64,000 nt of DNA from Candidatus Photodesmus blepharonis. Its GTDB lineage: Bacteria > Pseudomonadota > Gammaproteobacteria > Enterobacterales > Vibrionaceae. The position numbers and the translations under genes were made by a program. The notes beneath the pieces are model-generated. The model worked only from the letters and a program-made list of their open reading frames with translations, made no database searches and was not told the origin of the DNA. The stretch lies in contig NZ_JGVK01000027.1 in the NCBI RefSeq assembly GCF_000731795.2, positions 121,249 through 185,248 of the forward strand, given 5' to 3'. Positions 1-64,000 of the stretch are shown in pieces (positions within the stretch are counted from its first letter, which is position 1; every line of letters starts with the position of its first letter).

Positions 1-501
1 GAACTTAAAGGTGTCTAGTTTAATTTTTAATATCACTTTATTTTGCAGAGAGTTAAAAATAAATGCTATGGTTAATTTCGTATCGCTATTGAAAGAATTA
101 AGTCTTGAACTCAAGATATTAAAGTTAAGGGGTTTGTAATAATCAAAAGTCTTAGAACCCAAATGTGAAATATGCGGTACTCTTTAATAATGAGTTTGTT
201 GGTTGTCATAGTCTTGAAAAAATAGCTTTTCTCAAGTGAGAGTATGTAATTTGGATAGAATTATCATTACAGATTTTATCTGTATGATGTTTGAGGAATA
301 CTGAAAAAGTATTGAAAACCTTTTTTATTCTCATTGTTTTGGATGTGAAGGTTATGAGAATGTAAAAATGCGTAAAAGACAGAGCAGCTTCTAATCTATA
401 CTGCTTCTCTAATTCATATTGGTGAACTAGGGGCGATTGTATGTATTCAAGCTGAACCATTTTATTTTTGAGAGCAGTTTGATATTGTTGTCTTATGCTG
501 A
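1..501 (+). pseudogene. rng: Decayed 3' end of rng (RNase G / CafA)
   Basis: No open frame covers this stretch, but three-frame reading recovers RNase G pieces in the right order. About 133-175 gives VKGFVIIK (family LKSGGYLIID). About 190-225 gives NEFVGCHSLEK (family NTGAFVGHRNLEE). About 243-292 gives RVCNLDRIIITDFICMMFEE (family LRLRNLGGIIIIDFIDM). About 367-392 gives MRKRQSSF (family MTRKRTRESL). About 446-498 gives IQAEPFYF, a stop, then EQFDIVVLC (family VKVQTEPLYIQEQFDVVMM). Stops, frameshifts and deletions separate the pieces. RNase G matures 16S rRNA 5' ends and degrades mRNA; this copy cannot encode it. rng directly precedes yhdP in E. coli and vibrios, which supports the identification. 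The 5' part lies outside the window. The family comparison is from memory. Confidence 0.85.
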
Positions 502-511
502 TAAAAATTTT

Positions 512-3500
512 GTGAGCTTACGTTTGACACGTTTATTACGCTTTGTGTCATGGTTGACGATGGCGATATTGGTCTTCTTGATTGTCACAACACTCATTCT
601 ACGTGTTACCTTCTTCTATCTGAATCATTTTCAGGATAATGTTCAAGAGTGGGGGAGTCAGCTTAGTAATATTGATTTACAAATTCAGAAAATAAAGGGT
701 TCTTGGAGCAGTGCTTATCCGTCAATTTCTTTACAAGGTGTGACTGCTCAGTTACCAGAGAATGCTAAGGCTTATTTTTCTACTGAGAAAGTGGAAATTA
801 AGTTAGATCTGATTCAATCATTGATTCAGCTGCAACCTATTATTGCTAATATAAATATACACAAACTTAGATTGAATGCTAGGAATCTTACTCCTTTTAA
901 ACTTTATGAAAAAAAAATAGGTTTAAAAGAAAATATTGTTTTTAAGTTTGATCAGTTCTTAAAGAGAATAAATGCATTTTCACTGCTTGATTCAACTGTT
1001 TGGTATAAATCTTATGATAAAAAAAATCTTCAACTTAACATTCAAAAATTACATTGGAAAAATCAAGGTAAAAGCCACTTAATAGAGGGACTTATTGGTG
1101 CTGATAAGACAAATAACTCAGTACTAATTAAGGCTAATTTTATTGATCATGGGTCATTAAACGATGTTTCTGGAGAGTTTTATGTATCTGCAGATGATTT
1201 TTTAATAACTCCATGGTTAAGTAGTTACTTTCAAAAGGCAACTGGGCTGGAAAGAGGAGTAGTTAGTTTCAATAGTTGGTTGACTGTAGTTCATAATAGG
1301 CCTATTGATGCTTATGCAGAGATAAGACCATCAGAGCTTATTTGGACAAAAGATTTTCAACATCAATTTTTAATAAAGTCAGGTGTCTTTAGATTATCTC
1401 CGACTGGAAATGGTTGGATAGTGAACAGTCATGAACTTAATATTCAAACAGATGGCGTTTTTTGGCCTAAGCTCAGTATTGTTTTTGATTGGCAGCCTAA
1501 GAAGTGGCGACTTAACATGCTGCAAATTGATATGGGATCTATTCTGCCACTTGTTAAATTAGCTCCTAATTCCAATGCAATAAGCAAATTTTTAGATAAG
1601 TTTAAATTAGTTGGCTTGTTGAGTGATATCCGAGTATCTGGGATGGGATCTTTAAGTTCTTTACGTTATTCTGCTAAGCTAACTGGTAGTGTGATGGCGC
1701 AGTGGGGTTTTGATCCAGAAATTCATAATGTTATTGCATTTGTGTCTGGTAATACTCAACAAGCTAAAGCATCCGTTACACTTACTGATGATAGCTTACT
1801 TTATGGTAATATATTTCAATCGCCTATCAATCTTAAGACAAGAAAAGTAGATCTTTTTTGGCAAACTAATGAGGACGGTTGGTTTATATGGTCAGATAAA
1901 CTAATAATTTTAACTCCTGAACTACAAATTTTAGGTACATTTCGCTTAGACTTGCCTAAAAACCATAGCCCACCATTTTTATCTTTTTACGCTGAAGCTA
2001 ACTTAGACAATGACAAAAATACTTGGAATTATTTGTCAACTTTATTATTTAAAAATTATTTTTTTTCTGAAATACAGGCAGGCTATGTACGCACTGCTAA
2101 GATATTATGGTATGGAAAATTATCTAATTTCCCATACCATAATCGCGATGGCATATTTCAAATTTCAGTTGGAGTAGAAAAAGCTAGGTTTAGTTTTAAT
2201 GCGGCGTGGCCTCCAATTGTTAATCTGCAGCTTGATTTGTTGTTTGAAAATGATCTTGTGTATTTGGATTCGAATGACGCAAGTTTAATGGATGTAAAAG
2301 TTACTCGCATAATTGGCGTAGTTCCTTTTTTAAATAAGAGTGATTATGTTGACATCGAGATGAGTATAGTAGCTTCAGGTAATGAAATTAGAGATTATCT
2401 ACTTATTTCTCCATTAGCTCAGACTGCAAATAGTGCATTCAATGTTATTCAAATTAGCGGTGACATTCATTCTACTTTTCGAATTAATATTCCTTTCAAC
2501 ATTAAAGATAAAATAAAAGTGTGGGGTTATGCTGATCTTAATAACAATCATATTAATATAGGCATGTTGTCTACGACATTAGAGTCAGTTTCAGGTCGCA
2601 TTTCCTTCGACGATAATGTAGTAAAAGCCTCAAGACTCTCTGCTAATTTATTGAATCAGCCAATATTGTTTGATTTTTTGAGTAAAAAATCTGAAGGAAA
2701 TTATCAGGTTGGTATTGATGTATTGGGCAAATTTGATGTTAAAAGGTTGAAGCCATATATAGGTGAAAGTTGGGCAGTACCTTTATCTGGTTATGCTCCC
2801 TTGGAAATAGCTATCGATATTCAACTTAGTGATTTTGATTTTACATATAAAGTTGATGTTGTTGCTGATTTAAAAATGATAAAAAGTGACTATCCATATC
2901 CGTTGATGAAAACCTTAAACCAAGAAGGTCAAATGCATTTTCAGTTTTCGGGAAATAAAAAATCGATGCTTGTGAAATTGGAATTGCTAGAAGTTAAATA
3001 TCAAGCTGAAATGAATATTAACTTAGGGAAGTTAGTACCAACAGCAACAAAATTAGTTGTTGGTCAAGGAAAATTTGGAGTTGGTCCTGTGTTTGGACAT
3101 AATGCTGAGATTAATTCTGATGAGTTTAATATGGATAAGTGGATGATGTTTTTTAGTTCATCCTTAGCTAGTCAATCTATATTAGATTTGCTTAATATAT
3201 CCCTAATCCCAATACCGCAACAAATTAAAATTAATGTATCAGAATTAGTTTTAGGTGATGTTGAGTGGCATGATGTTAGTTTTTTAGCTCAGCGAAAAAA
3301 AATAGATTGGTATTTTACTTTAACGAGCAAAGAAGTAGAAGGTGAGGCTAGTTACGACGAATCACGTAATAGTCTCAATATATTTTTAAAAAAATTGCAT
3401 CTGTATTTTCTGAGTGTTGAGAAAAAGTTTAAAAAGGAGTCATTGTTGATTATACGGCAAGAAAACTTGCCGTTAGTCAGATCGTTTGAACGAAAATTGC

Positions 3501-4378
3501 ATCGAGCAATTCCAAATGTAGTTCTTGTTATTGACGATTTTTGGTTGCAAGGGCACAGAATAGGTCAAGTTGATGTTGAAATTCAAAGAAAAAATGAAAA
3601 AATAGTAGAGTGGAAAAAAATTTCCTTGACTAGCGGGAATAATAAGGTTGATGCTACTGGATCATGGGTATTGAATAAGGATCAAAATCGTACCAATGTA
3701 AATTTACATATAACTGGAGAGAATAACAGTGAGTTAATGGAACGTTTCGGTATTAATTCAGGTGTTCAAAAAGCTTCGTTTAACTTGTTTAGCCAGTTAG
3801 AATGGGATGGTCCACTTTGGTCTATAAAGTTAGATACTCTTGAAGGGGAAGTAAAAAGTAAATTTGGCAAAGGAATAATCTCTGATGTTAGTGGTGGTAC
3901 GCATCTGTTAGGTTTTTTTAGTTTGGATTCTATCATCCGTAAAATGAAACTAGACTTCAGCGACGTTTTTGATAAAGGCATGGCTTTCAACTCTATCATA
4001 GGAACTGGCAAAATTCGATCAGGTGTTTTTGTGACTAACGATATTAAAATGGATGCTTTAGCTGGTCAAATGAATATAAAAGGATTAGTGGATTTAAAAG
4101 TACAGACTGTTAATGCTGAAGTTAATTTTGTTCCCGACATTACTTCGGGAATACCTGTTCTGACTGCTTTTGCTGTAACTCCTCAAACTACCTTATATGT
4201 ATTGGCTATTACTACTGTTATTGCTCCTGTTGTAGAAGTTTTTACACAAGTTAATTATGAAGTTAAAGGGCCGTTAGACAATCCAGTGGTTAAGGAGATT
4301 TCTCGTAGTAAAGGCGAATTTAAGTTAAGAGAAGTTGCAAAAAAGGTAAGCTATAGCGATGAGCATGAAATACACTGA
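512..4378 (+). CDS. yhdP: YhdP family AsmA-like envelope protein
   Basis: A very large AsmA-like protein of the inner membrane and periplasm. E. coli YhdP, with TamB and YdbH, carries phospholipid toward the outer membrane. A GTG at 512 starts SLRLTRLLRFVSWL, matching the family N-terminus, and gives about 1288 residues. An upstream in-frame ATG at 437 would begin inside the rng fossil, so I prefer 512, although its ribosome site is weak. One N-terminal membrane helix (about residues 13-35) is followed by a long beta-rich periplasmic body. The C-terminal region has the conserved run LLGFFSLDSI and PVLTAFAVTPQTTLYVLA. The frame is intact despite the AT-rich setting, so the gene is under selection. 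It lies between rng and tldD as in relatives. Confidence 0.9.
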   Translation: MSLRLTRLLRFVSWLTMAILVFLIVTTLILRVTFFYLNHFQDNVQEWGSQLSNIDLQIQKIKGSWSSAYPSISLQGVTAQLPENAKAYFSTEKVEIKLDLIQSLIQLQPIIANINIHKLRLNARNLTPFKLYEKKIGLKENIVFKFDQFLKRINAFSLLDSTVWYKSYDKKNLQLNIQKLHWKNQGKSHLIEGLIGADKTNNSVLIKANFIDHGSLNDVSGEFYVSADDFLITPWLSSYFQKATGLERGVVSFNSWLTVVHNRPIDAYAEIRPSELIWTKDFQHQFLIKSGVFRLSPTGNGWIVNSHELNIQTDGVFWPKLSIVFDWQPKKWRLNMLQIDMGSILPLVKLAPNSNAISKFLDKFKLVGLLSDIRVSGMGSLSSLRYSAKLTGSVMAQWGFDPEIHNVIAFVSGNTQQAKASVTLTDDSLLYGNIFQSPINLKTRKVDLFWQTNEDGWFIWSDKLIILTPELQILGTFRLDLPKNHSPPFLSFYAEANLDNDKNTWNYLSTLLFKNYFFSEIQAGYVRTAKILWYGKLSNFPYHNRDGIFQISVGVEKARFSFNAAWPPIVNLQLDLLFENDLVYLDSNDASLMDVKVTRIIGVVPFLNKSDYVDIEMSIVASGNEIRDYLLISPLAQTANSAFNVIQISGDIHSTFRINIPFNIKDKIKVWGYADLNNNHINIGMLSTTLESVSGRISFDDNVVKASRLSANLLNQPILFDFLSKKSEGNYQVGIDVLGKFDVKRLKPYIGESWAVPLSGYAPLEIAIDIQLSDFDFTYKVDVVADLKMIKSDYPYPLMKTLNQEGQMHFQFSGNKKSMLVKLELLEVKYQAEMNINLGKLVPTATKLVVGQGKFGVGPVFGHNAEINSDEFNMDKWMMFFSSSLASQSILDLLNISLIPIPQQIKINVSELVLGDVEWHDVSFLAQRKKIDWYFTLTSKEVEGEASYDESRNSLNIFLKKLHLYFLSVEKKFKKESLLIIRQENLPLVRSFERKLHRAIPNVVLVIDDFWLQGHRIGQVDVEIQRKNEKIVEWKKISLTSGNNKVDATGSWVLNKDQNRTNVNLHITGENNSELMERFGINSGVQKASFNLFSQLEWDGPLWSIKLDTLEGEVKSKFGKGIISDVSGGTHLLGFFSLDSIIRKMKLDFSDVFDKGMAFNSIIGTGKIRSGVFVTNDIKMDALAGQMNIKGLVDLKVQTVNAEVNFVPDITSGIPVLTAFAVTPQTTLYVLAITTVIAPVVEVFTQVNYEVKGPLDNPVVKEISRSKGEFKLREVAKKVSYSDEHEIH

Positions 4379-4553
4379 GATCATTTTAATCTACAGAGTT
4401 ATAATAGCTGAAATGTTTTTAGTTTCAAAAAATGGAAGATTGATTGCTAAATAATGAATGTTGCAAGAGACTTCTTAAACGCTGTTTGTTGAGTGTTTAG
4501 TGGAAATACTATTAGGTTTAAATTAATCTTTAAAGAGAAATTAAGAGTAAATT

Positions 4554-5999
4554 ATGATTATGCGGTGCATAGAAGATGCGTTACTTAAACCAGCAGGTAT
4601 AATAGAGAGAGATGTTACTGACGTTCTTGCAAGTATCGTCACTCGTCATATTGATTATGCTGATATTTATTTTCAGTCAAGTTGTAATGAGTTACTAGTT
4701 TTAGAAGATAGTCTGATTAAAGAGGGTTCATTTAACATTAATGGTGGTGTTGGTGTAAGAGCGATAGCAGGAGAAAAAACGGGTTTTGCTTATTCTGATC
4801 AAATTCAACTTGAAGGATTAAAGCAAAGTGCTGTTGCCGCGCGCAGTATAGCTAAAAAAGGGAAAAATGGCAGAGTTCAGGTATTTAATCGTAATATACA
4901 TCAGAATCATTATTCTGCAATAAATCCTTTAGAAAGTTGGAAAAAAGAAGAAAAAGTAAATTTTCTTAAAGAGTTAGATATTTATATTCGTACTAAAGAA
5001 CCTCTAATTGATGAGGTATCAATAAGTTTGAGTGGTACATATGAACAAGTATTAGTTTTCGCAACTGATGGCACTTGTGCAGGTGATAGCCGTCCATTAG
5101 TTCGTCTTTCAGTTAGCGTATTAGCGCAAAAAGGAAAACGGCGTGAACGCGCTACTTCTGGAGGGGGAGGGCGTTTAGATTATGATTTCTTTTTATGCGC
5201 TAAAGAAGGTTCTCAAATCGCGTATAAATTTGCTGATGAGGCTATTCGTCAGGCTCTTGTAAATCTTGAGGCAATTTCGGCACCTGCTGGAAGCATGCCT
5301 GTTGTTTTGGGTTCTGGATGGCCTGGAGTTTTGTTGCATGAAGCAGTAGGACATGGTCTTGAAGGAGATTTTAACCGTAAAGAGTCTTCTGTTTTTTCTA
5401 GAAAAATAGGTCAGCAAGTAACGTCGAAGCTTTGTACTATTGTAGATGATGGGACTTTGAAGAATTTACGTGGATCTTTAAATATTGATGATGAAGGTAC
5501 GAATAGCCAGCATAATGTTCTAATAGAAAACGGTATATTAATGGGTTATATGCAAGATAAGCTAAACGCTCGTTTAATGGGAGTCAATACAACTGGAAAC
5601 GGTCGACGTGAGTCTTATGCTCATTTGCCAATGCCACGCATGACCAACACTTATATGTTGCCAGGTCAGCACACACCAGAAGAGATAATTTCGACGGTTA
5701 AGAAGGGTCTTTATGCTTCTAATTTTGGTGGTGGTCAAGTGGACATTACTTCTGGAAAATTTGTTTTTTCTACTTCTGAAGCCTATTTAATTGAGGATGG
5801 TCAGATTACTTTTCCAGTGAAAAACGCAACTTTAATTGGTTCAGGAATCGAGGTAATGCAACGAGTTTCTATGGTAGGTAATGATCTTAGTTTAGATTAC
5901 GGTGTAGGAATTTGCGGTAAGGCAGGACAAAATATTCCAGTTGGAGTTGGACAACCAACATTGAAGGTAGATTCGCTTACTGTTGGTGGTACTGAGTAG
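4554..5999 (+). CDS. tldD: Metalloprotease TldD
   Basis: TldD is the zinc-protease half of the TldD/TldE heterodimer, which cleaves small unfolded peptides (microcin B17 leader, CcdA) in the cytoplasm. The metal site HEAVGHGLE is seen with His262, Glu263 and His267, in the expected HExxxH pattern. The N-terminal portion contains the family's [20 protein letters not shown] region, and the C-terminal part the [16 protein letters not shown] stretch. Length (481) is normal. The ATG at 4554 is followed two codons later by another ATG at 4560, and either could be used. About 175 bp separate it from yhdP, with no recognisable gene in the gap. The partner gene tldE/pmbA is not in this window. Confidence 0.95.
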
Positions 6000-6135
6000 A
6001 AATTGTGTAGTGGCTTTTATCTTTGATTTTTATAGATTTGAAATTTTGGATTTTTTATATTCTTTCTTTCATTAGGTATCCTGTTTCATCTGAAGTTGTT
6101 TAGCATGCAGATTTTTACAATAGTTAGATTTAGAC

Positions 6136-6162
6136 TGGACACTCCAAAGGTTTGTCTATACC
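6136..6162 (+). promoter_or_regulatory. Possible rnpB promoter
   Basis: TGGACA (6136-6141) and TATACC (6157-6162) lie just upstream of the RNase P RNA. The spacer of 15 is short for sigma-70 and both boxes are imperfect. It is offered only because a -10 about 10 nt before the expected RNA start fits the position. Confidence 0.3.
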
Positions 6163-6171
6163 ATGCCAACT

Positions 6172-6576
6172 GGAGTTAGCTGGATAGCCGCTGCTTCATG
6201 AATTTCCTGAAAATGGTAATTGTATGGAAGGAGAGGAAAGTCCGGGCTCCACAGGGCAGGGTGCCAGTTAATGTCTGGGAGGCGAAAGCTTACGACAAGT
6301 GCAACAGAGAGAATATCGCCGATGGCTAAATTTCTTAAGAAAAGAAAATAGTGCACAGGCAAGGGTGAAAAGGTGCGGTAAGAGCGCACCGTGCGGCTGG
6401 TAACAGTTCGTAGCAAGGTAAACTCCACCCGGAGCAAGACCAAGTAGGCTTCTATTATATTGCGTTGCCCGCGTAAGGAAGCGGGTAGGTTGCTTGAACC
6501 AGTGAGTGATTGCTGGTCTAGATGGATGGCTATCATCGCGCGAGCGGTACAGAACCCGGCTTATATGTTGACTCCA
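6172..6576 (+). ncRNA. rnpB: RNase P RNA (class A)
   Basis: The catalytic RNA of RNase P, which removes 5' leaders from tRNA precursors. Conserved blocks are all present in order: gaggaaagtccgggctcc near 6232, cagggtgccag near 6257, gggtgaaaaggtgcggtaag near 6363, gtaaactccacccggagcaa near 6418, gggtaggttgcttga near 6483 and acagaacccggctta near 6549. The ends ggagtta (6172) and tgactcc (6569) pair to form helix P1, which sets the approximate boundaries. Length (about 405) is normal for a gammaproteobacterium, although the P3 and P12 regions look AT-enriched. It lies immediately upstream of rsmH. Short reading frames across it on both strands are not genes. Confidence 0.97.
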
Positions 6577-6582
6577 TTTATT

Positions 6583-6627
6583 AGATCCATCATAGCATTT
6601 ATATGCTATGATGGATCTTTCTTTTTT
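6583..6627 (+). terminator. Rho-independent terminator of rnpB
   Basis: A perfect 15-bp inverted repeat, agatccatcatagca (6583-6597) and its complement (6604-6618), closes a 6-nt loop and runs into a T-rich tail (6616-6627). It begins about 7 nt after the mature RNA end. Confidence 0.93.
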
Positions 6628-6693
6628 GTGCTCATGTTTTAAATGTTGAGCTTCAGAGAGTTTAGTCTTAATTTCTAGAGATTAATACTTTGT

Positions 6694-7647
6694 ATGACCA
6701 AATCATTTCAACATATTGCCGTGCTGCTTAACGAATCTATAGACAAGCTGTCAATTAAGTCTGATGGCATATATATAGATTGTACTTTTGGCGCTGGTGG
6801 ACATAGTCGGGCTATTCTTTCTAAATTAGAGAGAAATGGTCATCTTTATGCCATCGATCGTGATCCTCAATCCATTGTAGAGGCGAAAAAAATTAATAAT
6901 CCTCGTTTTACAATAATTCATGGTCTATTTTCCAACACAGCTGAATACGCTAGACGTTATAATATTTTGGGTAAAGTGGATGGGATTTTGCTGGATCTTG
7001 GTGTATCGTCACCACAGATTGATAATGCAGAGCGCGGTTTTAGTTTCATGAGGGACGGCCCTTTGGATATGCGTATGGACCAAACTGTAGGCGTATCCGT
7101 TTCTCAATGGTTATTAGAGGCCGATCTTGATCATATTGTCTGGGTGATTCGCGAGTTTGGTGAAGATAGAAATGCTTATCGGATTGCTAAGGCAATTATT
7201 CGACACCGTAACGACAAAGGAAAAGAACCACTCACTCGAACTAGTCAGTTAGCGAGGCTTGTGTCTAAAGTTACCTCCTCAAGAGGCTTTAGGCAAAAAA
7301 AACACCCTGCAACTCGTGTATTTCGAGCCTTTCGTATGTATATTAATAGTGAAATCGAAGAAATTGAGACCATTCTCAAAAATGCGATAAGTATTTTGGT
7401 TCCTGGAGGTCGTTTATTAGTGATTAGTTTCCATTCCCTGGAGGATCGTATAGTAAAATCCTTCATTCGGAAAGAAAGTCAAGGGCCTGAGATTCCAAGT
7501 GGTATTCCGTTGACTGAAACTCAAATAAACAAATTAGGTAGTGCAAATATTAAGGTAATCGGTAAAGCTGTGAAACCATCAAAACATGAAATTGGAGTTA
7601 ATGTTCGTTCTCGTAGTTCAGTGTTGCGAGTTGTACAGAAGTTGTAG
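6694..7647 (+). CDS. rsmH: 16S rRNA m4C1402 methyltransferase RsmH
   Basis: RsmH (MraW) uses S-adenosylmethionine to methylate N4 of C1402 in the 16S rRNA decoding centre. The SAM-binding loop reads DCTFGAGGHSRAIL (about residues 29-42), followed by AIDRD, LLDLGVSSPQID and the C-terminal VISFHSLEDRIVK, all family signatures. At 317 residues it is full length. The start ATG at 6694 gives the family opening FQHIAVLLNESID. It is the first gene of the division/cell-wall cluster here. mraZ, which normally precedes it, is absent: only 66 bp separate the rnpB terminator from this start. ftsL follows 4 bp after its stop, so the two are co-transcribed. Confidence 0.97.
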   Translation: MTKSFQHIAVLLNESIDKLSIKSDGIYIDCTFGAGGHSRAILSKLERNGHLYAIDRDPQSIVEAKKINNPRFTIIHGLFSNTAEYARRYNILGKVDGILLDLGVSSPQIDNAERGFSFMRDGPLDMRMDQTVGVSVSQWLLEADLDHIVWVIREFGEDRNAYRIAKAIIRHRNDKGKEPLTRTSQLARLVSKVTSSRGFRQKKHPATRVFRAFRMYINSEIEEIETILKNAISILVPGGRLLVISFHSLEDRIVKSFIRKESQGPEIPSGIPLTETQINKLGSANIKVIGKAVKPSKHEIGVNVRSRSSVLRVVQKL

Positions 7648-7651
7648 ACTC

Positions 7652-7966
7652 GTGCATAACGTACATTCTAATTTAGCTAAGATTATTGCCAAGGACTTAT
7701 TTACGGTTGGACGTTTTCCTCTGATCTTATTGTTGCTTATTTTTATAAGTGCAGTTGCGATTGTATTTATTACTCATCATTCTAGACAAGCTATTTTTGA
7801 AAAAAATCAAATGTTGCTTGAACATGATAGATTAAGCGATGAGTGGTATAATCTTATTCTGGAAGAAACAGCTTTGTCTGATCACAGTCGTGTCCAAGAA
7901 ATAGCAAAAGGAGAGCTGAATATGCAACGTCCCGATTCAGATAAGGAAATTATTATAAGTCCGTAG
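7652..7966 (+). CDS. ftsL: Cell division protein FtsL
   Basis: A small bitopic inner-membrane protein that joins FtsB and FtsQ to recruit and activate FtsWI at the septum. The GTG at 7652 gives 104 residues. A frame open further upstream overlaps rsmH and is not needed. A cytoplasmic stretch ending DLFTVGRFPL leads into one membrane helix (about residues 22-42). A periplasmic heptad region follows (FEKNQMLLEHDRLSDEWYNL), then the conserved ETALSDHSRVQEIA and RPDSDKEIII. The last motifs match Vibrio FtsL closely (from memory). The stop overlaps the GTG of ftsI, implying translational coupling. Confidence 0.92.
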   Translation: MHNVHSNLAKIIAKDLFTVGRFPLILLLLIFISAVAIVFITHHSRQAIFEKNQMLLEHDRLSDEWYNLILEETALSDHSRVQEIAKGELNMQRPDSDKEIIISP

Positions 7967-9702
7967 TGAAGAGTATCAAGGTGGAATTCAGTCTTAATAA
8001 AAGAGAGGGGAAACAAAAAGTACAATTATTAATACGTTGGCGTTTTTATTTAGTACTTTTTTTGATCTGTACTTCGTTTTCCATTCTAATAGGAAGAGTA
8101 TGTTATATACAAATTATTGAGCCTGATAATCTTATTCGTCAAGGTGATATGCGTTCAATTCGTTCTAAGACTCTTCGTTCTGCTCGCGGAATTATTTCAG
8201 ACCGTAATGGCGAACCGCTTGCTGTTAGCGTTCCTGTTGAAGCAGTTTGGGCTGATCCTGTTGTTATTTTCAACGAAAATGGTTTAGATAATTTGGATCG
8301 TTGGTATGCATTAGCTGACGTATTACAACTTAATCGAGGTGTTTTGGTTGAAAAAATTAAAAAAAATTGTAGTCGTCGTTTTATTTATTTGCAACGTCAA
8401 GTTAGTCCTGCAATGGCGAGTTATATTCGTGGGTTAAAACTTCCAGGTGTCGGTTTAAAGTCTGAATCTCGTCGCTATTATCCAGCTGGAGAAGTTAGTG
8501 CTCACGTTATTGGTGTTGTGGGTATTGATGGACATGGTTTAGAAGGTATTGAGCATAGTTATGACCAGTGGTTAAGCGGTGAAGCTGGTAAACATATTAT
8601 TCGTAAAGATCGTTATGGACGAGTGGTCGAAAACATTTCTTTAGAGAAGCGAGAAGAAGGCAAATCTTTGGCGTTGACTGTTGACCAGCGTTTGCAGGCA
8701 ATAGCATTTCGTGCTGTCAAACAAGCAGTAGCAGACTTTCAAGCAACATCAGGTTCAGCTGTTTTGCTTGATATAAAAGCTGGTGCGGTATTAGCTATGG
8801 TTAACGCTCCTTCTTATAATCCTAACAATCGATCTGATATGCAGTCTTTTAAAATGCGTAATCGGGTTATAACTGATGCTTTTGAGCCAGGTTCAACTGT
8901 TAAACCATTTGTAGTACTCGCAGCGCTAGAAAACGGCATAGTAAACAAAGATACTCTAATTGATACAGGTGATGGTATTATGCGAATTGGTGGTAGTCGC
9001 GTACGTGATATATTCAAAGTAGGTAAGGCTAATCTTGGCACCATACTAAAGAAATCGAGTAATGTTGGTATGGCAATATTAGCCTTAAATATTCCGTTGG
9101 AAACATTATTAGGAATTTATAGTTCAGTTGGTTTCGGCGAGATTTCAGATCTGAATTTAGTGGGGGAAACAGCCGGCATTTTTGAAAATCGTCCTCGTTG
9201 GTCTAAGTTTGAGATTGCAACTTTAGCGTTTGGTTATGGCTTAGCTATTACACCTCTGCAATTGGCACATGCTTATGCAACTTTGGGCAATTATGGAAAA
9301 TACCAACCAATACATATTGTTGAAAACAAAAAAAAAGGCTTATCTCGACAAATTGTAGATTACAATACCGCTAAAGAAGTTTTAGCTATGCTAGAAACGG
9401 TTACTCAGTTTGGAGGAACAGCGAGTAAAGCAGCAGTGCCTGGTTATCGGGTAGCCGCGAAGACAGGAACATCACGTAAAGCGATTATTGGTGGATATGG
9501 TGATGAATATTTTGCTTATACTTCTGGAGTGGCTCCCGTCAGCGATCCTAGATTAGCATTAGTTGTCGTTGTAAATGAACCTCAGGGAGACAATTACTAT
9601 GGTGGTTCAGTAGCTGCTCCTGTATTTTCAGAAATTATGCAAGGTGCATTACAAATCTTAAATATCGCACCTGATGATGAAAATAAATTAAGAAATAAGT
9701 AG
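7966..9702 (+). CDS. ftsI: Septal transpeptidase FtsI (PBP3)
   Basis: Class B penicillin-binding protein that crosslinks septal peptidoglycan with FtsW. One N-terminal membrane helix (about residues 24-46) is followed by the dimerisation domain, starting RGIISDRNGEPLAVS, and the transpeptidase domain. The three catalytic motifs are intact: S310-T-V-K313 (EPGSTVKPF), S364-S-N366, and K499-T-G501. Length (578) is normal. The start is GTG at 7966, overlapping the ftsL stop by one base. No motif is damaged, so septal synthesis and beta-lactam target chemistry are conserved. Confidence 0.97.
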   Translation: MKSIKVEFSLNKREGKQKVQLLIRWRFYLVLFLICTSFSILIGRVCYIQIIEPDNLIRQGDMRSIRSKTLRSARGIISDRNGEPLAVSVPVEAVWADPVVIFNENGLDNLDRWYALADVLQLNRGVLVEKIKKNCSRRFIYLQRQVSPAMASYIRGLKLPGVGLKSESRRYYPAGEVSAHVIGVVGIDGHGLEGIEHSYDQWLSGEAGKHIIRKDRYGRVVENISLEKREEGKSLALTVDQRLQAIAFRAVKQAVADFQATSGSAVLLDIKAGAVLAMVNAPSYNPNNRSDMQSFKMRNRVITDAFEPGSTVKPFVVLAALENGIVNKDTLIDTGDGIMRIGGSRVRDIFKVGKANLGTILKKSSNVGMAILALNIPLETLLGIYSSVGFGEISDLNLVGETAGIFENRPRWSKFEIATLAFGYGLAITPLQLAHAYATLGNYGKYQPIHIVENKKKGLSRQIVDYNTAKEVLAMLETVTQFGGTASKAAVPGYRVAAKTGTSRKAIIGGYGDEYFAYTSGVAPVSDPRLALVVVVNEPQGDNYYGGSVAAPVFSEIMQGALQILNIAPDDENKLRNK

Positions 9703-9721
9703 TGAAGATAAAAGTGTTGCC

Positions 9722-11206
9722 ATGGCCTCTGATATTACGCTTGCTCAGTTAATTTTTCCCTGGATTAAATTATCGAATACTATTTTTTCCGATTTACCTA
9801 TTCAGCGTTTGGAGTTAGATAGTCGAAAAATAATTCAAGGAGATACTTTCATTGCGCTAATTGGGTATGTTTTTGATGCCAGAAGGTTTATTGGCCATGC
9901 AATAAGTTCTGGAGCTAACATAGTCCTGGCTCAGTCTTGCTCTCAATACGCTCATGGTAGAATTGAATATATAGCTGATGTACCTATTATTTATATTAAA
10001 AATTTGAATATGCACTTGTCTGAGTTAGCTGGACGTTTTTACCAAAATAACTCAAATACTTTGATTGGTGTTACTGGAACCAATGGCAAAACAACAATTT
10101 CTCAGATCATTGTTCAATGGTTAGAATTGCTTGGGAAGAGAGCAGCTGTTATGGGTACAATAGGGAATGGTTTTTTAGATAATTTGAAAAAGACGGCTAA
10201 CACTACAGGTAATGCTTTAGAAATTCAGCATATACTAAGTGATTTAGAACAACAGGGTGCTGAGTACACTGCATTAGAGCTATCTTCTCATGGATTACAA
10301 GAAGGAAGAGTAGGTGCATTAAAATTTTCTGCAGGTATATTTTCCAATTTAAGTCGCGATCATTTAGATTATCACGCTAACATGCGAGAATATGCTGAAG
10401 CAAAATTTTCTCTCTTTAGCAAACATTCTTGTCAGCAAATAATCATCAATGCTGATGACAAAATAGGCTCTTCATGGTTGAAACGTTTACCAAACGCATT
10501 AGCAGTTTGTCTTTCTACATCTCCTACTACTTCAAGCTCTGTTTTTACTCAATTAGTCGAGTATTCTAATTCTGGTATTAAAATTTCTTTTTCTGGTAAG
10601 TATGGAAAAGGTGTATTATCGGCTCCGTTTATTGGTGCGTTTAATGCTTCGAATTTATTATTAGCTTTTTCTTGTTTATTGGCTCTTGGTTTCGATAAAA
10701 AAAAATTGATTGAAAGTTCCTCTAAATTAGTACCGGTTATAGGACGTATGGAGTTATTTCAAGCGTCAGGTAAAGCTAAGGTTGTTGTTGATTATGCGCA
10801 TACACCTGATGCGTTGAAAAAAGCTCTCATAGCGTTGCGTACCCATTGTTCCGGTCATTTGTGGGTAATTTTAGGTTGTGGTGGAGAACGAGATAGAGGC
10901 AAGCGTCCAATTATGGCTGCAATCGTAGAAAAACGAGCGGATAAGATTGTCCTAACCGATGATAATCCTCGTGGTGAATCGCCACAATTGATTATTGAAG
11001 ATATGCTTAAAGGTTTGAAATATCCCTTACTTGCTTATGTTGAACATCATCGTTATGAAGCAATACGTTTTGCACTAAGTCAAGCGAAGGGAAAAGATAT
11101 TATTCTTTTAGCAGGTAAAGGTCATGAAGATTATCAAGTTATGGCTAATGAGAGAATACATTACTCTGATCGCGAATCTGTGCGGCAGCTATTAGGAATT
11201 AATTGA
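9722..11206 (+). CDS. murE: UDP-MurNAc-tripeptide ligase MurE
   Basis: Cytoplasmic ATP-dependent ligase adding the third stem residue to UDP-MurNAc-L-Ala-D-Glu. The P-loop GVTGTNGKTT is near residues 115-124. The DNPRGE motif near residue 419 is the signature of meso-diaminopimelate-specific enzymes (lysine enzymes differ there), so the wall is DAP-type. This agrees with dapB downstream in the window. At 494 residues it is full length. The ATG at 9722 has only a weak ribosome site, 19 bp after ftsI. Its stop overlaps the murF ATG. Confidence 0.97.
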   Translation: MASDITLAQLIFPWIKLSNTIFSDLPIQRLELDSRKIIQGDTFIALIGYVFDARRFIGHAISSGANIVLAQSCSQYAHGRIEYIADVPIIYIKNLNMHLSELAGRFYQNNSNTLIGVTGTNGKTTISQIIVQWLELLGKRAAVMGTIGNGFLDNLKKTANTTGNALEIQHILSDLEQQGAEYTALELSSHGLQEGRVGALKFSAGIFSNLSRDHLDYHANMREYAEAKFSLFSKHSCQQIIINADDKIGSSWLKRLPNALAVCLSTSPTTSSSVFTQLVEYSNSGIKISFSGKYGKGVLSAPFIGAFNASNLLLAFSCLLALGFDKKKLIESSSKLVPVIGRMELFQASGKAKVVVDYAHTPDALKKALIALRTHCSGHLWVILGCGGERDRGKRPIMAAIVEKRADKIVLTDDNPRGESPQLIIEDMLKGLKYPLLAYVEHHRYEAIRFALSQAKGKDIILLAGKGHEDYQVMANERIHYSDRESVRQLLGIN

Positions 11207-12582
11207 TGATTACAGTTTCCTTAAAGCAGTTGTCTAATCTGCTGAACGGATATCTTATTGGAAAAGATCTTAAAATTTCAGATGTTTCAACTGATAGTCG
11301 TAGTGTCGTTCGTGATGCATTATTTGTAGCCTTAGTTGGTAAAAATTTTGATGCGAATGATTTTGTTTACCAAGCAGTAGGCAAGGGTGCTAAGGCGTTA
11401 TTGGTTAATAAGCCATTCAATGTTTCTGTGCCACAGTTAGTTGTAAGAGACACAACACTTGCGTTAGGACAGCTGGGAGCTTGGGTTCATCAAAATTGTG
11501 GGATGCCGACAGTTGCTATTACTGGAAGTTGTGGTAAAACCACCGTGAAAGAGATGTTAGTGAATATTTTATTAAAACAAGGTCGAGTTCTTTTCACGAT
11601 TGGAAATTTTAATAATGAAATAGGTGTTCCTATGACTTTATTGCGTTCAACACCACAAGATGATTATGCTGTTATTGAACTTGGTTCGAATCACATTGGT
11701 GAAATAGCCTATACTGTATCTTTAGTTCAACCTGATATTGCATTAGTGAACAATGTAGGTGCAGCACATTTGGAAGGTTTTGGTTCTATTGAAGGAGTAA
11801 AGTGTGCAAAAGGAGAAATTTACCAAGGATTAAAATCAGGTTCAGTTGCTATAGTAAATTTAGATAGCAATGGTGGTCAATGTTGGGAGCCTTTTCTATT
11901 AGATAAAAAGGTTATCACTTTTTCTAAGCATAATAAAAATGCGGATGTATATGCATCTCGAATTACTCTTGATATTGATGGAAAGGCTCAGTTTTGTCTC
12001 CATACTCCCCAGGGAACTTGTGATATTCAGTTAAGCGTAGTTGGGAAACATAATGTTTCTAATGCGCTTGCTGCAAGTTCTCTGGCCCTGCAATTTGGGA
12101 TTGATTTATCTGAAATTAGATGTGGTTTACTACGTCTAGTTAAAGTAAAAGGTCGTGTTGAACTCATTAAATTAACAGAGAAAATTAAGCTTATTGATGA
12201 TACTTATAATGCTAGTGTCCCTTCTATGAAAGCTTCGGTTGATTTATTAGGCGTTTTTGAAGGTTTACGTTGGCTAATTTTGGGTAACATGACAGAGTTA
12301 GGAAGTGAAAGTCTTACACTTCATCGTCAAGTTGGAGAATATGCTGCTTCATTCAATTTTGAGTATGTTCTCACGTATGGTAGTGATGTAAAATTAATTA
12401 GCGATATTTGTCATGGATTACATTTTGATACTTACGGAAATATGGTTACATACATAAAACATAAGATCGAGAAACATAATGATAAGCGTCATACTTTATT
12501 ATTTAAAGGGGCTAATAGTGTTGAAATGAATAAACTAGTGCTTTTATTAAGGAGAAGCATCAATGCTCATTTGGCTTTCTAA
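11206..12582 (+). CDS. murF: UDP-MurNAc-tripeptide D-Ala-D-Ala ligase MurF
   Basis: Last cytoplasmic stem-peptide ligase; attaches D-Ala-D-Ala to UDP-MurNAc-tripeptide. The P-loop [14 protein letters not shown] lies near residues 103-116. The Mur central-domain motifs [12 protein letters not shown] and [12 protein letters not shown] follow, then the [17 protein letters not shown] segment of the C-terminal domain. I start it at the ATG at 11206, which overlaps the murE stop; an in-frame TTG one codon earlier is less likely. Length is 458 residues. Its 3' end overlaps mraY by 20 bp, showing tight packing. Confidence 0.97.
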
Positions 12583-13645
12583 GTTATTACAGCCATATTT
12601 TTCCTTTTTTAGGTTGTTTGAATATTTATCATTTCGAGCGATTGTTAGCGTTTTAACTGCGTTAATGATTTCGTTGTTGATGGGACCTCATTTGATTAGG
12701 AGCTTGAGATTACTTCAGATTGGTCAGGTTGTTCGTACTAACGGCCCTAAATCGCATTTTAGCAAGCGTGATCGACCAACAATGGGTGGAATAATGCTTC
12801 TTGTTTCTATTATTGTTACAGTTTTACTTTGGACGGATTTATCGAACCTTTATGTATGGTCTGTTCTTTTTGTTTTAGTTGGATATGGAGCTGTTGGATT
12901 TGTAGATGATTATCGTAAAGTAGTGAGCAAAAACACTGATGGTTTACTTGCCCCTTGGAAGTATTTTTGGCAATCAATGATTGCTTTAACTTTAGCATCA
13001 CTGCTTTACGCTTATGGTAAAAACACCGTTGCTACACAATTGGTCATCCCTTTCTTTAAGGAATTACTACCACAGCTTGGGTTGGGATACATTGTATTAA
13101 CTTATTTTGTCATTGTTGGAACAAGCAATGCAGTAAATTTGACTGATGGTTTAGACGGACTAGCCATTATGCCAACTGTCTTAGTATCTGCTGGTTTTGC
13201 TGCTATCGCTTGGGCAACTGGTAATGTAAATTTTTCTAATTATTTACACATTCCCTATATTCCTCAAACTTCGGAACTAGTTGTTGTATGCACAGCTGTT
13301 GTTGGTTCTGGTCTAGGTTTTTTATGGTTTAATACTTATCCGGCACAGCTGTTTATGGGGGATGTTGGCTCATTAGCGCTCGGCGGGGCTTTAGGGATTA
13401 TTGCTGTACTAGTTCGTCAGGAGTTTGTTTTGATCGTTATGGGCGGCGTTTTTGTAATGGAAATATTATCAGTGATTTTGCAGGTAGGTTCGTATAAATT
13501 ACGTGGTCAGCGTATTTTTCGTATGGCGCCTATTCATCATCATTACGAACTCAAAGGTTTGCCTGAACCACGTGTAATTGTTCGATTTTGGATCGTATCA
13601 ATTGTTTTGGTTTTAATTGGTTTAGCAACCTTAAAAATTCGATAG
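12563..13645 (+). CDS. mraY: Phospho-MurNAc-pentapeptide translocase MraY
   Basis: Integral inner-membrane enzyme that transfers phospho-MurNAc-pentapeptide to undecaprenyl phosphate, making lipid I. About ten hydrophobic helices are visible. The family motifs are [16 protein letters not shown] (near residue 60), FVDDYRKV (aspartate pair near 115), [10 protein letters not shown] (near 195), [13 protein letters not shown] (near 265) and the histidine motif [11 protein letters not shown] (near 325). Length (360) is exactly usual. The start at ATG 12563 lies inside the murF 3' end. Confidence 0.97.
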
Positions 13646-13690
13646 AAGCACGTTTTTATACCTGACAAATCACTCTGTTGGATTAGCGCA

Positions 13691-15028
13691 ATGAACCGTT
13701 GGAAAACAATTAAAAATGTAGTAGTAGTTGGACTTGGTGTTACTGGTCTTTCCGTCGTTAATCACTTAAAGAAATTGCCTAAAAGGTTATTGATTAGAGT
13801 GATTGATACTAGGATGGATCCTCCAGGCAAAGAGAATCTTCCAGATTCAATAGAGTTAAATGAAGGTGGATGGAATTGTGATTGGTTATTTAGCGCTGAT
13901 ATAATTGTAGTTAATCCAGGAGTTTCTCTTTCTACAATAGAAATTAAGCAGGCAGTTGCACAAGGAATCCCTGTTGTTGGTGATATTGAGCTTTTTGCAT
14001 GGCAGGTAATAAATAAGCCTATTATTGCTATCACGGGTTCAAATGGTAAAAGTACAGTCGCTGATTTAACCGGAAAAATAGCAAAGGAAAATGGGCTGAA
14101 AGTTGCGGTTGGTGGGAATATTGGTACCCCAGCTTTGGATTTAATTGAGGATGAAGTTGAGCTGTACGTTTTAGAGATATCAAGTTTTCAATTAGAAACT
14201 ACCTCAAGTTTACAGTTAGTTGCTGCTGCATTTTTAAATTTCTCAGAAGATCATTTAGATCGTTATCGATGTATAACAGATTATCGTCAAGCTAAATTGC
14301 GCATTTTTAATCATGCTAAAGCATGTGTTGTTAATGGAGATGATTCGCAAACTTTCCCGGATAATTTCTCTAAAAAATTACTTGTATTTGGATTTAATCA
14401 ATCGTTTTTTTTTGGTGTTCGTAAATATGGTGCGCAGGAGTTTTTAACTGTACATAATGAACCAGTAATTGCCTCTAGTTCACTTTCTCTTGTTGGTCGC
14501 CACAATGTTGCTAACGTTTTGGCTTCTTTGGCATTGCTATCAGAAATCGGTGTGGACTACAGTAAAGCTGTGGATGTGCTCAAATCCTATAGAGGTTTAA
14601 AGCATTGCTGTCAAGTTATTGTGGATAAATTCGGAATCAAATGGATCAATAATTCAAAAGCTACTAACGTTGCTGCTACTTTGGCAGCCTTATCTGGTAT
14701 AGAGTGTCAAGGGACTTTATATTTATTGCTTGGTGGTGATAGTAAGGGTGCTGATCTTTCTGAGTTAAAATTAGTATTAGCAAGTTTAGATGTAAAATTG
14801 TGTTGTTTTGGCGTTGATGGAGGCAAGTTTATGTTCTTACATCCATCTGCTAGTTTATACAATTCGATGGAGTCTATTGTGATTGCAATAGATGCAAGTT
14901 TAAAAGAGGGTGATGTAGTAATGTTATCACCGTCTTGTTCTAGCTTGGATCAATTTAAAAATTTTTCGGAGAGAGGTGAGATATTTGAAAAACTTGCCAA
15001 AAATAGTCTTAGACTGAGTGATAATTAA
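13691..15028 (+). CDS. murD: UDP-MurNAc-L-Ala D-glutamate ligase MurD
   Basis: Adds D-glutamate to UDP-MurNAc-L-alanine. An N-terminal Rossmann-like domain ([16 protein letters not shown]) is followed by the P-loop [14 protein letters not shown] near residue 115. The Mur [10 protein letters not shown] stretch is near 186, and [11 protein letters not shown] and [12 protein letters not shown] are in the C-terminal part. The C-terminal [19 protein letters not shown] motif is nearly canonical; the usual SPACAS has become SPSCSS. At 445 residues it is full length. The 3' end overlaps a possible ftsW start by 11 bp. Confidence 0.96.
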
Positions 15029-16229
15029 GATGCTGTTAAAAACCTTTTCCAAGCTGAAAACGTTTTTTGTTTATCCTTATAGTTCTAAGCTCATTTTTGA
15101 CAGACAGTTGGTATGGATTTCACTCTGCTTAATGATGATAGGTTTACTTGTTGTAGCTTCTGCTTCTGTTCCGATCAGTATACGTCTAACAAATCGTCCT
15201 TTCTATTTTATGTTTCGTCATTCAGTATTTTTAATTTTAGCCTTGTTTATATCAGCGGTAATTTTGCAAATTTCATTGCACTATTGGTTTAAGTATAGTT
15301 CAATTTTGCTTGCTATCTCATTCCTTTTCTTAGTATTTGTATTGGTCATGGGAAAATCAGTCAATGGTGCATCTCGATGGATTTCTTTAGGTGTGTTCAA
15401 TTTTCAACCTGCAGAAGTTGCTAAGCTTTCCTTATTTGTATTTATGGCAGGATATTTAGTTCGTAAACAACAAGAAGTGCAAGAAACTTTCTTTGGTGGA
15501 TTTATGAAGCCTATGATAGTGTTTGCATCTTTAGCTATTTTATTACTTGGTCAGCCAGATTTTGGAACAATAATTGTGATGTTAGTTACTTTATTTGGTA
15601 TGCTTTTCATTGCAGGAGCAAAGATATCACAATTTATTGCACTTATGGTTTCCGGAGTTATAGCTATTATTGCTTTAATAGTGGCTAAGCCTTATCGTAT
15701 GCAGAGAATTACTTCCTTCTTAGATCCTTGGCAAGATCCATTTGGAAGTGGCTATCAGTTGACTCAGTCATTAATGGCATTTGGTCGTGGTGCCTGGTTT
15801 GGTCAGGGATTAGGAAATTCAGTTCAAAAACTTGAGTATTTGCCAGAAGCTCACACTGATTTTGTACTTGCAGTGTTAGCTGAAGAGCTAGGCTTTGTCG
15901 GTGTTGTTTTAGTTCTTATGTTAATTTTCGTTTTGGTTATGAAAGCTATTTTTATTGGTGAGCAAGCTTTTAAAAATAACCAATTTTTTAGTGGTTATTT
16001 GGCGTTTGGCATTGGTATTTGGTTTGCGTTTCAAACATTAGTTAATGTAGGTGCTGTTGTAGGTATCATTCCGACTAAAGGGCTTACGTTACCATTGATT
16101 AGTTATGGTGGTTCAAGCTTAATTGTTATGTCTATTGCAATATCTATCTTGTTGCGTATTGACTACGAATGTAGGTTTTTGCTCCAGAATGGTTATTCTG
16201 CAGATAAAAAAATTAATGAAAAAGAATAA
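15018..16229 (+). CDS. ftsW: Septal peptidoglycan polymerase FtsW
   Basis: SEDS-family glycosyltransferase that polymerises lipid II at the septum as partner of FtsI. About ten membrane helices are visible. Conserved landmarks are [30 protein letters not shown], the long loop [39 protein letters not shown] and the terminal [20 protein letters not shown]. Two starts are possible, GTG at 15018 and ATG at 15030; neither has a strong ribosome site and both precede the conserved FDRQLVW region. Length is about 400 residues. Its 3' end overlaps murG by 14 bp. Confidence 0.96.
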
Positions 16230-17277
16230 AAAAATAATGGTAATGGCTGGAGGAACTGGGGGACATGTGTTCTCAGGACTGGTCTTTGCTAAAAAACTTC
16301 AACGACGAGGTTGGAAAGTTTTTTGGCTTGGTAGCGCTGACCGTATTGAAGCAGATTTGATACCGAAGCAGGGTATTGAAATTAGTTTTATAAAAATCAG
16401 TAGTTTTTCAGAACAAGGGGTTTTGAATTTACTTAAAGTGTTCTTCCAGATTTTTTTATCAATTATAAAAACTAGGAAGTATATCAAAAGTTGGCAACCT
16501 GATGTGGTACTTGGTATGGGAGGATATATTAGTGGACCAGGAGGAATTGCTGCTTGGTTAAGCGGCGTTCCTTTAGTGTTACATGAACAAAATATGGTCG
16601 CTGGTTTAACGAATAAATGGCTAGCAAAAATTGCTAAGAAGGTTTTTCAAGCTTTTCCGGGTGCATTTTCGGCAGCAGAAGTGGTAGGTAATCCAGTGCG
16701 TGCCGAAGTAACGGAATTAGATTTTCCACGAGATCGTATGAAAGGACGAATTGGTCCTATTCGTATTTTAGTGATAGGGGGTAGTCAAGGATCACGAATC
16801 CTAAATGAAATCATGCCTAAAGTAATGTTTAAGCTGGGTAACGGTTATTGTGTTTTGCATCAAACTGGAAGGGGTGAGCAAAAAAGTGTTCTTGAATCTT
16901 ATTTACAGGCTGATGTTACACAGAGTGAAGTAGTTGAGTTTATTGATAATATAGCACAAGCTTACGATTGGGCAGATCTATTGATATCTCGTTCTGGTGC
17001 TTTAACTATATCTGAGGTTTTAGTTGCTGGTATCGGAGCTATTTTTATTCCATTGACTCATAAGGATTGCCATCAAGTGCTTCATGCTAAGTATTTAGTA
17101 GAATGTGGTGCAGCAAAATTAATTGAGCAGTCAACATTAACTGTGCATGCTCTCGTTGATGAGATTGTTATGCTAAACAGAGAGCTTCTTATTGAAATGG
17201 CTAGTAATGCTCGCAAAGCAGCAAAGTTTGGAGCTGAAGAAATAGTGGCCGATGCAATTATTGCTTTAGCAAAGTGA
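16216..17277 (+). CDS. murG: Lipid II synthase MurG
   Basis: Peripheral inner-membrane GT28 glycosyltransferase that adds GlcNAc to lipid I to give lipid II. The ATG at 16216 places the glycine-rich loop [12 protein letters not shown] at residues 8-19, as expected, and gives 353 residues; the frame stays open further upstream inside ftsW but that part is not MurG. Other motifs are [13 protein letters not shown], the acceptor-site [24 protein letters not shown] and the donor-site [12 protein letters not shown]. All catalytic regions look intact. Confidence 0.97.
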
Positions 17278-17290
17278 TGAGTTCAGATTC

Positions 17291-18760
17291 ATGATCATGA
17301 AAGGTAGTAGAGATCTGATTAAAGTGTGCGCTGTTGTTCCTGAGATGCGTCGTGTGAAATCTATTCATTTTGTTGGTATTGGTGGTGCCGGAATGAGTGG
17401 TATCGCAGAAGTGTTGCTCAATGAAGGTTATCACATCAGTGGATCGGATGTGAATGAAACTTCTATAATTAGTCGATTGATTAGTAAGGGTGCTATTTTT
17501 TATCTTGATCATCAAGCAAGCAATATAGGAAAAGCAAGCGTGGTAGTAGTTTCAACTGCTATTAGTAAACAAAATCCAGAAATTATTGCAGCTCGTAAGC
17601 GTTGTGTTCCTGTTGTTAGCCGCGCAGAAATGTTAGCTGAATTGATGCGCTTTCGCCATGGGATCGCAATTGCAGGAACTCATGGAAAGACCACTACTAC
17701 CGCCTTAGTTACCCAAATTTACTCAGAAGCTGGATTAGATCCAACCTTTGTAAATGGTGGTTTAATTAAAAGTGCCGGTAGTAATGCTCGTTTAGGATCC
17801 AGTCGTATTCTTATTGCGGAAGCCGATGAAAGCGATGCTTCATTTTTGCATTTGCAACCTATGGTAAGTATAATTACTAATATTGAAGCTGATCATATGG
17901 ATACATATGGTGGAAATTTTGAAACCTTAAAGGAGACTTTTGTAGATTTTCTGCACAACTTACCATTTTATGGTCAAGCAATAGTATGTGTTGATGATCC
18001 TGTTCTACGTACCTTGATACCTAAAATAAGTCGTCCATTAATTACGTACGGTTTTTCAGAAGGTGCAGATGTACGGCTAGAAAATTATCATCAGCAGGGT
18101 TTGCAGAGCAAGTTTACTGTACTCCGTCGTAGCAAAAAAGATTTGGATATTACACTTAATATTCCAGGTCGTCATAATGCACTAAATGCTTTAGCAGCTA
18201 TCGCTTTAGCAACAGAGGATAACATCGACGATAAAGTAATATTGTCAGCAATGGCTAAAACTCAAGGAACTGGGCGTCGTTTTGACTATTTAGGTGAATT
18301 TAATACAGGAAAAGGGAAGGTTGTTCTTGTTGATGATTATGGGCATCATCCAACAGAAGTTAATGTTACTATTAAGGCAGCTCGCACTGGTTGGCCGGAA
18401 AAACGTTTGGTAATGATTTTTCAACCTCATCGTTATGGTCGTACTCGTGACCTGTATGATGATTTTGTTAATGTACTAGAAAAGGTTGATGTGTTGATTA
18501 TGCTTGATGTTTACGCTGCTGGTGAAAAATTCATTTTAGGTGCAGATAGTCGTTCTTTATGTCAAACAATTCGTAATCGTGGGATAGTTGCTCCAATTTT
18601 TATTGAAAAAGAAAGAATTTTACTTTCAGTTTTAGCCAATATTTTACAAGACGGTGACTTAGTGTTAACTCAAGGTGCAGGTGATATTGGTAAAGTAGCG
18701 AAGCAGCTTGCTACTCTTCAGTTAAATGTTAATAGAATGCAGTTTATATCAGAGATATAG
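17291..18760 (+). CDS. murC: UDP-N-acetylmuramate L-alanine ligase MurC
   Basis: First Mur ligase; adds L-alanine to UDP-MurNAc. The N-terminal dinucleotide-type loop [20 protein letters not shown] starts near residue 27. The P-loop [13 protein letters not shown] is near 128, followed by EADESDASF, the Mur motif [12 protein letters not shown], the C-terminal [10 protein letters not shown] and [16 protein letters not shown]. Length (489) is normal. The ATG at 17291 lies 13 bp after murG, with a second ATG two codons on. It closes the murein part of the cluster: a 176-bp gap with its own promoter separates it from ftsQ. No ddl gene lies here, which is also the vibrio arrangement. Confidence 0.97.
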
Positions 18761-18824
18761 AAATGTTTTGTGAAGTTTTGAGCAGTTTGTGTATCTCAAT
18801 CTTTTAATTTATCACTTTCTGTAT

Positions 18825-18852
18825 TTGATACTTTCAATTAGCCTAGTATAAT
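18825..18852 (+). promoter_or_regulatory. Sigma-70 promoter for ftsQ-ftsA-ftsZ
   Basis: TTGATA (18825-18830) and a perfect TATAAT (18847-18852) are separated by 16 bp. This is one of the two best promoters I found. Transcription would begin near 18859, about 78 nt before the ftsQ start, allowing ftsQAZ-lpxC to be expressed separately from the mur genes. Confidence 0.65.
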
Positions 18853-18936
18853 TACGGGTAAAAACATTAACATTGCGTGTTACTTTCTTCTTTTGAAAAA
18901 TTCAAGGGATTTAAAATCGAGCGAGGATAGCATGCT

Positions 18937-19719
18937 TTGATAAAGAATGCTTTAGGGGAAAATAGTTGTTTGTCTTATGTATCTCTAGTACAACGACATA
19001 CTCCTGGTGGCTTATTTTTGCTAGTAGTTCTAGCGTCTATTGGTTCTCTTCTTTACTCAACATTGTCATGGATGTGGGATGAGCAGCGTTTACCACTTTC
19101 TAAAATGGTACTTAAGGGTGATTTGGATTACGTTACAGCGAGGGATGTACAGCTGGCTTTTGGTCAGTTGGAAAATATTGGAACATTTATGTCTCAAGAT
19201 ATAAATATCCTGCAAAATGCTTTGTCCTCAATCCCTTGGGTGTCACATGTTTCGATTCGTAAACAATGGCCTGATACAATTAAGATTTTTTTAAGTGAAT
19301 ATAATGCTGTAGCTATTTGGAATGAAGACCGATTTTTAAATGAGAAAGGAGATGTATTTAAGGCTGATGTTGGCAAACTAAAAGGTGATCGAGTCAAACT
19401 ATATGGACCATTAAATAGTCATCAGGAAGTTTTAGCTGTTTGGAACAATGTATCACCTGTTTTTCAAGAGTTAGGTCTAAATATTGCCTCTTTAATTTTG
19501 AATGAGCGTCGCGCCTGGCAGATTATTTTGGATAATGGTATTTATCTTAAATTTGGTAAAAGATCATTAAACGAGCGAATAGAGCGTTTTTCAACGCTTT
19601 ATAAAAATTTGGGAAGTAATGCCGAACAAGTTGATTATATTGATCTAAGATATGATACCGGAGCCGCTGTTGGTTGGCTACGCAAGCAGAAGTTAGGACA
19701 AGAGAGCGCATATGAGTAA
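18937..19719 (+). CDS. ftsQ: Cell division protein FtsQ
   Basis: Bitopic divisome protein linking early and late division proteins through FtsB-FtsL. The start is TTG at 18937, chosen because GAGGA (18923-18927) lies about 10 nt before it; the nearby ATG at 18932 opens only a two-codon frame. A cytoplasmic tail is followed by one membrane helix (about residues 24-43). A POTRA domain follows, beginning LKGDLDYVTARDVQLAF, then the beta domain with VSIRKQWPDTIKIFLSEY. The end DLRYDTGAAVGWL is typical. Length (260) is normal. The 3' end overlaps ftsA by 8 bp. Confidence 0.93.
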   Translation: MIKNALGENSCLSYVSLVQRHTPGGLFLLVVLASIGSLLYSTLSWMWDEQRLPLSKMVLKGDLDYVTARDVQLAFGQLENIGTFMSQDINILQNALSSIPWVSHVSIRKQWPDTIKIFLSEYNAVAIWNEDRFLNEKGDVFKADVGKLKGDRVKLYGPLNSHQEVLAVWNNVSPVFQELGLNIASLILNERRAWQIILDNGIYLKFGKRSLNERIERFSTLYKNLGSNAEQVDYIDLRYDTGAAVGWLRKQKLGQESAYE

Positions 19720-20971
19720 GCCATCTAGTGACAATGTTATTGTCGCTCTTGATATAGGCACCGCAAACGTATCAGCTTTGCTTGGCGAGGTTTTGCCTGA
19801 TGGACAGATTAACGTTCTGGGAGCAGGTACTACTCCATCTAGAGGTATGAAAAAGGGAGGAGTTAATGATCTTGAGTCAGTTGTTAGATCTATTCAACGA
19901 GCAGTAGACAAGGCTGAATTAATGGCAGAATATCAAATTAGTGATGTGTTTTTATCACTTTCTGATTCTCATATTGCAAGTCGAATAGAAAAGGGTATGG
20001 GCACGATTTCAGATCAAGAAGTGTCTCAAGAAGATATGGATCGTGCAATTCATACGGCTAAATCAATAAAGATCGGCAATGAGCAAAGAATTTTGCACGT
20101 GATCCCACAAGAATTTACCATTGATTCTCAAGACGGTATTAGAAATCCACTTGGACTTTCTGGTTTTCGTATAGAAGTAAGTGTTCATCTTATATCTTGT
20201 CATAGCGCTATGGCTAGAAATATTATTAAAGCTGTTGAAAGCTGTGGACTTAAAGTTGACCAACTTGTGTATTCAGGTTTAGCTGCTAGTAATGCTGTTA
20301 TTACTGATGATGAACGTGAACTTGGTGTGTGTGTAGTTGATATTGGTGCTGGCACGATGGATGTATCTATTTGGACTGGTGGTTTTTTTCGTCATACTGA
20401 AGTTTTTTCTTATGCAGGTAATGCGGTTACTAGTGATATTGCGTTTGCATTTGGTATGTCTCTTAGCAGTGCTGAAGAAGTTAAAATTAAATATGGTTGT
20501 GCAATGAGCGAAATGATTCGTAAAGGTGACACAATTAATGTTCCAAGTATTGGTGGTCGTGTGTGTAGCTTAGAAAGACAGACATTGTCTGAGGTGATAG
20601 AAGCACGCTATACTGAACTAATGGGTTTAGTTAATCAGACTATTGATGTAGTTCAAAGTAAGTTACGTGACGATGGTGTTAAACATTATCTTTCAGCTGG
20701 TGTTGTTTTTACTGGAGGGGCTTCCCAAATAGATGGTTTGGCAGAATGTGCTGAACGGGTATTTCGTAATCAAGTTAGAGTTTGTAAGCCACTAAAAGTT
20801 GCTACTTCAACGGATTGCGTCAAAGAACCATATCATTCTACAGTGGTCGGTTTGCTTCATTATGCGAAAGATAATCAAGTAAGCGAGGATGTTGGATGTA
20901 GTGCATTCAAACCTCAGTTTGTGTTGAATTTTTTTGGTCGTTTGCGTAGTTGGATAAAAAAAGAGTTTTAA
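19712..20971 (+). CDS. ftsA: Cell division actin-like protein FtsA
   Basis: Actin-fold ATPase that tethers FtsZ to the inner membrane and recruits late division proteins. The phosphate-1 motif VALDIGTANVSAL lies at residues 11-23. The phosphate-2 motif VVDIGAGTMDVSIW is near 208, and VVFTGGASQIDGL near 331 is the adenosine motif. The C-terminus RLRSWIKKEF is the amphipathic membrane-targeting helix, so the protein should bind membrane. Length (419) is normal. The start overlaps the ftsQ end. Confidence 0.97.
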   Translation: MSKPSSDNVIVALDIGTANVSALLGEVLPDGQINVLGAGTTPSRGMKKGGVNDLESVVRSIQRAVDKAELMAEYQISDVFLSLSDSHIASRIEKGMGTISDQEVSQEDMDRAIHTAKSIKIGNEQRILHVIPQEFTIDSQDGIRNPLGLSGFRIEVSVHLISCHSAMARNIIKAVESCGLKVDQLVYSGLAASNAVITDDERELGVCVVDIGAGTMDVSIWTGGFFRHTEVFSYAGNAVTSDIAFAFGMSLSSAEEVKIKYGCAMSEMIRKGDTINVPSIGGRVCSLERQTLSEVIEARYTELMGLVNQTIDVVQSKLRDDGVKHYLSAGVVFTGGASQIDGLAECAERVFRNQVRVCKPLKVATSTDCVKEPYHSTVVGLLHYAKDNQVSEDVGCSAFKPQFVLNFFGRLRSWIKKEF

Positions 20972-21008
20972 TCTGGTCTAGAAAGAAATAGAAAAACGGA
21001 GATAACAC

Positions 21009-22196
21009 ATGTTTGAACCGATGATGGAAATGTCCGATGATGCTATAATTAAAGTTGTCGGGGTTGGTGGTGGTGGCGGAAACGCTGTAGAACATATGGT
21101 GCGTGAATCCATCGAAGGCGTAGAATTTATCAGTGTTAATACTGATGCTCAGGCATTGCGCAAAACAAGTGTAAGCAGTGTTATTCAGATTGGTGGCGAT
21201 ATCACAAAAGGTCTTGGTGCAGGAGCAAATCCACAGGTAGGTCGTGAAGCTGCTCTAGAAGATCGTGAAAGAATTAAAGGAGTTTTAAATGGTGCTGATA
21301 TGGTGTTTATCGCAGCTGGTATGGGGGGAGGAACTGGAACTGGTGCTGCTCCTGTCATTGCTGAAGTTACCAGGGAGCTTGGTATCTTGACTGTGGCTGT
21401 TGTGACCAAGCCATTTAGTTTTGAAGGTAAAAAGCGTTTGGCATTTGCAGAGCAAGGAATTGAAGAACTTTCCAAGCATGTTGATTCTTTGATTACGATT
21501 CCAAACGAGAAATTATTAAAAGTCTTAGGCCGAGGTATCACATTGCTTGAAGCTTTTGCCAGTGCGAATGATGTTCTCAAGAATGCAGTGCAAGGCATCG
21601 CAGAGCTTATTACTCGTCCTGGTATGATTAATGTTGATTTTGCAGATGTGCGCACAGTTATGTCTGAGATGGGTCATGCAATGATGGGGAGTGGTGTGTC
21701 TAAAGGTGAAGATCGTGCTGAGGAAGCAGCTGAATCCGCAATTTCTAGTCCTTTGCTTGAAGATATTGATTTGGCTGGTGCGCGCGGCGTTCTGGTGAAT
21801 ATTACTGCTGGTTTAGATATGCGTTTAGATGAGTTTGAAATTGTAGGTAACACTGTTAAAGAATTTGCTTCTGATAATGCAACAGTTGTGATTGGAACGT
21901 CTTTAGATCCTGATATGACTGAAGAAATTCGAGTTACCGTTGTAGCAACAGGTATCGGTGCCGAGAAGCAGTCCGACATTGCCTTGACTTCGGGTACTCA
22001 AGCTAAGATTGCTTATTCCTCTCAAAAAGCAGTAAAAATTGAGGATACGCTAGGACAGTCTGTATCGGAAAATTCCCCAATAATTTCTCAACCTTCTGCT
22101 GTATCGCTAGAAAATAGTCAGGGTTTGAGAACAAAATCGGAAAAAGATGGTGGGTATTTGGATATTCCAGCGTTTTTACGTCGTCAGGCTGATTGA
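21009..22196 (+). CDS. ftsZ: Cell division GTPase FtsZ
   Basis: Tubulin homologue forming the Z ring. The tubulin signature [10 protein letters not shown] is near residue 107. [14 protein letters not shown] opens the nucleotide domain, and the T7 synergy-loop stretch [11 protein letters not shown] is present near 208. The C-terminal peptide [13 protein letters not shown], which binds FtsA and ZipA, is intact. A variable linker of about 55 residues precedes it. The start ATG 21009 has GGAG (20999-21002) in front. Length (395) is normal. Long reverse-strand frames inside this gene are shadows. Confidence 0.98.
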
Positions 22197-22205
22197 GGGA
22201 GATAT

Positions 22206-23123
22206 ATGATCAGACAACGTACTTTAAAGGAAATAGTTAAGACTACTGGTGTGGGTCTCCATTCTGGTCGTAAGGTGACGCTTACTCTTCGTCCTGCTGT
22301 TGCAAATGCTGGTATCATCTATCGTCGCACTGATCTTAATCCTCCCGTAGATTTTCCAGCTAATCCAGAATCCGTTCGTGATACTACGCTGTGCACAACA
22401 CTGGTTAATGATATAGGCGTGCGTATTGCGACAGTTGAGCATTTAAACGCTGCACTTGCAGGTGTAGGCATTGATAATGTTATTATTGAAGTTGATGCAT
22501 CTGAAGTCCCTATTATGGATGGTAGTGCTAGTCCTTTTGTTTTTTTATTACAACAAGCTGGTATCGAAACTTTGAGTGTGCCTAAACGCTTTATTCGTGT
22601 TAAGAAGACAGTGCGTTTTGAAGATGGTGACAAATGGGCAGAGCTTGTCCCATATAATGGTTTTCGTATGGATTTTAAGATTAAATTTAATCATCCAGCA
22701 ATTGACTCTGATCAACAGCATTTACGTTTTGATTTTTCATTTCAAAGTTTTTTAAAAAAGATTGCACGTGCCAGAACTTTTGGTTTTATGCATGATATTG
22801 AATGTCTTCAACTGAAAAATTTGTGTCTTGGCGGTAGTTTTGATTGCGCGATTGTGTTGGATGAATATCGAATTCTTAATGAAGAAGGCCTTCGTTTTGA
22901 AAATGAATTTGTTGCTCATAAGGTGCTCGATGCTATTGGTGATTTATATATGTGTGGGCATGCTATCGTAGGCGAATTTCGTGCTTACAAGTCTGGACAT
23001 GGATTAAATAATCGATTACTAAGAGCTCTTCTTGCAGACGAAGAAGCATGGGAATTAGCAGTGTTTGAAGAAGCAGTTGGCTCGCCAGTTGCTTTTGCTG
23101 AGCCTGGTTTATTGTCGGCATAG
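22206..23123 (+). CDS. lpxC: UDP-3-O-acyl-GlcNAc deacetylase LpxC
   Basis: Zinc amidase that catalyses the committed step of lipid A synthesis. Zinc ligands His79 (VEHLNAAL), His238 and Asp242 ([10 protein letters not shown]) and the general acid/base His265 (SGHGLNN) occupy their canonical numbers. Length (305) is exactly usual. GAGGGAGAT provides a strong ribosome site before ATG 22206. It ends the dcw-linked operon, converging on the reverse-strand dciA. Retention shows that the outer membrane contains lipopolysaccharide or at least lipid A. Confidence 0.97.
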
Positions 23124-23151
23124 CTGATTTATGAAAAATTTGTACTAAAAG

Positions 23152-23628
23152 TTAATCGATATTTTTTTTGTTTATTTTTCCAAGTTCTACTAATTTTTTT
23201 AATCGTTTTTGAATCTTTGAGGAAGTAATCTTTGAGCTCATCAATATAGCTTGAGTGGTGTGCTTTGATGGTGTTTTAGGTTCTTTTTCTGGATTGTTAG
23301 TCATATAGTTAAACTGCTTGTTTCTGTATAAATCTGGATTGATTTTAATCCTCACTTTAGTTAGATAGCCGAAACCACTATCTTTTAATCGATTTAAGAT
23401 CATTGGAATGTCAGAATCAATTTTTATTTTTAATGAGGCACTAGCACTTTCAATAATTAAGCAGTTTTTTCTCACATTTGCTACGCGATAATAATTAACT
23501 GTTTTTTTAGAAAGAATTTTTTTTAATTCCTGATTAATTTTTAAAAGTTTTTCCGCATGCTTTTGAATCGAATTGAGCTCCGATTTTGAGATAAGGTTCT
23601 GAAATAAAGTTGGGCGATGATTTCTCAT
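23152..23628 (-). CDS. dciA: DnaB helicase loader/operator DciA (DUF721)
   Basis: DciA is the ancestral bacterial protein that helps load the replicative helicase DnaB; it replaces DnaC in vibrios and most bacteria. I start it at the codon giving MRNHRPTLFQNLISKSEL, which makes 158 residues; Vibrio DciA is about 157 (from memory). The frame is open further upstream (to 23721), but that segment is hydrophobic and unlike the family. The N-terminal DUF721 domain includes ANVRKNCLIIESASASLKIKI. The lysine-rich C-terminal tail (about residues 110-158) is expected to be disordered until it meets DnaB. Reverse orientation between lpxC and secA is the vibrio order. Confidence 0.85.
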   Translation of the reverse strand: MRNHRPTLFQNLISKSELNSIQKHAEKLLKINQELKKILSKKTVNYYRVANVRKNCLIIESASASLKIKIDSDIPMILNRLKDSGFGYLTKVRIKINPDLYRNKQFNYMTNNPEKEPKTPSKHTTQAILMSSKITSSKIQKRLKKLVELGKINKKNID

Positions 23629-23895
23629 AAATGGCATCATTGCTGAATTATCTTTGGGCATTCTAAGCCATATGTTCATGTAATAATAGAAGTTTATATA
23701 TAATAGATATAAAAGTAACAAAACTTTTAAAATAAGTAGTGTTTTTTACCGTTGAAGTTGTTTAAATATAATCCGTTGGTTATAGTCGAGCTTTGAAATT
23801 TATTTTTTATCATGGTTTTACTGGCGTATAGTTTATCTCATGTATTCTTACATATAAAAAAAGTTGAAGCATATTGGAAGAGAGATTTTAAATAA

Positions 23896-26520
23896 ATGAT
23901 CACTAAGCTACTAACTAAATTTATTGGTAGTCGCAATGAAAGAACATTATGTTTTCTTAAGAAAATTGTAAAGAAAATTAATGACTATGAATCTAGGTTC
24001 GTATCTTTTTCCGACAGTAATTTAAAAGAAAAGACTATCGAGTTTCGTCAACGCATTAAGCAAGGTGAATCACTGGATAATTTACTTCCTGAAGCATTTG
24101 CAACATTGCGTGAAGCATCCAAGCGTGTATGTGGGATGCGACACTTCGATGTGCAACTAATTGGAGGGATAGTACTCAATTCTGGAAAAATAGCAGAAAT
24201 GCGTACAGGTGAAGGAAAAACTTTAACGGCTACTTTACCTGCCTATTTAAATGCTTTAGCAGGTAAAGGAGTTCATATTGTAACGGTGAATGATTATTTA
24301 GCTAGGCGTGACGCAGAGGTTAATCGTCCACTTTTTGAATTTCTTGATATGAGTGTTGGTGTAAACATATCTAATATGTTGGTGAAAGAAAAAAAAGAGG
24401 CTTATCAAACTGATATTTTATACGGTACAAACAATGAATTTGGTTTTGATTACTTGCGTGATAATATGGTGTTCCGTAGTGAGGATCGTGTTCAACGTGA
24501 GCGTTTTTTTGCTGTAGTTGATGAAGTAGACTCGATCTTGATTGATGAAGCTCGTACTCCTCTTGTGATTTCTGGGCCTACAGAAAATAGTTCTGATCTC
24601 TATGCTTCTATTAATTCGTTGATTCCTTTTTTGCGTAGACAGGATAAAGAGGATTCAGAGGATTATCGAGGTGATGGACATTATACAGTTGATGAAAAAT
24701 CCAAGCAGGTTTACTTAACTGAAACAGGTCAAGATTTTGTTGAGGAACTGCTGTTTCAAAATAATTTGATGAAAAGGGATGATACTCTTTATTCGCCAAG
24801 TAATATTAGTTTGTTACATCATGTTAATGCTGCTTTACGTGCGCATGTGTTGTATGAGAAGAATGTTGACTATATTGTTCATAAGGATGAGATTATTATT
24901 GTAGACGAACATACGGGACGCACAATGCTAGGCCGTCGTTGGTCTGAAGGTCTACATCAAGCGGTGGAGGCGAAAGAGGGAGTAAAAATTCAAAATGAGA
25001 ACCAAACTTTGGCATCAATTACTTTTCAGAACTACTTCCGTTTATATGAAAAATTGTCAGGCATGACAGGTACTGCAGATACTGAGGCATTTGAGTTTCA
25101 ATCAATCTATGGATTGGAGACAGTTGTGATCTCAACTAATAAGCCAATGATTCGTCATGATATGCCAGATATGATTTATCGCACTGAAACTGAGAAATTC
25201 AGAGCGATTATTGAAGATATTAAAGAGCGTGTTAAAAAAGGTCAGCCTTCTCTTGTTGGTACAGTTTCCATTGAAAAATCAGAATTACTTTCTAATGCTC
25301 TAAGTAAAGCTAATATTAAACATAATGTATTAAATGCTAAATTTCATGAACATGAGGCTGAAATTATCTCTAAAGCTGGCATGCCAAGCGCGGTGACAAT
25401 TGCAACTAATATGGCTGGTCGCGGTACTGATATTGTGTTAGGTGGAAGTTGGAAAGAACAAGTTGCATCTTTTGATAATCCAACTCAAGAACAAATCAGT
25501 GTCATTAAAGCGAAATGGAAGATTCTTCATAATCAGGTGATTGAAGCGGGTGGGTTGCATATTATAGGTACTGAGCGTCATGAGTCTCGTCGTATTGATA
25601 ATCAGTTGCGTGGTCGGTCTGGTCGTCAGGGTGATCCTGGATCTTCGCGTTTTTATTTGTCAATGGAAGATTCTTTGCTTCGTATTTTTACATCTGATCG
25701 TATTGCAGGTTTTATTCAGAGTGGTATGGATGAAGGTGAAGCAATCGAGAGTAAGCTGTTATCTCGTTCTATTGAAAGAGCTCAACGTAAAGTGGAAGGT
25801 CGTAATTTTGATATTCGTAAGCAATTGCTTGAGTATGATGATGTTGCAAATGATCAGCGTAAGGTAGTCTATGAGCTTCGAGATGAACTTATGAGTGTTG
25901 ATACTATTACTGAAATACTTGAAAAAAATCGTAGTGATGTGATTACCTCAGTAATTGATGAATATGTTCCCTTGCACTCTTTGGAAGGAGGGATATCGAA
26001 TATAGCTGATCTTGAAATACGTTTAAAAAATGATTTTGATCTTCATGTATCGATTCAATCTTGGTTGAATTTAGATGATCAGTTGAGAGAAGAGGAGATA
26101 TACAAAAAAATTTTAGAAGAAGCTACTAGGGTTTATAAACAGAAAGAAAAATTATTGGGAAAGTTGGTGCTTCGTAATTTTGAGAAATCAGTTATGTTAC
26201 AAACTTTGGATGTTCTTTGGAAAGAGCATTTAGTCGCTATGGACTATTTACGTCAAGGTATTCATCTGCGCGGTTACGCCCAAAAAAATCCTCAGCAGGA
26301 ATACAAACGTGAATCTTTTGAGCTATTTGGGCGTTTTCTAGATTCGCTCAAATTTGATGCAGTTTCGACATTATCAAAAATTTCTGTTCAACAAAAGCAA
26401 GAAGTTCAACATGTTCAAGTTCATCCTGTAATGCGTGAAGGACGTAAGATAGGTCGTAATGAACTTTGCCCATGCGAGAGTGGTAAGAAGTACAAGCATT
26501 GTCATGGAAGAGTAGATTAG
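23896..26520 (+). CDS. secA: Preprotein translocase ATPase SecA
   Basis: Motor of Sec-dependent export across the inner membrane. Walker A is [11 protein letters not shown] (near residue 102), the DEAD-type Walker B is [14 protein letters not shown] (near 209), and helicase motifs [12 protein letters not shown] and [15 protein letters not shown] follow. The helical wing-scaffold region contains [17 protein letters not shown]. The C-terminal zinc site [14 protein letters not shown], which binds SecB and phospholipid, is intact. Length (874) is a little short for vibrios because the linker before the zinc site is reduced. A hairpin terminator follows the stop. Confidence 0.98.
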
Positions 26521-26544
26521 CATGGCGTATGCCCTATAAAACAG

Positions 26545-26570
26545 AGTCGCTTGAGCGACTTTATTTGTTT
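26545..26570 (+). terminator. Terminator after secA
   Basis: AGTCGC (26545-26550), loop TTGA, GCGACT (26555-26560), then the T-rich TTATTTGTTT. The stem is short but GC-rich against this background. It lies about 25 bp after the secA stop and would lower readthrough into mutT. Confidence 0.7.
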
Positions 26571-26598
26571 AAGGATGAGGTTAAATGCTAAAAATTAT

Positions 26599-27033
26599 AT
26601 GGTGAAATTTTTTCATGTTGTTGCAGCGATTATTTTGAATCGTACTAAATCAAAGATCTTTATCACTAAGCGTTTCAAAAATTTGCATAAAGGTGGTTAC
26701 TGGGAATTTCCTGGTGGTAAAATTGAGGTTGGAGAAAATCCAGAAAAGGCGTTAGTTAGAGAATTAAACGAGGAAGTAGGAATAGTCGTCAAAAAGTTTA
26801 GTTATTTTGGAGGTTTATTCCACTGTTATTTGGATAGAAGGTTACAACTCGATTTTTTTGTAGTATATAGGTTTGATAATTATCCATTTGGGAAAGAGGG
26901 ACAGGAAGGAAGATGGGTGAAAATAAATGAATTGGAAAATTATCAGTTCCCTGAAGCTAATACACGCATCTTGCAGAATATTAAAAAATTGTTAGGCGGT
27001 GGATTATGTCTTAATTTAGGTCCAGTCAGATAA
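26599..27033 (+). CDS. mutT: Nudix hydrolase MutT (8-oxo-dGTP diphosphatase)
   Basis: MutT removes oxidised 8-oxo-dGTP from the nucleotide pool, preventing A:T to C:G transversions. The complete Nudix box is seen at residues 39-62, GGKIEVGENPEKALVRELNE followed by EVGI, with all catalytic glutamates. The ATG at 26599 gives 144 residues beginning MVKFFHVVAAIIL, the family opening. The frame extends upstream from a TTG, but that segment lies in the terminator hairpin. It follows secA as in vibrios and E. coli. Retention matters because repair genes are often lost in reduced genomes. Confidence 0.92.
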   Translation: MVKFFHVVAAIILNRTKSKIFITKRFKNLHKGGYWEFPGGKIEVGENPEKALVRELNEEVGIVVKKFSYFGGLFHCYLDRRLQLDFFVVYRFDNYPFGKEGQEGRWVKINELENYQFPEANTRILQNIKKLLGGGLCLNLGPVR

Positions 27034-27120
27034 TACTATTGTGAAAAATAGATTCAGAAAATTTTATATGTTCGTTATATTTCTACACTTGGAATTTGAG
27101 ATAACATGGAGAATGTTGAA

Positions 27121-27933
27121 ATGATAAGGATTGGAATTTCAGGAGTAGCAGGTCGAATGGGACGTAGCTTGGCAAAGGTAACTCATTTGAATCAAGATAT
27201 GATTGTTGTAGCAGGTTTTGAGCGTCCAGGTTCTTCCTTTATTGGAGTAGAAATTGGTGAGCTATATGGCGAGGTTAACGATAAAGTTGTTTTAAAAGAT
27301 AGTTTAGATGAATCGACACCAGATTTCGATATTCTTGTAGATTTTACGATACCAGAGAACACTTTAAAAAATGTCAAGTTTTGTAAGAAGCATAATAAAA
27401 AAATGGTAATAGGTACAACAGGATTCAGTGATAAGGAACGTATTTTTATTGAAGAAGCAGCCAAAGAAATAGCTATTGTGATGGCCCCGAATTATAGCAT
27501 AGGTATCAATTTGATTCTAAAACTGCTAGAAAAAGCAACAAAGGTAATGGGAAGTTGTTGTGATATTGAAATACTTGAGGCTCATCATCGTTGCAAAGTT
27601 GATATACCTTCTGGAACAGCCGTTAGGATGGGAGAAGTGATTGCTGAGACCATGGGAAACAATTTAAGCGATGTGGCTTTTTACAACCAAGATTCTAATT
27701 GTGCTGAACGTATTAATGGAGGAATTGGTTTTTCAACAATAAGATCTGGTGATATCGTTGGTGAGCATACTGTGATGTTTGTTGGCGTTGCTGAGCGTAT
27801 AGAAATTACTCACAAAGCTTCAGATCGTATGGCCTTTGCTAATGGTGCTATTAGAGCTGTTGCTTGGTTAAATTGTCAGAAAGATGCAGGTCTTTTTACT
27901 ATGATCGATGTTTTAGGATTAAGCAATCTTTAG
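27121..27933 (+). CDS. dapB: 4-hydroxy-tetrahydrodipicolinate reductase DapB
   Basis: NAD(P)H-dependent step on the route to meso-DAP and lysine, the former feeding MurE. The N-terminal nucleotide loop GISGVAGRMGR, the VIGTTGFS motif and the active-site HHRCKVDIPSGTA (His155, His156, Lys159) are intact. I start at ATG 27121 because GGAGAA (27108-27113) lies 7 nt upstream; an in-frame ATG at 27106 would add five residues. Length is 270, equal to the family's usual size. It lies between mutT and carA as in vibrios. Confidence 0.96.
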   Translation: MIRIGISGVAGRMGRSLAKVTHLNQDMIVVAGFERPGSSFIGVEIGELYGEVNDKVVLKDSLDESTPDFDILVDFTIPENTLKNVKFCKKHNKKMVIGTTGFSDKERIFIEEAAKEIAIVMAPNYSIGINLILKLLEKATKVMGSCCDIEILEAHHRCKVDIPSGTAVRMGEVIAETMGNNLSDVAFYNQDSNCAERINGGIGFSTIRSGDIVGEHTVMFVGVAERIEITHKASDRMAFANGAIRAVAWLNCQKDAGLFTMIDVLGLSNL

Positions 27934-28264
27934 CTTATACTACTTTATTCGGTGTTTACATGAAATATTCATCATAATTTTTTAAAGCAAAGCCTTAAAT
28001 TATCCATTCATTATATATGAATTGTTGGATTTGACTTAATTATTTATTGAATAACAAACTTGTTTTTCAGGTCTTTCGTGCGCTATCTTTTTATATTATT
28101 GCTATAGCGATTATCTTTTATGTCATTGATGAACGTTGACACGTATTGTATACATCCTTAGACTGTCTGAGGATTATCTAAAACCTTCTTGATTTAGCAA
28201 TAAATATAAATTAGAGAAGATGAGGTTAAAGTTCGATTTTTGCGTTTTTTATTCTGGAGGTATC
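27934..28264 (+). other. Intergenic region dapB-carA
   Basis: A 331-bp stretch without a convincing gene. It is strongly AT-rich and holds the carA promoter (28136-28164) and an untranslated leader of about 95 nt. I saw no clear ArgR box, attenuator with T-run, or leader peptide rich in pyrimidine-related codons. A frame open from 28220 is the carA frame upstream of its true start. Confidence 0.6.
28136..28164 (+). promoter_or_regulatory. Sigma-70 promoter for carAB
   Basis: A perfect TTGACA (28136-28141), a 17-bp spacer and TAGACT (28159-28164, consensus TATAAT). Transcription would begin near 28171. It is the only perfect -35 box I noticed in front of a gene in this window. Confidence 0.55.
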
Positions 28265-29401
28265 TTGAGTAAATCAGCATTATTAGTGCTAGAGGATGGA
28301 ACGGAATTTTATGGTATTTCTATTGGTGTGTATGGTTTATCAGTTGGTGAGGTGGTTTTCAATACTTCGATGACAGGATACCAAGAGATACTGACTGATC
28401 CTTCTTATTTCCAACAAATTATTACGCTTACCTATCCTCATATAGGTAATACTGGGGTTAGTTTAGAAGATGAAGAATCTTCCTTAATTCATGCGAAAGG
28501 TCTCATAATTCGTGATTTCCCTTCGGCGTTTTCTAGTTTTCGCAGTGAACAATCTCTTTCAGATTATTTAATTTCTCAGAATGTTGTTGGTATAGCTGAT
28601 GTTGATACTCGTAAATTAACTCGTATTCTTCGTAAAAAAGGTTCACAAAATGGCTGTATTATTTCTGGAGAAAAACCTGATAGGATGTTGGCTTTGTCTG
28701 AAGCAAGAAAATTTCCTGGTTTAAAGGGAATGGAGCTTGCCAAGGAGATCACAACAAAGGAAATATATTGTTGGAAGCAAGGTTCTTGGAGATTTGATAG
28801 GGGTTTTTCTGAAGTAGAAGATGAGAAATTGCCATATCATATCGTTGTCTATGATTTCGGTGTAAAGCGTAATATTCTGCGTATGTTGGTCGATCGTGGT
28901 TGTCGATTAACGGTTGTTCCTGCAGAAATGTCAGCCGAAGATGTACTGGAATTAAATCCGGATGGTGTCTTTTTATCCAACGGTCCGGGTGATCCTGAAG
29001 TCTGTACATATGCTATTGAAGCAACAAAGGTTTTTTTAGAAAAAAGTTTACCAATTTTTGGTATTTGCTTAGGTCATCAAATTTTAGCCTTAGCTTCTGG
29101 TGCCAAAACAGTAAAAATGAAGTTCGGTCACCACGGTGCAAATCATCCAGTTCAGGATATTGAACATGGTGTAATAATGATAACTTCACAGAATCATAGT
29201 TTTGTAGTAGATGAAGTAACATTACCTAGAAACTTAAAAACAACACATAGATCTTTGTTTGATGGTTCTGTGCAAGGTATTCGACGTATAGACAAACCAG
29301 CATTTAGTTTTCAAGGGCATCCAGAAGCCAGTCCTGGTCCACATGATGCAGCACCGTTATTTGATCGTTTTATTGATTTGGTTAAACAGAATATAGCCTA
29401 G
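28265..29401 (+). CDS. carA: Carbamoyl-phosphate synthase small subunit CarA
   Basis: Glutamine amidotransferase subunit supplying ammonia to CarB for carbamoyl phosphate, the precursor of pyrimidines and arginine. The TTG at 28265 gives [14 protein letters not shown], the family start, with a strong GGAGG at 28256-28260 although only 4 nt away. The class I amidotransferase domain shows SNGPGDPE, the nucleophile in [11 protein letters not shown] and the His/Glu pair in [13 protein letters not shown]. Length is 378 residues, normal. carB begins 13 bp after the stop. Confidence 0.96.
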
Positions 29402-29414
29402 GAGAACATAGCAG

Positions 29415-32400
29415 TTGCTAAAAAATATTGAGATTAAAAGCGTCTTAATTCTTGGTGCAGGTCCTATTGTCATAGGTCAGGCTTGTGAGTTTGATTATTC
29501 TGGAGTCCAAGCTTGTAAAGCTTTACGCGAAGAGGGATATCGGGTTATTCTTGTCAATTCTAACCCTGCCACTATTATGACTGATCCTGATGTGGCTGAT
29601 GTAACTTATATTGAAGCAATTCATTGGGAAGTTGTACGCAGGATCATTCTTAAAGAGCGTCCGGATGCTCTTTTGCCAACAATGGGTGGTCAAACTGCGC
29701 TTAATTGTGCTTTAGAGTTAGAAAAACAAGGTGTTTTAAAAGAATTTAATGTTGAAATGATTGGAGCTACTGCTAATGCTATTGACAAGGCAGAAAATCG
29801 CTCTCGTTTCGATAAAGCAATGAGATCTATTGGTCTTCAGTGCCCTCGCTCTGGTACAGCAAAAACCATTGAAGAAGCTTATACTGTTCTCGAGATGGTT
29901 GGTTTTCCTTGTATTATCCGTCCATCTTTTACTATGGGAGGGAGTGGTGGTGGTATTGCTTACAATGAAGAGGAGTTTGAAGAAATTTGTCTCCGTGGCT
30001 TAGATCTGTCTTCAACGAGTGAGCTTCTGATTGATGAATCTTTAATTGGTTGGAAAGAGTATGAGATGGAAGTCATACGCGATAAGATAGATAATTGTAT
30101 TATTGTATGCACAATTGAAAATTTTGATCCAATGGGAATTCATACTGGTGATTCAATCACTGTAGCTCCTGCTCAAACGTTAACTGATAAGCAATATCAA
30201 CTCATGCGTAATGCTGCTTTAGCAGTGTTGCGTGAAGTTGGTATTGAAACTGGTGGTGCAAATGTGCAGTTTGCTATTAATCCAAAAGATGGTCGTATGG
30301 TTGTGATTGAGATGAATCCTCGAGTATCTCGTTCTTCTGCTCTAGCTTCAAAGGCAACAGGCTTCCCTATTGCAAAAATTTCGGCAAAGTTAGCAGTTGG
30401 TTTCACTCTTGATGGGTTAATGAATGAGATAACTGGTGCTGTAACGCCTGCCTCTTTTGAACCAACTATCGATTATGTTGTAACTAAGGTTCCTCGTTTT
30501 AATTTCGAAAAATTTGCAGGTGCAAACGATCGCTTGAGCACGCAAATGAAGTCAGTAGGTGAAGTTATGGCAATAGGTCGAAACCAACAGGAATCATTGC
30601 AAAAAGCTTTACGTGGATTAGAGGTGGGTGTCAGCGGTTTTGATGAGATGGTTGATTTAGATGCTTCCGATGCATTAATAAAAATTCGTTATGAGTTAGA
30701 AAAAGCAGGTTCTTGGCGTATTTGGTATATTGCCGATGCGTTTCGCGCTAACATGTCTGTTGATGAGGTTTTTCAATTAACACAGATTGATCCTTGGTTT
30801 TTAGCTCAGATTGAAGATATTGTTTATTTGGAAAAAAGGATTAAAGTTATTGGTTTTTCTGGTCTTAATAAACAAGTGCTTACTAAAATGAAGCGCAGAG
30901 GTTTTTCTGATGCGCGTTTGTCTACAATCTTAGATGTTTCTGAAAACCAAGTTCGTTATTTACGCAACCAGTATGGAATTCACCCTGTCTACAAGCGTGT
31001 GGATACTTGTGCTGCGGAGTTTGCTTCTAATACAGCTTATATGTATTCTTCTTATGATGAAGAATGTGAAGCATATCCTACCAATAGAGAAAAAATTATG
31101 ATCTTAGGCGGTGGTCCCAACCGTATTGGTCAAGGTATTGAATTTGATTATTGTTGTGTCCACGCATCATTAGCATTACGCGAGGATGGTTATGAAACAA
31201 TCATGGTAAATTGCAATCCTGAAACTGTTTCAACAGATTACGACATATCTGATCGTCTGTATTTTGATCCAATTACGCTAGAAGATATACTGTCTATTGT
31301 TCGTGTTGAAAAACCAAGGGGTGTAATTGTACAGTTTGGTGGTCAGACTCCACTTAAGTTGGCTCGCGCTCTTGAAGAGGCTGGCGTACCAATCATTGGT
31401 ACGAGCTCTGAGGCTATTGATTATGCGGAAGATAGAGAACGTTTTCAATTAGCCGTAGATAGCTTAGGTTTACTTCAACCTAACAACGCAACAGTAATGA
31501 AAATAGATCAAGCTATTGAAAAATCAAAGGAAATTGGTTTTCCACTTATAGTTCGTCCTTCGTATGTTCTCGGTGGTCGTGCGATGGAAATCGTATACGA
31601 TGAGCAGGATTTATATCGTTATTTTAGCGATGCAGTGAGTGTTTCAAATGAGTCACCAGTGCTGCTTGATCATTTTCTTGATGATGCAATTGAAGTTGAC
31701 ATTGATGTCGTTTGCGATGGTAAATATGTACTTATAGGTGGTATCATGGAGCATATTGAGCAAGCGGGTATTCATTCTGGCGATTCTGCATGTTCTCTTC
31801 CTGCGCGTACATTAACTCAAGAAATCCAAGATCTCATGCGGGTACAAGTAAGGAAGCTTGCCTTTGAACTAAATGTTTTAGGACCAATGAATACACAGTT
31901 TGCGGTTAAGAATAATAAGGTATATTTAATCGAGGTAAATCCTCGAGCGTCACGTACTGTTCCGTTTGTTTCAAAGGCAACAGGTATACCAATTGCTAAA
32001 ATTGCAGCTCGTGTAATGGTTGGGCAATCTCTTGAGTTGCAGGGTTTTAGAAAAGAGGTTATTCCTCCTTATCATTCAGTGAAAGAAGCTATTTTTTCGT
32101 TTAACAAATTTCCTGGTTCTGATCCGTTATTAGGTCCAGAAATGCGTTCAACCGGTGAGGTTATGGGCGTTGCTACAACGTTTGATGAAGCTTATGCTAA
32201 AGCAAAGTTAAGTTGCGGTGATGTGCATCCTAAATGTGGTCGCGTTCTTCTTTCGGTACGTGAAGCGGATAAAAAACGAGCTGTAGATTTGGCGTTTAAG
32301 TTGATTAAATTAGGTTATCAATTAGATGCAACTCATGGGACTGCAATTGCTCTTAGCGAGGCCGGTATTAATTCTCGTTTGGTTAATAAGGTTCATGAAG

Positions 32401-32645
32401 GACATCCACATATTCTTGACCGTATCGAAAATAACGAGTATGACTATATCGTGAACACCACTTCAGGTCGACAAGCGATTGAAGATTCAAGAGTTTTGCG
32501 TCGTAGTGCACTGATCGAGAAAGTGAATTATACAACAACATTAAATGCAGCATTTGCAACTTGTATGGCGTATGCGGTCGATGACTCTCACACAGTAACC
32601 TCGATTCAGGAATTGCATGAAAGAATTAAGAGAAGTTTGAGTTGA
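29415..32645 (+). CDS. carB: Carbamoyl-phosphate synthase large subunit CarB
   Basis: Makes carbamoyl phosphate from bicarbonate, two ATP and ammonia channelled from CarA. The internal duplication is clear. ATP-grasp half one has [17 protein letters not shown] (near residue 15) and GGQTALN; half two has [16 protein letters not shown] (near 560) and GGQTPLK. The C-terminal allosteric MGS-like domain follows from about residue 940. Length (1076) is full. The start is TTG at 29415 with GGAGA at 29401-29405 overlapping the carA stop, so both subunits of this complex begin with TTG. Confidence 0.97.
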
Positions 32646-32677
32646 TGATATAACAGTAAGAATTTTTTTAAAAAATA

Positions 32678-33397
32678 CTATGGTTTCTTGGAGTGCATGC
32701 TTACTTTCATTAATTTAAGTATTTCAATTGTTACTTCTGACAAAATCTTTGGTATAGTATCTGGGAGCAGCTTTTTAAAGTTTTCTGCTGAGTTATGGTT
32801 AGCGACATCAGAAATCACGCGTACTACGATAAACGGTACATTAAATTGATGACAAGTTTGAGCAACGGCCGCCCCTTCCATTTCAACTGCAACAGCTGAT
32901 GGAAAATATTTTTGGATGAATTTTCGATGTTTGGTATTACAGACGAAAGTGTCACCTGTACAGATGAGGCCTTCCATTACATGTGTTTCAATTTGAGAAG
33001 AAGCTCTCTTAGCAAGTCTGACAAGTTCTTGGTCGCTGGAGAAAACTAACGGTTGACCTGCCATTTTTCCCATTTTGTACCCAAATCCAGTCATGTTCAC
33101 ATCGTGATAACATAGTTTGCTTCCAATGACGATATCGCTAGGGTTAAGATTAGCACTGAAGGCGCCCGCGGATCCTATGTTGATGATAATATTGGATTGG
33201 TATTTTTCCAAAAGAGTGGCTACACCAATTGTCGCTGCAACTTTTCCGATACCAGATTGATTAACTACTATGTTTATATCGTTTAGTTTACCAAAAAAGA
33301 ACTTACAGTTATTTGCGCTTGTCACCTTAGTCAGGGACATATTTTCTTTTAAAATGGAAACCTCTTGTTGCATCGCAGCTAGAATGCCAATTCTCAT
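32678..33397 (-). CDS. mtn: 5'-methylthioadenosine/SAH nucleosidase Mtn (Pfs)
   Basis: Cleaves S-adenosylhomocysteine and methylthioadenosine, recycling SAM by-products. Its product S-ribosylhomocysteine is the substrate of LuxS for autoinducer-2. The family opening MRIGILAAMQQEV, the glycine motif GSAGAF, the active-site EMEGAAVAQTC and the catalytic aspartate in VISDVANHNS are intact. Length (239) is normal. It is convergent with carB (about 30 bp apart) and divergent from rpsO. Genes that follow mtn in vibrios are absent here. Confidence 0.96.
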   Translation of the reverse strand: MRIGILAAMQQEVSILKENMSLTKVTSANNCKFFFGKLNDINIVVNQSGIGKVAATIGVATLLEKYQSNIIINIGSAGAFSANLNPSDIVIGSKLCYHDVNMTGFGYKMGKMAGQPLVFSSDQELVRLAKRASSQIETHVMEGLICTGDTFVCNTKHRKFIQKYFPSAVAVEMEGAAVAQTCHQFNVPFIVVRVISDVANHNSAENFKKLLPDTIPKILSEVTIEILKLMKVSMHSKKP

Positions 33398-33489
33398 CGT
33401 GTTATTATATTTTAGAAAAGTGAACTTGGAATGAGTATACTATGAGAAATATTTTTGCCAAAAAATATTGTAATCGAATGCCAGGTAGG

Positions 33490-33518
33490 TTGATATGTTT
33501 AATTAATCTACTTATAAT
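33490..33518 (+). promoter_or_regulatory. Sigma-70 promoter for rpsO
   Basis: TTGATA (33490-33495), a 17-bp spacer and a perfect TATAAT (33513-33518). Transcription would begin near 33525, giving a leader of about 78 nt. rpsO is separated from its usual upstream neighbour truB here, so it depends on this local promoter. Confidence 0.68.
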
Positions 33519-33602
33519 TCCGAGTTCTACGTGGTAGTTCGAAGCAGAGAGATTGACTACTGCTACTTAAGAAACTTATTCTTATCTTCGTAAGAGGAAA
33601 TT

Positions 33603-33872
33603 ATGTCTCTAAATAAACAAACTAAAGCAGCGATTATCGCTGAATATGCCAAGAGCGAAAGCGATACCGGTTCGCCAGAAGTTCAAGCAGCTTTGCTGAC
33701 AGCTTCAATTAATAATCTACAAGATCATTTTAAAATTCATAAGGGTGATCATCATAGTCGTCGCGGTCTTTTATTTATGGTTTCGCGCCGTCGTAAACTT
33801 CTTGATTATTTAAAAGTTAAAGATCTCATTCGTTACCAACGTATAATAGAACGCTTGGATTTACGTCGATAA
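33603..33872 (+). CDS. rpsO: 30S ribosomal protein S15
   Basis: Small-subunit protein that binds the 16S central domain early in assembly. At 89 residues it is the exact family length. Conserved parts are [14 protein letters not shown], the loop [25 protein letters not shown] and [17 protein letters not shown] precedes ATG 33603. A terminator follows, then pnp, the standard pairing. In E. coli S15 represses its own mRNA through the leader; a leader of similar size exists here, but I could not verify a pseudoknot. Confidence 0.98.
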
Positions 33873-33896
33873 ATTCATAATTTTAAGTTTGTTTAT

Positions 33897-33923
33897 AAAA
33901 GGGGCACGAAAGCCCTTTTTTTA
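33897..33923 (+). terminator. Terminator between rpsO and pnp
   Basis: AAAAGGGGC (33897-33905), a short loop, GCCC (33912-33915) and a run of T (33916-33922) form a GC-core stem extended by A/T pairs. It parallels the attenuating terminator between rpsO and pnp in E. coli. Confidence 0.85.
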
Positions 33924-34152
33924 TTCTCCAAACTTTCCCAAACAATCTCTGTAGTTTATACTATTCCAAATCGAGGTTGCTTCCAAAGTTTTTTTGCTGT
34001 TAATTGTGTTAAGGTTATATTTGTTGAAGCTGATCATAAGTTCATTGAAGATTTAGCTATTTGCAATGTACTAATACTTTTTTCTGGTTGCGATTTTTAA
34101 TGTACGTTTATCATTAACTCAATCTAAGTTTTGCTTAGTGCAAGGAATTACA

Positions 34153-36279
34153 ATGTTCGAAAAACCGGTTGTTAAGACATTTCAGTACGGAAACCATACA
34201 GTTACCTTAGAGACTGGCGTCATTGCGCGTCAAGCTACATCAGCAGTAATGGCCACTATGGACGATACAGCAGTATTTGTATCTGTGGTTGGTAAAAAAA
34301 AATCGGTAGAAGGTCAAGATTTCTTTCCTTTGACAGTGAATTATCAGGAACGCGCCTATGCAGCAGGTAAAATTCCTGGTGGTTTTTTTAAACGTGAAGG
34401 GAGGCCGTCTGAAGGTGAAATATTAACGGCACGTCTAATCGATCGTCCGATTCGTCCTTTATTTCCGGAGTTTTTTAGAAATGAAGTACAGGTTATTGCA
34501 ACAGTGATGTCAGTTAATCCTGATATTCAACCTGATGTGGTTGCAATGATTGGAACTTCGGCAGCGCTTGCTATATCTGGTATCCCATTTCACGGTCCAA
34601 TCGGTGCAGCTCGTGTCGGTTATTTAGATAGTCAATTGTTTCTTAATCCAAGTAATAAAGAATTAGCAATTTCTAGGCTTGATTTAATTGTTGCAGGTAC
34701 TGAGAGCGCAGTGCTTATGGTTGAATCTGAAGCTGATAACTTAACTGAGGAAGAAATGCTTTCTGCAGTGGATTTTGGATATAAACAGCAACAAGTTGTA
34801 ATTGATGCAATAAAAGCATTTTCGGCTGAAGTTGCGACGCCGGCTTGGGAGTGGAAAGCGCCATTAGAGAATGTCCAACTCAAGGCTCGTATCTCTGAAT
34901 ATGCAAGAAATCGTTTTGCTGATGCATACCAAATTACAGAAAAACTAGCTCGTTATGAGCAAGTTGCTTTAATTAAGAATGATGTTGTTGAAGCATTGTT
35001 AGAAGAAGATGAGAAATTGGATGAAAATGAGATTCGTAACTTGCTTTCTGCTTTGGAAAAAAAAGTAGTACGTGCTCGTATTATTGCCGGTAAGCCGCGT
35101 ATTGATGGTAGAGGTAAAGATATGATTCGTGCGTTAGATGTACGTACTGGCATTCTTCCTCGTACCCATGGCTCTGCCATGTTTACTCGTGGTGAAACTC
35201 AAGCAGTTGTTGCTGTGACCTTGGGTACTCAGCGTGATGCACAAGTCATTGATGAATTGACAGGTGAGCACAAAGAACACTTCTTGCTGCATTATAATTT
35301 TCCTCCTTATTGTGTAGGTGAAACTGGTTTTATAGGTTCACCTAAGCGTCGAGAAATTGGTCATGGAAAACTAGCTAAGCGTGGTATCACAGCAGTTATG
35401 CCCTCTCTTGAAGAATTTCCATATACAGTTCGTATAGTATCCGAAATTACAGAATCTAACGGTTCTTCTTCGATGGCTTCTGTTTGTGCCGCTTCCTTAG
35501 CACTTATGGATGCTGGTGTGCCCATCAAATCTTCTGTTGCTGGTATTGCTATGGGACTAGTGAAAGAAGGGGATAATTTTGTTGTTCTTTCTGATATTCT
35601 CGGTGATGAAGATCATTTAGGTGATATGGATTTTAAAGTAGCAGGTACTAGCGAGGGTATTACTGCCCTTCAAATGGATATTAAAATAGAAGGAATTACT
35701 AAGGAAATTATGCAAATTGCTTTGAGTCAAGTGCAGAGTGCGCGTAAGCATATTTTATCTGTGATGGATAAAGCAATTTCTAGTGCGCGCAAAGAAATTT
35801 CTGAATTTGCTCCACGTATTCACACCATGAAAATTCATACTGATAAAATCCGTGATGTAATTGGTAAGGGTGGTGCTGTTATTCGTGCTCTTTGTGAGGA
35901 GACAGGAAGTACAATTGAAATCGAAGACGATGGTATAATTAAAATTGCTGCAACTTCTGATGAACAAGCCAAAGATGCAATTAATCGTATTAAAGCTTTA
36001 ATAGCTGAAGTTGAGGTTGGAGCTGTTTATGTAGGTAAGGTTGTTCGCTTGGCTGATTTTGGTGCATTTGTCACTATTCTACCTGGTAAGGATGGTTTAG
36101 TACATATTTCTCAAATTGCTGATAAGCGTATTGAGAAAGTATCTGACTATTTGTCAGAAGGTCAAGAAATTCAAGTCAAAGTACTGGAAGTAGATCGTCA
36201 GGGACGGATTCGTCTAAGCATGAAGGAAGCAGCAAAAAGAACAGTTAAAATAGATATTGCGGATGCAGAAATTGAATAA
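34153..36279 (+). CDS. pnp: Polynucleotide phosphorylase
   Basis: Trimeric 3'-5' phosphorolytic exoribonuclease, part of the RNA degradosome. Two RNase PH-like domains are followed by a KH domain ([20 protein letters not shown], near residue 560) and an S1 domain ([20 protein letters not shown], near 620). The ATG at 34153 has AAGGA 7 nt upstream and gives the family start [13 protein letters not shown]; a GTG five codons earlier lies within the ribosome site. Length (708) is normal. With rng lost upstream in the window, PNPase is one of the RNases visibly kept. Confidence 0.97.
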
Positions 36280-36360
36280 TTCTATTACTGCTATTATTTA
36301 TGAAATATAGCGTGGCTTCTATACATCTTTAGTGTTGTTAACAGTACATGATTGGAGGAC

Positions 36361-36390
36361 AAGGGAGCATTTTGCTTCCTTAATTTTGTT
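36361..36390 (+). terminator. Terminator after pnp
   Basis: AAGGGAGC (36361-36368), loop ATTTT, GCTTCCTT (36374-36381, one G-T pair) and a T-rich AATTTTGTT tail. It isolates pnp from the flagellar operon. Confidence 0.8.
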
Positions 36391-36424
36391 AATTAACGTC
36401 TATTAAACTTCGGAAAGTGATGCA

Positions 36425-36451
36425 TAAAGTTTTTCTTATTGAAGCGACGAG
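36425..36451 (+). promoter_or_regulatory. Possible FliA (sigma-28) promoter before flhA
   Basis: A perfect TAAAGTTT (36425-36432) is followed after 11 bp by GCGACGAG (36444-36451). The flagellar sigma-28 consensus is TAAAGTTT, 11 bp, GCCGATAA. The -35 and spacing match exactly, but the -10 shares only the leading GC and one A. I found no sigma-54 -24/-12 element in this gap, although vibrio flhA is usually a sigma-54 class III gene. Confidence 0.3.
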
Positions 36452-36525
36452 TACATTCCTATAGATATCAAAATCTTATGTTTTTTATTTTCTGATTATT
36501 CAATAATTTGATGCCAATTTGATCT

Positions 36526-38619
36526 ATGAAGTTTATTTATCCGTTGACAGGTAAATTACCGTCGCTTCTACAAGGTGCGATTCCTATAGTTGGTGCTCCA
36601 ATTATGGTTTTAGCTACTTTAGCAATGGTCGTTTTACCAATTCCAGCATTTGTTCTTGACTTGTTTTTTACATTTAATATTGCTTTATCTATGGTAGTTT
36701 TATTAGTAACGTTTTACACTCGCAGACCATTAGATTTTTCTGCATTTCCTACAATCCTTCTCATTGCAACTTTATTTAGATTAGCGCTTAATGTTGCGTC
36801 GACTCGTATAGTGCTTCTTCATGGTCATGAAGGTTTTGGAGCTGTTGGTAGCGTTATTGAGGCTTTTGGCAACGTGGTTATTGGTGGTAATTACGCTGTT
36901 GGTCTAGTCGTATTTTTTATATTGATGATTATTAATTTCATGGTTGTCACTAAAGGCGCAGGACGTATTTCTGAAGTAAGTGCGCGTTTTACGCTCGATG
37001 CTTTACCAGGCAAGCAAATGGCTATTGATGCTGATTTAAATGCAGGTCTTATTGATCAAGATCAAGCACGAATTCGCCGTTTTGAGGTAACTAAAGAAGC
37101 TGATTTCTATGGTTCAATGGATGGTGCCTCCAAGTTTGTTAAAGGAGATGCTGTTGCTGGTATTCTAATTCTTTTTATAAATATTGTTGGCGGACTCTTG
37201 ATTGGGATGATCCAATACAATGTAAGGTTCAGTGAAGCAATACAAATTTATGCTTTGTTAACTATTGGTGATGGCTTAGTTGCACAAATTCCTTCGTTGT
37301 TACTTTCAATTGGTGCAGCGATTATGGTAACTCGACAGAGTACTGACGAAGATATGGGTCAACAAGTTATCTTTCAGCTATTTAATAATCCTAAGGCTCT
37401 CATGATTACTTCTGGTATTTTAGGGGTTATGGGGGCTGTACCTGGTATGCCGCATTTTTCTTTTTTAATTTTGGCTGTTTTATCTGTTGCAGCTGCATAC
37501 TGGATTTTTAATCAGCAGAAAAAAAAGATTGAAAAAACAAAGCTTACAGATGAAAAAGAGGCAGATATTTTTAGGCAGAAAGAATTGTCTTGGGGAGATG
37601 TACAACCTGTAGATGTCATTGGTTTAGAAGTGGGTTATAGACTTATTCCACTAGTTGATCGTGAACAAGGTGGCGAGCTTTTAGATCGAATTAAGGGAGT
37701 GCGTAAAAAGCTATCTCAGGATTTTGGTTTTCTTATTCCTGCTGTGCATATTCGAGATAATTTAGAGCTTACACCGAATGGATATCGCATTACCTTAATG
37801 GGGGTTGTTGTTGGAGAAGCAGAAATTCGTCCTGAAGAGGAATTAGCAATCAATCCAGGTCAGGTGTATGGTGTAATTGAAGGAGAGAAGACTATAGATC
37901 CTGCATTTGGTTTAGAAGCAGTTTGGATCCGAGGAGAACAAAGAGAGCATGCACAAGCATTAGGTTATACAACCGTAGATGCACCAACAGTATTAGCTAC
38001 ACATCTTAGTCAAGTGTTAACTAACAACGCAGCTCAACTAATTGGGTATGAAGAAGTTCAAAATTTATTAGAAATTTTAGCACGTAGTACACCTAAGTTA
38101 GTTGAAAATTTTGTGCCTGATCAACTTCAACTAGGAATTGTTGTAAAAGTTTTGCAAAATTTATTAAATGAAGCAGTCCCTATTCGAGATATACGAACTA
38201 TCGTGCAAACTTTATCTGAACATGCTAGTAAAAGTCAAGAATCTGACATTTTAACAGCTGCTGTGCGTATTTCGTTGAGAAGATTAATTGTTCAGGAAAT
38301 CAATGGAGTAGAGGAAGAATTACCAGTGATAACTTTAGTTCCTGAATTGGAGCGAATATTGCATCAAGCTATACAGGTATCAGGTGGGGAATCTTCTGGT
38401 ATTGAGCCGGGGTTAGCAGAGCGTTTACAGACTTCATTAGGTCAAGTAACTCAAGAGCAAGAACTGAAAGGTGAGCCTGCCGTGCTGCTGACTTCTGGAG
38501 TATTACGTTCGACACTTGCTAAATTTGTTAAGAGCACTATTCCTTCCTTAAGAGTACTTTCTTATCAGGAAATTCCAGATGAAAAACAAATTCGAATCGT
38601 GCGGGCAATTGGTAATTGA
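36526..38619 (+). CDS. flhA: Flagellar export apparatus protein FlhA
   Basis: Main membrane component of the flagellar type III export gate. Eight helices occupy about residues 20-330. The cytoplasmic loop carries the FHIPEP-family signature RISEVSARFTLDALPGKQMAIDADLNAGLI. The C-terminal ring domain (about 360-697) binds chaperone-substrate complexes. Length (697) is normal and the frame is clean, which argues that the export machine still works. It heads the cluster, as in vibrios, where flhB and fliE-R lie elsewhere. The ATG at 36526 has only a weak ribosome site. Confidence 0.96.
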   Translation: MKFIYPLTGKLPSLLQGAIPIVGAPIMVLATLAMVVLPIPAFVLDLFFTFNIALSMVVLLVTFYTRRPLDFSAFPTILLIATLFRLALNVASTRIVLLHGHEGFGAVGSVIEAFGNVVIGGNYAVGLVVFFILMIINFMVVTKGAGRISEVSARFTLDALPGKQMAIDADLNAGLIDQDQARIRRFEVTKEADFYGSMDGASKFVKGDAVAGILILFINIVGGLLIGMIQYNVRFSEAIQIYALLTIGDGLVAQIPSLLLSIGAAIMVTRQSTDEDMGQQVIFQLFNNPKALMITSGILGVMGAVPGMPHFSFLILAVLSVAAAYWIFNQQKKKIEKTKLTDEKEADIFRQKELSWGDVQPVDVIGLEVGYRLIPLVDREQGGELLDRIKGVRKKLSQDFGFLIPAVHIRDNLELTPNGYRITLMGVVVGEAEIRPEEELAINPGQVYGVIEGEKTIDPAFGLEAVWIRGEQREHAQALGYTTVDAPTVLATHLSQVLTNNAAQLIGYEEVQNLLEILARSTPKLVENFVPDQLQLGIVVKVLQNLLNEAVPIRDIRTIVQTLSEHASKSQESDILTAAVRISLRRLIVQEINGVEEELPVITLVPELERILHQAIQVSGGESSGIEPGLAERLQTSLGQVTQEQELKGEPAVLLTSGVLRSTLAKFVKSTIPSLRVLSYQEIPDEKQIRIVRAIGN

Positions 38620-38650
38620 TCTATAGACGATTCAGCGATGGATATATACT

Positions 38651-40054
38651 TTGAAGATTAAACGTTTTTTCGCGAAAGACATGCGTTCAGCACTACTTCA
38701 AGTAAAAGAGGAGTTTGGCTCTGAAGCTGTAATTATGTCAAATAAAAAAATTACAGGCGGTGTGGAAATTGTTGCAGCAGTTGATGGTGAGCAGGTTAAT
38801 ACTTATTTGAAGAGTAAACGTAATTCTGAATTGAAAAGTAGTCCAACACAATTATCGTCGTACAGTCCGATGACTCAATCAATATTGAGTCAATTGAAAA
38901 CGGATAAGGTTAGTTTGAAATCAAAATTTACTGTCGATACTACTCATTCTGTTGAACGATTTGCTAATTTACTTAAGAATTATGGTGAAAATTCTCATCA
39001 GATGGATTTTGATAAAAAATTAGGGAATGAAGATTCATTGTCAGCACCCTTGAAAAGACCAAGTAACAAGAATGTATCCAACAGTGATGGGATAAGTCCT
39101 GATTCTAAGTCAGTGTTAACTCAATTAATCTCGAAGGGACTAGAGGGAATGCATGAAGAAATGACATCTATTCGTCGTTTGCTTGAAGAGCAAGTTTCAG
39201 GTTTAATGTGGCAAGAGATAGAGCGACGAGAGCCTCTACGCGCTATGCTCATAAAACGCTTAGAGCGAATGGGAGTTGCATCTGAACTTGCAGATCAACT
39301 TGCTTGCTATATTCCGGAAAATACGCCACCAACAAAAGCATGGAAGGCTTTACTTGGCTTAGTGGCCGATCAAATTCCTGTGTCAAAAAACGATATTTTA
39401 AAACATGGTGGAATCGTTGCTTTACTTGGTCCAACTGGAGTAGGTAAAACGACAACGATTGCTAAATTAGCTACAAGAGCTGCTATGGAATATGGTTCAG
39501 ATAATGTTGCATTGGTGAGTACTGATACTTATCGTATTGGCGCATATGAGCAGCTTTCTATTTATGGAAAAATAATGGGATCTCCGGTAAAAATTGCTAA
39601 AAATTCCAATGAATTAGCTGATATAGTATATCAATTAAGAAATCGTCGCCTGATTTTAGTTGATACTGCTGGAATGGGACAACGTGATGTACGTTTATCC
39701 GAACAACTAGATACTTTAATTCAAGAAAGTGGTGAAGTAATTCACAGCTATTTGGTGCTGTCTGCAACCGCACAGAGAGAAGTACTACAAGAAACTATTG
39801 AACATTTTAGAAAAATTCCACTTGCTGGTTGTATTATGACTAAGCTTGATGAATCGTTGGGTTTAGGTGAATTCGTTAGTGTAATAGTACAAAATGCATT
39901 ACCCGTGGTTTATATAGCAAATGGTCAACGTGTTCCCGAAGACATTGTTTTAGCACAACCCAAATATATGGTTGAAAAAGCAAGTGAATTATTGGAAAAG
40001 TCGATAGATAACAAGCCTCATTATTGGAATCATGATTTGGATGATGGGCTTTAA
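38651..40054 (+). CDS. flhF: Polar flagellar GTPase FlhF
   Basis: SRP-family GTPase that fixes the flagellum at the cell pole and promotes its assembly. An N-terminal region (LKIKRFFAKDMRSALLQVKEEFG) and a variable acidic linker precede the NG domain. The P-loop GPTGVGKTTTIAKLA is near residue 260, STDTYRIGAYEQL near 298, VDTAGMGQRD near 340 and the guanine-specificity TKLDE near 400. Length 467 is slightly below vibrio homologues, the reduction being in the linker. The start is TTG at 38651, 31 bp after flhA. Confidence 0.94.
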   Translation: MKIKRFFAKDMRSALLQVKEEFGSEAVIMSNKKITGGVEIVAAVDGEQVNTYLKSKRNSELKSSPTQLSSYSPMTQSILSQLKTDKVSLKSKFTVDTTHSVERFANLLKNYGENSHQMDFDKKLGNEDSLSAPLKRPSNKNVSNSDGISPDSKSVLTQLISKGLEGMHEEMTSIRRLLEEQVSGLMWQEIERREPLRAMLIKRLERMGVASELADQLACYIPENTPPTKAWKALLGLVADQIPVSKNDILKHGGIVALLGPTGVGKTTTIAKLATRAAMEYGSDNVALVSTDTYRIGAYEQLSIYGKIMGSPVKIAKNSNELADIVYQLRNRRLILVDTAGMGQRDVRLSEQLDTLIQESGEVIHSYLVLSATAQREVLQETIEHFRKIPLAGCIMTKLDESLGLGEFVSVIVQNALPVVYIANGQRVPEDIVLAQPKYMVEKASELLEKSIDNKPHYWNHDLDDGL

Positions 40055-40067
40055 GCGGCGAAAAATT

Positions 40068-40955
40068 ATGATAGATAACATGATACATGATCAAGCTAGC
40101 GGCTTGCGTCGCTTAGCACAACCGTCTTTAACCAAAGTGATTTCTGTTACTGGTGGAAAAGGTGGAGTGGGTAAGTCTAACGTCGCTTTAGGCCTCGCGA
40201 TTTGTATAGCTCGTCAAGACAGGAAGGTTATGGTGCTAGACGCAGATCTAGGTTTGGCTAATATTGATGTTATGCTAGGTATTCGTCCAAAACGTAATTT
40301 AGGTCATGTTTTAACAGGGAAATGTGCACTTAAAGATGCCATTGTTGAAGGTCCATATGGTATCCGAATTATTCCAGCGACTTCTGGAACGCGAAGTATG
40401 ACGGAATTATCTTATGCGCAGCATGCAGGATTGATTCGCGCATTTAGTAGCCTAGAAGAGGATATGGATGTAATGCTCATAGATACTGCTGCAGGTATTT
40501 CCGATATGGTTATTAGTTTTTCAAGAGCTGCTCAAGATGTTATTGTGGTGGTATGTGATGAGCCTACTTCAATCACTGATGCATACGCTTTAATTAAGCT
40601 TTTAAGCAAAGATCATCATGTACAACGGTTTAAAGTTGTTGCGAATATGGTTAGAAGTTATCGTGAAGGAAGAGAACTATTCGCGAAATTAACTTTTGTT
40701 GCAGAAAGGTTTTTGAATGTAACTCTTGAACTTGTAGCATGTATTCCATTAGATGATAAGGTTCGTCAATCAGTTAAAAAGCAAAAAATTGTTGTTGATG
40801 CTTTTCCTCGTTCTCCAGCAGCGTTAGCGATTAGCTCTTTAGCCAATAAAATTTTAACATGGCCTGCCCCTAAAACGCCAAGTGGTCATTTAGAATTTTT
40901 TCTAGAACGGCTACTTAATAATCAAGCAGGGATGGGAGAATCATTTGGTGAATAA
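40068..40955 (+). CDS. flhG: Flagellar number regulator FlhG (FleN)
   Basis: MinD/ParA-type ATPase that limits polar flagella to one by restraining FlhF and the master regulator. The deviant Walker A TGGKGGVGKSNVALG lies at residues 24-38, followed by VLDADLGLANIDVMLGIR and the Walker B stretch LIDTAAGISDMV. ATG 40068 gives MIDNMIHDQASGLRRLAQPS, the vibrio N-terminus, for 295 residues; the frame is open 36 bp further up inside flhF. The C-terminus includes the amphipathic membrane-binding segment (HLEFFLERLL). It overlaps fliA. Confidence 0.95.
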   Translation: MIDNMIHDQASGLRRLAQPSLTKVISVTGGKGGVGKSNVALGLAICIARQDRKVMVLDADLGLANIDVMLGIRPKRNLGHVLTGKCALKDAIVEGPYGIRIIPATSGTRSMTELSYAQHAGLIRAFSSLEEDMDVMLIDTAAGISDMVISFSRAAQDVIVVVCDEPTSITDAYALIKLLSKDHHVQRFKVVANMVRSYREGRELFAKLTFVAERFLNVTLELVACIPLDDKVRQSVKKQKIVVDAFPRSPAALAISSLANKILTWPAPKTPSGHLEFFLERLLNNQAGMGESFGE

Positions 40956-41676
40956 AGCGCTGACTTATGAGCAATTTACCAATGACAATAGTCAAAAGTT
41001 TTTTTTAGAGAAACATTCTGTGTTAGTTAAGCGTATTGCGCATCATTTATTAGGTCGTTTACCACCTAGTGTTCAGGTTGAAGATCTGATTCAATCAGGA
41101 ATGATTGGGTTACTTGAGGCTAAAAAAAATTACGATGGAATGAAAGGAGCTAGTTTTGAAACTTACGCTGGAATTCGTATTCGTGGTGCAATGTTAGATG
41201 ATATTAGACGTGGTGATTGGATTCCTCGTTCTGTACACAAGCGTAATCGAGAGATTAGTCAAGCAGTTTCCTTTCTTGAAGGTAAACTTAACCGTTGCCC
41301 AACTGATTTTGAAGTTGCGAAACACTTAAATATGTCGCTTGATCAGTATCATACTATTTTGATAGATGTGAACTCTTCTCGATTGATAGGGCTTGAAGAT
41401 TTAGGAATATCAGATGATTCTATATCTTCGGGAAGTGAGGATGATACTCCATTCAATGGAGTTGTTAAGGAATCTTTTCGTAAAGAATTGATAGATTCGA
41501 TCAAAATGTTACCACAGCGTGAGGCTTTAGTGCTTTCGCTTTATTACGATGAAGAGTTAAACTTAAAAGAGATTGGTGAAATCGTTGGTGTAGGTGAGTC
41601 TCGTATAAGCCAAATACTTAGCCAATCAATGAAGCGTTTACGTATGAAGTTAGGTGATTGGATAGAATATGAATGA
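40945..41676 (+). CDS. fliA: Flagellar sigma factor FliA (sigma-28)
   Basis: Directs RNA polymerase to late flagellar and chemotaxis genes. Region 2 shows VEDLIQSGMIGLLEAKKNYD and FETYAGIRIRGAMLDDIRRGDWIPRSV. Region 3 follows, and region 4 carries the helix-turn-helix LKEIGEIVGVGESRISQILSQSM. Length (243) is normal. The GTG at 40945 overlaps the flhG end by 11 bp. Its presence implies sigma-28 promoters elsewhere in the genome. Confidence 0.96.
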   Translation: MVNKALTYEQFTNDNSQKFFLEKHSVLVKRIAHHLLGRLPPSVQVEDLIQSGMIGLLEAKKNYDGMKGASFETYAGIRIRGAMLDDIRRGDWIPRSVHKRNREISQAVSFLEGKLNRCPTDFEVAKHLNMSLDQYHTILIDVNSSRLIGLEDLGISDDSISSGSEDDTPFNGVVKESFRKELIDSIKMLPQREALVLSLYYDEELNLKEIGEIVGVGESRISQILSQSMKRLRMKLGDWIEYE

Positions 41677-41710
41677 TAATTAATAATGTTAGATTTCACT
41701 GGAGGTAATT

Positions 41711-42091
41711 TTGAATAAAAATATGAAAATTCTTATTGTTGATGATTTTTCGACAATGCGTCGTATCGTTAAAAATTTACTTCGTGATTTAGGTTTTAAT
41801 AATACGCAAGAAGCTGACGATGGTCTTACCGCATTACCTATGTTGAAAAGAGGAGGGGTTGAGTTTATTGTTACAGATTGGAACATGCCAGGCATGCAGG
41901 GTATTGATTTACTAAAAAGTATTCGTGCTGATAACGAACTTAAACATCTTCCAGTATTGATGATCACTGCTGAAGCAAAACGTGAGCAAATTATTGAAGC
42001 GGCGCAAGCAGGAGTAAATGGTTATATTGTAAAACCTTTTACAGCTGCCACTCTTAAAGCAAAATTAGAGAAAATTTTTGAGCGGCTATGA
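41711..42091 (+). CDS. cheY: Chemotaxis response regulator CheY
   Basis: Single-domain receiver; phospho-CheY binds the motor switch to change flagellar rotation. The acidic pair Asp11-Asp12, phospho-acceptor Asp56 (VTDWNMPG), Thr86 and Lys108 (YIVKPF) are all present. A perfect GGAGGT (41701-41706) precedes a TTG at 41711 by only 4 nt; the alternative ATG at 41723 has a 16-nt spacing and would begin MKILIVDD. Vibrio homologues contain [13 protein letters not shown], so the TTG codon corresponds to that leucine and the upstream vibrio residues are lost. Confidence 0.96.
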
Positions 42092-42133
42092 GCGTTTTTG
42101 TAAGTTTCAATTAATCAGTAAGGCTAATTTTAA

Positions 42134-42841
42134 ATGATTTCATTAGAACAGGCAAAGCAACTTATTAAATTGCTAGAACAAGGACAACAGGAGGAAGCTG
42201 ATATACTTGTAAAAGTAATTTATGAAGGTAGCGAAAACGCTATGCTTCAGGAAATAGGAATTTTGACTCGTGATTTACATGATTCTCTTAAAGAGTTTAA
42301 TTTAGATGAAATTACCAATAATGAAATTCCGAATGCGAAAGAACGACTTCAGTATGTTATTGATAAAACTAGGTTAGCAGCGAATAAAACTATGGATGCT
42401 GTTGATGAATGTATGCTTATTGTCGAAAATTTTCATAGTGTTTTGCTTGAAGTGCGACCTCAATGGAATGAACTTATGTCTGGAAGGATAAAATTAGCTG
42501 AGTTTAAATCACTTTGTCACAAAATCGATGAGTTGTTGAGTAAAGCTGAACGCAATAACCCTGGATTAAAAAAGCAGCTCACTCAAATATTAACAGCTCA
42601 AGATTTTCAGGACTTAACAGGTCAAATGATTCAAGGTGTCATTACATTAGTAAGTGAGGTTGAATTTAGGCTTGTTCAGATTTTAACTGTATTTGGAGAA
42701 AATCAAAATAAAGAGAAAAAAAATAATCAAAAGGTATCACTTGAACCTTCTGGACCTGTTTTGAATGCTAAAAAGAAAGAAGATGATGTAGTTTCATCTC
42801 AAGATGAAGTGGACGATTTGCTTGCAAGTCTTGGGTTTTAA
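42134..42841 (+). CDS. cheZ: CheY-P phosphatase CheZ
   Basis: Dephosphorylates CheY-P to end a signal. Long helices (about residues 30-170) form the four-helix bundle; the catalytic region contains AQDFQDLTGQMIQGVI near residue 155, with the essential glutamine. The C-terminal VSSQDEVDDLLASLGF is the CheY-binding peptide. A lysine-rich, low-complexity linker sits between. Length (235) is normal. It forms a tight unit with cheY and cheA. With cheB broken, CheZ is a remaining signal-termination activity. Confidence 0.95.
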   Translation: MISLEQAKQLIKLLEQGQQEEADILVKVIYEGSENAMLQEIGILTRDLHDSLKEFNLDEITNNEIPNAKERLQYVIDKTRLAANKTMDAVDECMLIVENFHSVLLEVRPQWNELMSGRIKLAEFKSLCHKIDELLSKAERNNPGLKKQLTQILTAQDFQDLTGQMIQGVITLVSEVEFRLVQILTVFGENQNKEKKNNQKVSLEPSGPVLNAKKKEDDVVSSQDEVDDLLASLGF

Positions 42842-42850
42842 GGAGTAGGT

Positions 42851-44764
42851 ATGAGCTACGATTTAGATGAAGATATTCTGCAGGATTTTTTGGCAGAAGC
42901 ATGTGAAATACTTGATTTACTTTCTGAGCAGCTAGTTGAACTCGAAAATAATCCTGAAGATAAAAATTTACTTAATGCAATCTTTCGTGGTTTTCATACA
43001 GTTAAAGGTGGCGCTGGATTTCTTTCCTTATCTGCGCTTGTTGATATTTGTCATGGTGCAGAAAATGTTTTTGATATCTTAAGAAATGGACAACGTTCAG
43101 TAACTTCAGGTTTGATGGATACTATGCTTCGGGTACTTGACTCTGTAAATGAGCAATTTCAAGCTCTTCAACGGAAGGAGCCGTTAATTCCAGTAAATCA
43201 AAATTTGTTGAATGAGTTGCAGTATTTATCCAAACCAGAACTTGATAATGGTCATGAATTAATTTCTCAAGAGTTAAATGATGCTATTGAAAAGAAATCC
43301 GAAACGGGTGGAGCAGTTGATGATATTTCTCAAGATGAATTTAGTAAGCTATTAGATGAGCTGCACGGTTCTTCTCAAAGAGCATCCAGAAGAAATGTTA
43401 AACTTTCAACTTTAAAAGATTCAACAGTTAAGTCAAACAATGACAATTTAATGACAGAGGATGAATTTGAAGAATTATTAGATGATTTACATGGTTTAGG
43501 TCAAGGTCCAAAGCCAATGTTGGCTCCCGGTACTTCTATTTCAGAACAGTTAGAACCTACTACTCAGTTGAAAAAAATTCAAGTTTCTGAAACTACGGTT
43601 CGTGTAGATACTTCAACACTTGATACTATTATGAATATGGTGGGTGAATTAGTTCTTGTCCGTAATCGTTTATTAAGCTTAGGTTTAAACAGTAGCGATC
43701 AAGAAATGTTTAAGGCAGTGTCTAATTTAGATATTGTTACGGCAGATTTACAAGGTGCTGTAATGAAAACTCGTATGCAGCCGATCAAGAAAATATTTGG
43801 TCGATTTCCAAGAGTAGTTCGTGATTTAGCTCGTAGTCTGAAAAAAGATATTTCTTTAGAAATGAATGGTGAAGATACTGATTTAGATAAAAATTTAGTT
43901 GAAGCTTTAGCAGATCCATTAGTCCATTTAATTCGAAATTCAGTTGATCATGGTATTGAGATACCAGACGATCGCATAGTCTTAGGTAAATCCCGTGTTG
44001 GTAAAGTTATTCTTTCAGCCTCCCAAGAAGGCGATCATATCGAACTTTCTATTACTGATGATGGTGCTGGTATGGATCCTAATAAATTGCGTAAAATTGC
44101 AGTGCAACGTGGTTTGATGGATAAAGATACTGCTTCTCGTTTAGATAACAAAGAATGTTTTAATCTAATTTTTATGCCTGGTTTTTCTAGTAAAGAAAAT
44201 GTATCAGATATTTCAGGTCGTGGTGTTGGTATGGACGTTGTAAAAACTGCGATCAATACTTTGAATGGTTCTATTGATATCGATTCTGAAATAGGTAAGG
44301 GCACTAAGATTACTATTCAGGTTCCTTTAACGTTAGCTATTTTACCAACCTTAATAATAGGAGTTGGTAAATATCCATTTGCTTTGCCACTTGCAAATGT
44401 AAATGAGATTTTTCATTTGGATCTCAGTCGTACCAATGTTGTTGATGGTCAATTGACTATTATTGTTCGTGATAAATCTATTCCACTATTTTATTTGCAA
44501 GAATGGTTAATTCCAAAATCAGATTCGATTAAAGAGAGTGAAGGACATGGCCATGTTGTTATTGTCCAAATCGGAGTACAACGAGTCGGTTTTGTTGTGG
44601 ATGCTTTAATTGGACAAGAAGAGGTAGTTATCAAACCGTTAGATAATCTTCTTCAAGGTACTCCAGGAATGGCTGGTGCAACAATTGCAAGTGATGGTCA
44701 TATCGCGCTGATTTTGGATGTTCCAGATTTATTAAAGCAGTATGCAGCTATTTTTCGGATTTAA
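42851..44764 (+). CDS. cheA: Chemotaxis histidine kinase CheA
   Basis: Receptor-coupled kinase of the array, phosphorylating CheY. The P1 phosphotransfer domain has His49 in FHTVKGGAGFLSL. A linker of about 150 residues contains two copies of a DEFxxLLDxLHG motif (near 165 and 206). Dimerisation P3 begins near residue 255. The P4 ATPase domain has NSVDHGIE, DDGAGMD and GRGVGMDVVK. The CheW-like P5 ends the protein. Length 637 is short beside vibrio CheA proteins, which I recall as above 700; the loss is in the linker/P2 region. GGAG precedes ATG 42851. Confidence 0.95.
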   Translation: MSYDLDEDILQDFLAEACEILDLLSEQLVELENNPEDKNLLNAIFRGFHTVKGGAGFLSLSALVDICHGAENVFDILRNGQRSVTSGLMDTMLRVLDSVNEQFQALQRKEPLIPVNQNLLNELQYLSKPELDNGHELISQELNDAIEKKSETGGAVDDISQDEFSKLLDELHGSSQRASRRNVKLSTLKDSTVKSNNDNLMTEDEFEELLDDLHGLGQGPKPMLAPGTSISEQLEPTTQLKKIQVSETTVRVDTSTLDTIMNMVGELVLVRNRLLSLGLNSSDQEMFKAVSNLDIVTADLQGAVMKTRMQPIKKIFGRFPRVVRDLARSLKKDISLEMNGEDTDLDKNLVEALADPLVHLIRNSVDHGIEIPDDRIVLGKSRVGKVILSASQEGDHIELSITDDGAGMDPNKLRKIAVQRGLMDKDTASRLDNKECFNLIFMPGFSSKENVSDISGRGVGMDVVKTAINTLNGSIDIDSEIGKGTKITIQVPLTLAILPTLIIGVGKYPFALPLANVNEIFHLDLSRTNVVDGQLTIIVRDKSIPLFYLQEWLIPKSDSIKESEGHGHVVIVQIGVQRVGFVVDALIGQEEVVIKPLDNLLQGTPGMAGATIASDGHIALILDVPDLLKQYAAIFRI

Positions 44765-44787
44765 ATTGCTTTTTTGAAAGGAAAACT

Positions 44788-45804
44788 ATGTTGATAAAAG
44801 TATTAGTTGTTGATGATTTAAGCTTTTTTCGTCATAGAATCAGCGAAATCATTAACTCAGTTACGTTTAGAAGTCATTGATGTTGCTATTAATGGAAAAG
44901 ATGCTGTTGAGAAGATTAAATGTTTAAAGCCAGAGTTATTATTACGGATATTAGAGATGTCTGTTGTGAATGGTATAGCTGCTATAAGAAAAATTATGGC
45001 AACATGTCCGACTCCTATTCTTATGTTTTCATCTTTGGGTTATAACGGAGAAAAAGTCAAATTAGATGCTGGAGCGTTAGATTTTTTACCTAAAAATTTT
45101 GAAGCTATTTCCTATAATCAAAATGAAGGAGTTAGCTTGCTTAAAGAGAGAGTTCTTCAAATTTCTAAAATAAAAAAAAGTGTGTCGGTACAACGAACGC
45201 TTCTTGAGAAAAGGAGTGCTGGTGTTTCTTTTTCGCGTTTTAAAGCATCCGACAAAAAGTATCAGTTGACTGCTATAGGTGCATCAGTAGCTAGTCCAGT
45301 TGCACTACAGAAAATTCTTGCTCAGTTACCGGCTAATTATCCACATCTTAATTGTGCTGATTCAGCATATGCCAGCAACGTTTACAACGGCTTTCGCGAG
45401 TCGTTTGAACTAACTGTGTATAAGCAAAAGACGGCGATATACTTTTCCCAGGTGTTGCTTATTTAGCTCCTGGTGGAAAACGGACGATGATTGGTGAATC
45501 AGCCTGGTTCTCTGCTAACTTGCAGATTACTGATGATGGAGCAGGAATGAATTATCAACCGTGCGTTGATGTTACTTTTAATTCTGTCGCGAAGATTTAT
45601 TCTGGTCAAGTATTATCTATGCTATTAACTGGAATGGGAGCTCGTGCCCTAAAAAAACAGGTGCTACTATTTGGACTCAATGATGAAGAGAGTTTTGCCG
45701 TGTGTGGGATGCCTGAAGTTGTAGTAAAAACCGGTATCTCGACTGAAAATTTACCGTTGGATCTTATAGCTGAACGAATGTTAGTCGAAGTTGTTGTATT
45801 ATAA
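44788..45804 (+). pseudogene. cheB: Disrupted chemoreceptor methylesterase cheB
   Basis: CheB normally demethylates chemoreceptors to reset sensitivity. The gene starts well (AAGGAA then ATG 44788, MLIKVLVVDDLSFFRHRISE) but hits a TGA at 44878-44880 after a shift near 44858. LRLEVIDVAINGKDAVEK continues in another frame from 44861 to 45466. There PELLLRILEM replaces PDVITMDIEM, so the phospho-acceptor Asp is missing. After 45330 the HMPATFT...AFASRL stretch is found only out of frame. From about 45434 AKDGDILFPGVAYLAPGG resumes in the frame that runs to 45804. Near 45640 a deletion plus a shift removes the DGREG motif. The catalytic serine motif GTSTGGP reads GASVASP. At least five lesions make it non-functional. 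Confidence 0.93.
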
Positions 45805-45815
45805 GAGGATTAATA

Positions 45816-46598
45816 GTGATTGTTTGGAGTACCGCGAACCAAAAAGGGGGAGTTGGCAAAACAACTACCACTATAACTCTAGCCGGTTTGTTGAGTAAAC
45901 AAAATAAGAAGATCTTGTTGATTGATACTGATCCGCATGGTTCTTTAACAGCTTATCTTGGCTATAATCGCGATACCATCCATATGAGTTTATTTGAACT
46001 TTTTCAATTTAAAAAAATTAGGAAACAAAACATTCTTTCAATAATTTTGAAAACGAATATGCATGGAGTTGATATTGTTCCTGGACATATTTCATTGGCG
46101 ACATTAGATCGAGTCATAGTAAACAAGAGCGGAATGGGGCTTATTTTGAAGCGAGCCTTATTTGAGTTATATAATGATTATGATTATGTTTTGATCGATT
46201 CTCCCCCTATTTTAGGTGTTATGATGGTGAATGCCTTAGCGGCGAGTGATCGTGTACTCATTCCAGTACAGACAGAGTTTTTAGCTATGAAAGGTCTAGA
46301 ATGGATGCTTCGTACATTAGGGATGATGCAAAAATCTCGTGATAGAAGTTTTAAAATAACAATTATACCAACGATGTACGATAAACGGACTAATGCTTCT
46401 TTAAAAACACTCAATCAGCTTAAAAAAAAATATTCGAATTGGATGTGGGATTCAGCGGTACCAATTGATACTAAATTTCGAGATGCTAGTTTAAGGCATT
46501 TACCCATATCTCATTTTACGACATATAGTCGCAGCCGTGGTCTCATGGCCTATAGTCAGTTACTTTTATATCTGGAAAGATTAAATGATGATGAATAA
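45816..46598 (+). CDS. parC: ParA-like chemotaxis positioning ATPase ParC
   Basis: In Vibrio, ParC (a ParA/MinD-like ATPase, unrelated to topoisomerase IV ParC) places chemotaxis arrays at the old pole and ensures their inheritance. The deviant Walker A ANQKGGVGKTTTTITLAGLL lies at residues 6-25, followed by LIDTDPHGSLTAYLGY and the Walker B VLIDSPPILGV. Length (260) is as expected. The GTG at 45816 lies 11 bp after the cheB remnant. It overlaps parP by 14 bp. It could be confused with a plasmid-type ParA, but the position between cheB and the parP/cheW genes identifies it. Confidence 0.9.
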   Translation: MIVWSTANQKGGVGKTTTTITLAGLLSKQNKKILLIDTDPHGSLTAYLGYNRDTIHMSLFELFQFKKIRKQNILSIILKTNMHGVDIVPGHISLATLDRVIVNKSGMGLILKRALFELYNDYDYVLIDSPPILGVMMVNALAASDRVLIPVQTEFLAMKGLEWMLRTLGMMQKSRDRSFKITIIPTMYDKRTNASLKTLNQLKKKYSNWMWDSAVPIDTKFRDASLRHLPISHFTTYSRSRGLMAYSQLLLYLERLNDDE

Positions 46599-47445
46599 TG
46601 ATCTATTATTTTCTAGTAAACGAGTTCTCGAAGATTATTTTTCAGCTTTACTTGATGGAGAGGATGAATATTCAGTTGTTGAAGATCTTGAAGAAATAAA
46701 TTTATCTACAGAAATAGAATTGCAAATGCTTAGAAAAGCAAGATCAAGGGAAGGAAGTTGCTATTTACTAGAAGATAGAGAGACTAAGATTTCCTATCTT
46801 CAAAATGTTGAAGGACTTTTAAGCCAATTAGAATCAAGTAAGTCGAATGAAAAATTAGGGTTTGAGGAATTTTTTGAAAAGGAGGAGACCCTTCGAATTG
46901 AAAAAAAAGATGTATCAGTTGTAGAAAAAATTCAGGGTATTAGCAGTCAATTTTCCAACTGGAATGTTAAGCGTATTAAAAAAATTCCAGTGCTATATTT
47001 CGAAATTAATGCTATTACTTTTGCTGTTCCTTTAGATGAACTAGGCGGTGTTTATCGTATTAAGAAGTTAAATCATTTAATAGGAAAACCTAATTGGTAT
47101 TTAGGATTACAGATTAATAAAAATAGTAAGCTTAATGTTGTCGATGCTGTGCAATGGGGATTATCTGGAAAAGGTAATTGCGAAGATTATAGGAAACCGT
47201 ATCAGTATATAGTAATGCTTGGAAAAAGCACGTGGGGCTTGGCAAGTACTGACGTAAAAAGTACTGAAATTTTAGATATAGATAAAATCTACTGGCGTAA
47301 AAATACAGGTAGACAACCTTGGCTTTCAGGTATGATAAAAGAAAAAATGTGTGCTTTGATTTACGTTGAAGCATTAGTGGTTATGCTTAGTGCGGGTCTT
47401 GATATAAAAGCATTAAACAATATATTAGTTTCGACACAGACTTAA
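46585..47445 (+). CDS. parP: Chemotaxis array protein ParP (CheW-like)
   Basis: ParP links ParC to CheA and receptors, holding arrays at the pole. The N-terminal half (about residues 1-125) is acidic and probably disordered; the C-terminal half (about 135-280) is a CheW-like fold, starting KKIPVLYFEINAITFAVPLDELGGVYRI. Three consecutive ATGs begin the gene at 46585, overlapping parC. The length of 286 is a little below vibrio homologues. The match rests on position and the CheW-like domain; the N-terminal half is weakly conserved. Confidence 0.85.
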   Translation: MMMNNDLLFSSKRVLEDYFSALLDGEDEYSVVEDLEEINLSTEIELQMLRKARSREGSCYLLEDRETKISYLQNVEGLLSQLESSKSNEKLGFEEFFEKEETLRIEKKDVSVVEKIQGISSQFSNWNVKRIKKIPVLYFEINAITFAVPLDELGGVYRIKKLNHLIGKPNWYLGLQINKNSKLNVVDAVQWGLSGKGNCEDYRKPYQYIVMLGKSTWGLASTDVKSTEILDIDKIYWRKNTGRQPWLSGMIKEKMCALIYVEALVVMLSAGLDIKALNNILVSTQT

Positions 47446-47456
47446 AGAGGGAAAAT

Positions 47457-47930
47457 ATGTCTCAATCTAATGAAGAGGTTCTCCAATGGGTTACGTTCCA
47501 ATTAGAGGGAGAAACTTACGGTATCAATGTGATGCAAGTACGTGAAGTATTACGTCATACTGAAATTGCTCCAGTACCAGGTGCTCCTATCTATGTGTTA
47601 GGTATTATTAATTTGCGTGGTAATGTCGTAACAGTTATTGATACGCGTTCTCGTTTCGGTTTGGAAGAAGGTAAAATTACAGACAATACACGTATTATTG
47701 TGATTGAATCTGAATCTCAAGTAATTGGTATTTTAGTTGACAGTGTCGCAGAGGTAGTCTATTTACGTTCTTCTGAAATTGATACTACTCCAAGTATTGG
47801 TAGTGACGAAAATTCTAAGTTTATTCAAGGCGTTAGTAACCGAGATGGAAAATTATTGATTTTGATCGATCTTAATCAGCTACTCTCTAACGAAGAATGG
47901 AATGAGATAACTTATCATAATGGTGATTAA
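47457..47930 (+). CDS. cheW: Chemotaxis coupling protein CheW
   Basis: Adaptor joining receptors to CheA in the hexagonal array. The whole protein is one CheW domain: WVTFQLEGETYGINVMQVREVLRHTEIAPVPGAP, INLRGNVVTVIDTRSRFGL and DSVAEVVYLRSSEID are close to vibrio CheW. Length (157) is normal. GAGG is 10 nt before ATG 47457. Its tail overlaps the DUF2802 gene by 11 bp. Its high conservation contrasts with the neighbouring cheB ruin. Confidence 0.97.
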   Translation: MSQSNEEVLQWVTFQLEGETYGINVMQVREVLRHTEIAPVPGAPIYVLGIINLRGNVVTVIDTRSRFGLEEGKITDNTRIIVIESESQVIGILVDSVAEVVYLRSSEIDTTPSIGSDENSKFIQGVSNRDGKLLILIDLNQLLSNEEWNEITYHNGD

Positions 47931-48384
47931 ATTTTTATTAAACACTCCAATTTTTTTGAGTGTTGTTGCCTTACTCACACTTGTTTTTGTTCTATTGGTA
48001 TTGCGTTTAAGGTTTTGGATCTCAAGCAAAGAAAAACGTCAAAATAAAGAAATAAAAGAGCTAGAGAAAAGGCTACGCAAGGCAAATCAGCAATTATTGG
48101 AGTTTCGTTCAATAGTCGTGGGTCTCGGAGAAAAGGTCAGTGGACAACAAGGTGTTGTAGAGAATCTTAGAGAGAGGGTTTTTAAGTTAGAGTATACAGA
48201 TGATAATGATCGTCTTTATACTAGAGCCACTAAGATGGTTCAGTTAGGCGCAGAGTTACATGAGTTAATTGAAGAGTGTGAGTTACCGAAAGCGGAAGCC
48301 GAGTTTATGATGTCTCTTCAAAAAAAGTTGACAGGGCAGGAAAAAATTCCACCACTTGAGATAAATCCGGATACAAAATCTTAA
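47920..48384 (+). CDS. DUF2802 membrane protein
   Basis: Protein of unknown function carried at this position, between cheW and ccmA, in vibrios and pseudomonads. One N-terminal membrane helix (about residues 7-30) is followed by a basic stretch. A coiled coil (about 40-95, with KEIKELEKRLRKANQQLLEF) and the DUF2802 part follow (about 100-143, ATKMVQLGAELHELIEECELPKAEAEFMMSL). The C-terminal region resembles a small helix-turn-helix-like module, but no function can be assigned from sequence. The start lies inside the cheW end, so translation is probably coupled. Conservation beside chemotaxis genes suggests an envelope role linked to the flagellar pole (inference). Confidence 0.8.
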   Translation: MVIKFLLNTPIFLSVVALLTLVFVLLVLRLRFWISSKEKRQNKEIKELEKRLRKANQQLLEFRSIVVGLGEKVSGQQGVVENLRERVFKLEYTDDNDRLYTRATKMVQLGAELHELIEECELPKAEAEFMMSLQKKLTGQEKIPPLEINPDTKS

Positions 48385-48445
48385 GTGAGGTTGCTTTTAT
48401 CTTGATTTAAAGATGAAAAGGGGTTCAAATTATTTTTTGTTTCTT

Positions 48446-48474
48446 TTGCCTAGGAATAACTGTGATAGTATACA
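48446..48474 (+). promoter_or_regulatory. Possible promoter of the ccm operon
   Basis: TTGCCT (48446-48451), a 17-bp spacer and TATACA (48469-48474). Transcription would begin near 48481, some 20 nt before ccmA. An imperfect hairpin, cttttatctt with aaagatgaaaag (48391-48418), lies just upstream and may end the chemotaxis transcript. Confidence 0.45.
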
Positions 48475-48501
48475 CTTTATGTATTTTCATGATGACAGAA
48501 T

Positions 48502-49122
48502 ATGCTTGAAGTTAAGCACCTAACGTCTATTCGTAATGATAGAATTATTTTTAAATCTCTTTCTTTTAAAATAAAATTTGGTGAACTTGTCCAAATAGAA
48601 GGCTACAACGGTGCAGGCAAGACGACACTATTGCGTATTATCGCTGGCTTTGGTAGTTGTGATGATGGAGAGGTATATTGGAATAATGAAAATATTGCAA
48701 TTAATCGGGATATTTTTCATCAGCATTTGCTGTTTCTCGGTCATCAAACTGGTCTGAAGCGTGAATTGACTGCATTTGAGAATCTTAATTTTTACCAGTG
48801 TATTCATGCACCTGATTTAAATAATAGAAATATAATTTATCGGGCCTTAGCTAAAGTTGGTTTAGTGGGTTCCGAAGATGTACCTGTTGCTCAGCTGTCT
48901 GCTGGTCAACAACATCGTGTTGCGCTGGCTAGGTTATGGTTAAGCAAGAAAAAATTGTGGATTTTAGATGAGCCAATGACAGCAATAGATTCTCAAGGTA
49001 CAAAAATCTTGAAGAAATTATTTTTAACACATGTAAAAGAGGGGGGAATTTTGATGCTAACCACTCACCAAGATATGTTTATTAACAATTCAAAATTAAG
49101 AAAAATAAGATTAGGTACTTAA
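48502..49122 (+). CDS. ccmA: Heme exporter ATP-binding protein CcmA
   Basis: ATPase of the CcmABCD complex that releases holo-CcmE during cytochrome c maturation. Walker A is EGYNGAGKTTLLRI (near residue 33), the signature motif QLSAGQQHRVALARL is near 132, and Walker B LWILDEPMTAID follows. Length (206) is normal for this compact family. It opens a nine-gene ccm run with spacings of a few bases. Confidence 0.96.
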   Translation: MLEVKHLTSIRNDRIIFKSLSFKIKFGELVQIEGYNGAGKTTLLRIIAGFGSCDDGEVYWNNENIAINRDIFHQHLLFLGHQTGLKRELTAFENLNFYQCIHAPDLNNRNIIYRALAKVGLVGSEDVPVAQLSAGQQHRVALARLWLSKKKLWILDEPMTAIDSQGTKILKKLFLTHVKEGGILMLTTHQDMFINNSKLRKIRLGT

Positions 49123-49125
49123 AGG

Positions 49126-49794
49126 ATGGTTTCAAAGTTGCTTCTCATTGTTTATCGTGAGCTTCTTATCGTTTCTCGTCGTCGATCTGACATGTTTAAT
49201 CCATTGTGTTTTTTTATAATGGTTATTGTCCTTTTCCCTTTGAGCATTGGACCAGAACCGAAGCTTCTTTCTCGAATTGTTCCTGGTATTGTTTGGGTAG
49301 CAACTTTACTTTCAGCGCTTTTATCGCTGGAACGATTATTTCACGATGATTTTCAAGATGGTACATTGGAACAAATGATGCTTGTGCCTATCCCTTTATC
49401 ATTAATTGTCTTTGCTAAAGTAATAGCGCACTGGATGATCACTGGATTGCCGCTGATATTAATCAGTCCTTTATTATTGGTTTTATTATCGCTAGATTTG
49501 AATACTTGGTTAGCTATTGTTTTAACTTTGTTAGTAGGAACACCTACACTCAGTTTTATTGGTGCTATCGGTGTTGGTTTAACAATTGGTTTATCTAAAG
49601 GAGGACTACTACTTAGTTTGTTGATATTGCCTCTGAGTATACCCATTTTAATTTTCGCTACCTCAGCAATTAATGCTGCCTCCTTAGGAATGCCTTATAA
49701 TGCTCAATTAGCAATGTTAGGCGCTATCTTTATGGGAACTATGACTTTGACTCCATTTGTAATTAGTGTGGTATTGCGTATTAATGTAAATTAA
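49126..49794 (+). CDS. ccmB: Heme exporter membrane protein CcmB
   Basis: Membrane subunit of the CcmAB transporter. Six hydrophobic helices are visible. The family stretch ERLFHDDFQDGTLEQMMLVPIPL lies near residues 67-90, with GLPLILISPLL and the glycine-rich IGVGLTIGLSKGGLLLSLLILPL following. Length (222) is normal. It begins 3 bp after ccmA. Confidence 0.95.
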   Translation: MVSKLLLIVYRELLIVSRRRSDMFNPLCFFIMVIVLFPLSIGPEPKLLSRIVPGIVWVATLLSALLSLERLFHDDFQDGTLEQMMLVPIPLSLIVFAKVIAHWMITGLPLILISPLLLVLLSLDLNTWLAIVLTLLVGTPTLSFIGAIGVGLTIGLSKGGLLLSLLILPLSIPILIFATSAINAASLGMPYNAQLAMLGAIFMGTMTLTPFVISVVLRINVN

Positions 49795-49884
49795 TTTTTT
49801 TATTAAGCTTAGCTCGCTCTTTTATTATGGTTATAAATGGTGGCTATTTTTGAAATTAAGAAGCAAGCAGTGAGAATGACATTA

Positions 49885-50634
49885 ATGTGGAAATGGCTTT
49901 ATCCTTACACAAAATTTGAATCGGTTTATCAAATATGTGGTAAATTATTTTTATTGTTTGCCGTATTAGCGTTGTTATTTCTTTCTATTGGAACAATATG
50001 GGGACTTATGTATGCCCCTCCAGATTATCAGCAAGGTGATGGATTTAGAATTATTTATATTCATGTACCTTCAGCAATTTTGTCTATGAGTATTTACATG
50101 TCTATGGCACTTGCTGCTTTTGTCGGGCTTGTTTGGCAAGTTCAATTATCCAATATGGCGGTTGTTGCTATGGCGCCGATTGGTGCCGTATTTACTTTTC
50201 TTGCGTTGTTCACTGGTTCGATTTGGGGCAAAACGATGTGGGGGACTTGGTGGGTATGGGATGCACGTCTTACGGCTGAGTTAGTTCTTCTTCTCCTTTA
50301 TTTAGGTGTGATTTCTCTTCATCATGCATTTAATGATCAAGAAGTTGCAGTTAAGATCTCTAGTGTTTTAGCGGTTGTTGGTGTGGTTAATTTACCAGTT
50401 ATTCATTTTTCAGTGGAATGGTGGAATACTCTTCATCAAGGTGCGACGATTACTAAGTTTGAAAAACCTTCGATTTCAAATGATATGCTTTGGCCGTTGC
50501 TTTTTAATATTTTTGGTTTTGCTTTTTTTCACGCTACGATCATCATGGTTCGCATGCGCAATGAAATTATTCGTAAAGAGAGAAATCGCTTGTGGGTTAT
50601 TGAGCTTGCAAGAAAAAATGTGAGAGATAGTTAA
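49885..50634 (+). CDS. ccmC: Heme handling protein CcmC
   Basis: Presents heme to CcmE at the periplasmic face. Six helices surround the tryptophan-rich WWD domain, WGKTMWGTWWVWDARLTAELVLL. Two conserved histidines are in IIYIHVPSA and NLPVIHFSVEWWNTLHQG. I start it at ATG 49885 (MWKWLYPYTKFE), the family N-terminus, giving 249 residues. In-frame ATGs at 49837 and 49876 would add up to 16 residues, and none has a strong ribosome site. It ends flush with ccmD. Confidence 0.94.
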   Translation: MWKWLYPYTKFESVYQICGKLFLLFAVLALLFLSIGTIWGLMYAPPDYQQGDGFRIIYIHVPSAILSMSIYMSMALAAFVGLVWQVQLSNMAVVAMAPIGAVFTFLALFTGSIWGKTMWGTWWVWDARLTAELVLLLLYLGVISLHHAFNDQEVAVKISSVLAVVGVVNLPVIHFSVEWWNTLHQGATITKFEKPSISNDMLWPLLFNIFGFAFFHATIIMVRMRNEIIRKERNRLWVIELARKNVRDS

Positions 50635-50829
50635 ATGTATTTTGAATTGAACGAATTATTTTGTATGGGTCGATATACTATTTATATATGGGTTGCCTTT
50701 GGTGTTACTTTTCTTTCTATGTTTGTTCTGCTTATCTTCAGTGTTCGTCAAGGTCGGAATCTCTTAATTGAAATTCAGGCTAAAGTTGAAAGGAAAGTAC
50801 ATATCGAAAAGTTGGAGAATACTTTATGA
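50635..50829 (+). CDS. ccmD: Heme exporter accessory protein CcmD
   Basis: A small one-helix protein needed to release CcmE from CcmC. 64 residues with a helix at about 15-37 and a charged cytoplasmic tail. The N-terminal [15 protein letters not shown] matches the family's FxxMGGYxxYVWxxYG pattern, with the first of the usual paired glycines replaced. It directly follows the ccmC stop and overlaps ccmE by 4 bp (ATGA). Confidence 0.9.
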
Positions 50830-51314
50830 CTTTCAGATGTCGTAATCGGTTTGGTATTGTTCTTCTAATATTTTCGGGTATTGCTTCAACTGTTGCTTTG
50901 ATGCTTTATGCACTGGAGCAAAACATAGATCTTTTTTATACTCCGACAGAGTTAGTAAAAGGTAAGAAACATAATGGAAAAAAACCAGAAATTGGTCAGC
51001 GTTTGCGTGTCGGTGGCATAGTTGTTGACGGTTCTCTTAAGCGCGATGTAAATTCTCTAAAAGTAGTTTTTGAACTACGCGATGAAGAATTTAAGGTGAC
51101 AGTTATTTATGATGGAATTCTTCCGGATTTATTTCGTGATGGTCAGGGAATTGTTGCACAAGGTATTCTTGTCGATAGAACAACATTTGAAGCATTTGAA
51201 GTTTTAGCTAAGCATGATGAAAAGTATATGCCGATTCAAGTAGCAGAAGCAATGAAGAAAACCCATAAACCTCTTCAGTATTCAGAAAAGCAAAAGAAAG
51301 GAAACATTCGATGA
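50826..51314 (+). CDS. ccmE: Heme chaperone CcmE
   Basis: Membrane-anchored periplasmic chaperone that binds heme covalently through a histidine before passing it to CcmF. An N-terminal helix (about residues 10-28) is followed by an OB-fold domain. The heme site is His130 in [10 protein letters not shown], with the nearby tyrosine present. [14 protein letters not shown] is the conserved early strand pair. Length (162) is normal. It overlaps ccmD and ccmF by 4 bp each. Confidence 0.96.
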
Positions 51315-53266
51315 CTGCTGAAATTGGTCATTTCTCATTAATTCTTTCATTAAGTATGGCAATATTACTAAGTGTTCTACCTTTGATTGGTCTATCTCGA
51401 GGCAATGTCATTCTAATTGACTCTGCTAAACCCTTATCTTTCGGAACATTTTGTTTAATATTAGTATCGTTTGTTACTTTACTATGGGCGTTCTATACCC
51501 ATGATTTTACATTATCTTATGTAGTAATGAATTCAAATACACAATTACCTTGGTACTATCGATTAAGTGCAACATGGGGTGCCCATGAGGGTTCGTTGTT
51601 GTTGTGGGTATTAATTCAGGCAGGTTGGACTCTTTCCTTAGCGATTTTTAGTCCTGGTATACCTCAAAAATCAATTGCCCATGTATTATCAATTATGGGA
51701 ATGATCACTGCAGGTCTTTTGCTGTTTATTATAATGACCTCAAACCCGTTTTTGCGTACGTTACCATTTTTCCCTGTTGATGGGAATGATCTTAATCCAT
51801 TTCTACAAGATGTGGGATTAATTTTTCATCCCCCTATATTATATATGGGTTATGTTGGTTTTTCTGTCGCATTTTCATTCGCTATAGCTTCATTGATGAT
51901 CGGTAATTTTGATACGTCATGGTTTAGTTGGTCTCGTCCGTGGACAACTACAGCATGGTTATTCTTAACATTAGGCATTACATTAGGTTCATGGTGGGCA
52001 TACTACGAACTTGGCTGGGGTGGGTGGTGGTTTTGGGATCCAGTGGAAAACGCATCTCTTATGCCTTGGTTAGCAGGAACTGCTTTGATGCATTCTCTCA
52101 TCGTTACAGAGAAACGTGGTACCTTTCAGATTTGGACGATACTCTTAGCTATCTCCACATTTTCTTTGAGTTTGCTTGGTACATTTTTAGTACGTTCTGG
52201 AATCTTGATATCAGTGCATACGTTTGCTTCTGATCCATCTCGTGGTATGTTCATTCTGCTTTTTTTAGTCTGTGTTATTGGTGGATCTTTGTTATTGTTT
52301 GCTCTGAAAGTGAAAAAAGTGCGCGTACAAGGTAATTTTGAACTGATATCTCGTGAAAGTATGTTGCTTGGTAACAACGTTTTATTTATTGCTGCTTTAG
52401 TTGTTGTGCTTGTTGGAACCTTATTGCCATTAGTGCATAAACAAATTGGTTTAGGCTCACTGTCGGTTGGTGCTCCGTTTTTTAATATATTGTTTGCCTG
52501 GTTAATGATTCCATTTTCATTTTTCTTAGGTATTGCACCGATTGTTCGATGGAAACGTGATCGTCTATCGAGACTAATTAAACCAGTATTGATTGCAGGA
52601 TTGATTTCTTTAATTTTTGGTGCATTAGTCATATTCTTTTTTTTAGAGCATCATACAAGTATGGTATATGCGGGCTTGGTAATGGTGTTTTGGGTTGTCA
52701 TTTTGCATTTCTTTGGGTTATATGAGCGTATTATTCATTGCCAGAATTTTATAAAAGGGATAAATAGGTTGAAATCCACCTATTGGGCGATGATGTTTGC
52801 TCATATTGGTTTAGCCATTACAGTGATCGGAATTGTAATAGTGGAAAATTATAGTATTGAACGTGATGTGAAATTAGCACTCGGTGAGCGTTTTCAAATT
52901 CGAGACTATGAATTTTATTTTCAAAAGCTACGCAATAAAGATGGTCCTAACTATGAGGGTTATATTGCTGATTTTGAGGTAAGCCAACGTGGAAGATATA
53001 TTAATACTCTTCAAGCAGAGAAGCGTTTTTACACTACTTCTCACCTAGTTACTACTGAAGTGGCAATTGACGTCGGCATTATGCGTGATCTATATATTGC
53101 TATGGGCGATCGTCTAGATGAGAAGCACTGGGCAGTCCGTGTTCATTATAAACCTTTTATACGTTGGATTTGGATCGGTTCGTTATTTATGGTGTTAGGT
53201 GGATTAATTTCTGTTTTTGGCAGGCGCAAGCATTGTTGTAAATTAGCCGAAACTGGATCATGGTAA
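51311..53266 (+). CDS. ccmF: Cytochrome c heme lyase subunit CcmF
   Basis: Large membrane protein that joins heme from CcmE to apocytochrome c with CcmH. About 14-15 helices. The WWD domain reads [20 protein letters not shown] near residue 230. Other conserved motifs are [11 protein letters not shown] and [20 protein letters not shown]. The long C-terminal periplasmic region is present and intact. Length (651) is full. A long reverse-strand frame inside it is a shadow. Confidence 0.96.
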
Positions 53267-53821
53267 GTGAAACAGAAAATTGTATTTATTCCGTTAGCAA
53301 TATTTGTGTTCCTAATTGTAGTACTGTTTATCCAGCTTTACCAAAATTTGGATGGTGATCATCCGAGTAAGTTAGAATCAGTGTTGATTGGTAAAACAAT
53401 ACCTGAATTTACTTTAGAAGACTTAGAGGAATCTGGGAAGTTTTATGATAAAACTATTTTTAATGGAAAACCTCTGTTACTGCATGTATGGGCAACGTGG
53501 TGTCCTGCTTGTTATGCTGAGCATCAATACTTAAATGAGTTAGCCAAAAAGAAAGTGAGAATTGTTGGCCTTAACTATAGAGACGAACGTGTTAAGGCAA
53601 TACGATGGTTAAATGAGCTAGGGAATCCTTATTTTGTTAGTCTTTTTGATAAATATGGTACATTGTCCTTAGATCTTGGTGTGTATGGTGCACCCGAAAT
53701 GTTTTTAATCGATAGAAATGGTATCATCCGCTATCGGCATGTAGGTGAAATTAATTTGCATAGTTGGAACACAGTATTAATGCCCATGTATAACAGCCTT
53801 TTAAGGGAAGTTGGGTTATGA
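53267..53821 (+). CDS. ccmG: Thiol:disulfide oxidoreductase CcmG (DsbE)
   Basis: Membrane-tethered thioredoxin that keeps the apocytochrome CXXCH cysteines reduced for heme attachment. An N-terminal anchor (about residues 5-25) is followed by the thioredoxin fold with active site Cys79-Pro-Ala-Cys82 (WATWCPAC) and the cis-proline region GVYGAPEMFLID. Length (184) is normal. The GTG at 53267 follows the ccmF stop with no gap, and the stop overlaps ccmH (ATGA). Confidence 0.95.
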   Translation: MKQKIVFIPLAIFVFLIVVLFIQLYQNLDGDHPSKLESVLIGKTIPEFTLEDLEESGKFYDKTIFNGKPLLLHVWATWCPACYAEHQYLNELAKKKVRIVGLNYRDERVKAIRWLNELGNPYFVSLFDKYGTLSLDLGVYGAPEMFLIDRNGIIRYRHVGEINLHSWNTVLMPMYNSLLREVGL

Positions 53822-54216
53822 AAAGCTTCCATTTTTTTCTGCTTACAACGATTTTTATTTTCTTAGAAGATGTACACTCGGCTATCAATATGTATGAATT
53901 CAATGACTTAAAGAAAGAGCTTCAGTTTAAAGCATTGCGTAATACGTTGCGTTGTCCTGAGTGTCAGAATAATACTATCGCCGATTCAAATTCAGAACTT
54001 GCAAAACGTCTTAGCCAAAAAGTGTATGAAATGACAATAAAAGGCAGATCAGAGCAAGAAATTATTGATTATATGGTTGCTCGTTATGGTAATTTTGTGA
54101 CTTATAACCCGCCTTTAACTCTTGCTACTCTGATTCTTTGGATTAGCCCAATTTTTGTTATCATTCTCGGTTTCGGCCTAATTATTAACTATAGTTGCAA
54201 ATCGAAAGTGAGATAG
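53818..54216 (+). CDS. ccmH: Cytochrome c maturation protein CcmH
   Basis: Periplasmic thiol protein that works with CcmG and CcmF. A signal or anchor segment (about residues 3-22) is followed by the redox motif LRCPECQNNTIADSN with Cys46 and Cys49. YMVARYGNFVTYNPPL and a C-terminal membrane helix (about 102-123) complete the fold. Length (132) fits the short CcmH, with the TPR portion encoded separately as ccmI. Confidence 0.95.
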   Translation: MKSFHFFLLTTIFIFLEDVHSAINMYEFNDLKKELQFKALRNTLRCPECQNNTIADSNSELAKRLSQKVYEMTIKGRSEQEIIDYMVARYGNFVTYNPPLTLATLILWISPIFVIILGFGLIINYSCKSKVR

Positions 54217-54226
54217 GGGAGTAGCG

Positions 54227-54823
54227 ATGTTATTTTGGATAACCTCTATAGCACTTATTTTATTTAGTTCCTTTCTCCTTATTTTGGCGATAATTAAACA
54301 AAAAAAGACGTATGATTGTAAGCTACTTATCAAGGAAAGTCAGGTACTTACTCAAACTTTGGAAAAAAAAGAACAGGAAACAGTAGTTTGGCCAGTATGG
54401 GTATTGGTTTTGTCTATTCTCTTAATGGTAATATTTTCTTATGGAATGTACGCAAAATTTGGGGCAGCTTCTAAAGTTTTAGATTGGAAGAAAGTGAGTG
54501 ATAATTTACCTAAATTGTCTAAAAAGATCGTATTAGACGGGATTTCTTCATTAACTGATGATGAAATGCGAGATTTTATGTTGAGTTTGCGCACGCGATT
54601 GCACCATCAAGCAGAAGATGTAGCAGGTTGGGTACTTTTGAGCAGTATAGCACTGATGAACCATGATTTGCAGACATCTATTGATGCTATGAAAAGGGCG
54701 TACGTTCTAGAACCAGAAAATGTAGATGTAAAGTCTAGTTATGCTCGGGTATTAATGCTTTCGCAAAATAATTTAGATCGAAATCGTGCCCATATGCTTT
54801 TTAGTCAACTTCATCAAAAATAA
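54227..54823 (+). CDS. ccmI: Cytochrome c maturation protein CcmI, shortened
   Basis: CcmI holds apocytochrome c for heme ligation. Two membrane helices (about residues 2-22 and 47-68) and the intervening cytoplasmic loop are present, forming the CcmI-1 module. The periplasmic part stops after little more than one TPR unit (VAGWVLLSSIALMNHDLQTSIDAMKRAYVLEPEN). The protein ends at 198 residues, whereas vibrio homologues are about twice that (from memory). No clear remnant of the missing repeats follows. It is probably a genuine shortened gene rather than a dead one, since the frame is clean. Confidence 0.82.
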   Translation: MLFWITSIALILFSSFLLILAIIKQKKTYDCKLLIKESQVLTQTLEKKEQETVVWPVWVLVLSILLMVIFSYGMYAKFGAASKVLDWKKVSDNLPKLSKKIVLDGISSLTDDEMRDFMLSLRTRLHHQAEDVAGWVLLSSIALMNHDLQTSIDAMKRAYVLEPENVDVKSSYARVLMLSQNNLDRNRAHMLFSQLHQK

Positions 54824-54951
54824 TTATATTATTTTCGATAAGTTTTTCTGCTTAGCTAAAAGGCTATTTGAAATTCATGAAATAAATATTCATTGATATG
54901 TGGTACTATTTTTTAGGTCGATAGCGTTTTATTTTATAGAAGCGGTTTCCG

Positions 54952-55698
54952 GTGGCATACTATATGATTCGAGCGTTGGTTATTTCTTTGTTTATTACTT
55001 CAGCTTTAGGGTGTGCAGTAGTGCCTAAAAGTAAAGTTGTTACTAACAAGGATGATCCACTAGAGAAAGTTAACCGTGTTATGTGGATTGTAAATTACGA
55101 TTATTTAGATCCATATCTTTTACGTCCTATTTCTCTTGCTTACGTCGAGTATATTCCGAGATTCATTAGAAGCGGGATCTCAAATTTTTTGGGTAATTTG
55201 GATCAACCTTCAAGTGCAATTAATACTCTAATAGCGGGAAATAATGCAAAGTCATTAGCTCATTTAAGCCGTTTTTTAGTAAATAGTACATTTGGTTTAT
55301 TAGGTTTTATAGATGTTGCTTCAGAAATTGGTATTGTTAGGCATACTAATAAAGCTTTTAGCGATGTTGCTGGGTATTACGGAGTAAAAGATGGTTTGTA
55401 CACAGTTTTGCCTATTTATGGTCCCTGGACTATAAGAGAACTTGTGAATGTTACCGATGTTTTATATCCACCACTATCTTATCTCAACATTTACTTGAGT
55501 TTCGGAAAATGGATATTAGAAGCAATGGAATCTAGAGCTTCTTTGATATCCTTAGAATTGCAACTGAAAGATTCTCCAGATCCATATGCGTTAACTAGAG
55601 AAATCTATCTTCAGAGTCGAAGTTTTAAAGCTGGAATCGAGGTTGATCGTGATCTTTATGAGAATGAAGAGTATTTCGACGAGTATTTTAATGAATAA
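54952..55698 (+). CDS. mlaA: Outer-membrane lipoprotein MlaA (VacJ)
   Basis: MlaA removes phospholipid from the outer leaflet and feeds the MlaC/MlaFEDB pathway. A lipoprotein signal ends TSALGC near residue 21. The family run DDPLEKVNRVMWIVNYDYLDPYLLRP is followed by the amphipathic pore helices, NLDQPSSAINTL, NSTFGLLGFIDVASE and YYGVKDGLYTVLPIYGPW. GTG 54952 or ATG 54964 could start it. Length (about 248) is normal. It follows the ccm genes as in Vibrio and converges with purC, whose stop is 15 bp away. Confidence 0.93.
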   Translation: MAYYMIRALVISLFITSALGCAVVPKSKVVTNKDDPLEKVNRVMWIVNYDYLDPYLLRPISLAYVEYIPRFIRSGISNFLGNLDQPSSAINTLIAGNNAKSLAHLSRFLVNSTFGLLGFIDVASEIGIVRHTNKAFSDVAGYYGVKDGLYTVLPIYGPWTIRELVNVTDVLYPPLSYLNIYLSFGKWILEAMESRASLISLELQLKDSPDPYALTREIYLQSRSFKAGIEVDRDLYENEEYFDEYFNE

Positions 55699-55713
55699 TT
55701 GTAAATCAAGTTC

Positions 55714-56823
55714 TCAGTCAATGATATTGTATTCATTTTTTAATATCTGAATGATTTCTTTTCTAGGTTTTTGAGCTAATGCAATTCTACTCCCAGTAAT
55801 AATTTCAGCGACGTCTACGTAAGTCTTTGACATTTTTTGAAAAAAATAAACTGGTAATTCGCTATTCAGTGCTAGTTGCTTTCTTTCCAGCACTCGCTCT
55901 TTATTTAGCAAAATATCATAATCTACGAAATAATTCAGCAGAAGTTGACGAAATTTTTCTTTTGAGTTTTCAACAGTATTCCCCATTTGATATGCTTGAG
56001 TATCCCAAATTCGAGAAGAATCTGGTGTTCCGACTTCATCTATATAGAGAAGTTTTTGTTTACCATATACGTCAGTCACATAGCCAAATTCAAATTTTGT
56101 ATCAACGAGAGTGAGTTTGACGTTTGCTAACCTGTTACTAATAAGAGAAAATCCTTCCTTTAAGAGTTTTTCATATTGTGAGATATCTTCCATTTTTAAA
56201 AAATTGAAGACGGAAAAGTTTTCTTCGATGTTTTCACGAGTAATATGAATATCGTCAATTTCAGGGATCCCTGGAACTCCTTTGATGATTCCTTTAGTGG
56301 ATGGTGTGACTAAAAGTTTTGGTAACTCCATGTTTTCTTTTAGGTCTTCTGGTAGGGTAAGACCACAAAATTTGCGTTTTCCATCTTTATAGGAGCGCCA
56401 CATTGATCCTGTAATAAACCTACGACATATACCTTCAATCATGATAGGCTTGGCTTTTCGCACAACCCAAACTAAGGGATGTGGGATATCTAAAATATGA
56501 TTGTCAGCTAAGTTGTTTTTTTTGAAGAGTTTAAACCAGTAGTTTGAGATAGCGTTAAGAGATGCTCCTTTGCCTGGAACACCTTTTATGTTGTTTTTCC
56601 CATACCAGACACAGTCGAATGCTGATATACGATCGCTAATTATCATAATTGCTAGCGGTGTATTGAGGGGGACTTTATATTTTTTCTGTTTTATCAGACG
56701 TTGGCTATCTTTTCGATTTAACCAATATACGGACCGCACCTTACCTTTGTGTATTGGTTGATCGGTGCGAATTGGAAAATCATCGGTAATAGCTAAAATG
56801 CTACTATCTTCTATGAATTCCAT
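55714..56823 (-). CDS. purC: Phosphoribosylaminoimidazole-succinocarboxamide synthase
   Basis: PurC (SAICAR synthase) joins CAIR and aspartate in purine synthesis. This is the longer form of the family found in vibrios. Motifs are [67 protein letters not shown] and [13 protein letters not shown]. The start at 56823 ([17 protein letters not shown]) has AGGAA about 10 nt upstream and gives 369 residues; the frame extends to 56919 but that overlaps the DUF2786 gene. The two genes form a reverse-strand pair. Confidence 0.95.
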
Positions 56824-56879
56824 TCGATATGTTCCTATTTTCAAAAACATCTGACTCAAATTTAAGAAATAGAGTTCAG

Positions 56880-57608
56880 TTATGTTGTTTTTACTTTTGG
56901 TAAGAAACCAGATTGGCAAGGTCTGTCACTCTTTCCATCTATAGGGCGATTGATTGAAAGTTTACGGCCTTTTTTTAGTCCAGTTTCATAGTCTACAGTA
57001 AGGTTTTTTATTGTTTTATAGTATCGTTGTTTAAACATCTCACGATTAATATTTTGAAATTCTTTTTCAATAAAATCATTGATCTTACTTTCTGCTTCCT
57101 TTGGTCTGTTTTGACTTATTATAACCGGGAGTTTTTCAAGCGCTCCCTCGATCCAACCAGAGATAAAAGAATTTACGCGACGGATAATTTCTAAGTTCGA
57201 AAGACCGCTACCGATAAAGCTATTCTTGAACTGACCTGCGTGTTCATTCATTCTTTTATAAAGAACGTCAAACGCAAAAGCAGCAAAAATTGCGTACTCA
57301 ATCTCCCCTATGAATTCAATACGTTTTAACCCTTTATGATTCAGTAATACTGCTTCGACACCAAATTTTTTATTAAGGCCTCTAATTATTTTTAACAACG
57401 TAGAGCTCATATCTGCAGGAAGTAAGTGAATAGATTGAGTTTTTCCCATTTTTATAAAATGAATGTCGTCCTTATCAAGACCATACTTAAGCATAAGGGC
57501 ATGCGCCATTTTGATGGCGTTTGCTGCCTCGTTTAGATTACCAGAGTTTCCCAGTTCTAAACATTTAGTGATCTTTTTCAGGGCTTTTTGTTTATTCATT
57601 GGGATCAA
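56880..57608 (-). CDS. DUF2786 domain protein
   Basis: Function unknown. The N-terminal DUF2786 region (residues about 4-45) reads [39 protein letters not shown], the family pattern of a helix-rich segment with spaced alanines. A second conserved region (about 65-170) includes [15 protein letters not shown] and [10 protein letters not shown]. No enzyme motif is recognisable and there is no signal peptide. Length (242) looks complete. It is upstream of purC on the same strand, 56 bp away, and shares the promoter at 57674-57703. Persistence in a reduced genome suggests a useful role (inference). Confidence 0.8.
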
Positions 57609-57673
57609 CGCTGAAGATGAAATCTGAGTTTATCTTTTAAAAAACTAAATTGCCAAAACCCTCGAATCTGAGT

Positions 57674-57703
57674 ATTATACAGTCAGGAACATTGTTGTGT
57701 AAA
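57674..57703 (-). promoter_or_regulatory. Sigma-70 promoter for the DUF2786-purC pair
   Basis: On the reverse strand, TTTACA (57703-57698), an 18-bp spacer and a perfect TATAAT (57679-57674). Transcription would start near 57667, about 60 nt before the first gene. Confidence 0.55.
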
Positions 57704-57972
57704 GAGTTTCAATTTACAGTTAATAACTCCAAATGTTAGGATTGATCTTAAAAAAACTATTTTAGTAAATATTTAAATATGATTGTTGATATGTGAGGGC
57801 TATTCATTTTTAAAGCCGATTATCTATAAATAATGAAGAGTATACTAAGGGTAATGGATCTGAAGAATTCAGCTTCTATTTTCATTAAATATTTTTAGTT
57901 TTAGGTATAAATTAAAATATTATTTATTTGCATAGATTGTCTAATTTCTTAGGTAATATGATTTAAAGATAA

Positions 57973-58001
57973 TGGAAAAGCTTAATACGTTGCGATATAA
58001 T
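57973..58001 (+). promoter_or_regulatory. Possible glnS promoter
   Basis: TGGAAA (57973-57978), a 17-bp spacer and TATAAT (57996-58001). The predicted leader of about 170 nt is long. The -10 is perfect and the -35 matches four of six. Confidence 0.42.
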
Positions 58002-58179
58002 TGTTAGTGTGATGTAGATATTATCTGGCAAAAACTAGCGTCGATTCTATCGTTCTGCTTAATTTTTTATATGGTCTGTCTAGTTCTACGTATATGAAAT
58101 AGTAGCATTGTGGAGGGGTAGCATTTATTTAAAGAGCGTTAGTTGTTTTTTTTACACAAATATTATTGAGGCGCTATAA

Positions 58180-59856
58180 ATGATGAATGAAAGCGAGGTT
58201 ATTCGATCCAATTTCGTTCGCCAAATCATTGATAAAGATTTAGCAAATGGTAAACATAGTAAAGTGCGTACTCGTTTCCCACCGGAACCGAATGGTTATT
58301 TACATATTGGTCATGCAAAGTCTATTTGTTTAAATTTTGGTATTGCTCAAGATTATGATGGTGAGTGTAATCTTCGTTTTGATGATACTAATCCTGAAAA
58401 AGAAGATATTAAATATGTTGAATCAATTAAAAACGATTTAAATTGGTTGGGTTTTCGTTGGTCTGGAGATATTCGCTATTCGTCGGATTATTTTGATAAA
58501 TTTTATGAATATGCGATAGAATTAATAAATAAAGACCTGGCGTATGTTGATGAATTGAATCCAGAAAAAATTCGTGAATACCGCGGTACATTGAGCAAGC
58601 CGGGAAAACCTAGTCCTTATCGTTCGCGAAGTATAAAAGAAAATTTAAGTCTGTTTGAAAAAATGCGTTTAGGTGGCTTCAAAGAAGGTGAGGCCTGCCT
58701 CCGTGCTAAGATTGATATGAGCTCATCCTTCATTGTGATGCGTGATCCTGTTTTATACCGTATCCGTTTTGTCAAACATCATCAAACTGGCGATCGATGG
58801 TGTATTTATCCTATGTACGACTTTACTCACTGTATTTCCGACGCGTTAGAAGGGATTACCCATTCCATTTGTACTTTAGAGTTCCAGGATAATCGTCGTT
58901 TATATGATTGGGTGTTAGATAATATCACTATTGCTTGTCAACCTAATCAATATGAATTTAGTCGACTGAACCTTGAATATACAGTGATGTCAAAACGTAA
59001 GCTAAATCAATTAATTTCGGAGAAATTAGTTGAAGGTTGGGATGATCCGCGTATGCCAACCATTTCGGGTTTACGTCGTCGTGGCTTTACTCCAGGATCA
59101 ATTCGAGAATTTTGCAAACGTATTGGTGTAACTAAACAAGAAAATATGATTGAGTTTACTGCTTTAGAATCTTGTGTTCGTAATGATTTGAATGAGAGTG
59201 CGTTGCGAGTGATGGCGGTGCTCAATCCTGTTAAGATAATTATTCAAAATTACGATGAAGATAAGGTAGAAATGCTGTCGATGTCCAATCATCCCTGCAA
59301 AGCTGAGATGGGTTTTCGTCGTGTACCGTTTTCTCGTGAAATTTGGATTGAACGTGATGATTTTCGTGAAGAAGCTAGTAAGCAATATAAGCGCTTAGTA
59401 TTGGGCCAAGAAGTTCGTTTGCGTGGAGCTTACATTGTTAGAGCCGAAAGTATTGAGAAGGATAATCAAGGTAATATTACAACTATTTACTGTAGTTATG
59501 ATGTTAATACTCTAGGTAAAAAACCTGTAGATAAACGTAAAGTAAAGGGAGTAATTCATTGGGTATCAGTAGGCCAAGCTTTATCAGCTAAAATTTGTCT
59601 ATACGATCATTTATTTACAGTTAGCAATCCTTCTACTTTTAACAACTTTTCTAAGGTTATTAATCCTAAATCTTTGATAAAAATACAAGGTTTTGTGGAA
59701 CCTAGTTTAATTACAGCTAAACCGGAACAGAGCTTCCAGTTTGAACGCATTGGTTATTTTTGTATAGATTCAAAAACATCCAATCCAAAAGCTTTAGTTT
59801 TTAACCGTACTGTTGCTTTACGTGATAGTTGGAGTAAAATTCAAGATTATCAATAA
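58180..59856 (+). CDS. glnS: Glutaminyl-tRNA synthetase
   Basis: Charges tRNA-Gln directly; typical of gammaproteobacteria, which lack the transamidation route for glutamine. The class I HIGH motif occurs as [16 protein letters not shown] (near residue 35), the KMSKS-like loop as VMSKRKL (near 270), and FDDTNPEKE (near 68) binds the tRNA acceptor end. The C-terminal anticodon-binding beta barrels cover about 340-555. Length (558) is normal. Two ATGs begin the gene, and GAGG at 58168-58171 supports them. It stands alone with large flanking gaps. Confidence 0.97.
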
Positions 59857-59975
59857 TTTTGATGAGTAAATTTATGCTAATGAATACCTATTTCGGTGGT
59901 CTATTTGTATGACGTAGTCGGGTACTTAGTTTGAAATATTCATTATCATTTATCCTAATCAAAGGAAGCTTAGAT

Positions 59976-61181
59976 ATGGTTATTAAGCCTAAAATTCGTG
60001 GATTTATTTGTACTACAGCACATCCTATAGGTTGTATGGAGAATGTAAAAAAACAGATTAATTATATTGAAAGACAAGGGAAAATGAAGGATATGCCTAA
60101 ACGCGTCTTGATTGTTGGCTCTTCAAGTGGCTACGGTCTGTCTTCCCGTATAGTTTCAGGATTTGGTGGTAGTGCGTCAACTATTGGTATTTTTTTTGAG
60201 CGGGCAGGTATAAATAAAAAAACAGGTACCGCTGGTTTTTACAACGCAGTGGCTTTCGAGAAACTGGCACATGAAAGAGGGTTGTATTCGAAAAGTTTGA
60301 ATGGTGATGCTTTTTCAAATCAAGCTAAAGAAAAAACGATTAATTTGATTAAAAGAGATTTAGGTCAAATCGATATGGTAATCTATTCTTTAGCTGCGCC
60401 AGTGCGTAGGCTTCCTCAAACGGGTGAGTTGCTTCGTTCAGTTTTAAAACCCATTGGCAAAACCTACACATCAATAGCATTGGATACAAGCAGAGATTTG
60501 ATTACTAAGGCAAGTGTTGACCCTGCAACAGAAAAAGAGATTAGAGATACTGTACGTGTAATGGGTGGTGAAGATTGGCAACTTTGGATCAATGCGCTCT
60601 TTCAATCGGGTGTACTATCTGAGGGTTGCAGAACGCTTGCCTACAGTTATGTTGGTACAGAACTAACTTGGCCTATTTACTGGCATGGTACATTAGGTAA
60701 AGCTAAAATAGATCTGGAGAATACAGGGTTGGCGCTGAACGAAAAATTGTCAGCAATAGGTGGTAGCGCCAATGTTGCAGTGCTTAAGTCTGTTATCACT
60801 CAAGCAAGTTCTGCTATTCCAATGATGCCGTTATATATTTCTATACTCTTTAAAAAGATGCGTGAAGAAGGTGTTCATGAGGGATGTGTAGAACACATTT
60901 ATCGTATGTTTAGTCAGTTATATAGTAAAAATACTGATAATAGTCTTCTCAAGACAGATCTTAAGAATCGTTTGCGTTTAGATGATTGGGAACTTCGTGA
61001 AAATATTCAAGAGCATTGTCGTAAGGTATGGTCAAATATTGCTTCAGAAAATTTTAAAGAATTGACGGATTATCTTAAATACAAGGAAGAATTTTTAAAT
61101 CTGTTTGGTTTCGGGATTAAGGGTATAGACTATACGACTGATGTTAACCCAATTGTTAAAAGTAATATCATTAACATTTAG
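59976..61181 (+). CDS. fabV: Enoyl-ACP reductase FabV
   Basis: Triclosan-resistant trans-2-enoyl reductase that completes fatty acid elongation cycles; first described in Vibrio cholerae. The ATG at 59976 has AAAGGAAG (59961-59968) 7 nt upstream and gives 401 residues, the family length. The N-terminal nucleotide loop [13 protein letters not shown] and the catalytic Tyr235 and Lys244 (Y-x8-K in [12 protein letters not shown]) sit at the published family positions. YSLAAPVR is also present. An upstream open extension to 59931 is excluded by the ribosome site. Confidence 0.96.
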
Positions 61182-61269
61182 TCATGAGGTTTAAAAAATT
61201 ATTATCTATGAGCTGTGTTTCAGATTTTTGTCTTTGTTGATGTTTTTTCTGGCAGAAAGTTTTTATTAA

Positions 61270-62895
61270 TCAGAATAATGACCTAATTCGTGCGTTAAGT
61301 TTTGCATCCTGTAGCGCAATTTTCCTTTGCTCTATTAAAATATCCTTTAGAATATCTAATGTAGTTAGAGGATTGGCAAGTACAACTCTGAATGCGACTA
61401 TTTCTATTCGTTTCCATTTCACTGGATTTAGTTTTGTCCGAGATACAAAAGATTTTCCTATGTCACGTTGTCTTTTTTGAATAAATTTAGTCAATTCATT
61501 GATTAGTGCATTTATTTCTATAATTTCTTTTTCAGAGGCCATAGATAGAATTTTTTGAATTCTATGAGGGATGTACCGGTAAGTTAGCAAGCATAGTTCA
61601 GGTTGTGATAGTAATTCAAAATCCGATTGTTGATTAATTAATGAGGCAAAGTGTTCGGCTTTTTCTATGCTTTGATCAATAAGCAATTCATAACCTAATC
61701 GACCAATAATATGCATACTTGCATATACAAGCATCACAATACCGGAACGAGATCCTTCCAAAGTGCGAGTACCTAAGTCTTTTGAACCTTTACGCAGCAC
61801 ATATTGTGCATGATATTCAATAGAGTTTGTGATATCGGGTTTTTTAAATAGGACCATTCCGACACCTATTGGAATATAGAGTTGTTTGTGTGCATCAATG
61901 GTAACTGAATCAGCTAGTTCTATACCGTCAAGTAAATGTCTATGATTATTAGACATCAATGTAGCACCACCCCATGCGGCATCAACATGGAAATGACAGT
62001 TTTCTTTTCGACAAATTGCTGCCAATTCTGTAAGAGGATCAATGTTACCAGTTTCTGTCGTACCTGCTATACCAATTATTGCAAATGGTTTAACTTTCTT
62101 TGTTCTTAATGTAGTAATTTTGTTTTGCAAGTCAATACAATCAATGCGATGATCAGAATCTGTTTTGATCATTACTAGTCCTTCTTGCCCAATGCCAAGT
62201 ATGTCTGCCGCTTTTTTAAGAGAATAATGAGCACGTTCCGAAACTAATACTGCTAGTCCGCTATATCCATAGTATTGTATTGCTCTAAATAAACCCTCCT
62301 TCTCTATACCTGTAAAATTTCCTTGAGCTTTTAGTGCATTATTTCGAGCAACCCATAATGCAGTAATGTTAGCAATGGTACCACCAGAACAAAATGCTCC
62401 TAGCGAATATTTAGAATTGTGCATCCGTTTGGAATAAAATGTTTCATTTTTTGAATAAATAAGTCGATGTAACATGCCTAACACTTGGCGTTCTAAGGGT
62501 GTAAAAGCTTTAGAGGTTTCTATTTTGACTAAGTTTTGATTAAGAGCAATCATAATTTTTGAAAGAGACATCAAAAAATAGGGCAATGCAGAGGTCATGT
62601 GGCCAACGAAACTAGGTGAGGATGTATAAGCTGAATGCGCCACTAAAGCATCGAGCAGATGTTGAGCATGTTTAGAAATAAATTCTGGTTGTTCTGGGAT
62701 AGCTGAATTGGAAAAATCTTGTTCCATATCATTAAGTGTTTTTTTTTGACTGATAATATGTTCGCTGAAAAATAGGTTTCGATCTTCCGAAATTTGTTTT
62801 TCCATTTTTGCTAGCGTGGAATCAGGTTTTTCGGGAAGGGTGAAAATTTGAAGTATATTCTCCAAGCTCACATCTGCTATTTTTTCTGGCACCAT
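61270..62895 (-). CDS. panP: PLP-dependent aspartate 1-decarboxylase PanP
   Basis: Group II PLP decarboxylase that makes beta-alanine from aspartate for pantothenate and coenzyme A in vibrios, in place of PanD. The PLP lysine is in SVTIDAHKQLYIPIG (near residue 334). Upstream are GAFCSGGTIANITALWVARN and HVDAAWGGATLMS, the usual cofactor-contact regions. MTSALPYFLMSLSKIMIALNQNLVK is strongly conserved in the vibrio proteins. Length (541) is normal. Glutamate decarboxylase is an alternative name for this superfamily, but the overall similarity favours PanP. Confidence 0.88.
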   Translation of the reverse strand: MVPEKIADVSLENILQIFTLPEKPDSTLAKMEKQISEDRNLFFSEHIISQKKTLNDMEQDFSNSAIPEQPEFISKHAQHLLDALVAHSAYTSSPSFVGHMTSALPYFLMSLSKIMIALNQNLVKIETSKAFTPLERQVLGMLHRLIYSKNETFYSKRMHNSKYSLGAFCSGGTIANITALWVARNNALKAQGNFTGIEKEGLFRAIQYYGYSGLAVLVSERAHYSLKKAADILGIGQEGLVMIKTDSDHRIDCIDLQNKITTLRTKKVKPFAIIGIAGTTETGNIDPLTELAAICRKENCHFHVDAAWGGATLMSNNHRHLLDGIELADSVTIDAHKQLYIPIGVGMVLFKKPDITNSIEYHAQYVLRKGSKDLGTRTLEGSRSGIVMLVYASMHIIGRLGYELLIDQSIEKAEHFASLINQQSDFELLSQPELCLLTYRYIPHRIQKILSMASEKEIIEINALINELTKFIQKRQRDIGKSFVSRTKLNPVKWKRIEIVAFRVVLANPLTTLDILKDILIEQRKIALQDAKLNARIRSLF

Positions 62896-63190
62896 GGAAG
62901 TGAGAGTCGAAAGACTACCTTTAAGTTATATTATAGAGCGAAAAATTTAAGTAAAGCTGTTAAATCAACTTAGAATCTACATCTTAGTTGGTACAATTAA
63001 ACCTTGTATTTAAAGGGGTAAATCCGGATTCTACACTCATTGTTTTAAAAAACAAGAAAGATTTAATGTTTCAAAATTATAATTGAAAGGGTAAAGATTT
63101 TATCTTCTCTCTTTAATTAAATGCGGTGTATTTATGTGAAGATATGTAAGAGGAGATTGCTCAAAAATTTCAGTTAGTAATGGTAAGATA
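62896..63190. other. Gene-free region between panP and sapF
   Basis: A 295-bp AT-rich stretch. A reverse-strand TATAAT (about 62934-62929) lies some 35 nt before panP but lacks a convincing -35. An A/T-only inverted repeat with aagat/atctt lies near 63096. No coding remnant was recognised. Confidence 0.4.
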
Positions 63191-63973
63191 TTAGTAGGAA
63201 GGTATTTTATTAAAGTAGCTTTTAACTATACGTTGAGTAATTTGATTTTTTGGATTACATAGAACTGTTTGAGTATCTCCAGTTTCCACGACCTCACCTT
63301 CATTCATGACAATGATTTTGTCAGTTATATGTTTTATTATTCCAATATGTTGTGATATGTACACAAAAGATATACCTGCTTCTTTTTGCAGCTCTAAAAA
63401 CAGATTGATAATTTGAGATCGCACTGCCATATCAAGGCCATTCAATGCTTCATCTGCTACAATGATAGAAGGTCGCAAGATCAAAGCTCTGGCTAAGCAT
63501 ACACGTTGTTTTTGTCCTGTGGCCAGCATATGAGGGTAAAAGTAGGAATGCTCGGGAAGCAAACCAACTTGTAGCAGTGTTTCGTTTACTCGTTTGATAC
63601 GTCCCTCTTTCGGGATATTTGTATTACGCTTTAGTGGTATTTCCAAGGTATGAGCGACTTGTGCTCTAGGATTTAAAGAGGTATTCGGATCTTGAAAAAT
63701 CATACGTATTAGCTTGCATCGAACGTTATAATCTTTGTACTTTAAAAGCTTTCCATTGACTCTAATTTCACCAGAGGTAGGTTTTGTTGCTCCCGCTAAC
63801 ATACGTGCTATCGTAGATTTTCCTGAGCAATTTTTTCCTATGAAACCAATAGTTTCACCGTTTTTTAACGAAAAACTTACAGGTTTTACTATATGTTGTA
63901 TGTTTCTTTGAAATAGACCAGAATAAATGGTCAAATTTTTTGCTAGATCTTTTACTTCAAGCAAAGTACTCAT
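63191..63973 (-). CDS. sapF: Peptide/polyamine ABC transporter ATPase SapF
   Basis: Second ATPase of the SapABCDF system, linked to antimicrobial-peptide resistance and, in E. coli, putrescine export. Walker A is FIGKNCSGKSTIARML (near residue 44) and Walker B SIIVADEALNGLD. The signature motif is the SapF-type MLATGQKQRVCLARAL rather than LSGGQ. The switch histidine is in YISQHIGIIKH. Length (260) is complete. In relatives sapF ends the operon, so sapD would lie just past the right edge on the reverse strand. Presence in a host-linked bacterium is suggestive but not proof of host defence. Confidence 0.9.
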   Translation of the reverse strand: MSTLLEVKDLAKNLTIYSGLFQRNIQHIVKPVSFSLKNGETIGFIGKNCSGKSTIARMLAGATKPTSGEIRVNGKLLKYKDYNVRCKLIRMIFQDPNTSLNPRAQVAHTLEIPLKRNTNIPKEGRIKRVNETLLQVGLLPEHSYFYPHMLATGQKQRVCLARALILRPSIIVADEALNGLDMAVRSQIINLFLELQKEAGISFVYISQHIGIIKHITDKIIVMNEGEVVETGDTQTVLCNPKNQITQRIVKSYFNKIPSY

Positions 63974-64000
63974 AGTACTTCTTTTATATTTAGTGGAAAA

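Follow-up and report, generated by a model that had tools for sequence, protein, structure and literature searches.

The single chemotaxis system of 'Ca. Photodesmus blepharus' has probably lost CheR and CheB together, once it had separated from 'Ca. P. katoptron', with its excitation path still under selection; this is the reading of one genome. The genome is that of strain Ppalp1, which lives as a luminous symbiont in the flashlight fish Photoblepharon palpebratus and is listed with 23 pseudogenes and 1,003 total CDS in Table 2 of PMC6020299. Two observations carry the loss: (i) cheB in the window (the whole 64,000-nucleotide stretch analyzed here) has been reduced to a pseudogene by no fewer than five frameshifts plus one in-frame stop, and (ii) the sole CheR match found in the genome is a pseudogene as well. 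With both genes broken, the whole methylation module is gone.

The cheB pseudogene occupies positions 44788–45804 of the window (plus strand), where homology and its position between cheA and parC mark it as a receiver-methylesterase gene of the V. cholerae cluster II type. In a frameshift-aware alignment to the intact CheB of P. katoptron (353 aa, L053:7905-8966), 203 of 353 residues are identical and five frameshifts are placed near 44860, 45347, 45423, 45655 and 45681; the in-frame stop, at 45411–45413 within the esterase domain, is seen in this alignment and at the nucleotide level. Pairwise nucleotide alignment with P. katoptron further identifies two one-base shifts (plus strand, near 44934 and near 44953) that compensate each other and leave the codon of the receiver aspartate out of frame. 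In-frame losses include three codons near 45060 and six codons near 45638, the latter taking out the catalytic aspartate and being followed by two frameshifts (45632–45690, plus strand). Translated from the native start, the frame closes after 30 codons. What is left is an open frame of 169 codons inside the pseudogene (44957–45466, plus strand), which holds neither the receiver aspartate nor the catalytic aspartate nor a complete esterase domain, and no open frame with both receiver and esterase domains is found at the locus. We assume throughout that the receiver and catalytic residues have the roles of their E. coli CheB counterparts; on that assignment, the Ser-His-Asp triad and the receiver aspartate cannot be read in one frame, as the serine is kept, the aspartate deleted and the histidine in a different frame.

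The original prediction, made from the letters of the window, was that cheB is destroyed, with the receiver aspartate lost near 44920 and the catalytic serine motif gone. The alignments bear out the destruction of the gene and, through the shift pair, the loss of the receiver aspartate. The statement on the serine motif holds in part: the residues that follow the serine are changed (GASVAS here, GTSTGG in P. katoptron), but the serine itself is still encoded and the catalytic residue actually deleted is the aspartate.

A PF01339 profile search of the whole genome (33 contigs totalling 1,112,309 bases; completeness 99.99%) gave matches solely at the window locus, split in three fragments. No second CheB was thus found in the assembly. 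The cheR pseudogene lies on the minus strand of contig 30 (G000, 11920-12743), flanked by cheV and by flagellar rod genes that we presume to be flgB-like, all of them intact. Although 164 of 275 residues are identical to P. katoptron CheR, the gene carries at least six lesions (three frameshifts and three in-frame stops; in a looser alignment two of the three stops become a shift pair) and its native frame closes after 31 codons. No open frame with an intact methyltransferase domain was found anywhere in the genome, so neither CheR nor CheB is functional in this assembly. A search for the deamidase CheD at E values up to 1 gave no match in P. blepharus; the same search gave one weak match below the cut-off in P. 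katoptron and matches above the cut-off in both free-living genomes (G012 and G002). A second CheB and CheD were therefore rejected as substitutes for the missing enzymes, neither having been found in the genome searches. It is possible that a non-homologous methylation enzyme acts in their place, or that an intact cheB or cheR is hidden in an assembly gap. As the only copy of cheR found is itself a pseudogene, the receptors should never be methylated and should stay in their encoded form.

The sister species places the loss. 'Ca. P. katoptron' Akat1 has one intact CheB (353 aa) and one intact CheR (275 aa), so that the pair was lost on the blepharus lineage. The two species share the order of the che cluster and orthologues of two receptors; they differ in the state of cheB and cheR and in receptor number, two in P. 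katoptron against three in P. blepharus. A wider survey covered 51 Vibrio-group genomes, P. blepharus included, sampled from a larger group. CheA, CheB and CheR matches were each present in 48 of the 51, and the same three genomes (G014, G015, G041) were without all three. Among the 47 other CheA-bearing genomes, 45 have CheB in one unbroken frame (346 aa or longer; exceptions G010 and G039) and 46 have CheR in one (266 aa or longer; exception G010). The exceptions (loci L200, L201 and L202) have a single shift per gene, in cheB of both genomes and, for G010, in cheR and cheW too; identity is high apart from these shifts, and because they fall in well conserved sequence we read them as likely assembly errors. 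P. blepharus is the only surveyed genome in which many lesions were seen in both cheB and cheR.

The other genes of the chemotaxis cluster are open, as originally predicted. All are on the plus strand of the window. By domain search, frameshift aligner and motif check, cheY (41717–42091) is intact with its phospho-acceptor motif, cheZ (42134–42841) is intact with its catalytic motif, and cheA (42851–44764) is intact with Hpt, dimerisation, ATPase and CheW domains and with both the phospho-acceptor histidine and the ATP-site motifs; we take these motifs to have the roles that their names imply. Downstream of cheB, the gene for a ParA-like polar organiser (45816–46598), which we call parC from its genome context, is intact by open reading frame list and frameshift aligner. 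It is followed by a single open frame with a CheW-like domain (46585–47445; open reading frame list and domain search), presumably parP, and by cheW (47457–47930), intact by domain search and frameshift aligner. With the same aligner at a looser penalty, all seven neighboring genes examined (cheY, cheZ, cheA, parC, cheW, flhF and flhG) had zero events. The receiver aspartate of CheV is kept, and is identical in P. katoptron and in 20 of 20 outgroups. The genome has one CheA, and a second che cluster was not found in it. The parts of a chemotaxis system without adaptation (receptors, CheA, CheW, CheV, CheY and CheZ) are thus all intact.

CheA of both symbionts is short: 637 aa in the window and 629 aa in P. 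katoptron (L053:6001-7890), compared with 757 aa in one free-living Vibrio. The common shortening, of roughly 120 residues, lies between the Hpt and dimerisation domains. A short CheA was considered as a correlate of cheB loss and rejected, since P. katoptron, with its intact cheB, has it too.

The alternative that survives best, which we nevertheless consider unlikely, is that the whole chemotaxis system is decaying, with cheB and cheR the first to go and the rest an unselected, temporary remnant. Genome reduction and the 23 pseudogenes given in Table 2 of PMC6020299 are in its favor, as are the three surveyed genomes without any CheA, CheB or CheR match. The lesion count argues against it. 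Twelve disrupting lesions are present in the 1,890 bp of cheB and cheR together, and at this density ten retained genes (cheY, cheZ, cheA, parC, parP, cheW, cheV and three receptors), 12,117 bp in all, would have gathered about 77, had they been unconstrained equally long; none was seen. Freedom from lesions was judged by the frameshift aligner in five of these genes and by single full-length open frames in the other five.

Substitutions provide a second measure. At columns invariant among free-living Vibrio we counted changes found only in P. blepharus and changes found only in P. katoptron, after dropping shifted, gapped and stop columns. The outgroups were 26 chosen of 80 loci, 20 regions for cheR, 6 and 8 orthologues for the two receptors, and only 6 sequences for flhA. 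The blepharus-only to katoptron-only counts were 35:10 for cheB (44:10 with shifted, gapped and stop columns kept) and 30:7 for cheR. For the intact chemotaxis genes they were 4:4 (cheY), 8:11 (cheZ), 6:55 (cheA), 6:8 (cheW), 6:9 (cheV) and 12:22 (parC); for the flagellar genes, 19:39 (flhA), 15:16 (flhF) and 6:16 (flhG); and for the receptors, 21:16 (C30) and 26:42 (C1). The test omits parP, for which no outgroup orthologue passed the length filter, and the third receptor, for which no katoptron orthologue was found. Against the sum over the 11 intact genes, 129:238, Fisher p-values are 6e-8 for cheB and 7e-8 for cheR; they become 3.5e-6 and 2.3e-6 without cheA, and 2.4e-5 and 2.1e-5 without cheA and the flh genes, all to be taken as a guide since columns are not fully independent. 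Lineage-specific decay did not differ between cheB and cheR (p = 0.79), and this like amount of decay is consistent with loss of the two genes at much the same time. In pairwise dN/dS the classes overlap: the pseudogenes, at 0.30 and 0.27, fall within the 0.06 to 0.50 of the retained genes, so that pseudogene status is separated by the lineage-specific test only.

Decay of the whole system would also have to accommodate cheA, which has 6 blepharus-only changes at invariant columns against 55 in P. katoptron, and the hairpin tips of the two tested receptors, where the invariant columns (69 and 67) hold no blepharus-only change; two invariant columns of the second tested tip are changed in both symbionts. 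One count does lean toward it. Receptor C30 has an excess of blepharus-only changes, 21:16 compared with 108:222 in the other ten intact genes (p = 0.006, uncorrected for 11 tests), which may reflect relaxed constraint or re-tuning.

The P. katoptron cheA is itself accelerated (p = 1.6e-6 against the other intact genes), and this acceleration falls in the species that keeps adaptation.

If the loss were very recent, the partners of cheB and cheR may be intact only for want of time to decay. The 12 lesions argue against so recent a date. By a rough hand estimate, the excess in cheB and cheR amounts to about 0.1 neutral substitution per site, which may be one fifth of the length of the blepharus branch; the dating is rough because the synonymous distance between the two species, near 1 (0.76 to 1.41), approaches saturation. 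The depth of decay also speaks for an old loss within the lineage, and we therefore regard it as very improbable that the loss is polymorphic or local, with this host population lacking the enzymes and others keeping them, even though each species is represented by one genome.

In the original prediction, cheB alone was missing, receptors could not be demethylated, and adaptation would be lost or locked. Loss of CheB only, with over-methylated receptors and a kinase locked on, accounts for the broken cheB; it is hardly credible given that the sole cheR found is also broken, on another contig, which leaves nothing to methylate the receptors in the first place. Assembly or sequencing errors, for which one could cite the draft state of the assembly (33 contigs) and the error-like single shifts in drafts G010 (cheB, cheR, cheW) and G039 (cheB), can practically be dismissed, because cheB and cheR, on separate contigs, together carry about 12 lesions against none in seven of seven neighbors, and indel errors would hardly create an excess of substitutions at invariant sites from which shifted, gapped and stop columns had been excluded.

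Joint loss of CheR and CheB from an otherwise selected system thus remains our preferred reading, and the receptors on which such a system would depend are all intact. The genome encodes three: C30 (626 aa; G000 contig 30, 34918-36798), C1 (627 aa; contig 1) and a third receptor (770 aa; G000 contig 32, 5658-7970), each with dCache_1, HAMP and signalling domains and with dCache_1 above the cut-off. Two have orthologues in P. katoptron, where two receptors are present in all; no counterpart of the third was found there, so that the species lacking adaptation has more receptors. The sensor domains of both receptors searched match solved chains of P. aeruginosa PctA, PctB and PctC, along with other MCP sensor chains. 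In these putative amino-acid receptors a pocket region, YDPR..RPWY, which we take to be the ligand motif, is conserved in both alignments. PctA–C have been implicated in amino-acid taxis, and the V. cholerae receptors Mlp24 and Mlp37 are described as amino-acid receptors (PMC11940527).

We considered erosion of the methylation sites as an independent sign of the loss, a check that had been suggested at the outset, and rejected it. Of nine putative sites (three per receptor, which we assume to lie where motif and E. coli positions place them), eight keep glutamate and one has aspartate; at the latter, glutamate is found in nine of nine orthologues, P. katoptron included. Within six columns of the sites there is no consistent excess of changes (blepharus-only to katoptron-only counts are 4:2 in one receptor and 2:6 in the other). 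The CheR-docking pentapeptide of the E. coli type is absent from all three receptor ends (FKV, FKL and FKY), and Vibrio orthologues of the two compared receptors likewise end without it. Taken together, the checks proposed beforehand returned one broken cheR, no CheD, an intact cheV and three receptor genes in P. blepharus, and an intact cheB in the sister species.

Based on these observations, we propose how the remaining parts could work. Three receptors, CheA, CheW, CheV, CheY, CheZ and flagellar genes are present, in an excitation path that is probably still under selection. The receptors would operate in their encoded state, with glutamate at eight of nine putative sites, and the set point of the array would be fixed by the gene sequence. 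Ligand binding would still set CheA activity and hence CheY-P, and CheZ would remove the signal. Any return to baseline, presumably slow, would need another source, be it the CheV receiver, remodelling of the motor or turnover of receptors. The swimming of such a cell would be biased within a narrow span of cues, for which amino acids around the host are plausible candidates, and the cell would not compare concentrations over a wide range. It is plausible, as had been suggested, that temporal sensing over a wide range is no longer selected, and this fits the joint loss; the fast switching suggested alongside it gains no support from these results. More tentatively, and somewhat short of an even chance in our judgment, P. 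blepharus could be a naturally occurring cheR cheB double mutant still able to navigate: its three-receptor array would be re-tuned to a fixed set point and hosts found by amino acids without a molecular memory, while the sister species, in another fish genus, uses a memory-based system.

With respect to gene content, the closest model is system II of V. cholerae, for which cheY, cheZ, cheA, cheB and cheW in one cluster (cluster II), cheR2 in the flagellar cluster, and CheV1 are described (PMC11940527). P. blepharus shows the same content, with cheR beside flagellar genes, and differs in that cheB and cheR are pseudogenes, that one CheA is present without a second che cluster having been found in the genome, and that it has three receptors against at least 25 in V. 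cholerae (PMC11940527).

The absence of the module has a parallel in another host-restricted swimmer. Helicobacter pylori has CheA, CheW and CheY and, like P. blepharus, keeps CheZ and CheV but has neither CheR nor CheB. It is reported to have three CheV proteins and four receptor types and to respond nonetheless to diverse chemoeffectors, and what CheV contributes to adaptation is described there as open (PMC11634455). Gastric Helicobacter are presented as the notable exception to a near-universal methylation module, receptor methylation being regarded as needed for temporal gradient sensing (PMC12270135), and an older survey mentions that CheB and CheR may at times be missing (PMC2829493). 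P. blepharus differs from gastric Helicobacter in keeping remnants of both genes, in having one CheV instead of three, and in its Vibrio-type system. With remnants still in place and the sister genes intact, the loss in P. blepharus is recent relative to the split from P. katoptron. For CheV, a role as adaptor and phosphate sink has been proposed in enterobacteria, and the protein has been linked to adaptation in Bacillus (PMC4742279).

E. coli cheR and cheB deletion strains lack the same parts as P. blepharus (PMC12270135). As described there, a strain deleted for cheR evolved to drift up gradients in the absence of short-term adaptation, whereas selection brought no improvement in the cheR cheB double deletion (PMC12270135). 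The latter result argues against an easy route in P. blepharus, unless the loss followed a changed selective need. A further difference is that E. coli receptors encode two of four sites as glutamine (PMC12270135), whereas the putative sites in P. blepharus are glutamate or, in the one case, aspartate.

P. blepharus would thus represent another, independent and still legible loss of the module, in a group whose free-living relatives, and its sister, keep the textbook arrangement, and together with P. katoptron it provides a before-and-after pair for asking whether and how chemotaxis works without adaptation. Hendry et al. (2016), in a comparison of two Photodesmus genomes, reportedly proposed amino-acid chemotaxis for host finding; the loss of cheB and cheR qualifies the idea that flashlight-fish symbionts find their hosts by ordinary amino-acid chemotaxis. 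The main texts of the papers found on Photodesmus and chemotaxis, a search that did not extend to the 2016 genome comparison, do not mention cheB, and that of PMC6773444 does not mention cheR either.

Finally, a membrane gene that we take to be heme-exporter-like lies beside an ABC-transporter ATPase gene in the window (49126–49794) and encodes 222 aa. For its P. katoptron counterpart (L053:12195-12593) the only frame listed is one of 132 aa, and the gene is possibly broken in that species.
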